A stretch of 37,796 nt of DNA. Source: an uncultured bacterium. Lineage in GTDB: Bacteria > Cyanobacteriota > Vampirovibrionia > Gastranaerophilales > Gastranaerophilaceae. Position 1 is the stretch's first letter. Each line of letters begins with the position of its first letter. The position numbers and the translations under genes were made by a program. The notes below the pieces were generated by a model. That model did not search any database. It saw only the letters and a program-made list of their open reading frames with translations, and was not told where the DNA came from. This document shows, one piece after another, positions 1-37,796 of the stretch. The stretch lies in assembly GCA_949291445.1 (NCBI GenBank), contig CASEVT010000120.1:1-37796 (forward strand), given 5' to 3'.

Positions 1-107
1 ATGCCATCTTCATGATAATCAGCGACCTTAGGACTCAACACAGCCACAGCAGCAAGAACTAATAACACAAGACCTACAACGAGGATATAAATAATATTTT
101 TTTTCAT
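1..107 (-). CDS. N-terminal fragment of a membrane-anchored or secreted protein (runs off the window)
   Basis: Reading leftward from an ATG at 105-107, 35 codons are open to the window edge. The peptide starts MKKN and continues with about 20 hydrophobic residues (IIYILVVGLVLLVLAAVAVL), then SPKVADYHEDG. That is a typical uncleaved N-terminal anchor or signal peptide. A GGAG Shine-Dalgarno sequence lies 7 nt upstream of the ATG. The gene is divergent from the desulfoferrodoxin gene. Too little is visible to name a family; the part seen would also suit an oligosaccharide or protease accessory protein or a lipid-less periplasmic protein. Confidence 0.6.
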   Translation of the reverse strand, partial: MKKNIIYILVVGLVLLVLAAVAVLSPKVADYHEDG

Positions 108-270
108 CAGCTAACTCCGCTATACAAACCTAGAAAATATAACACACATTTTCGAAAAAGTATATCAAAAAGTAGAATGAATTATACATACCGGCAGACT
201 ATACTGGACGTAAACCGGACAAAAAGCCGGATTAGAACGTTACTTATTTACTTAATTGAAAGGAAAAACA

Positions 271-663
271 ATGACCGAGATATTACAAATTTATAAATGC
301 AATATATGCGGAAACATTGTAGAAGTTCTGCACGAAGGTGTAGGCGAGCTTGTATGCTGCTCACAACCAATGGTTTTGTATAATGAAAACAAAACCGATG
401 CCAGTACCGAAAAACATGTTCCCGTAATAGAAAAATTGGAAAACGGTAAAATAAGAATTAAGGTAGGTTCACAACCGCATCCGATGGAAAATGAACATTA
501 CATAGAATTTATAGAAGCTATTTCACCTGATAAAAAGTATGTTAAAAGAAAATATCTGCACCCTCAGGAAGAACCAATGATGGAATTTAAATGTGACTGT
601 GATAAAATTATAGCCAGAGAATTATGTAATATTCACGGTTTATGGAGGAATGAAAATGATTAG
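271..663 (+). CDS. dfx: Desulfoferrodoxin (two-iron superoxide reductase)
   Basis: Reduces superoxide to hydrogen peroxide without making oxygen, a cytoplasmic defence typical of anaerobes. With the start at ATG 271 (AGGA 6 nt upstream; the frame extends 5 codons further to a TTG that has no ribosome site) the protein is 130 residues. The N-terminal desulforedoxin domain has the four rubredoxin-like iron ligands C10, C13, C29 and C30. The C-terminal SOR domain has the catalytic Fe(His4Cys) ligands: the EKHVP histidine (His49), the HPMENEH histidines and the final C-N-I-H-G. This is the class I (2Fe) form, with both iron sites intact. The last 8 nt overlap the ferritin gene, so the two are translationally coupled. 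Family assignment is firm; the electron donor is not visible here. Confidence 0.95.
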   Translation: MTEILQIYKCNICGNIVEVLHEGVGELVCCSQPMVLYNENKTDASTEKHVPVIEKLENGKIRIKVGSQPHPMENEHYIEFIEAISPDKKYVKRKYLHPQEEPMMEFKCDCDKIIARELCNIHGLWRNEND

Positions 664-1165
664 TGAAAAAATGAATGCAGCTTTCAATAAGCAAATTAAC
701 GAAGAATTTTATTCTGCTTATCTTTATCTGTCAATGAGCGCATATTTTGAAGGACTGGGGCTTTTAGGATTTTCAAATTGGATGAAAGTTCAAACGCAAG
801 AAGAAACAGCACATGCTATGGGACTTTTTGACTACGTTAATTCAAGAGGCGGAAAGATTGAACTTGAACAGGTAAACAAACCTCAAATTAATTGGAATTC
901 TGCTTTGGATGCATTTGAAGCAGTTTTAAAACACGAAGAATATATTACGTCAAAAATTTCTGAACTCATGGACGTAGCAGAAACAGAAAAAGATCGTCCT
1001 GCTCTTTCTTTTCTGCAATGGTATATAAAAGAACAAGTCGAAGAAGAAGCCACAGCAGGTGATCTGCTTACAAAATTAAAACTCATCGGCTCCGACGTAA
1101 ATGCATTGCTGTTAATGGACAAAGATCTGGCAGCAAGAACTTTCGTTGCTCCGGTTATCGGATAA
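656..1165 (+). CDS. ftnA: Non-heme ferritin
   Basis: Iron-storage ferritin with a ferroxidase centre. Starting at ATG 656 (GGAGG 7 nt upstream) rather than ATG 650 (1 nt from the same GGAGG), the 169-residue protein numbers its ferroxidase ligands as in Escherichia coli FtnA: E17, E50, H53, E94, Q127 and E130. That match supports the chosen start. The four-helix bundle runs from residue 1 to about 140 and ends with a short fifth-helix region. The gene overlaps desulfoferrodoxin by 8 nt. The pairing is logical: superoxide reductase makes peroxide, and ferritin consumes peroxide while sequestering Fe(II). A strong hairpin terminator follows immediately, so dfx-ftnA is a closed two-gene operon. 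Confidence 0.95.
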   Translation: MISEKMNAAFNKQINEEFYSAYLYLSMSAYFEGLGLLGFSNWMKVQTQEETAHAMGLFDYVNSRGGKIELEQVNKPQINWNSALDAFEAVLKHEEYITSKISELMDVAETEKDRPALSFLQWYIKEQVEEEATAGDLLTKLKLIGSDVNALLLMDKDLAARTFVAPVIG

Positions 1166-1176
1166 GATTATGAGAC

Positions 1177-1211
1177 AAAAAAAATGAGCATTATATATGC
1201 TCATTTTTTTT
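1177..1211. terminator. Rho-independent terminator after dfx-ftnA
   Basis: Perfect 8-bp stem (ATGAGCAT/ATGCTCAT) with a 5-nt loop, flanked by an A8 run on the left and a T8 run on the right. It is positioned 11 nt after the ferritin stop. The symmetry would allow termination in either direction. Confidence 0.9.
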
Positions 1212-1279
1212 ACACTATGTGCAAAATAATTTATAAACAGATATTGAAAGAGAGAGTGTTTTAAATTATTATTAACACA

Positions 1280-1501
1280 ATGGGAAAAGCGAAAAAAAGA
1301 AATCTGCACAATCGTCAAAACGGACTGACAACAATGTCCAGAGAACAAGCCGTGAAAGAGATAATTTCACGAATAAGGGCTGTTGACTTTGGACCGCAAA
1401 CTAAAGATATAATAGGTCTTTTTGGAATTAATGCGGAAGAACTGGCTGAAGCCGGTGCTACTTATGAAGAACTTAAAGCACTCGGACAGATTATATTATA
1501 G
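1280..1501 (+). CDS. Small protein of unknown function
   Basis: I do not recognise this 73-residue protein. It has a basic N-terminus (MGKAKKRNLHNRQNG) followed by a predicted helical, acidic C-terminal half ending in EELAEAGATYEELKAL. There is no signal peptide or membrane segment. The ATG at 1280 has only a weak ribosome site. An internal ATG at 1334 (MSREQAVKEI) is preceded by GGA at suitable spacing and could be the true start, giving 55 residues. It lies between the ferritin terminator and def, 47 nt before def and on the same strand, so it may be the first gene of the def-fmt transcript. Codon use looks like that of its neighbours. Confidence 0.55.
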   Translation: MGKAKKRNLHNRQNGLTTMSREQAVKEIISRIRAVDFGPQTKDIIGLFGINAEELAEAGATYEELKALGQIIL

Positions 1502-1548
1502 ATATTATTTGTGCTATCATTTTATTATCGTTAACAGGGGATTGACAT

Positions 1549-2133
1549 ATGGCTGTAAAAAAAATATTATCATACGGAACTGATAGTCTCAGGGAAAAAT
1601 CAAAGGAAGTTTTAAAAATATCAAAAAAAATACAAGTACTCGTGCAAGACATGCTGGACACATTGTATGCAAATAATGGCGTAGGGCTGGCAGCACCGCA
1701 AATCGGAGAAAATGTCAGAATATTTGTTATTGATACCGCATCAGGAAATGAGCCGCTCAATCCGCGTGTATTTATAAATCCCAAAATAATTAAAAAATCC
1801 GGCGCAGTAAACAGCTATGAAGGCTGCTTAAGTTTTCCTGAAGCATATACAAATGTCAGAAGATATAGAAATGTTACGGTTAAAGCGACCGGAATGAACG
1901 GACGTCCGTTCATTCTTGAGGCTAAAGACGGTGATTTGCTTGCTCGTGCAATACAGCATGAATTTGATCATCTTGAAGGGATATTATTCATTGATCATTG
2001 CAGAAACAGATTCGAAGCGGATAAAATACTGGCAGAAAAAGGATTAGAGCCGGTTGACGAAAATTATTTGCTGGATGAAAAAGAACTTGAAGAAGAGATT
2101 GCAAAACATCCCGAACAAAATGAAAATAAATAA
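1549..2133 (+). CDS. def: Peptide deformylase
   Basis: Removes the N-formyl group from nascent proteins, using a metal bound by one Cys and two His. All three family motifs are present: GVGLAAPQIG (residues 44-53), EGCLS with the metal ligand C93, and QHEFDH with H137, E138 and H141. Length (194 residues) is within the normal 160-200 range. The acidic C-terminal tail after residue 160 (DEKELEEEIAKHPEQNENK) is longer than in E. coli. It is followed 21 nt later by fmt, the enzyme that adds the formyl group, the usual def-fmt pairing. Starts at ATG 1549 with a G-rich ribosome site (AGGGG) upstream. Confidence 0.95.
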   Translation: MAVKKILSYGTDSLREKSKEVLKISKKIQVLVQDMLDTLYANNGVGLAAPQIGENVRIFVIDTASGNEPLNPRVFINPKIIKKSGAVNSYEGCLSFPEAYTNVRRYRNVTVKATGMNGRPFILEAKDGDLLARAIQHEFDHLEGILFIDHCRNRFEADKILAEKGLEPVDENYLLDEKELEEEIAKHPEQNENK

Positions 2134-2154
2134 TTTTAGCGGAGAACACAGATA

Positions 2155-3090
2155 TTGATCAAAGCAGTTTTTATGGGTACCCCCCAAATAGCCGTTAACA
2201 GCTTAAACAAACTTTTAAATTTCAACGATCTGCAAATATTAGCAGTAGTAACACAGCCGGATCGCCCTTGCGGAAGAGGCAACAAAATTACGCCGCCACC
2301 GGTAAAAGAAGCTGCAATAAAAAACGGATTGACAGTCTATCAAACACCATCCATAAAAAAGGATATTCAATTAATCGAAACTCTAAAAGCACTGGAACCT
2401 GACTTTTTCATAACATTCGCCTTTGGTCAGATACTTACACAAGAAATTCTGGATATCCCTAAAATTGCTACAATTAATTTGCATGCATCTTTATTGCCGG
2501 CATACAGAGGAGCAAATCCGATCCAAAGAGCAATCTATAACGGTGAAAAATTAACCGGCATAACTACAATGATTACAGTCCTTGAACTGGATGCAGGTGA
2601 TATTTGCCTACAGGAAAAAATCAGCATTGCAGAAAACATGACAGATGCGGAATTATCAAAAGTTATAAGCGATAAATCCCCATTCCTGATTTATCCGACA
2701 CTAAAAGGATTGTACAATAAAACCTTAACCCCGACGGCACAACCCGATGACGGCATAACTATTGCAAAAAAATTTACAAAAGAAGACGGACTTATTAACT
2801 GGCAAAAATCTGCGATTGAAATACACAACCAAATCCGTTCAATGACAGTTTGGCCTTGCGCTTATACCACATATTGTGGTAAAATTATCAAACTGATTGA
2901 ATCAGAGTGTATTGATGATGATGTCAACGCTCCGGGAGAGGTTTTGGAGATTACAAAAACCGGTATCAAGGTCGGGACGGCAAAAGGGACTTTGCTCATA
3001 AAAAAATTAAAACCGGAAGGTAAGCCTCTTTTGAATGCTTTTGCTTGGACAAACGGAGCTAAACTTAAATCAGGATGCGTATTTGTGTAA
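2155..3090 (+). CDS. fmt: Methionyl-tRNA formyltransferase
   Basis: Formylates initiator Met-tRNA using 10-formyl-tetrahydrofolate. The gene starts with TTG at 2155; GGAG lies 10 nt upstream, and the reading MIKAVFMGTP matches the invariant family N-terminus, so no ATG start is needed. Catalytic residues N108, H110 and D146 are in place within LHASLLPAYRG and LELDAGD. The QPDRPCGRG loop (34-42) that contacts the acceptor arm is also present. The C-terminal tRNA-binding domain follows (about 205-311, containing MTVWPCAYT). Full length is 311 residues. It sits in an operon with def, and aroH follows 12 nt downstream. Confidence 0.95.
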   Translation: MIKAVFMGTPQIAVNSLNKLLNFNDLQILAVVTQPDRPCGRGNKITPPPVKEAAIKNGLTVYQTPSIKKDIQLIETLKALEPDFFITFAFGQILTQEILDIPKIATINLHASLLPAYRGANPIQRAIYNGEKLTGITTMITVLELDAGDICLQEKISIAENMTDAELSKVISDKSPFLIYPTLKGLYNKTLTPTAQPDDGITIAKKFTKEDGLINWQKSAIEIHNQIRSMTVWPCAYTTYCGKIIKLIESECIDDDVNAPGEVLEITKTGIKVGTAKGTLLIKKLKPEGKPLLNAFAWTNGAKLKSGCVFV

Positions 3091-3102
3091 ATTAGAGGTA
3101 AC

Positions 3103-3468
3103 ATGTTCACAAGGGGAATAAGAGGTGCAATTACTGTTGAGAATAACAACATTGATTCACTGAAATCTGCGACTATCGAACTTTTGTCAAAAATGTTGAG
3201 TGAAAATAATTTAAAAAGTAACGACATTTGTTGTGTAAATTTTTCACTTACAAAGGATATAAATTGTGCATTTCCGGCAAAATTTGCAAGAGAGGAATTG
3301 GGATTTGACACTGTCCCTATGGAATGTTATCAGGAATTAGATGTAGATAACTCGCTAAAAATGTGTCTGCGAATTATGATGCTTATAAACACGGATAAAT
3401 CACCGTCAAAACTCGTGCATGTATATTTGAAAGGCGCACAAATATTGAGAAAAGATTTATCAACATAA
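3103..3468 (+). CDS. aroH: Chorismate mutase, AroH class
   Basis: Converts chorismate to prephenate, the branch to Phe and Tyr. The 121-residue protein aligns with the monofunctional trimeric Bacillus-type AroH with the same numbering of the active site: R7 (RGIRGA), R63, C75, E78, R90 and Y108. This fold is unrelated to the all-helical AroQ class and is the type used by Bacillus and Cyanobacteria. The ribosome site is AGAGG just before ATG 3103. It probably belongs to the def-fmt transcript (12-nt gap), though its function is unrelated to theirs. A weak hairpin lies in the following gap. Confidence 0.93.
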   Translation: MFTRGIRGAITVENNNIDSLKSATIELLSKMLSENNLKSNDICCVNFSLTKDINCAFPAKFAREELGFDTVPMECYQELDVDNSLKMCLRIMMLINTDKSPSKLVHVYLKGAQILRKDLST

Positions 3469-3490
3469 GGTTTGTATAAACATTTGTTAC

Positions 3491-3523
3491 GAATGAAACC
3501 CACAAGCGCAAATTTCATTCTTT
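3491..3523 (+). terminator. Possible weak terminator after aroH
   Basis: An 8-bp inverted repeat (GAATGAAA / TTTCATTC, 14-nt loop) is followed by only three T residues. It is AT-rich and weak, so read-through into the next gene is possible. Confidence 0.35.
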
Positions 3524-3563
3524 AGATGTTTAATAGTCATGTAGTCTAGAAAGTCAGGTAAAA

Positions 3564-4358
3564 ATGATTCAAAAAATTGGCAGTTGCCCACAAAACCCAA
3601 ATCAAAACATCAGTTTCGGTGCGAGAAAATTGCCCACTAATGTTTCTTTATCCAAGAATGATATATTAACAATACTGAGTCATACTCAAAAAAAGAATTT
3701 GAATCATGATGTAGTAGAAGTTTGCCAAAGACTTACAGGACGAGAAAATATTACACCATCAGTGGTTCAACAGTGTTTTGATGCACTTGTCAAAGAAAAT
3801 GAAATTTTTAGCACTATTGCACAGAGTATAAAAAATTGCCTCAAAACCAAGCCCTCGCCCGTTGAAATAACAAACAATATAATCAAACAACGTCAAAGAT
3901 TAAACAGTGTTGTTATTTCTAAGCAAAATCCAAAATACAAAATGCGTCCGGTAAAGCTTGATGAGACTAAACTGGCACAAGAAGCAAAACTAATTGAAGA
4001 ACAACACGCAAAAGAACTCGAAAGAGAAGCTCAAAGAGTTGCACAAAAGGAAGCACAAAAACGACTCGCTAAAGAAAAAGCTGCACAAATGGCATTTAGC
4101 AGGGCAAACCTTGACTATGTAAAGAAAATTTCCAACTCTAATGCCTACAGACCACCTCTGCCGCTTGAGCCGAGAGCAGTACGTGTTGAAAGACGTCTAA
4201 ATGAACACGCTCAAAGACAGCTTGATCTGGAAAAAGCCTTTGAAGAATTAGATAAGCCTGAAAAAAGTTCCATTAAGCAAATTTTCAACGTACCTCAGTC
4301 CATAATACAAGAAGTTAAAGAGTCTGAACTAAAGCCGGCTACCGAATTTATTGGTTAG
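3564..4358 (+). CDS. Coiled-coil protein with an N-terminal ISFGAR motif, unknown function
   Basis: 264 residues with no recognised enzyme domain. The N-terminus is a short low-complexity leader (MIQKIGSCPQNPNQN) followed by ISFGARK. Residues about 130-180 form a strongly charged, Ala/Glu/Lys/Gln-rich helix that should be a coiled coil (many KEAQ, EREAQ and KEKAAQ heptad-like units). There is no signal peptide and no membrane segment. From memory, an N-terminal (I/N)(S/N)FG-type motif recurs in many hypothetical proteins of Gastranaerophilales, but I could not check this. It is expressed from a CAGGT ribosome site before ATG 3564 and is followed by a bidirectional terminator shared with the convergent nnrD. 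Confidence 0.75.
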   Translation: MIQKIGSCPQNPNQNISFGARKLPTNVSLSKNDILTILSHTQKKNLNHDVVEVCQRLTGRENITPSVVQQCFDALVKENEIFSTIAQSIKNCLKTKPSPVEITNNIIKQRQRLNSVVISKQNPKYKMRPVKLDETKLAQEAKLIEEQHAKELEREAQRVAQKEAQKRLAKEKAAQMAFSRANLDYVKKISNSNAYRPPLPLEPRAVRVERRLNEHAQRQLDLEKAFEELDKPEKSSIKQIFNVPQSIIQEVKESELKPATEFIG

Positions 4359-4393
4359 TGCATAATACAAGTAAATGGTTTATAAAAAATTAA

Positions 4394-4433
4394 GAGCCTT
4401 CGATTAATAATATTTTAATTAGAAGGCTTTTTA
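4394..4433. terminator. Bidirectional terminator between convergent genes
   Basis: Inverted repeat AGCCTTC ... GAAGGCT, with further AT pairing inside (GATTAA/TTAATT), followed by TTTTT on the plus strand. It touches the stop codon of the minus-strand nnrD gene (4431-4433). It ends the plus-strand coiled-coil gene and can also serve the long minus-strand run. Confidence 0.8.
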
Positions 4434-5315
4434 GTGCAAGATTGACTTAATCGAAAGAGGTATACAATCGACGATATCTTGAGCAAGAACACTGTATTCA
4501 GTCAGTTTTTCTGCTGCAAGTTCACCGCACAACCCGTGAAGAAAAACAGCGAGCTTCACAGCACCATCACAAGAAACACCTTGAGCCAAAAATCCGGTAA
4601 TCATACCGACAAGCACATCCCCGCTTCCTGCTTTTGCTAAAGCAGAATTTCCTGTTGTATTAATAAAAATTTCAAAATTCGGAGTGCATATAACCGTACG
4701 ATAACCCTTAAGCACAGTTAAACAACCAAATTTTTCACTAGCCGCCTTTGCTGCAGAAATTCTGTCTTCTTGAATCCTCTCAACATCACACCTAAGCAAT
4801 CTTGATAACTCCTTCGGATGCGGTGTAATAATTGTATTAACTGGAAGTTTGCAAAAACCACTTTCTGCAACAGAATTCAGTGCATCTGCATCCATAACAA
4901 TCGACGTGCTGCTATCAGCGAAATACTTAATAAAATCAGAAACAAACGCCATAACAGCAGGCTCAAGTGAAAGACCCGAACCTATTGAAACCACGTTATA
5001 CCCGCCTAAAATCGGCACCAATTCTGCAAAAGAATCGCTTGCGATACATTTACTATAGGAATCACGCAGCTTAAAAAAAGTTAAATTCGGGGTTAATGCA
5101 GATATGTTGTTTATGACAGTTTCAATGGTAGCAAGAGAAACTAAACCAGCACCAACCTTAAGCGATGACACAGATGACAAATAAGCAGCACCCTGATAAT
5201 TTAAACTACCTGCAATATTCAAGACTTTTCCATAACTACCTTTATTGGAGTCAAGCGTCCTGACCGGCAAAATATTTCTGATAAGTTCAGCACAAAGCTC
5301 AATATATCCAGACAT
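4431..5315 (-). CDS. nnrD: ADP-dependent (S)-NAD(P)H-hydrate dehydratase
   Basis: Repairs hydrated NAD(P)H, restoring the cofactor with ADP or ATP as phosphate donor. It is a ribokinase-like fold of the YjeF C-terminal family. Visible motifs are GSYGKVLNIAGS (27-38), VMDADALN, ITPHPKE and the nucleotide-binding TTGNSALAKAGSGDVLVGMI region with its catalytic Asp. At 294 residues it is the stand-alone dehydratase; the epimerase (NnrE) half found in fused proteins is absent. GGGAGGG lies just before ATG 5315. It is the last gene of the minus-strand run, 15 nt after trmL. Confidence 0.93.
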   Translation of the reverse strand: MSGYIELCAELIRNILPVRTLDSNKGSYGKVLNIAGSLNYQGAAYLSSVSSLKVGAGLVSLATIETVINNISALTPNLTFFKLRDSYSKCIASDSFAELVPILGGYNVVSIGSGLSLEPAVMAFVSDFIKYFADSSTSIVMDADALNSVAESGFCKLPVNTIITPHPKELSRLLRCDVERIQEDRISAAKAASEKFGCLTVLKGYRTVICTPNFEIFINTTGNSALAKAGSGDVLVGMITGFLAQGVSCDGAVKLAVFLHGLCGELAAEKLTEYSVLAQDIVDCIPLSIKSILH

Positions 5316-5330
5316 ACGCCCTCCCGTGCG

Positions 5331-5786
5331 CTAACTGTTTTGACGTATCGCTTCATAAACAACTATAGCAACAGAATTCGACAAATTCAAACTTCTTTGT
5401 CCCTCCTGCATGGGTATAGTTACGGAATCAGAAGGATTAGCCCTGAGCAACTCCTCGGGCAGCCCTCTTGTCTCGGGTCCAAAAACCAAAAAATCACCAT
5501 CTTTAAATTTTACATCAGTATAAAGATTCTCTGACTTAGTTGTAAGATAATAAAAATTATTTTGTGAAAATTGTTCCCTGAGTTTGTCAAGAGATTCAAC
5601 TCTGACAATATTTACGGAATCCCAATAATCAAGCCCCGCCCTTTTTACATGCCTGCTGTCAATAGAAAAACCGAGCTTACCAACCAAATACAAATCAGAA
5701 TTAGTACAAGCGCACAATCTGGCTATATTACCTGTATTTTGAGGAATCTCAGGTTCATAAAGTACGACATTAAATTTATTTTTCAT
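5331..5786 (-). CDS. trmL: tRNA (cytidine(34)-2'-O)-methyltransferase
   Basis: SPOUT-class SAM-dependent methylase for the wobble nucleotide of some leucine tRNAs. The knotted SAM site is formed by YEPEIPQNTGNIARLCA near the N-terminus, FGPETRGLP in the middle and the C-terminal PMQEGQRSLNLSNSVAIV segment. All are intact in about 151 residues, the normal length. The start is not certain. ATG 5786 fits the family N-terminus (MKNKFNVVLYEP), but the nearest ribosome site (AGAAGG) is better spaced for the TTG at 5792, which would add two residues. The gene overlaps the end of the phosphatidyltransferase gene by 11 nt. Confidence 0.92.
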   Translation of the reverse strand: MKNKFNVVLYEPEIPQNTGNIARLCACTNSDLYLVGKLGFSIDSRHVKRAGLDYWDSVNIVRVESLDKLREQFSQNNFYYLTTKSENLYTDVKFKDGDFLVFGPETRGLPEELLRANPSDSVTIPMQEGQRSLNLSNSVAIVVYEAIRQNS

Positions 5787-6447
5787 TTTCAACAAAGAAC
5801 CTTCTGCTTTCAATGATAACAGGAATACCTCTCAAAACACAGAAAGCAACCGCTGCATAGACACAGAAGTGAGCGAAAGGACAAATAGCAACGCAAACGT
5901 CATGAAACACTTCCCACGCGTGCATTGTAGCCGCAGACATAGAAGAATCAGTCCCCATTAAAAACAACTTCAAATTAGCAAACGGAAAATAGCAAAGTAT
6001 CATAAGCGCAAAAGCCAACGCCTTCGTAACAGCATATGTACCCCTTGAGAAATTAGAAGCAACGAGAAAATGTCCGATTTTAGACTGCATCATAGTACTC
6101 TTGCCAAAAGCTGTATAACCCTGTTCAAGAGCAATGCTTCTAAGACCGTCTGTAATAATTCCGCGAGTAACAACGATCAAAGGAATCCAAACCGGAATCC
6201 AGCCCAGAACGGCAAAAACGATCCAATAAATATTTTCTACAACTCTATCGCCCAAAATATCAAGAACAGCGCCGAATTTTGAAGTTTCGTTAAAGAGTCT
6301 GGCAACAAAACCGTCAAGTCCGTCAAACCATATCGCAATTATGGTAAGAAGAAATGCAGTAATATAACTTGCCGGGGTTTGGTAGAATAACAAGCATATT
6401 GCAATAAAAGCAATTATCATTCTCAATATTGTTATCGTATTAGCCAT
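5776..6447 (-). CDS. pgsA: CDP-alcohol phosphatidyltransferase (PgsA-like)
   Basis: Integral membrane enzyme of phospholipid synthesis. The family signature DG-x2-AR-x8-G-x3-D-x3-D is complete (FDGLDGFVAR ... FGAVLDILGD, about residues 42-66). About six hydrophobic segments follow the family pattern: N-terminal helices, the catalytic loop, then paired helices to the end. 223 residues is slightly longer than typical PgsA (180-200). Glycerol-3-phosphate is the likeliest acceptor, but inositol or serine cannot be excluded from sequence alone. ATG 6447 has a GAGGAG site 7 nt upstream. It is translationally coupled to trmL. Confidence 0.85.
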   Translation of the reverse strand: MANTITILRMIIAFIAICLLFYQTPASYITAFLLTIIAIWFDGLDGFVARLFNETSKFGAVLDILGDRVVENIYWIVFAVLGWIPVWIPLIVVTRGIITDGLRSIALEQGYTAFGKSTMMQSKIGHFLVASNFSRGTYAVTKALAFALMILCYFPFANLKLFLMGTDSSMSAATMHAWEVFHDVCVAICPFAHFCVYAAVAFCVLRGIPVIIESRRFFVENEK

Positions 6448-6500
6448 AAATTAACTCCTCACTAACTCAGAAGACAAAATACGTCTTGCATATTTAAACA

Positions 6501-7499
6501 TTACTTTTTACTACGTGACAAAGCAAAATTAACCTCATCAAGCACCTTGGTTTTTTCACCAAGCATAATTTTTTCAGCTTCTTCAAGAACTTTGACGACA
6601 AAATAGCCATTTTGGCCGTCACTTCTGGCTTTTTTGCCATTTTCGATACATTTAATAAAATGCTCACACTCCAATTTCAGCGGTTCAATCTCTAAATAAT
6701 CCAAAGAAACCGTACTACCTGAATTAGGTTTGCTGTTATGAAATACTTGAAGCTTATTTTCAGCAAGAGTATCATCGAACATAGCACTCGCCTTAGAACC
6801 GCGAATCATCAGATTAACTCTCTTTTGAGGATGTATCCAGCTGTCCGAAACATGCGCAACTGCACCGGACGGATACTCTATATCAATATGTGTAATATCC
6901 AAAATTGCATTACCCTCGGAACTTGCACCGACTGCAGAAATTACACACAACGGTTCTTCGCCGAGTATATGACTTATCATAGAAACATCATGCGGTGCTA
7001 AATCCCACATTACACTCCTATCATTTTTAAAATAATTAATATTCAAACGATCGCTTTGAACATACTTAATTTCACCCAGCTCACCGGACTCCACAATCAT
7101 CTTTAAACGATTTACGGCAGGATGATACAACAACAAATGACCCACCATAAGAACCAAATCCTTTGCCGTCGCAAGATCATTGAGTTCCTTAGCCTCAGCA
7201 CTGGTTGTCGCAATCGGCTTCTCTACATAAACATGCTTTCCCGCATTCAATGCAGCTTTTACAAGCTTAAAATGTGTATGACTCGGAGTTGCCACTACTA
7301 TGCCGTCAATATCCGGATTTGATAACATTTCATTAAAATCTTTTGTCAGATGAACATTCGGAAAATCATTTTGAGTCCGTTTTAAATTCTCCTCATCCAT
7401 ATCACAGACTGTATCAAGATAATTCAAATTATAAAAATTTCTGACTAAATTCTTACCCCAAATTCCGGCACCAACTATACCAACTTTATATGTACTCAT
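6501..7499 (-). CDS. Gfo/Idh/MocA family NAD(P)-dependent oxidoreductase
   Basis: 332-residue sugar-type dehydrogenase. The N-terminal Rossmann fold begins VGIVGAGIWGKN (GxGxxG). The family EKP motif is in HVYVEKPIATT, around residue 95. The C-terminal alpha/beta domain contains WDLAPHDVSMI, the usual H/D substrate-site segment. The WDLAPHD pattern resembles nucleotide-sugar dehydrogenases such as WlbA that act on UDP-hexuronates, so a role in surface polysaccharide synthesis is plausible but not proven. No glycosyltransferase is nearby. ATG 7499 has GAGGA 6 nt upstream. Confidence 0.85.
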   Translation of the reverse strand: MSTYKVGIVGAGIWGKNLVRNFYNLNYLDTVCDMDEENLKRTQNDFPNVHLTKDFNEMLSNPDIDGIVVATPSHTHFKLVKAALNAGKHVYVEKPIATTSAEAKELNDLATAKDLVLMVGHLLLYHPAVNRLKMIVESGELGEIKYVQSDRLNINYFKNDRSVMWDLAPHDVSMISHILGEEPLCVISAVGASSEGNAILDITHIDIEYPSGAVAHVSDSWIHPQKRVNLMIRGSKASAMFDDTLAENKLQVFHNSKPNSGSTVSLDYLEIEPLKLECEHFIKCIENGKKARSDGQNGYFVVKVLEEAEKIMLGEKTKVLDEVNFALSRSKK

Positions 7500-7575
7500 T
7501 TGTATTCCTCAAACTACTATTTAATTCATTATATCAACCCGAAAAGTAAAAAATCAAATTAATATTATATAAAGG

Positions 7576-8478
7576 TTACAATATATTTTCTAAAATTTCA
7601 CAAACTGCATCTGACTTATTCAATGTGTAGAAATGCAATCCCTTTACACCTGCATCGATCAATTGTCGGCACTGATATGAAGCAAAATCAATACCCAGTT
7701 TTCTGGTATAGTCCCTATCATCCTTGTGTTTTTCGAGCTTGTCTATAAAGACTTTGGGTATAGTTACTTTGCAAAGACTAGTCATTTTAAGCAGTTGATT
7801 GTAATTAGTAACAGGAAGAATACCGGGGATTATCGGCACATTAATCCCCTCATCCGCACAAACTTCAACGAAACTAAAATATTTGTTATTATCGAAAAAC
7901 AACTGTGTATAAATAACATCAGCACCCTTATCAACTTTATATTTAAGCCATTTTATATCATCTTCAAAAGAGCAAGACTCGTTGTGAGTTTCGGGATATC
8001 CGGCTACCGCAACCGACAAATCATGACCATCCTTAATAAATTCCACAAGTTCAGACGCATGCAAAAAGTCACGGCAAAATTCGCCGTCCGGAATATCTCC
8101 GCGCAATGCCAATATATTTTTTATCCCCAAACGCTCAATATTTGTCAGATAATCCTTTATATCCTTTTCAGAACAAGAAACACAGGTAAAATGCGGCATC
8201 GGATTAAGTTTCAATTCATCCTTAATCCGTTGAATAATATCAACAGACTGCTCACGATTACTGCCTCCTGCACCATAAGTTACCGAAACTAAAGATGGAT
8301 TGTATTTTTTTAATACAGTCAACTCTTGTATCAAATTGTTCAGCTTATCACCATTTTGGTCGTTTTTCGGCGGAAAGACCTCATATGAAATTATAGGTCG
8401 TCTTTGAGTAAAGAACATATTTTCTATATAATCTTCTTTTGAATATATATCATTTAGATTTTTAAGCTGTTCAACCAT
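7576..8478 (-). CDS. metF: Methylenetetrahydrofolate reductase
   Basis: Flavoprotein that makes 5-methyl-tetrahydrofolate for methionine synthesis. Motifs seen are SYEVFPPK with the catalytic Glu, VTYGAGGS, LALRGD and TQLFFDN. 300 residues is the usual length for the bacterial single-domain enzyme. The first 20 residues are extra to the family start. An internal ATG (8418) exists, but ATG 8478 overlaps the xerC stop by 8 nt, which favours coupled initiation there. No metH or other methionine gene is in the window, so linkage with the recombinase gene is positional. Confidence 0.93.
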   Translation of the reverse strand: MVEQLKNLNDIYSKEDYIENMFFTQRRPIISYEVFPPKNDQNGDKLNNLIQELTVLKKYNPSLVSVTYGAGGSNREQSVDIIQRIKDELKLNPMPHFTCVSCSEKDIKDYLTNIERLGIKNILALRGDIPDGEFCRDFLHASELVEFIKDGHDLSVAVAGYPETHNESCSFEDDIKWLKYKVDKGADVIYTQLFFDNNKYFSFVEVCADEGINVPIIPGILPVTNYNQLLKMTSLCKVTIPKVFIDKLEKHKDDRDYTRKLGIDFASYQCRQLIDAGVKGLHFYTLNKSDAVCEILENIL

Positions 8479-9337
8479 TTATCGAAAAATAAATCTCTTT
8501 CAGTCTTTTTTTGCTAACATGTGTATAAAGTTGAGTAGTAGAGACATCGCTATGCCCCAGCAACTCCTGTACAACCCTCAAATCAGCTCCGTTCTCCAAC
8601 ATGTGTGTTGCAAAGCTGTGTCTGAGGGTGTGCGGCGAAATATGCTTATTCAGCAACTCACCTTGTTTTCTTATGAAAACATAAATATCTTGTCTTGTCA
8701 CGAACAAACCATTTTCTTTTACTAAAAAGTGTTTCGTATCAAACTTGTACTTTTTCAGGATAAATTCACGCAATTTCATATAAGAAAGTATCGCCTTTTT
8801 CGCCTTATCACCGATAGGAATAATACGTTCTTTAGAGCCTTTTCCGAAACATCGGACATACTTTGCCTGAGTATCAATATTATTCAACTCGAGGTTAACA
8901 AGCTCAGAAACCCTTAACCCGGCGCCATATAGCAACTCAACGATAACAGCTCCTATCGTATCCAAATGATTTGAGAGAATTTTTTCAATCTCGGAAATCG
9001 AAACAACCTTGGGCAATCTTTTGCTCAACTTGGGCAATTCTATACTCAACGACGGATCCTGTTCGATAATTTCATTTGCTAACAACCACTTGAACCAGCC
9101 TCTGATTGCAGCAATTTTTCTTGTCACACTCGTCGCCGTGTATTTTTCATAATGCAGTTGTTTAATATAATAATTTATCTGAACTCTTCTTATTTCAGAC
9201 AATTCATCGACACCATCAGAATTCAAGAACTCACAAAAAGCCAGCAAATCCCTTCGATAAGCATCAATGGTATTCTGAGACAATCCCCGCTCAACTTTTA
9301 AAGACTCCAAATATTCAGATATATACTGGATGAACAT
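8471..9337 (-). CDS. xerC: Tyrosine recombinase of the XerC/XerD type
   Basis: Site-specific recombinase, probably for resolving chromosome dimers at dif. It has an N-terminal SAM-like core-binding domain (1-85) and a C-terminal catalytic domain with the full set R142, K166, H236, R239, H262 and nucleophile Y271. 288 residues is standard for XerC/D and shorter than most phage integrases. No attachment site, excisionase or mobile genes lie near it, which supports a housekeeping role. The alternatives are XerD or a lone Xer acting with itself. Weak ribosome site at ATG 9337; the 3' end overlaps metF. Confidence 0.88.
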   Translation of the reverse strand: MFIQYISEYLESLKVERGLSQNTIDAYRRDLLAFCEFLNSDGVDELSEIRRVQINYYIKQLHYEKYTATSVTRKIAAIRGWFKWLLANEIIEQDPSLSIELPKLSKRLPKVVSISEIEKILSNHLDTIGAVIVELLYGAGLRVSELVNLELNNIDTQAKYVRCFGKGSKERIIPIGDKAKKAILSYMKLREFILKKYKFDTKHFLVKENGLFVTRQDIYVFIRKQGELLNKHISPHTLRHSFATHMLENGADLRVVQELLGHSDVSTTQLYTHVSKKRLKEIYFSING

Positions 9338-9383
9338 ACTTACATTTTACATAAAATTTGATTATTTTAATCGACTTTTGGTA

Positions 9384-10661
9384 CTAATTTACCAGATTGA
9401 GCCTATTATTTTTGGCAAGCTCATATTTTGTTTTCAACATTCCCTTCATAACAGCCTTAGCCTTATCCAGCTGGGGATCCTTATTATTCAAATAATCACT
9501 TTCGGTAAACTCAACCTCATAATCCGGTTCTATACCCTTTTTATTAATATCATACCCCTTGGGTGTGAGATATTTTGCAATAGTAAGATTCATACCTGTT
9601 TCATTAGGCAACGGATATATTTTTTGAATCATCCCCTTACCATAAGTTCTTTTGCCAATTAGAATTGCCTTTTTGTTATCCTTCAAAGCACCGCTCAAAA
9701 TTTCAGAAGCACTGGCACTCGCTTCATCAATAAGTATAACCAACGGTTTATTTATTGCATAGGGTTTGACCTGTGCGTCAATCACAGACTGCTGATGGTT
9801 TCGATCCACAATGCTTACAATATGTCCTGAGGGCAAAAACATATCGGCAATAAATACCGCATTCGGCATAAGCCCACCTGCATTGCCTCTTAAATCAATA
9901 ATTAATCCCGGACATTTCTCCGTCTTATTAAGTGCCGCAATAAACTCTGATGTCAAATCCGAACTTATAAAACTTGATATTTGTATATACCCGATCTTGT
10001 CCTCGATAATCGATGTTTTTATGTTTTTAATTTGAATTTCTTCTCTCAATATATTTTTTGTCAGCTTATGATTTTCTCTCATCAACTCCAAACTAACACT
10101 CTCACCTTCTTTACCCCTAATTAAAGCAGCAACATCACTCACAGATTTTCCAGCAACATTTTTTCCGTCAACTTTCAATATTAAATCACCGGCCTTTATT
10201 CCTTCTTCAAAAGCAGGCGTATCTTCCACAACACTAACGATTAGAACTTTGCCGGATGTAGAAATTATGTTGACCCCAATCCCGACTATTTTGGCATCTA
10301 TATTGGTCGTCTGTTCCGAATATTCCTTCTTATCCAAAAATCTGGAATAAGGATCATCCAAACTTGCCAACATAGAGTTTATCGCAACAGACGCATCATC
10401 CGTCGTCATAATTTTGTCTACATACCTTCTGTTCCATCTCATCCAATCTTGCCCGTTCATCGTCGGGTCATAATATTTCGACTTTATTATCCGCCATGTC
10501 CTTAAAAATAAACGTCTGGGTTCCGTTGTCTGCCTATCAATCAACAAATCAGCGCTTAGATCTGCCTTTTTTGCATCAAATTTTGACTGTGCGTTTAGAT
10601 AATTGAATATGATAAAACCGGAAAGAAAAACAATTAATAAATAAGCTACTTTTTTATACAT
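9384..10661 (-). CDS. ctpA: Carboxyl-terminal processing peptidase (S41 family)
   Basis: Membrane-anchored periplasmic serine protease that trims or degrades proteins from their C-termini. A hydrophobic N-terminal anchor (5-23) is followed by a linker and a PDZ domain (about 120-195, with GIGVNI and AGDLILKVDG). The catalytic domain contains the Ser in EASASASEI (S317) and, 25 residues later, the Lys in TYGKG (K342). This spacing equals the Ser/Lys dyad of Prc. 425 residues is the usual CtpA length. It is 46 nt before xerC and 91 nt after the response regulator, all on the minus strand. No clear ribosome site is visible. Confidence 0.92.
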   Translation of the reverse strand: MYKKVAYLLIVFLSGFIIFNYLNAQSKFDAKKADLSADLLIDRQTTEPRRLFLRTWRIIKSKYYDPTMNGQDWMRWNRRYVDKIMTTDDASVAINSMLASLDDPYSRFLDKKEYSEQTTNIDAKIVGIGVNIISTSGKVLIVSVVEDTPAFEEGIKAGDLILKVDGKNVAGKSVSDVAALIRGKEGESVSLELMRENHKLTKNILREEIQIKNIKTSIIEDKIGYIQISSFISSDLTSEFIAALNKTEKCPGLIIDLRGNAGGLMPNAVFIADMFLPSGHIVSIVDRNHQQSVIDAQVKPYAINKPLVILIDEASASASEILSGALKDNKKAILIGKRTYGKGMIQKIYPLPNETGMNLTIAKYLTPKGYDINKKGIEPDYEVEFTESDYLNNKDPQLDKAKAVMKGMLKTKYELAKNNRLNLVN

Positions 10662-10752
10662 GCTAAAAATTCTGTATACCGTCTTGTAATTATATACTAA
10701 TTAAATACCTAAACATTTATAATAGCAAGCCATCTATAACTTACTGACTGAA

Positions 10753-11457
10753 TTATTTTCCGTAAGGCAGCAATCTGTAACCTCCGCCATAAATTGTATC
10801 TATATACTCTTTGCCATCAGAAATCTTTTTTATTTTCGAGCGCAAATGTCTAATATGTACACGTATCGTCTCAACATCATCACCGGGCGAATACCCCCAT
10901 ATCTCCTGCAAAAATTTTGCGGACGAAACCATGTTTTCGTGATTTTGAACTAACAAATTCAAAATGTCGTACTCTATCGGCGTAAGCTTCGCAATTTTAT
11001 CATTTATTTTAACAGAATACGTTTCCGGCAAAAGAGTTATATCTCCAACAGTCAACAGGTCTTTTTTTGTTAAAGATTCCGGCAAAGAATTTGTACGCTT
11101 CAAAAGTGCACGAACTCTTACCTTCAACTCTTCCATTTCAAACGGCTTGACCAGATAATCATCTACTCCTATGTCAAACCCCTTGACCTTATCTTCAAGC
11201 ATGTTCAAGGCTGTAAGCATTAAGATCGGAATATTTTTTGTCGATGAATATTCACGAATCCTTTTTGCTACTGTATAACCGTCTACATCCGGCATCATTA
11301 TGTCCAGTATTATTAAATCAGGTAGCTCCTGCTTCGCAAGAGCGTATCCTTGAATACCGTCTTGTGCACATAAAACCTCGTAACCGTTCAATTCAAGATT
11401 CACTTTCACAAGCTCGTTTATAGCTTCATCATCATCTATTACCAGTATCCTGTTCAT
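10753..11457 (-). CDS. OmpR-family response regulator, RpaA-like
   Basis: Two-component transcription factor. The receiver domain has the acidic pocket DDD near the N-terminus, the phospho-acceptor Asp in ILDIMMPDVDG and the conserved Lys in YLVKPF. The C-terminal winged helix ends in the DNA-recognition part ETIRVHIRHLRSKIKK and the wing GGGYRL. The phrases WGYSPGDDVETIRVHIRHLR and DKVKGFDIGVDDYLVKPF recall cyanobacterial RpaA from memory. ATG 11457 has AGGTG 6 nt upstream; an in-frame GTG at 11466 overlaps that site and is unlikely. No histidine kinase lies nearby, so it is an orphan regulator here. It is divergent from speD. Confidence 0.88.
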   Translation of the reverse strand: MNRILVIDDDEAINELVKVNLELNGYEVLCAQDGIQGYALAKQELPDLIILDIMMPDVDGYTVAKRIREYSSTKNIPILMLTALNMLEDKVKGFDIGVDDYLVKPFEMEELKVRVRALLKRTNSLPESLTKKDLLTVGDITLLPETYSVKINDKIAKLTPIEYDILNLLVQNHENMVSSAKFLQEIWGYSPGDDVETIRVHIRHLRSKIKKISDGKEYIDTIYGGGYRLLPYGK

Positions 11458-11699
11458 CAAATTCACCTGAAATTTTCTTTACTGCTTTTGTAGGTTGCAT
11501 ATTGCTTAAAAAAAGTTAACAATATAGTAACTTATAAAAAATCCTTTAGTACTTTATATATTATTATACATGAATTACGGAGGGATACAGATTATTTAGA
11601 AAATTTAAGACCTTTTAGCAAATATTATTTTTTTTAGATTTTTATAGTATTATGTTTTTGATTGTAAAAACTACACTGTTAGAAAAGGAGATAAACAAA

Positions 11700-12149
11700 T
11701 TGACAAACTCTATTGCGATTGAAAATGTTACACAAGCAACAACTCAACCTAAATTCTTAGGACAACACGTTTTAGCAGAATTTTTTGAATGTGACCCGAA
11801 CATTTTGAATAATGCAGAGAAAATTGAAAAATTGATGATAGATGCGGCACTTGAGTGCGGTGCAACAATAGTACAAAAATGTTTTCATATGTTTAGTCCG
11901 CACGGTGTAAGCGGTGTAGTAATCATTGCGGAGAGCCACCTCGCAATTCATACTTGGCCTGAACTTGGCTACGCTGCGGTTGATCTTTTCACTTGCGGTG
12001 AAAAATGTGATCCTAAAATCGCTTATGAGTTTTTGAAAAAAGCTTTTTACTCTAATAAAGCATCTTTCTCTGAACTTAAAAGAGGTAAACTGGATAATAT
12101 TACTTCAAAAGTTGCTGAAATACCTTTTGAAATAGCAAACCAGTTCTAA
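11700..12149 (+). CDS. speD: S-adenosylmethionine decarboxylase proenzyme
   Basis: Pyruvoyl enzyme that makes decarboxylated SAM, the aminopropyl donor for spermidine. The self-cleavage site lies in ESHLAIHTWPE, where the Ser becomes the pyruvoyl group. The downstream catalytic Cys is in DLFTCGEKC, and the N-terminal GQHVLAEFFECDP is typical of the family. The best start is TTG 11700: AAGGAG ends 9 nt before it, and it gives 149 residues. An ATG at 11652 would place the ribosome site inside the gene. No spermidine synthase gene is in the window. It is a single-gene transcript, closed by a strong terminator and facing mtnP-yggT. Confidence 0.92.
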   Translation: MTNSIAIENVTQATTQPKFLGQHVLAEFFECDPNILNNAEKIEKLMIDAALECGATIVQKCFHMFSPHGVSGVVIIAESHLAIHTWPELGYAAVDLFTCGEKCDPKIAYEFLKKAFYSNKASFSELKRGKLDNITSKVAEIPFEIANQF

Positions 12150-12181
12150 AAAATAATAAAATAACTAAATTTTAAGGTGAA

Positions 12182-12220
12182 AAAACAAAAAAGACTCAGT
12201 CAATGAGTCTTTTTTGTTTT
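12182..12220. terminator. Bidirectional terminator between speD and yggT
   Basis: A 17-bp perfect inverted repeat (GACTCA core flanked by A-rich and T-rich arms) with a 5-nt loop. It has T runs on both strands and lies between convergent genes. Confidence 0.9.
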
Positions 12221-12224
12221 AGTC

Positions 12225-12488
12225 CTAGAAACTTAATAACAAAGAAACAATCAATCGCTGAATCAAGGTAAACACAAAAAGTGCAATTATCGGCGAAAAA
12301 TCAATGCCTGAAACAGCAGGAATTATCCTTCTAAAAGGTTCAAGCACCCAATCAGAAACCATTGCCATTGTTTTAAAAGGCTCATTATACCAGTTTATTG
12401 ACGGTATCCAGGTCAAGAAAATTCTTGCAATGATAACCCAGAAATAAATATCAAAAATAAGATTTACAATACCTGCAATTTCTTCCAC
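12225..12488 (-). CDS. YggT family membrane protein
   Basis: 87 residues with two hydrophobic helices (about 5-25 and 64-85) around a short loop containing WIPSINWYNEPF and LEPFRRIIP. This is the hallmark of YggT (Ycf19 in plastids and Cyanobacteria). Members are linked to osmotic tolerance, cell division or photosystem assembly in different organisms; none of these can be chosen here. The start is GTG 12488 with GGAG 8 nt upstream, in the 13-nt gap after mtnP, so it is a second gene of the mtnP transcript. It ends at the bidirectional terminator. Confidence 0.9.
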   Translation of the reverse strand: MEEIAGIVNLIFDIYFWVIIARIFLTWIPSINWYNEPFKTMAMVSDWVLEPFRRIIPAVSGIDFSPIIALFVFTLIQRLIVSLLLSF

Positions 12489-12501
12489 TTAACTATCTCC
12501 G

Positions 12502-13305
12502 CTAAACTCGAGAACAAGAAAGAGTCTTTGCACAATCACACTCATTTCGTTCTTCGGGAAGTTTTTCTATCAATTTGAACAACAAGTTTTTCAACTTATG
12601 ATTATTTTCCTCAAAAACCTTCATAACAGCAGCATGCGAAACAGGTTCAACTTCTCCGACCAAACCTGCGTCATAATCTGTTATCAAAGAGATATTCAAC
12701 GGACACATATCCATTTCCTTAACCAGATAAGCTTCAGGGAACTGTGTCATATTAATTACTTCCCAACCTTGAGAAGTAAAGAACTTAGACTCAGCCTTAG
12801 AAGAGAATCTCGGTCCGTTTATGACAACAACCGTACCGGTAGAATGGATATTAATACCTAGTTCTTTGCCGGTTTCTATAGCCAATTTACGCATCTGAGG
12901 ACAATATGGTTCGGCAGCACTGACGTGTGTGACAATCGGACCATCAAAAAATGTAGACTTTCTGCCATCAGTCCAATCAACAAATTGATCACAAATAACG
13001 AAATCGCCGGGGGCAACATGTTTTTGCAAACTACCTGCAGCACATGGAGAAATGACCCTTTGCACACCAATTGATTTCATAGCCCAAACGTTAGCTCTAT
13101 AGTTAATCAAATGAGGAGGAATAGTATGATTTCTGTTGTGTCGAGGCATAAAAGCAACTTTATGCGTTCCGATTGTCCCGACAAATACACTGTCGGAAGG
13201 AGCGCCATACGGTGTTTCAACTCTTATTTCTTCTATATTGTCAAGAAACTTATAAAAGCCGGACCCCCCAAAAACTCCCACATCTGCAATATTTTTATTA
13301 TCCAC
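12502..13305 (-). CDS. mtnP: S-methyl-5'-thioadenosine phosphorylase
   Basis: Cleaves methylthioadenosine, the by-product of spermidine synthesis, to adenine and methylthioribose-1-phosphate. Motifs are GVFGGSGFY, the phosphate/ribose site RHNRNHTIPPHLINYRAN, INMTQFPEAYL and ITDYDAG. The two Asp residues in TDYD select a 6-amino purine and favour MTA phosphorylase over purine nucleoside phosphorylase. The start is GTG 13305: GGGGAG lies 6 nt upstream, giving 267 residues. A TTG at 13332 is also in frame but has no ribosome site. The C-terminal tail is Cys-rich (CDCAKTLSC). It faces speD, the gene whose pathway generates its substrate. Confidence 0.93.
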   Translation of the reverse strand: MDNKNIADVGVFGGSGFYKFLDNIEEIRVETPYGAPSDSVFVGTIGTHKVAFMPRHNRNHTIPPHLINYRANVWAMKSIGVQRVISPCAAGSLQKHVAPGDFVICDQFVDWTDGRKSTFFDGPIVTHVSAAEPYCPQMRKLAIETGKELGINIHSTGTVVVINGPRFSSKAESKFFTSQGWEVINMTQFPEAYLVKEMDMCPLNISLITDYDAGLVGEVEPVSHAAVMKVFEENNHKLKNLLFKLIEKLPEERNECDCAKTLSCSRV

Positions 13306-13350
13306 GATTTTCTCCCCATCTGTTATGTACAATAATAGAACTATTATACA

Positions 13351-13392
13351 TAAAAAACCAGCCCGATTATACTTAGTAAATCGGGCCGGTTA
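13351..13392 (-). terminator. Terminator of the pilin-like gene
   Basis: Read on the minus strand, ACCGGCCCGATT pairs with AATCGGGCTGGT (one G-U pair, about 10-nt loop) and is followed by TTTTTTA. It begins about 7 nt beyond the stop of the pilin-like gene and isolates it from mtnP. Confidence 0.88.
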
Positions 13393-13398
13393 AAAAAC

Positions 13399-13983
13399 TT
13401 AACGAATTTTTGTTTGAGAACTGAGGAACTCTTCCTCTTTTCCGCCGGTAGGTATACTCACCTTGCCGTCGTAATAAACTTCGATATTATATTCACCGTC
13501 ATCTTCATCACCATTTACATCAACAGTAATCTCTTTTGGGGCATTTTCGCTAATAGCACCCTCAAGCCCGTACCATATTACACCGTTTGATGTAACAAAG
13601 TTAGGATTGTTTCTCGAACTGTTACCGCAATTTACATCACCAATGATGTTAAGTTTTTCAGCGGCAAAAGCACAAAGCGCATTCGCTGCAGTGACAGAAA
13701 TTTCGGTACCCTGAACATCTACAACATATGCCGAAGAACCGTCAGGTGAAAGCGGGTCATGTCTAAAGTCCGCATTTTCTGTTGCTTCATATTCCTGATC
13801 ATACTTGTTAGGGTCGTTTATCGTATCTGCGACAACCTGTTCCAGAGCATGATATGCCTTAACAAACATAACTTTTTCTTTATTTGGTGTAACCCTGTTC
13901 AAAGTTCTTAGCAAGAGTGCAACTATAACCCCTATAATACATAGTGCAATCAGTGCCTCTGCAAGTGTAAATGCTCTTTTCAT
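13399..13983 (-). CDS. Type IV pilin-like protein with prepilin signal
   Basis: 194 residues starting with a class III signal peptide: MKRA then FTLAEALIALCIIGVIVALLL. The prepilin peptidase site would be A4/F5 with Glu at +5, unusual in having Ala rather than Gly at -1. A hydrophobic helix (about 5-27) is followed by a globular domain with two Cys (in ALCAF and VNCGN) that may form a disulfide and an acidic DVNGDEDDGEYN stretch. It resembles a minor pilin or pseudopilin; no assembly genes are in the window. It has its own strong sigma-70-type promoter and terminator, so it is a single-gene unit. GAGG lies before ATG 13983. Confidence 0.85.
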   Translation of the reverse strand: MKRAFTLAEALIALCIIGVIVALLLRTLNRVTPNKEKVMFVKAYHALEQVVADTINDPNKYDQEYEATENADFRHDPLSPDGSSAYVVDVQGTEISVTAANALCAFAAEKLNIIGDVNCGNSSRNNPNFVTSNGVIWYGLEGAISENAPKEITVDVNGDEDDGEYNIEVYYDGKVSIPTGGKEEEFLSSQTKIR

Positions 13984-14016
13984 ATAATAACCTCTTAATT
14001 AAATTCTACTTAGAAA

Positions 14017-14045
14017 ATTATATTTCATGACAATAAAAATTGCAA
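14017..14045 (-). promoter_or_regulatory. Sigma-70-type promoter of the pilin-like gene
   Basis: On the minus strand, TTGCAA (-35), a 17-nt spacer and a perfect TATAAT (-10) lie about 34 nt upstream of ATG 13983. The -10 is perfect, the -35 matches 4 of 6 positions and the spacing is optimal. Confidence 0.65.
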
Positions 14046-14064
14046 AATAAATACATCATCTGAT

Positions 14065-15654
14065 TCATGAAGCCTTAAAGTCTTTGCCGCCGACGATCCT
14101 CAACCGTCTGGTCGGGCCTTCTCCAACGCTTTCAGAGGACAAGTTGTGTTGTTCAACCAATTCATGCTGCAATTTTCTTATTTGTTGATTCTGAGGTGAC
14201 AGCTCTATGTCACAACCGTTTTCCAATACTTTTTTTATAGCTTCTTTTGTTTCATCAAGCGCTCTTTCCTCATCATCGACATAAACTTTATGCTCTCCAT
14301 CAGATGCTTCAATTCCCAAGGCTTCTTTAAGAACTTTTTGAACTTGAGAGGTAGAATTTGAACGAACATAATATATGGGAAGCCTATAATCGTTAGCAAT
14401 GCTCAATATTTTATTGCCACCTTTTGCAAAGTTTTTATGACAAATAATAATATCTGCATCATCAATATTTTTTGTTAATTCAGTATTCAAATTCAAGCGT
14501 TCAATAGCTTTTTCGACAATAGTTCTACTGACAGCATATATGTATATTTTCTTAAAATTTTTAACAGAATCAACATATTTTTGCCTAGAAAAGCTAAACT
14601 TCATACTTTCATTTGCATAATTGATTTTTTCATCAAGTTGATTGATTTTTTGCATAAGATTAGGTGAATCGGTAACAGATTGATCGACCTTTCTAATCTC
14701 AGGTTTAATCGGCCACCCGCGCAAAATACAATCAACAGCCTCAGCTGTATCAGGATAAACAGCTAAAGTGTTCCTGTCAATAATTTCGATAACGATATCA
14801 AACGTAGGTTGTTTTTCACGTTCCAAAACAGTTTTTTGACTGGCACGACGTTTTGCTTCATCATCACCAAGAGTAACTGACTGAATCCCTCCAACCAAAT
14901 CCGACAATACAGGATTCTTTATAAGATTTTCCAAAGAATTGCCGTGAGCTGTCGCTATGAGCATAACTCCGCGTTCTGCAATGGTTCTGGCAGCCTGTGC
15001 CTCTGCCTCGGTTCCAATTTCATCGACAACGATAACTTCCGGTGTATGATTTTCAACAGCTTCAATCATAATGTCTTTTTGAAATTCAGGTTGAGTAACC
15101 TGCATTCTTCTGGCATGTCCAATAGCAGGATGGGGTGTATCACCATCTCCGGCAATCTCGTTTGATGTATCAACAACAACAACACGTTTATGCAAATCAT
15201 CCGCAACAAGTCTGGAGATTTCTCTTAACTTTGTAGTTTTACCGACACCTGGCCTACCTAGAAACAGAATACTCTTATTTTGAACAACAAAATCTTTTAT
15301 ACAAGCAATAGTACCGGTAACGACCCTGCCTATTCTGCAAGTAAGTCCGACTATTTTGCCCTGCCTGTTTCTTATGGCACTAATTCTATGTAAGGTACCG
15401 GGGATACCTGAGCGGTTATCGCTTGTAAATTCCTGAACTCTGTCAGTAATATACTTTATATCGTCTTCTACAATATTATCTTCACCAAGATAATCTATAT
15501 TACCATCAGCATGCCTTATCTCCGGTTGTCGCCCCAAATCCAAGACCAACTCTATTACGTCAGACAAAGAATCCTTATCTAAATATTTCGTAATCCTTTG
15601 GGGTAGAATCTCAATTAACCTATCCAGGTCACTGTGAAATTGCACGTTACTCAT
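14065..15654 (-). CDS. AAA-type ATPase with R3H domain (Ycf45 type)
   Basis: 529-residue ATPase. Walker A is GRPGVGKT (133-140) and Walker B VIVVDEIG (207-214), in a PilT/SpoIIIAA-like core with a sensor region around IATAHG. A middle region of charged helices leads to a C-terminal R3H single-stranded nucleic-acid-binding domain (about 455-529, with LQHELVEQHNLSSESVG and RRLRIVG). This combination is the Ycf45 family of plastids and Cyanobacteria. Its function is not settled; an RNA- or DNA-linked role is suggested by R3H. It lies 81 nt upstream of the pilin-like gene on the same strand, but the pilin gene has its own promoter. AAGGA precedes ATG 15654. Confidence 0.9.
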   Translation of the reverse strand: MSNVQFHSDLDRLIEILPQRITKYLDKDSLSDVIELVLDLGRQPEIRHADGNIDYLGEDNIVEDDIKYITDRVQEFTSDNRSGIPGTLHRISAIRNRQGKIVGLTCRIGRVVTGTIACIKDFVVQNKSILFLGRPGVGKTTKLREISRLVADDLHKRVVVVDTSNEIAGDGDTPHPAIGHARRMQVTQPEFQKDIMIEAVENHTPEVIVVDEIGTEAEAQAARTIAERGVMLIATAHGNSLENLIKNPVLSDLVGGIQSVTLGDDEAKRRASQKTVLEREKQPTFDIVIEIIDRNTLAVYPDTAEAVDCILRGWPIKPEIRKVDQSVTDSPNLMQKINQLDEKINYANESMKFSFSRQKYVDSVKNFKKIYIYAVSRTIVEKAIERLNLNTELTKNIDDADIIICHKNFAKGGNKILSIANDYRLPIYYVRSNSTSQVQKVLKEALGIEASDGEHKVYVDDEERALDETKEAIKKVLENGCDIELSPQNQQIRKLQHELVEQHNLSSESVGEGPTRRLRIVGGKDFKAS

Positions 15655-15727
15655 ATTTTCCTTTCAATCGGCTCAACACTAGGGTCTTGGCTTATGACTC
15701 TCCTTTTTCTTTGTACCTTACATTATC

Positions 15728-15736
15728 ATTATAACA
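15728..15736 (-). promoter_or_regulatory. Extended -10 promoter of the R3H ATPase gene
   Basis: On the minus strand the sequence TGTTATAAT gives a perfect TATAAT preceded by TGN (extended -10), about 74 nt upstream of ATG 15654. No good -35 is present at the right distance, as expected for extended -10 promoters. Confidence 0.45.
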
Positions 15737-15766
15737 TTTTTTAACTTTTAGGGCATCAATATAAAG

Positions 15767-15782
15767 TACTACTGATGTAGTA
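15767..15782. promoter_or_regulatory. Perfect short dyad, possible operator
   Basis: TACTAC-TGAT-GTAGTA is a perfect 6-bp dyad with a 4-nt centre. It sits between the divergent R3H ATPase promoter and the flagellar rod operon promoter. A regulator site is possible but no regulator is identified. Confidence 0.25.
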
Positions 15783-15863
15783 TATTTACATATCTTTATA
15801 AAAACAATCGCAAAAATTTACAAAGACAATCTCATACATATAGATGAAATTCAGATATAAAAC

Positions 15864-15890
15864 TCAATTTTTTGACTTTTCTGCCGATAT
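15864..15890 (+). promoter_or_regulatory. Sigma-28 (FliA)-like promoter of the flagellar rod operon
   Basis: TCAATTTT (6 of 8 to TAAAGTTT), an 11-nt spacer, then GCCGATAT (7 of 8 to GCCGATAA), ending 37 nt before the first flagellar ATG. Spacing equals the enterobacterial FliA consensus. A weaker sigma-70 reading (TTGACT at 15872) overlaps it. Confidence 0.55.
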
Positions 15891-15927
15891 CATTAATGAA
15901 TAACTATGTAAAAGTCATGAGGTCAAA

Positions 15928-16623
15928 ATGAAGATAAAAGGCGGTATAGACTTCTTTGAAAACGGACTGACAACAAACGTCAGAGCAATGCATTTGCAGA
16001 CAGAAATTCTGGGGATTTTGAATGCAAACATAAACGGTTTTGACAAAGTAGGTTATCAAAGGAAAGATCCAGTTGTATCATCCTTTGCAGAATACATAGG
16101 AGTTCACGCTTTATCGACAGCAGTAAGTGATGAAGTGGGCAGAATTTCAACAACAAACAACCCGCTTGATTTAGCAATCGGCGGCAAAGGTTATTTTCAA
16201 TATTCTGGTCCGGACGGAACTAAATTAACAAGAGACGGAAGATTCAAACTTGACAGAAACGGTTATCTGTTGACCGGTGAGAATTTCAACGTACTGTCTA
16301 ACAACGGAATGCCTGTCAAACTTCCTTTCGCTCCTGAAAAACTTGAAGACATAAAAATCAACAGAAATGGTGATTTGAGTGTCTTAAATAAAAAAACAGG
16401 AAAATTAGAATACGTAGCGACATTAGCGGTTGTTACCGACCAAGGCGTTGCAGTACTTGAACCAAATGTTAAACAAGGTTACAACGAATACTCAAACGTA
16501 TCTATGAATACAGAAGTTTTAGAGATTATTCCGGTAAAAAGGAATTTTGAAGCTAACAGACAGATGTTCATATTGCAAAACAATAACTTGTCAAAAGCAA
16601 TAAGTGAATTGGGTAAGACCTAA
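15928..16623 (+). CDS. flgF: Flagellar rod/hook-basal body protein, FlgF-like
   Basis: 231-residue rod-family protein. The N-terminal helix (about 10-45, with the ANINGFDKVGYQ turn) and C-terminal helix (about 195-231) form the usual paired amphipathic ends. Residues 79-115 carry the FlgE/F/G central signature (NPLDLAIGGKGYF, then TRDGRFKLDRNGYL). There is no Sec signal, as expected for export by the flagellar type III apparatus. The C-terminus (VSMNTEVLEIIPVKRNFEANRQ) is closer to FlgF than FlgG, but the F/G naming is uncertain. GAGGT precedes ATG 15928. First gene of the rod operon, 14 nt before the next. Confidence 0.8.
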   Translation: MKIKGGIDFFENGLTTNVRAMHLQTEILGILNANINGFDKVGYQRKDPVVSSFAEYIGVHALSTAVSDEVGRISTTNNPLDLAIGGKGYFQYSGPDGTKLTRDGRFKLDRNGYLLTGENFNVLSNNGMPVKLPFAPEKLEDIKINRNGDLSVLNKKTGKLEYVATLAVVTDQGVAVLEPNVKQGYNEYSNVSMNTEVLEIIPVKRNFEANRQMFILQNNNLSKAISELGKT

Positions 16624-16637
16624 TAGGAAGGTAGTTT

Positions 16638-17351
16638 ATGTACAATTTACAAGGTTTAATAAGACGCGGAATAAACAATACAAATATGCAGTTTGAACGA
16701 CTGGGTTATATCTCGAACAACATAGGAAACATGAACACAACGGGATATAAATCGGTCAGATTCGAACAAACACTTGATGAAAACGGTTATCTGGACGGTG
16801 TAGTAAGATATGATTACTCTACCGGTTCAACAATGAGGACAAAACGGCTTTTAGATGTTGCTCTGACGGGCCCCGGATTTATTCCGGTAACTTCACCCAA
16901 TGGTGACGTTAAATATACCAGAGACGGTTCATTTAAAGTTAACAATGAGGGTTATCTGGTGACAAATGATGGATATCTGGTCGGTGACGGAATTAAAATC
17001 CCCGCAAACTACGAAAATTTAAGAATAAAAAAAGATGGTACGGTAATTATGCTTTCAAGAAGCAAGGATACGTCAGAAACCATCGGAAGAATACCGGTTG
17101 TGCAATTTCAGAATCCGGAAGGTTTGAAATCAGCAGAATATAACAAAGTGGTTGCGACAGATGAATCAGGACCGCCAATGCTTATAAAAGACCACCAATA
17201 TATTGCACAGGGCAATCTTGAGAGCGCAAATACAAATTATATCGGCAATGTTAATGAAGTCCTGAGATTGAATGCATCAATGATTGCAAGTACAAGATTA
17301 ATAAAAGTTGTTGATGAAATGTACCAAAAAGCCATAAACCTGACTCAATAA
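16638..17351 (+). CDS. flgG: Flagellar distal rod protein, FlgG-like
   Basis: 237-residue paralogue of the preceding gene. The N-terminal motif ISNNIGNMNTTGYKS matches the FlgG/FlgE turn (ANNLAN..T.G.K). The central signature is LLDVALTGPGFI ... YTRDGSFKVNNEGYLVT (71-107). The C-terminal QGNLESANTNYIGNVNEVLRL parallels the QGxxExSNVN segment of FlgG. It is shorter than E. coli FlgG (260). There is no signal peptide. Ribosome site AAGG 7-9 nt before ATG 16638. It is co-transcribed with the other rod genes; hook, ring and motor genes are not in the window. Confidence 0.85.
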   Translation: MYNLQGLIRRGINNTNMQFERLGYISNNIGNMNTTGYKSVRFEQTLDENGYLDGVVRYDYSTGSTMRTKRLLDVALTGPGFIPVTSPNGDVKYTRDGSFKVNNEGYLVTNDGYLVGDGIKIPANYENLRIKKDGTVIMLSRSKDTSETIGRIPVVQFQNPEGLKSAEYNKVVATDESGPPMLIKDHQYIAQGNLESANTNYIGNVNEVLRLNASMIASTRLIKVVDEMYQKAINLTQ

Positions 17352-17390
17352 CAGATAAGTAACAATAAATAGAAAATCAAAGGTAAAAAA

Positions 17391-17735
17391 ATGTATACAC
17401 CAAAGGACCCAATAGTAAAAGTAAATTTAATGATGGATCTGGTCTCACAAAGACAAAGAGCCCTGAGTATGAACCTTGCGAACATAGACACACCGGATTA
17501 TGTAAGAAAAGACATAAGCTTTGATCAGTACTTGGGTACAATGAACAATCCATTGGAAACTGAACTTTCAATAAAACTTGGTCCATCAGGATTAATCGAT
17601 GAGCAAGATGTCGGAGTTGATCCAACCTATGAATTGGAAGAAATGCAAAAAATGTCCATTATGTATACGGTTGCAACAAGAAGAATGTCGAATATAATAA
17701 CACAAATGAAAACTGTTGTTAACGTCGGAAAGTAA
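17391..17735 (+). CDS. flgB: Flagellar proximal rod protein FlgB
   Basis: 114 residues, slightly shorter than the usual 130-140. The N-terminal rod motif is SMNLANIDTPDYVRKDISF (about residues 25-43), the invariant ANxxTPxYxxxDxxF turn of FlgB. The C-terminal helix contains MYTVATRRMSNIITQMKTVV, which packs against the N-terminal helix in the rod. The middle domain is reduced to about 40 residues, accounting for the short length. AAAGG lies 8 nt before ATG 17391. It precedes flgC by 17 nt with a good GGAGG site between them. Confidence 0.92.
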   Translation: MYTPKDPIVKVNLMMDLVSQRQRALSMNLANIDTPDYVRKDISFDQYLGTMNNPLETELSIKLGPSGLIDEQDVGVDPTYELEEMQKMSIMYTVATRRMSNIITQMKTVVNVGK

Positions 17736-17752
17736 GCTGACGGAGGTGTAAA

Positions 17753-18196
17753 ATGAGTATTTTAGAAACAATGAGCATCGGACAAAGAAGTATAACTGTC
17801 CACGGAAAAAGAATTAAAGTCCACGCAAAAAATATTGCAAATATGGACACACCAAATTACGTCAGAAAAATACCGGTGCTCAACGCAACAGATGACATCT
17901 CATTTCACGGCTTGCTAAACGTTATGAAAGAGGATGTATTCGGAACAGGAACACTTCCGTTTTTACAAGGTGGAGTCGCATTCACAGGAATCGTTGAAGA
18001 TCCGACACTTGGTGAAAGATTGTATAAACCAGGACACCCCGACGCAGATGCAAACGGATATGTCAGAGCATCGAACGTTAACCCAATGGTAGATATAGCA
18101 GACGCAAACATTGCTCAAAGAGCATATGAAGCTAACCTTGCAGTAATTTCAATAGCAAAGAGCATGGCGCAAAGAGCAGTTGAGATAGGACGATAG
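17753..18196 (+). CDS. flgC: Flagellar proximal rod protein FlgC
   Basis: 147 residues. The N-terminal motif is KNIANMDTPNYVRK, and the C-terminal family motif includes NVNPMVDIADANIAQRAYEANL and ends MAQRAVEIGR. The length is normal for FlgC (130-150). There is no Sec signal. CGGAGGTG lies 6 nt before ATG 17753. The LT gene begins 3 nt after its stop, so the transglycosylase is translated within the rod operon. Confidence 0.93.
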   Translation: MSILETMSIGQRSITVHGKRIKVHAKNIANMDTPNYVRKIPVLNATDDISFHGLLNVMKEDVFGTGTLPFLQGGVAFTGIVEDPTLGERLYKPGHPDADANGYVRASNVNPMVDIADANIAQRAYEANLAVISIAKSMAQRAVEIGR

Positions 18197-18199
18197 TAA

Positions 18200-18874
18200 A
18201 TGTTTTCACCCAAAATTCAAGCTTTCATAGATGACGGAGGAAAAGAAGCTGCACTTCAAAGAGCGCAGCAGCTTAAAAATCACGTTGCAAGTATTGAACG
18301 ACAGCTCAACCCTGAACTTGTTAAAAAGACTGACAAGCCAAGCTTTTCTGAAATGCTTAAAGAAAGCAGAGGTGGCATTCCCGCTTTTAGAGCAGAAAGC
18401 AAAAATCCATTCCAATCTGCAACAAAATTGACTAACTCAGTAGATATAAAAGCAACTAATCCGACATCAAATATTAAACTGAGCCAAAACCCGTCTCGAG
18501 TCCAGCTGTTAAATATGATTTCACAAATTAGCAAAAAATATGGAGTTGACGAAAAACTTGTTCAAGCAGTCATCAAACAAGAATCAGGCTTCAACCCAAA
18601 AGCTGTTTCACACTGCGGTGCCCAAGGTTTAATGCAGCTTATGCCGGCAACAGCAAAAGGACTGGGCGTTAAAGATCCGATGAACCCGGTTCAAAACGTA
18701 GATGGCGGTGTTCGTCACTTAAAGGGTCTGCTTGCAAGATACAACGGCAACCTTGTTCTCGCTCTTGCAGCATATAACGCCGGTGGCGGCAACGTCGATA
18801 AGTACGGCGGCGTTCCACCATTTAAAGAAACTCAAAACTACGTACGCAGTATTTTAGCTAATTACTTAGGATAA
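18200..18874 (+). CDS. Lytic transglycosylase without Sec signal, in the flagellar rod operon
   Basis: 224 residues. The C-terminal SLT domain (about 100-224) has the catalytic Glu in KQESGFNP (E128), then GLMQLMP (143-149) and AAYNAG (190-195). The N-terminal 100 residues are polar, disordered-looking and hold no signal peptide or membrane helix. Enclosed between flgC and fliE, it is a good candidate for the wall-cutting enzyme that lets the rod pass peptidoglycan, exported by the flagellar apparatus like FlgJ. It differs from FlgJ, whose muramidase domain belongs to another family. The C-terminus closely resembles the secreted enzyme encoded at 21508-22131. Confidence 0.88.
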
Positions 18875-18884
18875 GGTAATAAAT

Positions 18885-19232
18885 ATGATCGAAAAGAAAT
18901 TTGCACCGAATGTAAACTTATTTGAAAGAATACAACCAACAAAGTTAAATACAGGTATAAGCTATGACATGTCTCCAATGCGTCTAAACAGAATGGAGAA
19001 ACTTGAAACCAATGACTTCAAGGCTGTTTTTTCGGGTCTAATCGAAAACTTTAATCAGGAACTCAATGCCCCGGATCAACTATTGAAAGATGCAATGCAA
19101 GAAAGTTCCAATGTCGATATTCATGACGTTATGACAGCAATGGCAAAAGCCGAGGTCGGTGTTACTGTTGCAACGAATATTACAACCAAAATAGTTCAAG
19201 CTTACGACAAAATTATGCAAATACAGCTCTAA
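18885..19232 (+). CDS. fliE: Flagellar hook-basal body adaptor protein FliE
   Basis: 115 residues. The C-terminal half is the FliE signature: SSNVDIHDVMTAMAKAEVGV, followed by a helix ending in TTKIVQAYDKIMQIQL. This helix connects the MS ring to the proximal rod. The N-terminal 40 residues are variable. It is the last gene of the rod operon, 10 nt after the transglycosylase, with AAGG before ATG 18885. Its stop is 21 nt from the convergent FAD-oxidoreductase stop, with no clear terminator between. FliF, FliG and export genes are not in the window. Confidence 0.92.
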   Translation: MIEKKFAPNVNLFERIQPTKLNTGISYDMSPMRLNRMEKLETNDFKAVFSGLIENFNQELNAPDQLLKDAMQESSNVDIHDVMTAMAKAEVGVTVATNITTKIVQAYDKIMQIQL

Positions 19233-19253
19233 TTGTTCTAACCGAACTAAAAA

Positions 19254-20627
19254 TTATCTTGCACAAATAGTCCTTGCAACCTGTACTCCCGAAGCCGAAG
19301 CTTGAATAAGACCTCTTGTCACACCGGCTCCATCACCGATAGTAAACAGGTTTTTAACTTGTTCAGTTTCTAATTCATCAGTCAATTTCACACGACCTGA
19401 ATAGAATTTAACCTCAATACCATACAAGAGCGTATATCTTGAAGCTACACCCGGAGCAATTTTATCCAACGCCATTAACATCTCAATTATTGCAGTCATT
19501 TGTCGGTAAGGCAAAACTAAGCTCAAATCACCGGGAGTTGCACACTGCAGCGTCGGTGTAATTACACTGTTCTTTATCCTGTCAGGCGTAGAACGGCGTC
19601 CGTCAAGCAAATCTCCAAATCGCTGAACCAAAATTCCGCCGGAGAGCATGTTTGCAAGCCTTGCTACATGCTGACCGTATGCAATAGGTTCTTTGAACGG
19701 TTCTGTAAATTTTTCACTTACAAGCAGCGCAAAATTTGTATTTGCCGTCTTTTTGTTAGCATAACTATGTCCATTAACAGTAGCAATACCGCTGTAATTT
19801 TCAGCAACAACTTCACCATATGGATTCATACAAAATGTTCTTACCTCGTCACCAAAGGTCGGAGAATAATAGATAAGCTTTGATTCATACAATTTATCAG
19901 TAATCGGTTGAAACACAGGAGCCGGCAACTCAACACGAACACCGACATCAACAGCATTATTCACCATGCCTATTTTATTTTTAGAAAATTCTTTAGTAAG
20001 CCAATCCGCACCTTCTCTACCGGGCGCAATAATTAAATATTCGGCAAAAATCTTTTCATTGTCTTGAGTAATAAAACCCTTAACCTGACCATTTTCAACT
20101 ATCAGACTATCCGCAATCTTGTTATTTAATATAGTAACTCTTTCATCAAGATAATCCTGCATATTTTTCAAAACACCAAGACTTCTTTCAGTGCCGAGAT
20201 GTCTGACAGGTGAATGCACAAGCTTCAATTCTGCAAGTGTAGCAGCCCTTTCAATATCGGCAAAATCATCCCTGTTAGTACCAAAAACCTCATCAGTAGC
20301 ACCGAATTTCAAATACAGATCATCAGTGTATTTTATCAACTCTTCAACTTTATTGCGAGGCAAATAATCAGTCAAATGTCCGCCAACATCAGGAGTAAGC
20401 GTTAACTTTCCGTCAGAAAATGCACCTGCGCCGCCCCAACCACACAGCAAACCGCATTTTTTACAATTCGGACATTTTTCATAACCCTCTCGAAGAAAGC
20501 ACTTGCGTTCTTGGATTTTCAACCCTTTTTCCACAATAACAACTTTCCACTCCGGTTTTAATTTTGTGATCTCTAAAGCAGCAAATATTCCGGCAGGACC
20601 AGCACCAATTATCGCAACATTATACAT
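19254..20627 (-). CDS. FAD-dependent oxidoreductase (COG2509-like)
   Basis: 457-residue flavoprotein starting with the dinucleotide fold MYNVAIIGAGPAGIFAAL. A Cys cluster CPNCKKCGLLCGWGGAGAF (about 52-70) could bind metal or an Fe-S cluster. The FAD-closing C-terminal motif is TIGDGAGVTRGL (about 430-441). It resembles the uncharacterised FAD-dependent dehydrogenase group (COG2509) and, more distantly, the HI0933 and GidA families. Substrate unknown. It is the last gene of the Nudix-FAD minus-strand stretch, starting at ATG 20627, 109 nt after the Nudix gene. Confidence 0.82.
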   Translation of the reverse strand: MYNVAIIGAGPAGIFAALEITKLKPEWKVVIVEKGLKIQERKCFLREGYEKCPNCKKCGLLCGWGGAGAFSDGKLTLTPDVGGHLTDYLPRNKVEELIKYTDDLYLKFGATDEVFGTNRDDFADIERAATLAELKLVHSPVRHLGTERSLGVLKNMQDYLDERVTILNNKIADSLIVENGQVKGFITQDNEKIFAEYLIIAPGREGADWLTKEFSKNKIGMVNNAVDVGVRVELPAPVFQPITDKLYESKLIYYSPTFGDEVRTFCMNPYGEVVAENYSGIATVNGHSYANKKTANTNFALLVSEKFTEPFKEPIAYGQHVARLANMLSGGILVQRFGDLLDGRRSTPDRIKNSVITPTLQCATPGDLSLVLPYRQMTAIIEMLMALDKIAPGVASRYTLLYGIEVKFYSGRVKLTDELETEQVKNLFTIGDGAGVTRGLIQASASGVQVARTICAR

Positions 20628-20736
20628 AAAACAACTTCCTTAAATTCCCAATATCTAAACATACAACTCAATCATAGCTCAAACAAAAAATCTTTGTAAC
20701 ATAAATAAAAAAAGCCACAAAAAATGTTTACAATTT

Positions 20737-21417
20737 CTAAGAAAAGAAATGTCCGCGCTTAGAATCGAGAGTAATTTTATCAAAAGAATAGAGTCGAGCA
20801 GGGCGCTTTGAGCCTGATTTCGTAAACTCGTTTAGTTCTTTCAAAATAGCTGAAGCCAAAAATTTCTTTCTAAAATTACGTTTATCCAACTTTTTGCCGA
20901 GTATCAACTCATAAGCTTTTTGCAACTCAGTTAACGTAAACTTTTCAGGCAACAACTGAAACGCAATCGGGCAGAATTCTAAACGTTCTCTGGTTCTTTT
21001 TAAAGAGTATTCAATGATCTCCTTGTGGTCAAACGCAAGTTTTGGCAAATTATAAACAGGATGCCATTGTACCTCGGTAATTTCTGAATTATCATCAAAC
21101 GACAACACAATGTCATCGGAACGAATAAGCGCAAAATATGCACAGGTTATAACCCTCGAATCAGGGTGTCTTAGAGGATCACCAAAAGTATACAACTGCT
21201 CTAAATAAATGTTTTGTACGTTAGTTTTTTCTTTCAAAATCCTTAACGCAGCAGCATCTATCGTCTCTGATATGCGAATAAATCCTCCGGGAATCGCCCA
21301 CTTGCCCTTAAACGGTTCATGTGCACGTTTAACCAGCAAAACTTTTAGCTTCTCATCCTCTATTGTAAAAATAACTACGTCGGTAGTTACCTCATGTGTT
21401 TTCGTTTCTTTAAACAT
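20737..21417 (-). CDS. Nudix-domain transcriptional regulator (NrtR-like) or Nudix hydrolase
   Basis: 226 residues. The N-terminal Nudix fold (about 8-140) has a degenerate Nudix box: GGFIRISE is present, but the catalytic REUxEE reads RILKEK, so two of the metal-binding Glu are lost. The C-terminal winged helix (about 155-220) includes FTLTELQKAYELIL and the NFRKKFLA helix, as in NrtR regulators of NAD synthesis that bind ADP-ribose. I therefore favour a regulator over a hydrolase. No NAD synthesis gene is in the window. ATG 21417, with the ribosome site GAGGAA upstream. Confidence 0.82.
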   Translation of the reverse strand: MFKETKTHEVTTDVVIFTIEDEKLKVLLVKRAHEPFKGKWAIPGGFIRISETIDAAALRILKEKTNVQNIYLEQLYTFGDPLRHPDSRVITCAYFALIRSDDIVLSFDDNSEITEVQWHPVYNLPKLAFDHKEIIEYSLKRTRERLEFCPIAFQLLPEKFTLTELQKAYELILGKKLDKRNFRKKFLASAILKELNEFTKSGSKRPARLYSFDKITLDSKRGHFFS

Positions 21418-21450
21418 TAATTCCTCAACCTTGATACAATTTTAGAATAA

Positions 21451-21503
21451 AAAAAAGCATTTTGTAATTATGAGATTAAAATAAATTTACAAAATGCTTT
21501 TTT
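21451..21503 (-). terminator. Terminator of the secreted transglycosylase gene
   Basis: A 17-bp inverted repeat (AAAAAAGCATTTTGTAA / TTACAAAATGCTTTTTT) with a 19-nt loop. On the minus strand it begins within a few nt of the transglycosylase stop and ends in a T8 run. Confidence 0.85.
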
Positions 21504-21507
21504 AAAT

Positions 21508-22131
21508 CTATATCGCCTCAGAAAGTGACGTTACCGGTAACTCCGGATTCGACGTTTCCTCATTCACCTTCTTGATAACATTTTCAGTCTTATCCATCGT
21601 CAAGGAACTTTGATTAACACTTTGAACTGCTTTTTGTTGATACTTTGTCATGGCCGGATCAGGATTTGCTTTGAGTTGATTGTATTCACTCATTATTTTA
21701 TTGACAAACCTTTTCGTTTCAGCAAAAGGCGGAACACCTTTATACTTAGAAACATTACCGGGTCCGGCATTGTAAGCAGCAAGCGCCAACTCCATCGAGC
21801 CGAATTTTTGATACATCATCTTGTAATAAGCAAGACCTCCACGTATGTTATCACTCAGATAATACGGGTTATACCCCAAACGTTTTGCGGTAGACGGCAT
21901 CAATTGAAAAACACCAACAGCACCGCCGGGGCTTCTTTTCTCATGAACAAAACCTGACTCCATTTTTGCAATGCTTAATCCTAATGCCGGATCAATTCCC
22001 ATCTCTAACGAGTGCTTAACAATATACTCCTTGACGGTCACTTTTGATGCCGGTTGCGAGTTTGCTTGTGTGGGATTTGCTAAAATACAAAACATGAATA
22101 GTAAGGTTATTGTTAGTAACTTTCTAATCAA
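21508..22131 (-). CDS. Secreted lytic transglycosylase
   Basis: 207 residues with a Sec signal peptide (1-24, MIRKLLTITLLFMFCILANP, cleavage near TQA/NS). The SLT domain has the catalytic Glu in KMESGFV (E58), GVFQLMP (73-79), AAYNAGPGN and a VPPFAET segment shared with the flagellar-operon enzyme. It cleaves peptidoglycan glycan strands to anhydromuropeptides, which NagZ (31500) could recycle. The tail after about 155 is polar and may be a wall-attachment or linker region. The start is TTG 22131, with GAGGA 7 nt upstream. The transcript has a long, hairpin-rich leader. Confidence 0.9.
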   Translation of the reverse strand: MIRKLLTITLLFMFCILANPTQANSQPASKVTVKEYIVKHSLEMGIDPALGLSIAKMESGFVHEKRSPGGAVGVFQLMPSTAKRLGYNPYYLSDNIRGGLAYYKMMYQKFGSMELALAAYNAGPGNVSKYKGVPPFAETKRFVNKIMSEYNQLKANPDPAMTKYQQKAVQSVNQSSLTMDKTENVIKKVNEETSNPELPVTSLSEAI

Positions 22132-22250
22132 ATTGTAATCCTCTTTTTGTAAATCTCAGGGTAACACTTCACTTTGTGAAGATGTTGAACTGAACATTTC
22201 GCGGGTTTGACAGACCCACTAATCTGGCCAGTGGTAATTTTTAACTTCCT
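22132..22250 (-). other. Structured 5' leader of the secreted transglycosylase gene
   Basis: On the minus strand four small hairpins follow each other upstream of the TTG start. They are CCACT/AGTGG (22216-22234), GGGT/ACCC (22203-22217), ATGTT/AACAT (22182-22197) and CTTCAC/GTGAAG (22167-22181). The first two share bases at 22216-22217, so they would exclude one another, as in a switch. I could not match the pattern to a known riboswitch, including the c-di-AMP class often found near wall hydrolases. Low-confidence candidate. Confidence 0.35.
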
Positions 22251-22254
22251 GTAC

Positions 22255-22282
22255 ATAGTACTACATAAAAATTAAAAATCAA
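22255..22282 (-). promoter_or_regulatory. Candidate promoter of the secreted transglycosylase gene
   Basis: On the minus strand TTGATT (-35) and TACTAT (-10) are separated by 16 nt, placing the transcript start near 22248 and leaving a leader of roughly 120 nt. Confidence 0.4.
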
Positions 22283-22286
22283 GTTC

Positions 22287-22336
22287 AGGAGATTTGCCTC
22301 AACTAATGATGCCCTCATATCAAGCTTTTATCTCCT
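22287..22336. repeat. Inverted repeat enclosing a 36-nt loop
   Basis: AGGAGAT at 22287-22293 pairs with ATCTCCT at 22330-22336. The interior contains smaller pairable parts (GATG/CATC-like). It lies in the divergent region between the transglycosylase and exonuclease genes; strand and role are unknown. Confidence 0.35.
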
Positions 22337-22422
22337 ACAATAAAGTTTGTATCATTGTTACGTTTTTTTAATTATCCAAATGTTGATACTTTATGATAAT
22401 ATAAATCTTGAGGAAAAGATTA

Positions 22423-23346
22423 ATGCCAAGAAAAAAGATAGTAGAAGTAGTTCTTGATGTAGAAACAACAGGTCTGGACTATACTAAAGAAAGAATTATT
22501 GAATTTGCAGCCGTAAAATTGGTCAACGGCGTAATAAAAGACCGATACGAAACTCTGATTAATCCACAACAACACATCAGAAAATCGAGCATTGCAGTTC
22601 ACGGTATAACTCAGGATATGGTAGCAGATGCACCAACCGAAGAAGAAGTCATGCCTCAAATATTTGAATTTATAGGTGAATACCCAATAGTTGCCCACAA
22701 TGCAATTTTTGACTACAGTTTTCTCAATGAAGCCTCAAAACGACTCTATAACAAGGAATTGACAAACACAAGAATCGATTCACAATTCCTCTTTAAAGAA
22801 ATATATCCCGACCTAGAATCACACGGATTGGAAAATCTTATGCTCAAATTCAATGTTGAATTTGATACAAGACATAGAGCAATGGCTGATACACTCGGGC
22901 TTGCCATGGCATATCCGAAATTGAAAAAGCTCTACGACAAAAAATACGACTGGCAACTAAAACAAATCGATAACATAGATTACCTCTTTGAAAGATATTT
23001 GCGAATACAACAGGCAGTTCAGACCATGCAATCCGAACTTCAGGATTTAAAATCAATATTTAAGCTCTACTTTGAAGAAGGAGGAGAGCCGATTACAGCT
23101 GTAACCGGTGAGACACTGCTATACCAATCAAAACAAAGTTTTGGTTACGATTTTATACAGATTAAAGATATACTTGACGAAATAGGTTGCTTGCCTAAAG
23201 CTGTAAAGCTTAATAACGGATTTGTAGACAGGCTCGTCTGCGGAAAAAGTCTCGACGAAGAAACCCGTGAAAAAATTAAACAAGCAAGATTGGACTTTTC
23301 TGAAACAAGAAATATTCAAATACTAAAGCCCGACAGAAACAGGTAA
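22423..23346 (+). CDS. DnaQ-like 3'-5' exonuclease (DEDDh family)
   Basis: 307 residues starting at ATG 22423, with GAGGA upstream (an in-frame TTG at 22408 overlaps that site). Exonuclease residues are D12 and E14 (LDVETTG), D97 (HNAIFDYSF), H151 and D156 (HRAMADTL), the complete DEDDh set. The domain ends at about 170; the remaining 135 residues are a helical extension of unknown role (QAVQTMQSELQDL, KDILDEIGCLPKAVKL). Most like the proofreading epsilon subunit or stand-alone exonucleases of the same clan. The extension is longer than that of E. coli DnaQ, so it could be a PolC-like or repair exonuclease. Confidence 0.85.
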   Translation: MPRKKIVEVVLDVETTGLDYTKERIIEFAAVKLVNGVIKDRYETLINPQQHIRKSSIAVHGITQDMVADAPTEEEVMPQIFEFIGEYPIVAHNAIFDYSFLNEASKRLYNKELTNTRIDSQFLFKEIYPDLESHGLENLMLKFNVEFDTRHRAMADTLGLAMAYPKLKKLYDKKYDWQLKQIDNIDYLFERYLRIQQAVQTMQSELQDLKSIFKLYFEEGGEPITAVTGETLLYQSKQSFGYDFIQIKDILDEIGCLPKAVKLNNGFVDRLVCGKSLDEETREKIKQARLDFSETRNIQILKPDRNR

Positions 23347-23372
23347 GCAGTATAACCTAAAAATTTTGCAAT

Positions 23373-23397
23373 AAAAAAGGCTTCTGTAAAAGCCTTT
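23373..23397 (-). terminator. Terminator between the exonuclease and the small minus-strand gene
   Basis: AAAGGCTT/AAGCCTTT stem with a 6-nt loop. The minus strand has a T6 run after the stem, and the plus strand only TTT. It best terminates the minus-strand small gene, but may act on both. Confidence 0.65.
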
Positions 23398-23443
23398 AAA
23401 ATTCTGTTAGTCTAGTAATTGCCTGAGATTCCTGTAATATTTT

Positions 23444-23626
23444 TTATGCGATAAAATTTGTTCCAAATCTTGTTGCACCGAGGAAGAAACACTCTTCAAG
23501 CATTGTATCTATGCTCGTATATCTTTTTCTCGGCGGTTGCTTTGCTGCTTCAATAAGACCTTCTTTTGTATCTTTATATTGTGTTGCTATTGATAAAGTA
23601 TAGTTTGCGAATGGGTTGGTAATCAT
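23444..23626 (-). CDS. Small protein of unknown function
   Basis: 60 residues, not recognised. It begins MITNPFANYTLSIATQYKDT, contains a basic PPRKRYTS stretch and ends FFLGATRFGTNFIA. It is coding-like in amino-acid content and has a purine-rich AGAGAG stretch before ATG 23626 and a terminator at the end. There is no signal peptide or domain. The ATRFGTNF tail has the same flavour as the ISFGAR motif of the protein at 3564. Confidence 0.45.
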   Translation of the reverse strand: MITNPFANYTLSIATQYKDTKEGLIEAAKQPPRKRYTSIDTMLEECFFLGATRFGTNFIA

Positions 23627-23746
23627 CTTTTCTCTCTTTTCTTATTTATCTCTCGTACTTATATAAACAAATTTTATATATAAAAATTGTCTATTTTTTA
23701 TATACTTATCTTAATATTTTGTTACAATAATTTCTAAAAACCTTTT

Positions 23747-23756
23747 GTGCTAGAAT
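23747..23756 (+). promoter_or_regulatory. Extended -10 promoter of the phosphofructokinase gene
   Basis: TGCTAGAAT combines TGN with TAGAAT (5 of 6 to TATAAT), 39 nt before ATG 23796. The -35 is weak. Confidence 0.45.
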
Positions 23757-23795
23757 GTAAGAGAAAACAGTATAAGTAAATGGAGTTTTAAAATT

Positions 23796-25478
23796 ATGAC
23801 AGAACTTTCACCATTACAAAAAGCCAGACTGAAGTTTAAACCGGTACTTCCAGCGACCTTGGCAGCAGGTATAACGAATTTAAGTCTTATTGAGGGCAAT
23901 GCCACTGAATCAGTAGCGGATCAAGAACAAATCCAAAAACTTTTTCCGAATACATACGGCAAACCGATGGTAACATTTGAAGGTACAGCAAGCACAACAA
24001 CATTTGAAACAAAAAATGTCGGTGTAATATTGTCAGGCGGACAGGCACCCGGAGGACACAACGTAGTTGCGGGTATATATGATGCCTTAAAACAAGCAAA
24101 TCCGGAAAACAAACTATATGGATTTTTAGGTGGTCCTGCAGGTATTATTGATGGAAAATACATAGAATTGACCGACGAAATAATCGATGCCTACAGAAAT
24201 ACAGGCGGATTTGACATAATAGGTTCCGGAAGAACGAAATTGGAGACAGAAGAACAATTCCAATCTTCCTGGGAGAACTGCAAAAAGCTCAACATCACAG
24301 GTATAGTAATAATTGGCGGAGATGATTCAAATACAAACGCAGCAATGCTTGCAGAATGGTTTAAGTCAAAAAATGCAGGTATACAGGTAATAGGCTGCCC
24401 GAAAACAATTGACGGTGACCTCAAAAACAGCCAGATTGAAATCTCATTCGGATTTGATACAGCGACAAAAACTTACTCAGAGCTTGTCGGAAACATCCAA
24501 AGAGACGTTAACTCAGCTAAAAAATATTGGCACTTTATTAAATTAATGGGAAGAAGTGCAACTCACGTAGGACTTGAAGTTGCATTGCAAACACAACCCA
24601 ATATTACGCTAATATCAGAAGAAGTTGAACAAAAATCAATGTCGTTGAGTCAAATAGTTGACTATATGGCAGACATCATTGTAAAACGTTCAAAATTAGG
24701 TAAGAACTTTGGTGTAGCCCTTATACCGGAAGGACTTATTGAATTTGTACCCGAAATGAAAGCAATGATACAAAATCTCAATGATCTTATGCCTACATTG
24801 GAAGAGGATCCAAACTTTACACAACTGACAAGCGGAGTTGAAAAAGAAGCGGTAATTGAAAAGAGATTAAAAGCGGAAAATGCAGCGGTATTCCGTTCAT
24901 TGCCGGCAATGATCAAAGCCCAATTACTAATGGACAGAGACCCGCACGGTAATGTACAAGTATCTAAAATAGAAACAGAGAAATTGCTTATTGAAATGCT
25001 TAAAATAAAGCTCTACCAAATGAAGCAAGAAGGTGTATACACAGGCAAATTCTCAGATCAGTCACATTTCTTCGGATATGAAGGCAGATGTGCATTCCCG
25101 TCGAATTTTGATTCAAATTATTGCTATGCATTGGGATACAACGCATTTGCATTGATACAATTCGGATTGACAGGATATCTTTCTTCAGTAAGAGACTTGA
25201 CTAAAGCACCACAGGATTGGATTGCCGGCGGCGTGCCTCTCACAATGATGATGAACATGGAAAGACGTCATGGTCAAATGAAACCTGTTATCCAAAAAGC
25301 ACTGGTAAAACTTGATGGTCCGGTATTTAAAAAGCTTGAAGCAAACAGAGAAAAATGGGCACTGGAGGATCACTACGTATTCCCCGGAGCAATACAGTAC
25401 TTTGGACCTTCGGAAGTAGCTGATATAACTACTCAAACATTAAAACTCGAACACGAAGCTTCATTGAGTTTGGTGTAA
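23796..25478 (+). CDS. pfp: Diphosphate-dependent 6-phosphofructokinase
   Basis: Glycolytic enzyme converting fructose-6-phosphate to the 1,6-bisphosphate, with pyrophosphate rather than ATP as the predicted donor. Evidence is the GGDDS motif (174-178), where ATP enzymes have GGDGS, and PKTIDGD (202-208), where ATP enzymes have PGTIDND. Substrate-site MGRS is at 251-254 and the N-terminal GGQAPGGHN at 81-89. The length of 560 residues equals the long PPi-type subclass of plants and spirochaetes. It would make glycolysis reversible and save ATP, common in fermentative anaerobes. GGAG precedes ATG 23796. A single gene, closed by a terminator. Confidence 0.93.
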   Translation: MTELSPLQKARLKFKPVLPATLAAGITNLSLIEGNATESVADQEQIQKLFPNTYGKPMVTFEGTASTTTFETKNVGVILSGGQAPGGHNVVAGIYDALKQANPENKLYGFLGGPAGIIDGKYIELTDEIIDAYRNTGGFDIIGSGRTKLETEEQFQSSWENCKKLNITGIVIIGGDDSNTNAAMLAEWFKSKNAGIQVIGCPKTIDGDLKNSQIEISFGFDTATKTYSELVGNIQRDVNSAKKYWHFIKLMGRSATHVGLEVALQTQPNITLISEEVEQKSMSLSQIVDYMADIIVKRSKLGKNFGVALIPEGLIEFVPEMKAMIQNLNDLMPTLEEDPNFTQLTSGVEKEAVIEKRLKAENAAVFRSLPAMIKAQLLMDRDPHGNVQVSKIETEKLLIEMLKIKLYQMKQEGVYTGKFSDQSHFFGYEGRCAFPSNFDSNYCYALGYNAFALIQFGLTGYLSSVRDLTKAPQDWIAGGVPLTMMMNMERRHGQMKPVIQKALVKLDGPVFKKLEANREKWALEDHYVFPGAIQYFGPSEVADITTQTLKLEHEASLSLV

Positions 25479-25502
25479 ACAGTTAATACAAATTAAAAAA
25501 AG

Positions 25503-25532
25503 AAAAATGCTCTGCTCAGGCAGGGCATTTTT
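25503..25532 (+). terminator. Terminator after the phosphofructokinase gene
   Basis: 13-bp stem AAAAATGCTCTGC / GCAGGGCATTTTT (one G-U pair) with a 4-nt loop, its 3' arm ending in T5. Confidence 0.9.
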
Positions 25533-25612
25533 GTTAAAAAATCCCTCGAATATATGTGTTAATCTTCAAATTATTTGATACGATAAACAAGTGTAGTAAG
25601 TTGAGGTCTATC

Positions 25613-26953
25613 GTGCAAAATATAATAAAAAAAGAAATAAAATATCCGTACCTGACAAAACCCGTTGTCGTATATGAACGAGAATGCGGGCATAAGATAG
25701 TATTGGCACATAAAGAGGGTGAACTTGTTAATGTAAGCACTTGGGTCAAAACGGGTTCTATAAATGAGACAGATGCAAATAATGGAATTTCACATTTTTT
25801 GGAACATCTAATGTTCAAAGGGACAAGTAAATATCCAGCCGGATATTTTGACAGAACACTCGAAGCTAAAGGCGCAATTGTAAATGCAGCAACCTGGAAA
25901 GATTATACATACTATTATGTAACCTTGCCCAAAGGTGAAAATTACAAGAATTTAAATCTGGCAATAGAATTACATGCCGATATGATGTTGGATCCGATAC
26001 TACCGGAAAACGAGTTGGGTCATCCTTTTGACATAAGTAAACCTGAAGAAGTAAGTGAAAAAAGAGAACGCCATGTCGTAATCGAAGAAATACGAATGAG
26101 AGAAGACCAGCCCTGGACAAAGGTGTATAACGCAGTAAATAACGCAATGTATCAGAAGCATCCGTACAAAAGAGATGTCATAGGATTTGCGAGTACAATT
26201 GCATCAATCCCGAGAGATACGATCATGGATTATTACAAAACACATTACACACCGAATAATATGACAACAATCATAACCGGTGAATTCGATAATGATACGA
26301 TATTAAAAAAGGTTATAGCTGAATTTGACTTTAAGGGAAGAGAAAATTATCAAAATCCGGCATTTGAAATTGATTCTCCAAAAGGAGAAACCGGATACAT
26401 TCAAAATACTGCAAAGATTAATACTGGATTCGCAATAATCGGATATCTTGGACCGTTAGCCTGTAACGTAAAAGAAAACATAGCACTCGAAATGGCAAAC
26501 ATAATTTTAGGTGACGGACAAAGCTCACGGTTATATCAAAATTTAATTGAAAAAGCTACAGAAAACATTTTCAATATAGTCGGTTCTGACTATTACAGTT
26601 TCAGGGATGGCTCAAACTTCTTTGTACAAGCAAATTTTAACCCTGATAAAAAAGAACAGGCTATTGAATTACTAAAAGAAGAAATCGAAAAGCTTATTAA
26701 CGGCAATATATCCGAGCAGGAGTTTAACAAGGCCAAAAAGAAATTAAAAGCAGATTTTGCAGAAAGTGCTGAAACCGTTTCGGATATATCAGAAACCATC
26801 GGCTATTATATGACCGTATGTAATAGCTTAGAACTTGTTGAAGAATATCTTGAAGTGCTTGAAAATTATACAATTGAAGAACTGAAAGAATATATAAAAA
26901 AATATCTTCCTGTCAAATACGCAGTAATATCCGTATTGATGCCGGAGGAATAG
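25613..26953 (+). CDS. M16 zinc peptidase, catalytic subunit
   Basis: Insulinase/pitrilysin-family protease with the inverted zinc motif HxxEH (H61-F-L-E64-H65). A downstream Glu ligand lies in VVIEEIRMRED (E158 or E159). 447 residues from GTG 25613: GAGG lies 6 nt upstream and the protein reads MQNIIKKEIKYPYL. There is an in-frame GTG at 25556, but it lacks a ribosome site. There is no signal peptide, so it is likely cytoplasmic. A second M16-type protein follows 11 nt later. It resembles the paired catalytic/non-catalytic M16B subunits; substrates are probably short peptides. Confidence 0.92.
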   Translation: MQNIIKKEIKYPYLTKPVVVYERECGHKIVLAHKEGELVNVSTWVKTGSINETDANNGISHFLEHLMFKGTSKYPAGYFDRTLEAKGAIVNAATWKDYTYYYVTLPKGENYKNLNLAIELHADMMLDPILPENELGHPFDISKPEEVSEKRERHVVIEEIRMREDQPWTKVYNAVNNAMYQKHPYKRDVIGFASTIASIPRDTIMDYYKTHYTPNNMTTIITGEFDNDTILKKVIAEFDFKGRENYQNPAFEIDSPKGETGYIQNTAKINTGFAIIGYLGPLACNVKENIALEMANIILGDGQSSRLYQNLIEKATENIFNIVGSDYYSFRDGSNFFVQANFNPDKKEQAIELLKEEIEKLINGNISEQEFNKAKKKLKADFAESAETVSDISETIGYYMTVCNSLELVEEYLEVLENYTIEELKEYIKKYLPVKYAVISVLMPEE

Positions 26954-26964
26954 GGGAACAGATT

Positions 26965-28194
26965 ATGAATAAAATATATTTAAAAAACGAAATACCAGCA
27001 ATTTTGAAAGAAAATAAATCAACCCCAAGAATCTCAGTCTGCGTATATATAAAAATTACCGAAGCAGAAAAAAAAGCGGGCGAATATTCCTTATTAAATA
27101 GGTTGTTTCTTCAAGGTACAAAAAAAAGAACCTCAGAAGAATTGGCACAGGAACTTGACGAAAACGCTATTGAATGTTACAGCGAAATGAAATGCGACTT
27201 CATAAGATTTAAACTCCTCTGCCTCAATGAGGATTTGGAAAAAGGGTTGGATATTCTGTCAGATATTATACAAAATTCAACGCTTGATGAATTTGAGAAA
27301 GAAAAAATAAAATTGAGCGGAGAAATAACAGCCGAATTAGACTCACCAAAGTCGAAAGCAATGGATGCATTTTACAAAAATTTCTACGAAAATCATCCGT
27401 ACGGAAACACTTACACAAGAGTGCTTGAAGAACTTGATAATATTGACAAAGACGAAATAAAAACCTTGTATACAAATCTTTTGGAAAATTCACCAAAGAT
27501 TATAAGCGTAGCGGGCGATTTTGAGGGTATAAATATTGAAGAATTACTTGAGAAGTATTTTTCAAGCTTAAAAAACAGCACAAATACAAATCAAAATATG
27601 CCGGTACCCGAGTTGAAAGAAAAAAAAGTTATAAAAATAGAAAAGGAAGATGCATCGCAAGCACAAATTATACAGGGCTGGATGTTCCCTACAATTAACA
27701 GCGAAGAATATCCGGCAATATTGCTGTTAAATACAATTTTGGGTGCAAGCGGATTGTCATCAAGGTTATTTGTAGAACTTAGAGATAAAAAAGGGCTGGC
27801 ATATGTTGTCAGAAGCATGTATGAAACATTTAATAAATCGGCCTGTTTTTCAGTTTATATAGCAACAGAACCTAAAAATATAAAGACATCTTTGCAAGGT
27901 TTCAAAATAGAACTTGATAAAATTAAAAACGAAATTATGCAAGAAGAAGAGCTGGAAAACGCCAAAAATAATCTTATTGGAAAACGAGAATTTTTTACGG
28001 AAACAAACTTACAACAGGCCTCATTAATGGGCTATCACGAGGATAAGGGACTCGGATATAACTTTGAAAAGGAATTGATAGAACGAATAAAAAAAGTTAC
28101 AGTTAAAGAAATTCAAGAAATTGCCGATAAATATATTAAAGAACCATCAGTTCTTACAGTTTTAGCACCGAAAAAATACTTGGAGATAGAATAG
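26965..28194 (+). CDS. M16 peptidase-like partner lacking the zinc site
   Basis: 409 residues and the same two-lobed fold as its neighbour, but the zinc motif is lost: the position of HFLEHLMFKGT reads YSLLNRLFLQGT. The C-terminal lobe keeps the family Arg/Tyr motif (RDKKGLAYVV) used to bind substrate. This is the pattern of the second subunit in heterodimeric M16B peptidases, where one subunit holds zinc and the other the R/Y pair. AGGGGAA precedes ATG 26965, and the start is 11 nt after the first subunit. Its last codons overlap a candidate sigma-28 promoter for the PilZ gene. Confidence 0.9.
   Translation: MNKIYLKNEIPAILKENKSTPRISVCVYIKITEAEKKAGEYSLLNRLFLQGTKKRTSEELAQELDENAIECYSEMKCDFIRFKLLCLNEDLEKGLDILSDIIQNSTLDEFEKEKIKLSGEITAELDSPKSKAMDAFYKNFYENHPYGNTYTRVLEELDNIDKDEIKTLYTNLLENSPKIISVAGDFEGINIEELLEKYFSSLKNSTNTNQNMPVPELKEKKVIKIEKEDASQAQIIQGWMFPTINSEEYPAILLLNTILGASGLSSRLFVELRDKKGLAYVVRSMYETFNKSACFSVYIATEPKNIKTSLQGFKIELDKIKNEIMQEEELENAKNNLIGKREFFTETNLQQASLMGYHEDKGLGYNFEKELIERIKKVTVKEIQEIADKYIKEPSVLTVLAPKKYLEIE
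28104..28130 (+). promoter_or_regulatory. Sigma-28 (FliA)-like promoter upstream of the PilZ gene
   Basis: TAAAGAAA, 11-nt spacer, GCCGATAA. The -10 is exact and the -35 matches 6 of 8 with an exact TAAA core. It lies inside the end of the M16 partner gene, 68 nt before the PilZ ATG. Being within a coding sequence, it may be chance. Confidence 0.5.
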
Positions 28195-28198
28195 CGCT

Positions 28199-28807
28199 AT
28201 GAGTAAACTTGCAATTGACACAAAAGTACAGATTGAATTTTTAACAAATGCAAAACACAAGATGTTTTTAGATTGTTACGTAGAAACATCAGAAAAGGAC
28301 AGAATGATATTAAAATACCCGTCCAAAGGTGATGAATACAGCGACTATCTAAAAGAAGGTACAAAGGTCAAAGCGTTTATATACACGTATACAGGAATAT
28401 GGATTATAAGCTCGATGATAATAGAACCGCCTAAAGACGGACTATTAACGTTGGAATTCAAAGAGGAACACCAAGTTATCCAAAGAAGAAAATATTTCAG
28501 AATATTTTTTGTAACGGATCTGTACATATACCTGCCGGATAAAAAAATAAAAACCGAAACCATCGACATAAGCGGAGGCGGAGTAAGATTTTTGTCAGAA
28601 GAAGCAATAAAACAAGGTGAACAGTACAATGCGGTTTTAGTCCTGGGTGAGAATCAGGAAATTCCTGTTATGGGACGAATACTGAAGAAGAGTCCGGCAA
28701 AGCCCAAAGAGTACGTCATGGAGTTTACGGCAATTATAGAAAAAGAACGCGAAAAGATTATAAAAAAATGCGTGCTAGTTGAACGCGAACGAAATAAAAA
28801 ATTCTAA
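28199..28807 (+). CDS. PilZ-domain c-di-GMP effector, YcgR/MotI-like
   Basis: 202 residues. An N-terminal YcgR-like beta domain (about 1-90) precedes a PilZ domain that keeps both ligand motifs: RxxxR (R97-KYF-R101, in QRRKYFRI) and D/NxSxxG (D123-I-S125-GGG). These bind cyclic di-GMP. The two-domain architecture matches flagellar brakes YcgR and MotI, and the genome encodes flagellar rod genes, so a brake role is plausible. It starts at ATG 28199, 4 nt after the M16 partner stop. The preceding sigma-28-like site would make it a motility-regulon gene. Confidence 0.87.
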   Translation: MSKLAIDTKVQIEFLTNAKHKMFLDCYVETSEKDRMILKYPSKGDEYSDYLKEGTKVKAFIYTYTGIWIISSMIIEPPKDGLLTLEFKEEHQVIQRRKYFRIFFVTDLYIYLPDKKIKTETIDISGGGVRFLSEEAIKQGEQYNAVLVLGENQEIPVMGRILKKSPAKPKEYVMEFTAIIEKEREKIIKKCVLVERERNKKF

Positions 28808-28874
28808 TTAGAAATAAACTAATTTGCAATATAATAAAGACTCAATTAAAATATTGAAGTGGATATGAGCATTA

Positions 28875-30470
28875 ATGAACAGTACAGACAATAAAATAAA
28901 AAAAGATATAGATAAGTTTTATAAAACCGGCAACCTTCAAAAAGCAATCGAATGTTGTCAGTGTGCATTGACCAAAGATCCGACCAATGCGGAGTTACAC
29001 GTAAGACTCGGTGACTTATATTTCGAATGGCATCTGGATATTCATCAAGCAAAACAATATCTTGACGAAGCAATAACAGAATATCAAAGAGCGCTGGAGT
29101 CATACATTGATTCAGCAGAAATATACTACAAAATAGGCATGGCATTTTTTCATAAAAATGAAATAGACAGAGCTATTAACTATTTTAATCTGTCATTGGA
29201 AAAGAATCCGAAAATGTCTGATGCATACTATATGATAGCCTGCTCGCATACGAAAAAAGCTCACTTTCAAGATGCACTTGAATTTGCACAAAAAGCAATC
29301 GAGATCTCACCGTTATGCTCATCCAGAGCACATTTTCTGGTATATAATCTTCTGCGCGTAATGACAGTTAAGGGTTATAAAATATCATTTAAACAGAAAA
29401 AAGAATTATTAATGGCAATTCTAACCCTACCCTTTGACAGGTTGGCAATAAAAAACGTGCTAAGAATGCTTTCGTATTTTCAATTTTTGCCGGTACTATT
29501 AAAAGGATGGTACATAGTATCAACACAAGGAGTGGAAAAGGCGCTTGAAGTATATAGAGGGGCAATAGAAAAGGCACCCGGATTCGGACTTTTGTACTGC
29601 ATACTGGGTGATATATACAGAGCACTCGGCAGATTTGAAGACGCAATATTGGAATACAAAATGGCAATTATGTTAGATAGCCTTAATATTACGGCATATC
29701 GCTCATTGTGTCTTGTATATGAAGAATTGGGTGATTTTGATAATGCAATTGATTCGTACAAAAAATTGATAGAAATACAACCCAATGCAGCAGAATATCA
29801 GAGCAACCTTGCCAATATATTATACCTAAAAGGAGAAGTAAAAGAAGCAATTGGCTACTATCAGAATGCAATTTCATTAAACCCGAATCCGGCATGGACG
29901 AGTGTAATTGCGCAAACCCTCGGATACGTGTTTCAAGAGGGGGAAAAGAATACAGACGCAGCAATAAGCGCATATCAATGCGCATATCTTCTCACCCCAA
30001 CGGATATAGATATATTTGTAAATCTGGGCAGCGCATTTTATGATAAACAAGAGTATAACAATGCCTTGACAATATACAGAAGAGCACTGGAATTAGATCC
30101 GACAAATGCAAAGATACATTGCAACCTTGGATTCTTACACTGGGGTAAAGGAGATATACAAGAAGCAATGAAAGAATACGAATTGGCAATTAAATATGAT
30201 CCGTCATACGACATTGCATATAACAATTTAGGTGTTATATATCTTGATGATCTAGGCAGAATTCAAAATGCAATAGAATTGTTTGAAAAAGCAGTGGAAT
30301 ATAATCCCAATTACGCACTAGCATACTACAATCTGGCAAGATCCATAGCAATCAGAGGCGATAAAATAGAAGCAGCAAAATTATATCAAATAGCAATGGA
30401 TTTGAATAACGTAACAAATGAACTTGACCCTCAAGAAATAAAAGAAAAAATTCAGAATTTATTTGACTAG
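28875..30470 (+). CDS. Tetratricopeptide-repeat protein
   Basis: 531 residues made almost wholly of TPR units, about ten, in two blocks separated by a non-repeat stretch around residues 160-215. Typical unit patterns are seen (AIEYYQ, ALELDPTNAKIHCNLG, AIKYDPSYDIAYNNLGVIY). There is no signal peptide, so it is cytoplasmic; TPR proteins are usually scaffolds. Partner unknown. It follows PilZ by 67 nt on the same strand and is 25 nt before the thioesterase gene. ATG 28875 has only a modest ribosome site. Confidence 0.88.
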   Translation: MNSTDNKIKKDIDKFYKTGNLQKAIECCQCALTKDPTNAELHVRLGDLYFEWHLDIHQAKQYLDEAITEYQRALESYIDSAEIYYKIGMAFFHKNEIDRAINYFNLSLEKNPKMSDAYYMIACSHTKKAHFQDALEFAQKAIEISPLCSSRAHFLVYNLLRVMTVKGYKISFKQKKELLMAILTLPFDRLAIKNVLRMLSYFQFLPVLLKGWYIVSTQGVEKALEVYRGAIEKAPGFGLLYCILGDIYRALGRFEDAILEYKMAIMLDSLNITAYRSLCLVYEELGDFDNAIDSYKKLIEIQPNAAEYQSNLANILYLKGEVKEAIGYYQNAISLNPNPAWTSVIAQTLGYVFQEGEKNTDAAISAYQCAYLLTPTDIDIFVNLGSAFYDKQEYNNALTIYRRALELDPTNAKIHCNLGFLHWGKGDIQEAMKEYELAIKYDPSYDIAYNNLGVIYLDDLGRIQNAIELFEKAVEYNPNYALAYYNLARSIAIRGDKIEAAKLYQIAMDLNNVTNELDPQEIKEKIQNLFD

Positions 30471-30495
30471 GACTCTCAGAGAACGCAGGAATCAA

Positions 30496-30903
30496 ATGAA
30501 ATATATAAACGAATTAAGAGTATATTATGCTGATACGGATGCATACAAAGTTGTGTGGCACGGCGCATATCTCAGATGGATGGAAGCGGCAAGGGTTGAA
30601 TTGACCAACAAAGCCGGTCTGGATTTGAAATTAATGCAGGAAAACTTTGATGTAATGCCGGTTGTTGAATTAAACGTTAAATATAAAATATCAGCAAAAT
30701 TAGATGACATACTGGTCATAGATACAGAAATAAAAGAAGCCGGACCGACAAAGATCGTTTTTTCTCAAATAATAAAAAACAAAAACACAGGTGTAATAAA
30801 CTTAACAGCAGAAGTCACCTGTGTCGCGGTAAACACCCAAAGCGGAAAAATGTATAGAAAACTTCCGGACTACATTCTAACAGCACTTAATAAAAAAGAT
30901 TAA
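30496..30903 (+). CDS. Acyl-CoA thioesterase, YbgC/FadM-like hotdog fold
   Basis: 135 residues from ATG 30496 (AGGA 5 nt upstream). The family active-site motif is YADTDAYKVVWHGAYLRWME (D-T-D at residues 11-13, then WHGAYLRW), which includes the catalytic Asp. The rest has the hotdog signature strand VNLTAEVTCVAVN, and the length matches 4HBT-family thioesterases. The probable reaction is hydrolysis of short acyl-CoA or acyl-ACP thioesters; specificity is not readable from sequence. Its stop overlaps by 3 nt the stop of the convergent gene. Confidence 0.87.
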   Translation: MKYINELRVYYADTDAYKVVWHGAYLRWMEAARVELTNKAGLDLKLMQENFDVMPVVELNVKYKISAKLDDILVIDTEIKEAGPTKIVFSQIIKNKNTGVINLTAEVTCVAVNTQSGKMYRKLPDYILTALNKKD

Positions 30904-31421
30904 AAAGATTCATTAAGTGCAGGATTTGAGTTTTTAGAAGAGGAAATATCTGAATTAACAGCTCCTTCTTGAAGTTCAGATTTATTCTGATCGGCAGAAG
31001 GCTGAACCACCTTAATACCCATATCAGTAAGCGCTTTTCGCGCTTTCGGTGCTAATGCAGTGTCAGGAAAATTTTCAAGAATAGTTTGATAACACTCAAT
31101 AGCCTCTGTACGATATTCTCTTGCACGATATAAATTACCTGCTTTAAAATACAAAGGAGCCAAGGTCGGATCAGGCGCAAGAAGCATCTGATTGTCTAAT
31201 TTAATTTTGATATTAATCATAGAAGAATTTTCTTCGGGCGAAAAAAGCGAAGCGGAATAAACCTTTTTTGTAAGATTATCAATAGTATTGGACATGCCTG
31301 TTAACTCTTCTTGCGGAATAGCAGCAGGACCACGTTTAGAACGTCTGGCAGCCTCAGAATCCTTAGCAGCAATCGCAAAAATAATAACGCCGATAATTAA
31401 CAATACCAATATTTTTTTCAT
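30900..31421 (-). CDS. Exported TPR-like protein
   Basis: 173 residues with an N-terminal signal peptide (MKKILVLLIIGVIIFAIAAK, cleavage probably near SEA). The mature part has a basic patch (RRSKRG) and then a helical TPR-like stretch (about 85-135: YFKAGNLYRAREYRTEAIECYQTILENFPDTALAPKA, split by turns), similar to the BamD/YbgF repeat style. The C-terminal 35 residues are Ser/Asn-rich and unstructured. Probably periplasmic or cell-surface; function unknown. It is convergent with the thioesterase gene. GGAG precedes ATG 31421 by 8 nt. Confidence 0.8.
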   Translation of the reverse strand: MKKILVLLIIGVIIFAIAAKDSEAARRSKRGPAAIPQEELTGMSNTIDNLTKKVYSASLFSPEENSSMINIKIKLDNQMLLAPDPTLAPLYFKAGNLYRAREYRTEAIECYQTILENFPDTALAPKARKALTDMGIKVVQPSADQNKSELQEGAVNSDISSSKNSNPALNESF

Positions 31422-31499
31422 AATCCCTACTCCACAGCAATAAGATTACTTAACATGATAACATTGTACGATAAAAAATTGATTTTTGCCCTCAATTAA

Positions 31500-32516
31500 A
31501 TGTACTATAAATTTATGAAAAATTTAACGATGGAAGAGAAAATATACAGAATGTTCATTCTCGGAATGAACGGAGAAAAACTTGAAGAGAATCCTAACTT
31601 AATAAAAGCGCTGAGAAAGGGGCTTGGTGGAGTAATATTTTTTACAGAAAATATAAAAACAGCTCAGAGCTTTAAGAAGCTAATTACAGACATAAAGGGA
31701 GCGTCAAAATACGCTAGCTTTTTATCAATAGACCAAGAAGGCGGCAGAGTAGAGCGGACAGAAAATATCCACAATGGTAAAAAGTACTTGTCAGCAAAAG
31801 ATGCCGCCGAAAAAGGAGAGTTATTTGTAAAAGAACAATCGAAATTAATAGCAGAAGAGCTCAATTCCTATGGTTTAAACATGAATTTCGCACCTGTGCT
31901 GGATGTTAATACAAACTACCAAAATCCAATAATAGGAAGCAGAGCTTACTCTGATAAACCTGAACTTGTTGCAAAATACGGAAAAATTTTTATGAATGAG
32001 TTGATGAAAAAAGGAATAATCCCCGTAGCAAAACATTACCCAGGACACGGCAATACAAAAACTGATTCACACACAACACTTCCAGAAGTAGATTTAAAAT
32101 TTGAGAATCTAAAAAAAATTCATATAAAACCATTTGAAGAACTAATAAAAGATGGCATACCAGCAATAATGGCAGCACATGTACATTATCAAGCCTTTGA
32201 CAGAATAAGAATCCCTGGCTCAATTTCACCTAACGTGCTTGGTTATCTCAGAAATGAATTAAATTTTGAAGGTCTGATAATTTCAGATGACATGATTATG
32301 GGCGGAGTTAAAGATTACACAGCAATAGATGCTTGTTCAAGAGGTATAAATGCAGGAATAAATACATTTATATTCAGAAATTCAGACAATGAAACAATAG
32401 AAGTCATAAATGAATTAATAAAAAAAGTTAAGAACAAAGAGATCGACCCGAAAAAAATAGATTACGCGATAGAAAAAATTGAGCATATACATAATATATT
32501 GAGGATAGAGAATTAA
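31500..32516 (+). CDS. nagZ: Beta-N-acetylhexosaminidase (NagZ, glycoside hydrolase 3)
   Basis: Removes GlcNAc from anhydromuropeptides in peptidoglycan recycling. Motifs seen are SIDQEGGRV (76-84), KHYPGHGNTKTDSHTTLP (178-195, with the Asp/His dyad) and the nucleophile Asp in ISDDMIMGG (D263). 338 residues with no signal peptide match the cytoplasmic single-domain NagZ. The lytic transglycosylases elsewhere in the window would feed it. The start is ambiguous: ATG 31500, ATG 31515 and ATG 31530 are all in frame and none has a clear ribosome site. The stop is 57 nt upstream of the sigma-28 site of the next operon. Confidence 0.93.
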   Translation: MYYKFMKNLTMEEKIYRMFILGMNGEKLEENPNLIKALRKGLGGVIFFTENIKTAQSFKKLITDIKGASKYASFLSIDQEGGRVERTENIHNGKKYLSAKDAAEKGELFVKEQSKLIAEELNSYGLNMNFAPVLDVNTNYQNPIIGSRAYSDKPELVAKYGKIFMNELMKKGIIPVAKHYPGHGNTKTDSHTTLPEVDLKFENLKKIHIKPFEELIKDGIPAIMAAHVHYQAFDRIRIPGSISPNVLGYLRNELNFEGLIISDDMIMGGVKDYTAIDACSRGINAGINTFIFRNSDNETIEVINELIKKVKNKEIDPKKIDYAIEKIEHIHNILRIEN

Positions 32517-32572
32517 AATACAACAAATGTATACAAAAATGTAACAAAGTTGTAATAAACTCGAATAAGAAT

Positions 32573-32599
32573 TAAAGTTTTTATATATTATGCCGATAA
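32573..32599 (+). promoter_or_regulatory. Perfect sigma-28 (FliA) consensus promoter of the glycine-rich operon
   Basis: TAAAGTTT (-35), an 11-nt AT-rich spacer and GCCGATAA (-10): 16 of 16 consensus positions of the enterobacterial FliA promoter with the exact spacing. The -10 ends 28 nt before the ATG of the first glycine-rich prepilin gene, leaving a leader of about 20 nt. It lies in a non-coding gap. Confidence 0.8.
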
Positions 32600-32627
32600 A
32601 TAAATTATAGGACAAAGAGGGTGTACT

Positions 32628-34004
32628 ATGCTCGAATTTTGTATAAAAGATAAAAAACAAAGAGGCTTTTCACTGGCAGAAGCGCTTATAACGCTGCTAA
32701 TAATTTGTATAGTAGTAGCATTAACAATGAATATGATGAGCAAAAACAGAAAGTTCAAAAAGAAAACAGGTGAACAAACAACGTGGGCGTGCACGATAGA
32801 TCCTACAACAGGTGAACATAAAGTAATAACAGATGATCCACAAACAGGAGAATCAGACGGCGAGTCTTGCACATTTATTCCACCCCAAAATGTAAGTGAA
32901 TTTACAGTTCTAGCAATAGGCGGAGGCGGCGGCGGAGCATCAGGTTCGTCATCAACATATATGGCACAAACCAGAGAAGGATTTATAAATTTTGTCCCAC
33001 CAACAACAGGTGACTATTACATAATAGTAGTAGGCGGCGGCGGAGGCGGCGGCGGCAAAAACTGCGGAGAAGATGCAGCACAAGGCGGCGGCTCAGGTGG
33101 AGTTGTGGCCGGAGTATTTGAATTAAGAGGAGCAACGACCTATACACTAACAGCAGGAAAAGGCGGAGCCGGCGGCAAGAAAGCAAAGACAGGCGGACAA
33201 GGAGAACAAAGTTCATTCACCGGAGGCAATTTAAATTTAGTAGCCGGTGGAGGTAAGGCAGGCTACGGAAAATACAAGAAAGGTTTATTTAGCTGCAGCA
33301 AAGGATATGGAGACGGAAAAGGCGGAACATATTCAGGCGGACCCGGTTCCAACGGAGAAGATGCGCCGTATGGAGGTTTTGGTCACGCCCCCGGATATGT
33401 ATGCAGAGATGTAAACAGAACTTGTCTAATAGCAGGACTTGCAGATAGAATCGGACCGACAGTACAAGATATAGGCAGAGGCGGACTTGGAGCACGAGGA
33501 TCCACAAGCGGTGGAGAAGGAATGCCCGGATTTGTTAAAGCAGTATATAACCCAATATACAGCGGAGAAGGCGGACGTTCAGGAATGCAAGCATATTACA
33601 CCTACAAAAGAAGTCCCGGAAGAACCAAAGTAGTAATAGGCAAAGGCGGGAAAGGTGCAACAAACGAAAACATGAACGGAACAGCCGGAGAAGCTTCAAG
33701 ATTCGGAGATCGAGTTATAGCGGCAGGTGGAGCCGGAGGATATAAAGAATACAAGAATGGCTCACTTGATGACCCAGATCCCAAAGTAGAAGGCGGAGAT
33801 GGTGGATACTCCCCAGCGCCAAGAACATTAGAAGACTATGATTTTTCAATAGAACCGTCCGGAGGTCTTACAACAGCCAACCCAGCACTTGACGGAATGA
33901 CAATAAATGCCCCAGGAGCCGGAGGCGGCGGAGGTGGAGCAAATGGTACCGGCTGGGGTAAAGGCGGTGACGGTGCAAATGGAATGGTATTAATAACCTG
34001 GTAA
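32628..34004 (+). CDS. Glycine-rich protein with prepilin signal, paralogue 1
   Basis: 458 residues. The prepilin signal cleaves at G13/F14 with Glu18 at +5 (RG/FSLAEALITLLII), followed by a hydrophobic helix to about 36. Then comes a stalk with two conserved Cys: C55 in WACTIDPTTGE and C81 in SCTFIPP. The rest is Gly modules starting with EFTVLAIGGGGGG (91-103) and TGDYYIIVVGGGGGGGG (127-143), with an AYYTYKR...VVIGKGGKGA block, and ends ANGMVLITW. Far longer than ordinary pilins (130-200). Likely exported through a type IV pilus or type II secretion-like system, then surface or fibre protein. GAGGGTG precedes ATG 32628. First gene of the three-gene operon. Confidence 0.85.
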   Translation: MLEFCIKDKKQRGFSLAEALITLLIICIVVALTMNMMSKNRKFKKKTGEQTTWACTIDPTTGEHKVITDDPQTGESDGESCTFIPPQNVSEFTVLAIGGGGGGASGSSSTYMAQTREGFINFVPPTTGDYYIIVVGGGGGGGGKNCGEDAAQGGGSGGVVAGVFELRGATTYTLTAGKGGAGGKKAKTGGQGEQSSFTGGNLNLVAGGGKAGYGKYKKGLFSCSKGYGDGKGGTYSGGPGSNGEDAPYGGFGHAPGYVCRDVNRTCLIAGLADRIGPTVQDIGRGGLGARGSTSGGEGMPGFVKAVYNPIYSGEGGRSGMQAYYTYKRSPGRTKVVIGKGGKGATNENMNGTAGEASRFGDRVIAAGGAGGYKEYKNGSLDDPDPKVEGGDGGYSPAPRTLEDYDFSIEPSGGLTTANPALDGMTINAPGAGGGGGGANGTGWGKGGDGANGMVLITW

Positions 34005-34016
34005 CAAGGAATAATT

Positions 34017-35870
34017 ATGAAAAAGATAAAAAAAGGTTTTAGTTTAGCAGAAGCTCTAATGGCACTATTAATAGTATCATTGATAGTGTCTGCAATGATA
34101 CCCGTTTTGACGAGAAAACACAGAGATGTCGGAATTCATGGAAAATGGGAATGTACATTAAATGAAAATGGTCAGCACGTATCAAGAATGCTTGTAGACG
34201 GGAAATTTACAGATTTTGAAATAAACGGAGACGGAACATCGTGCAGTTTTGCACCACCAGCCGGAGCAGAAAACTTTACGGTAAAAGCAATAGGTGGTGG
34301 TGGTTCAGGAGCAGGCGGTATTCCCGGTGAAACAACAGATACAGAGAAGATCGCAGAATCCCAAGCCCTCCCATTTACAGCACCTTTTACAGGTAAGTTT
34401 AGCATCACCCTGCAAGGTGGAGGTGGTGGCGGTGGCGGCATGAAATGTGGCAATGCGCAAAACTACGTTGCAGAGAATTTTCTTGCATTCGACACAAGCC
34501 ACAGAGGCAGCTATGAGAACCCCGGCTACATAGATGCACCTGACCCGTCATTTGATTACAGTGTGCTGTACTCAAACGATAAATCAAAATACTCACCATA
34601 TTTATCAGGCAGCTATGACTACTGTTTCAGCCAGCCCGGTTGGACCAATGCAGAATCCGATGATGATAAATGCTGGAACTACCCGGGTCAAGGTGGCGGA
34701 GCCGGAGAAACTAAGACATTTACCATTGATGCCCACAAGGGTGATCTGATAACTATAGTACCGGCAAGAGAAGGTCTCCCCGGAGCAGAAGGTGGTCCCG
34801 GCGGGAACGGAGATGAAGCTTGCTATATACCACCATCAGGCAGCAAAGTTTGTGCCTCAGGCGGTGGCGGTGGTTATAACAGGTACAGAATAAATGTATC
34901 ATACAATAACGTGCCGGTTTGCAGACACAATATGATAAAATCGACTTGCTTTTCGCACTGGGGTCCCCCATATGAATGCGGAAGTGACGTATGCGACAAT
35001 GAAGGGAATTGTGTTTATGAATCACAAACCTGTCAAGATCCGGTATACGTGCCTTGTATAGTCGAAGGACCTTGTATAAAAGAAACAAGAAATAACTACT
35101 TTAGCATCCCCACTTGCATAAATGAAACAGGGGGCGGCTCACGCATCGGAATGATGGCATACCAGGCGGATCTAATCAACTCTGCCGTTGAAAATGGAGA
35201 TGAAATTGGCGGAGCAGGCTCAGGTGGAAATGGTGCAAACAGAGGTACCATAACCGAGGATGCTGATACTGATCAAACAAATCCTGATGCCATATACAAC
35301 GGAGAAGGCGCCTCTGCAGGCGTAGCGGCACTAAAATATGTAACCTACTCAGGCGGAAGCGGAGGCCAAGCCGGCGGTTATGCATACTCAATGTTTAAAA
35401 AATTGCCAAGAGTAACTGATATAAAAATAGGCAGAGGCGGACATAGTGTTGGAATCAAAAGTGACGGCGAAAGAGGCGGTGACACAGAATTTGGTGATCT
35501 GCTCAAAGCAGCCGGCGGCAACGGCGGAAGAATTATGGCCAACATCCCTAACCTCGCAAAAGGAGAAACAAAAGCTGAAGGCAGCAATGGTGACCCCTCA
35601 CCGCTTGATTCAGGAATATTAAAAGGCTTACTAATTGCTTGGGGAGGTTTTACAACCCTTAACAACTCAGAACACGGATACGGAGCAATAACCTTTGCTC
35701 AGGGAATTGCGGCAAGTGACACACTCTCCAAACTAGCTGGTAAATTGTTTATAGGGTCAAAGAAAACAGAATATACCTATGGTGCCGGCGGAGGCGGAGG
35801 CGGAGGCATGGTCGGCAAAGCCGGAGACGGTGGTGCTGGCGCTCCAGGTGCAGTAATCATTGAATGGTAA
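34017..35870 (+). CDS. Glycine-rich protein with prepilin signal, paralogue 2
   Basis: 617 residues, the largest of the three. The signal cleaves at G7/F8 (KKG/FSLAEALMAL, Glu12 at +5). The two-Cys stalk is C46 in WECTLNENGQ and C76 in SCSFAPP. Gly modules begin NFTVKAIGGGG (87-96) and PFTGKFSITLQGGGGGGGG. A unique insert (about residues 267-370) carries 11 cysteines and resembles a secreted disulfide-rich module (VCDNEGNC, CQDPVYVPC, GPC). A conserved block FKKLPRVTDIKIGRGGHS follows, and the protein ends GAGAPGAVIIEW. AAGGA precedes ATG 34017, 12 nt after paralogue 1. Confidence 0.85.
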   Translation: MKKIKKGFSLAEALMALLIVSLIVSAMIPVLTRKHRDVGIHGKWECTLNENGQHVSRMLVDGKFTDFEINGDGTSCSFAPPAGAENFTVKAIGGGGSGAGGIPGETTDTEKIAESQALPFTAPFTGKFSITLQGGGGGGGGMKCGNAQNYVAENFLAFDTSHRGSYENPGYIDAPDPSFDYSVLYSNDKSKYSPYLSGSYDYCFSQPGWTNAESDDDKCWNYPGQGGGAGETKTFTIDAHKGDLITIVPAREGLPGAEGGPGGNGDEACYIPPSGSKVCASGGGGGYNRYRINVSYNNVPVCRHNMIKSTCFSHWGPPYECGSDVCDNEGNCVYESQTCQDPVYVPCIVEGPCIKETRNNYFSIPTCINETGGGSRIGMMAYQADLINSAVENGDEIGGAGSGGNGANRGTITEDADTDQTNPDAIYNGEGASAGVAALKYVTYSGGSGGQAGGYAYSMFKKLPRVTDIKIGRGGHSVGIKSDGERGGDTEFGDLLKAAGGNGGRIMANIPNLAKGETKAEGSNGDPSPLDSGILKGLLIAWGGFTTLNNSEHGYGAITFAQGIAASDTLSKLAGKLFIGSKKTEYTYGAGGGGGGGMVGKAGDGGAGAPGAVIIEW

Positions 35871-35881
35871 AGGAATAATAT

Positions 35882-37570
35882 ATGCTTAAACTAAATAAAT
35901 ACGGATTTTCAATAGCAGAAGCACTCGTGACTATGTTGATTATTGCACTCATAATTCTGATGACAATGCCAGTAATTACAAAACGTACACCAAAAGGCTC
36001 AGGCATAACAGGCAGATGGGAATGCAAACTTAATCCGGAAACAGGTCAGTACGAATCAATAACAACAATAATAGACAGAAAAACAGGTCAACCGGTGGCA
36101 GATGATCCGAGCAACCCGAAACAAGAATACGGAAGAGTTGCAGAAGACGGAAAATCTTGTATATTTACCCCCCCAAAAAGTGCAAGAAACTTCACAGTTA
36201 ACGTAATAGGCGGAGGCGGAGGCGGCGCAGCCGGAAGCGTTGCAGAAGATTATGCAGTAAAAGAATCAACGGCCGGCAGCTGGGCATTCGTGCCAAAATA
36301 TACAGGACTGTACAACATATTACTCATTGGTGGCGGCGGTGCAGGCGGTAGCACAGAGTGCAAATATGGACCAGCAGCAGACGGAGGTCTCGGCGGTGCA
36401 GCAGGTGGTGTTCTGGTTATGAAGGATTACCGACTTGAAAAAGGTAAAACTTACACAGTAATCGTAGGTGCCGGTGGAATTGGACCAATGGATGGATACG
36501 GTTCAAATGAAGGACACGGAAACCCTGGAGGCAACACAATGCTAAGACTTCCTACAGGAGGAGAACTTGTTGCAACTGGAGGCAGGGGCGGCTTTGGTGG
36601 AACCCACAAAGTACTTTTTGGAAAAGAATGCCAACCGACAGATGGATGGGAACTTCAAGGATTACCTGGCATTCCAATACTAAATAGAGATATGCAACAA
36701 TCTTTAAAAAGCACAAGTGATCCACGCTGGGGAGGCAATACCGCAAAACCGGGATATATATGCGAAAAAAATGGCAATGATGTTACTTGCGTTAATAATG
36801 AAGTTAAAGAACTCCTCTCATCATTTGCATCAAGTTATGTCGGTGCAGGCGGTTATGGAGCAATAAAAAATGATACCGACGGTTACAATGGACACGACGG
36901 CGCAGCTCTAATCTCTTTCTCAGGATTATACGCAGGAGGCGGCGGCAACGCAGGTACACATTTGTATAAGACCTTCAAAAAACTCCCTTCTGAAATCACC
37001 GTAAAAGTAGGTGCTGGCGGTATTGGCGGACTCAGAGAAAATGAAGACGGCAAAGCCGGTCAGGGCTCTGCTTTTGGTAATTTGGCAGTTGCCGGCGGTG
37101 GCTCAGGCGGCCGCGTAAGAAGCATTCTTGCACCTTCGGAAGCAAAAGGCTATGCAGAAGGCGGTAATGGCGGCGCTTCTCCATTAGGTGGTGTGCTTAG
37201 CGGCGGGCTGATTGACGGTAATAATTCAATGAACGGAATGAACGATGTCGATGTAAACAATGGCTATGCACAACTTGATGATTCAATATATGGTGCCGGC
37301 GGCGGCGGCGGCGCATCTAAAGATAAAAAAATCTGTGCAAAAAATACTACATCCGCTCTAAAACCTAAATCACTATATGAACTCCTCTTCCCTATGACTT
37401 ACGCTTCACAAAATACTGCTCCGGAAGATTACCCAGGAGAATGGTATGATAACGGCTGGGTACCCAGTACAGTTCCGCCTAAAACAGAGGATAATGACCT
37501 TAACTACACCGATTGTTGGGGTCGTGGAGGCCGTGGAGCGCCAGGTCTTGTTAGGGTTGAATGGAACTAA
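35882..37570 (+). CDS. Glycine-rich protein with prepilin signal, paralogue 3
   Basis: 562 residues. The signal cleaves at G8/F9 (KYG/FSIAEALVTM, Glu13 at +5). The two-Cys stalk is C48 in WECKLNPETGQ and C93 in SCIFTPP. Gly modules begin NFTVNVIGGGGGGA (103-116) and KYTGLYNILLIGGGGAGG; the conserved block KTFKKLPSEITVKVGAGGIG follows (near 365). It ends GRGAPGLVRVEWN, with one residue after the Trp that closes the other two. A longer linker with KNTTSALKPKS and an acidic stretch precedes the end. AAAGGA precedes ATG 35882, 11 nt after paralogue 2. Last gene of the operon. Confidence 0.85.
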   Translation: MLKLNKYGFSIAEALVTMLIIALIILMTMPVITKRTPKGSGITGRWECKLNPETGQYESITTIIDRKTGQPVADDPSNPKQEYGRVAEDGKSCIFTPPKSARNFTVNVIGGGGGGAAGSVAEDYAVKESTAGSWAFVPKYTGLYNILLIGGGGAGGSTECKYGPAADGGLGGAAGGVLVMKDYRLEKGKTYTVIVGAGGIGPMDGYGSNEGHGNPGGNTMLRLPTGGELVATGGRGGFGGTHKVLFGKECQPTDGWELQGLPGIPILNRDMQQSLKSTSDPRWGGNTAKPGYICEKNGNDVTCVNNEVKELLSSFASSYVGAGGYGAIKNDTDGYNGHDGAALISFSGLYAGGGGNAGTHLYKTFKKLPSEITVKVGAGGIGGLRENEDGKAGQGSAFGNLAVAGGGSGGRVRSILAPSEAKGYAEGGNGGASPLGGVLSGGLIDGNNSMNGMNDVDVNNGYAQLDDSIYGAGGGGGASKDKKICAKNTTSALKPKSLYELLFPMTYASQNTAPEDYPGEWYDNGWVPSTVPPKTEDNDLNYTDCWGRGGRGAPGLVRVEWN

Positions 37571-37587
37571 TACAAAATACTTTTTGA

Positions 37588-37649
37588 AAACCGGAATACG
37601 AATTTAAACAAAATAATAAATGTCAGTTTTTCGATTCCGGTTTATTTTT
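37588..37649 (+). terminator. Terminator of the glycine-rich operon
   Basis: AAACCGGAATACGAA pairs with TTCGATTCCGGTTT (one bulged A) around a long AT-rich loop, followed by ATTTTTA. It lies 18 nt after the last stop. Confidence 0.8.
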
Positions 37650-37670
37650 ACTGTCTTTTTTATTTTAGAC

Positions 37671-37699
37671 TGGACATGACATCCTTTTTATTATATATA
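37671..37699 (+). promoter_or_regulatory. Promoter of the tRNA-Leu gene
   Basis: TGGACA, 17-nt spacer, TATATA, ending 11 nt before the tRNA 5' end. The sequence and spacing fit a sigma-70 promoter. Confidence 0.5.
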
Positions 37700-37710
37700 T
37701 ATTAACATAA

Positions 37711-37796
37711 GCCCTGGTGGCGGAATCGGTAGACGCGTCGGACTTAAAATCCGATTAGGCTCACCCCTAGTGCCAGTTCAAGTCTGGCTCAGGGCA
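37711..37796 (+). tRNA. tRNA-Leu (anticodon UAA)
   Basis: 86-nt class II tRNA with a 7-bp acceptor stem (GCCCTGG/TCAGGGC, G-U at the last pair). The anticodon stem TCGGA/TCCGA encloses loop CTTAAAA (anticodon TAA at 37745-37747), the long variable arm is TAGG/CCTA, and the T arm is GCCAG/CTGGC with TTCAAGT. The discriminator is A. It ends exactly at the window edge, so an encoded CCA cannot be seen. Confidence 0.95.

Follow-up and report, generated by a model that had tools for sequence, protein, structure and literature searches.

A predicted FliA-type promoter with an upstream HLR1-like repeat ahead of prepilin-like genes in a gut-dwelling, non-photosynthetic relative of Cyanobacteria

Introduction

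Among described promoters, those read by the flagellar sigma factor FliA (sigma-28) of E. coli come closest to the site analysed here. In the tar promoter (TAAAGTTTCCCCCCTCCTTGCCGATAAC; PMC4183435), for example, the -35 element, the -10 element and the spacing between them are identical to those of our site, and so is the core as a whole. FliA of E. coli also has targets outside the flagellum, as is the case here. Our locus differs from the E. coli promoters in its target, a predicted operon for a pilin-type fibre, in the presence of an HLR1-like repeat upstream, and in the retention of the sigma factor in unflagellated relatives.

For the control of pilins by a sigma factor, the nearest precedent is SigF of cyanobacteria, a group 3 sigma factor that controls type IV pilin genes (pilA) and motility (PMC2758279, PMC6495340). 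SigF promoters, however, read TAGGC / GGTAA and SigF groups with SigB of B. subtilis, not with RpoF of E. coli (PMC2758279, PMC6495340). Here, in contrast, both the promoter and the sigma factor are of the FliA type. With regard to the genes behind the promoter, the present locus can be compared with type IV minor-pilin tip complexes, in which several prepilin-type proteins with large ectodomains are likewise encoded in one operon. The ectodomains at our locus are distinct from these in being glycine-rich and phage-fibre/ALK-like, and any tip complex that they form is putative.

The upstream repeat has its counterpart in the HLR1 box, a light-response element which is bound by RpaB in photosynthetic cyanobacteria and has the consensus (G/T)TTACA(T/A)(T/A)NN(G/T)TTACA(T/A)(T/A) (PMC11633204). 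In cyanobacterial genes activated by RpaB this box is situated upstream of the core promoter (PMC6331805). The system described here shares with the cyanobacterial one (PMC6331805, PMC11633204) an RpaB equivalog, the repeat consensus, in reverse orientation, and the position upstream of the core promoter; it differs in that the hosts are non-photosynthetic and in that the boxes lie 17 nt before a FliA-type -35 element. That Melainabacteria possess homologues of RpaA, RpaB and NblS was pointed out in 2013, with the suggestion that these may serve a different function there (PMC3787301). A search of the open-access literature gave no earlier description of FliA targets or of HLR1 targets in Gastranaerophilales.

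Here we describe a window (the whole stretch of DNA that was analysed, 37,796 nt in length) from the 1.78-Mb genome of an uncultured member of the Gastranaerophilaceae, hereafter the source genome. Our starting point was an earlier interpretation of the window made from its letters alone (the sequence-only reading), which proposed that a FliA promoter drives an operon of prepilin-like proteins.

The FliA-Type Site and Its Sigma Factor

An exact match to the FliA consensus, TAAAGTTT-TTATATATTAT-GCCGATAA, occupies positions 32573-32599 of the forward strand, with 16 of 16 positions and the N11 spacing agreeing. Its -35-type element, TAAAGTTT (32573..32580, +), was assigned by consensus match and is kept in a congener and in genus g6, and its -10-type element, GCCGATAA (32592..32599, +), by consensus match and conservation. 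As the sequence-only reading had described, the site falls in a non-coding gap, which measures 111 nt (32517-32627) and separates a glycosyl hydrolase family 3 gene from the first of three prepilin-like genes, and it ends 28 nt short of the start codon (ATG, 32628). From base composition, 5e-5 exact matches to the FliA consensus are expected in the window. The position of the -10 element predicts a transcript start at approximately 32606, and AAAGAGGG (32614..32621, +) is, to judge from its letters, the likely ribosome-binding site.

A fliA gene, which the sequence-only reading had left to be looked for, is present in the source genome: a profile search for TIGR02479 returned 221.9 bits against a cut-off of 189.6. 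The protein aligns to E. coli FliA (6pmi) at 5e-48 and has kept the segments by which the latter recognizes the -10 and -35 elements (RIRGAxxDxxRSxDWVPRSxR, ESRVxQLHxQA). The site itself is also conserved. In a congener with 87% protein identity its core is kept at 16/16 positions while the flanks have diverged, and in seven genomes of genus g6 it recurs with at most one mismatch (15-16/16), located 35-36 nt upstream of the first gene in the homologous prepilin operon. Because a FliA gene is present, its product retains the DNA-binding segments and conservation of the site extends to other species and genera, 32573-32599 is, on this comparative sequence evidence, very likely a sigma-28 promoter.

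The Prepilin-Like Genes and Their Products

The promoter faces three genes on the same strand, which encode proteins of 458 aa (gene 1, 32628..34004, +), 617 aa (gene 2, 34017..35870, +) and 562 aa (gene 3, 35882..37570, +). The intergenic gaps are 12 and 11 nt, and gene 3 is followed by a hairpin and a T-rich sequence (37588..37643, +; MFE -16.5, z -2.3), a probable operon terminator that was missed by a simple terminator scan restricted to loops of 3-8. The short gaps together with the hairpin make it plausible that the three genes form one operon.

The three proteins are paralogues with 35-40% identity. All of them match PF21722 (Gly_rich_2) and all have a prepilin-like start, GFS(L/I)AEAL, so that their description as glycine-rich and prepilin-like holds, although to call them giant, as had been done, was an overstatement at these lengths. 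PF07963 (N_methyl) was passed by the gene 1 product only. For this protein, an AF2 model of moderate quality (mean pLDDT 73) has a pilin helix at residues 16-40 ahead of the glycine-rich ectodomain. A domain of the model resembles the fibre of cyanophage Pam3 (Z 15.2, rmsd 2.3 over 152 residues), the tail tip of Bxb1 (Z 12.1) and the glycine-rich domain of ALK (Z 10.4), which suggests that a pilus-type anchor carries ligand-binding heads, as far as the model can be relied upon. The prepilin-like proteins may thus serve in adhesion. The source genome also encodes a PilT-like ATPase (PF00437).

FliA-Type Sites in the Source Genome

The whole-genome scan proposed with the sequence-only reading yielded 15 sites of the form TAAAGTTT-N11-GCCGATAW when up to one mismatch was tolerated; the reversed pattern gave 0. 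When up to three mismatches are allowed the excess is absent (40/36 versus 35/40 in the control) and, therefore, only near-exact sites are meaningful. Within the window, a candidate at 15864, which precedes flagellar rod genes, was discarded as a chance-level match with 2-3 mismatches. The top sites of the genome are nearly all intergenic and upstream of a start codon, the strong ones mostly at a distance of 25-80 nt. Genes preceded by strong sites encode a flagellin, members of a family that we call SQAR, EF-hand-like proteins and small unknown proteins; in addition, the gene of a GAF/HD-domain protein has a FliA-type site with N12 spacing. Over 44 FliA-type sites we also observed a conserved AT-rich stretch, similar to ATATAATRTA, at +1 to +10 past GCCGATAW, perhaps the start region.

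Members of the SQAR family (MGMAASQARFLGLTARK...; L031:6215-7240 on G000:C112, L025, L172 and L174-L203) occur in 60/60 genomes and 41/41 genera. The N-terminal 66 aa are 55-100% identical among the matches listed and are perhaps an export signal; the remainder of the protein is variable, and the source-genome member had no match in Pfam or NCBIfam. In flagellated as well as unflagellated groups, SQAR genes often carry TAAAGTTT, with N11 or N12 spacing, 30-51 nt upstream. Also an 86-aa protein (MSEN..I..PFG.N), for which no Pfam or NCBIfam match was obtained, has a FliA-type promoter in a flagellated as well as in an unflagellated genus (L029 in the source genome, L156 and L160 in genus g41).

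The Upstream Repeat and Its Candidate Regulator

Upstream of the FliA-type promoter lies a direct repeat, TGTAAC-AAAGT-TGTAAT (32540..32556, +), which the sequence-only reading missed. It is an imperfect match to HLR1: the first half-site is located 33 nt before TAAAGTTT, one half is weaker, and the period is 11 bp, compared with 10 in strict HLR1, for which reason we designate the box HLR1-like rather than strict. The arrangement is not confined to the window. In a set of 44 non-redundant sites, TGTAAM...TGTAAM stands as a direct repeat at -33/-22 relative to TAAAGTTT (z 14.9 versus shuffles). The cyanobacterial HLR1, read as its reverse complement, corresponds to TGTAAM-N4-TGTWAM, which is found 17 nt 5' of many FliA-type promoters. 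Strict HLR1-type repeats number 24 in the source genome, against 4 in the control, and in 8 of the 24 the distance to a FliA-type -35 element downstream is precisely 17-18 nt, against an expectation of 2e-4. A search of 126 genomes for the composite TGTAAMNNWWTGTWAM-N16-19-TAAAGTT, a pattern that omits the GCCGATAW part, gave 468 occurrences versus 2 for the control; the composite is present in 114 of these genomes and in 39 of 41 genera, including 70 of the 77 unflagellated genomes. Strict HLR1-type repeats were also observed before genes that have no FliA-type site (L205, L207, L212 and others), among them a SQAR gene, so that the regulator may serve a second class of promoters.

The source genome encodes an RpaB equivalog (NF045944, 368.3 bits versus a cut-off of 330; G000:C47:1344-2033), and such a protein scores above the cut-off in 51 of 60 surveyed genomes, compared with 1 of 14 control genomes. 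The window itself encodes an OmpR-type response regulator (10753..11466, -) whose closest match is RpaA, the circadian regulator of cyanobacteria (PDB 9dvt, E 2e-77). Since the source genome has three OmpR-type regulators, the protein presumed to bind the repeat could also be this RpaA-like protein or the third one.

Relation to the Flagellum and Other Explanations

The sequence-only reading had assigned the operon to the late flagellar regulon. In its pure form, this explanation holds that FlgM restrains FliA until the hook is complete, that the operon is then switched on together with flagellin, and that the upstream box is unimportant. It agrees with the presence of FliA and flagellins in the source genome, with a FliA-type site with one mismatch at one of these flagellins, and with related sites (TAAAGTAT/TCGATAT) 38-53 nt before the start of flagellins in g17, g33 and g39. 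The idea that flagellin genes share the motif is thus borne out for some of them, but only for some, and their cores vary; the core of the best flagellin site of the source genome is poorly conserved between congeners. A further point in favour is that the promoter before the prepilin operon is restricted to flagellated genera, as it was found in 9 of 20 flagellated versus 0 of 16 unflagellated genomes (p 0.002, uncorrected for phylogeny and with only two clades). Prepilin operons without a FliA-type promoter occur in 11 of the 20 flagellated genomes surveyed.

The distribution of the sigma factor and its sites, however, argues against a purely flagellar role. FliA scores above the cut-off in 276 of 288 genomes of the family, canonical FlhA in 112 of the 288, including the source genome, and flagellin was found in 50 of 126 genomes; FliA and the motif occur equally often in genera that lack canonical FlhA or flagellin. 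Genus medians of motif enrichment are 4.25 for flagellated and 4.40 for unflagellated genera (p 0.68), and we rejected at this level the notion that motif number tracks flagella; at the genome level there is an association (p 0.011) for which two rich genera are responsible. Non-flagellar genes carry sites in flagellated and unflagellated species alike: several targets of the source genome have counterparts in g41, an unflagellated genus, that are likewise preceded by the motif, namely the 86-aa protein, a SQAR protein, EF-hand-like proteins and the region before an arginyl-tRNA synthetase-like gene (named by eye). The promoter class, therefore, neither marks flagellar genes nor requires a flagellum. 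Furthermore, the upstream repeat is strongly conserved and the match before the flagellar rod genes of the window is at chance level. What stands of the flagellar assignment is the limitation of the prepilin-operon promoter to flagellated genera, whereas the enrichment of the motif irrespective of flagella and its many non-flagellar targets do not fit it, and we regard the purely late-flagellar explanation as unlikely.

Some further observations concern flagellar genes in the family. A second FlhA-like protein, which at approximately 705 bits does not reach the FlhA cut-off, occurs widely in the 288 genomes, those without flagellin included; it is a possible retained, flagellum-derived export system. 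The rod-type genes of the window (15928-19232; FlgF-like, FlgG-like, FlgB, FlgC, a transglycosylase and FliE), several of which fall below curated cut-offs, are possibly part of a divergent second system. One genome of genus g33 (G091) has 23 flagellin-domain matches, several of them in open frames of 600-1400 aa.

The conserved repeat could alternatively belong to a housekeeping sigma-70 promoter, with TTGTAA as the -35 and TAAAGT as the -10 element at 17 nt spacing, in which case the likeness of GCCGATAA to a FliA element would be incidental. The second half of the repeat does lie 17-18 nt before TAAAGT, and the g6 sequences read TTGACA-N17-TAAAGT. However, the conserved GCCGATAW and the N11/N12 spacing would be left unexplained, TAAAGT is poor as a -10 element, and the repeat is a two-copy box with a 10-11-bp period rather than one hexamer. 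The TTGTAA/TAAAGT pair is, moreover, below the limit of the promoter scan, and a sigma-70 scan of the 111-nt gap returned none on the + strand. We consider this explanation highly improbable. That another alternative sigma factor binds the site has only a slight chance of being correct, since FliA is the only match above the FliA/WhiG cut-off, its recognition segments match those of E. coli FliA and the site is identical to the consensus known from E. coli, even though the genome has several more sigma-70-family matches and the flagellin cores vary.

A Composite Promoter and Its Implications

The explanation that we prefer, with a probability of roughly three in four, is a sigma-28-dependent promoter that is assisted by RpaB and serves a pilus-type fibre whose receptor-binding heads are phage-fibre/ALK-like. 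RNA polymerase with the FliA-type sigma factor would read the promoter at 32573-32599, which would belong to the family-wide composite class. The HLR1-like repeat, centred approximately 60 nt before the transcript start, would be bound by a regulator of the OmpR type, for which the RpaB orthologue is the likeliest candidate, and this regulator, if the sign of its action is positive, as we presume, would aid the FliA holoenzyme. A single transcript would encode the three prepilin-like proteins, which a prepilin peptidase probably cleaves and which probably join a type IV-pilus-like fibre, either within it or at its tip, so placed that the glycine-rich heads may bind an external ligand. This composite RpaB/FliA-type architecture is more surprising than either the promoter or the flagellar-regulon reading.

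For the family as a whole, we think it fairly probable that the non-photosynthetic gut relatives of Cyanobacteria have wired RpaB, a regulator of light stress, and HLR1 to FliA-type promoters, and that the resulting regulon has outlived the flagellum and controls proteins that are secreted or lie at the surface, among which, in flagellated genera, are pilus-type fibres bearing receptor-binding heads. A flagellar sigma factor that has been retained across a gut-bacterial family in which the majority of the members surveyed have no canonical FlhA would thereby gain a predicted regulon. If true, this would also provide a function for the so far unexplained RpaB of Melainabacteria, and thus a testable answer to a question that has been open since 2013, namely what role RpaB, a protein of light and circadian control, plays in non-photosynthetic relatives of Cyanobacteria. 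For the organism from which the window derives, the prediction is that an adhesive pilus-like fibre would share its control with motility-related genes, which might amount to a host-contact switch.
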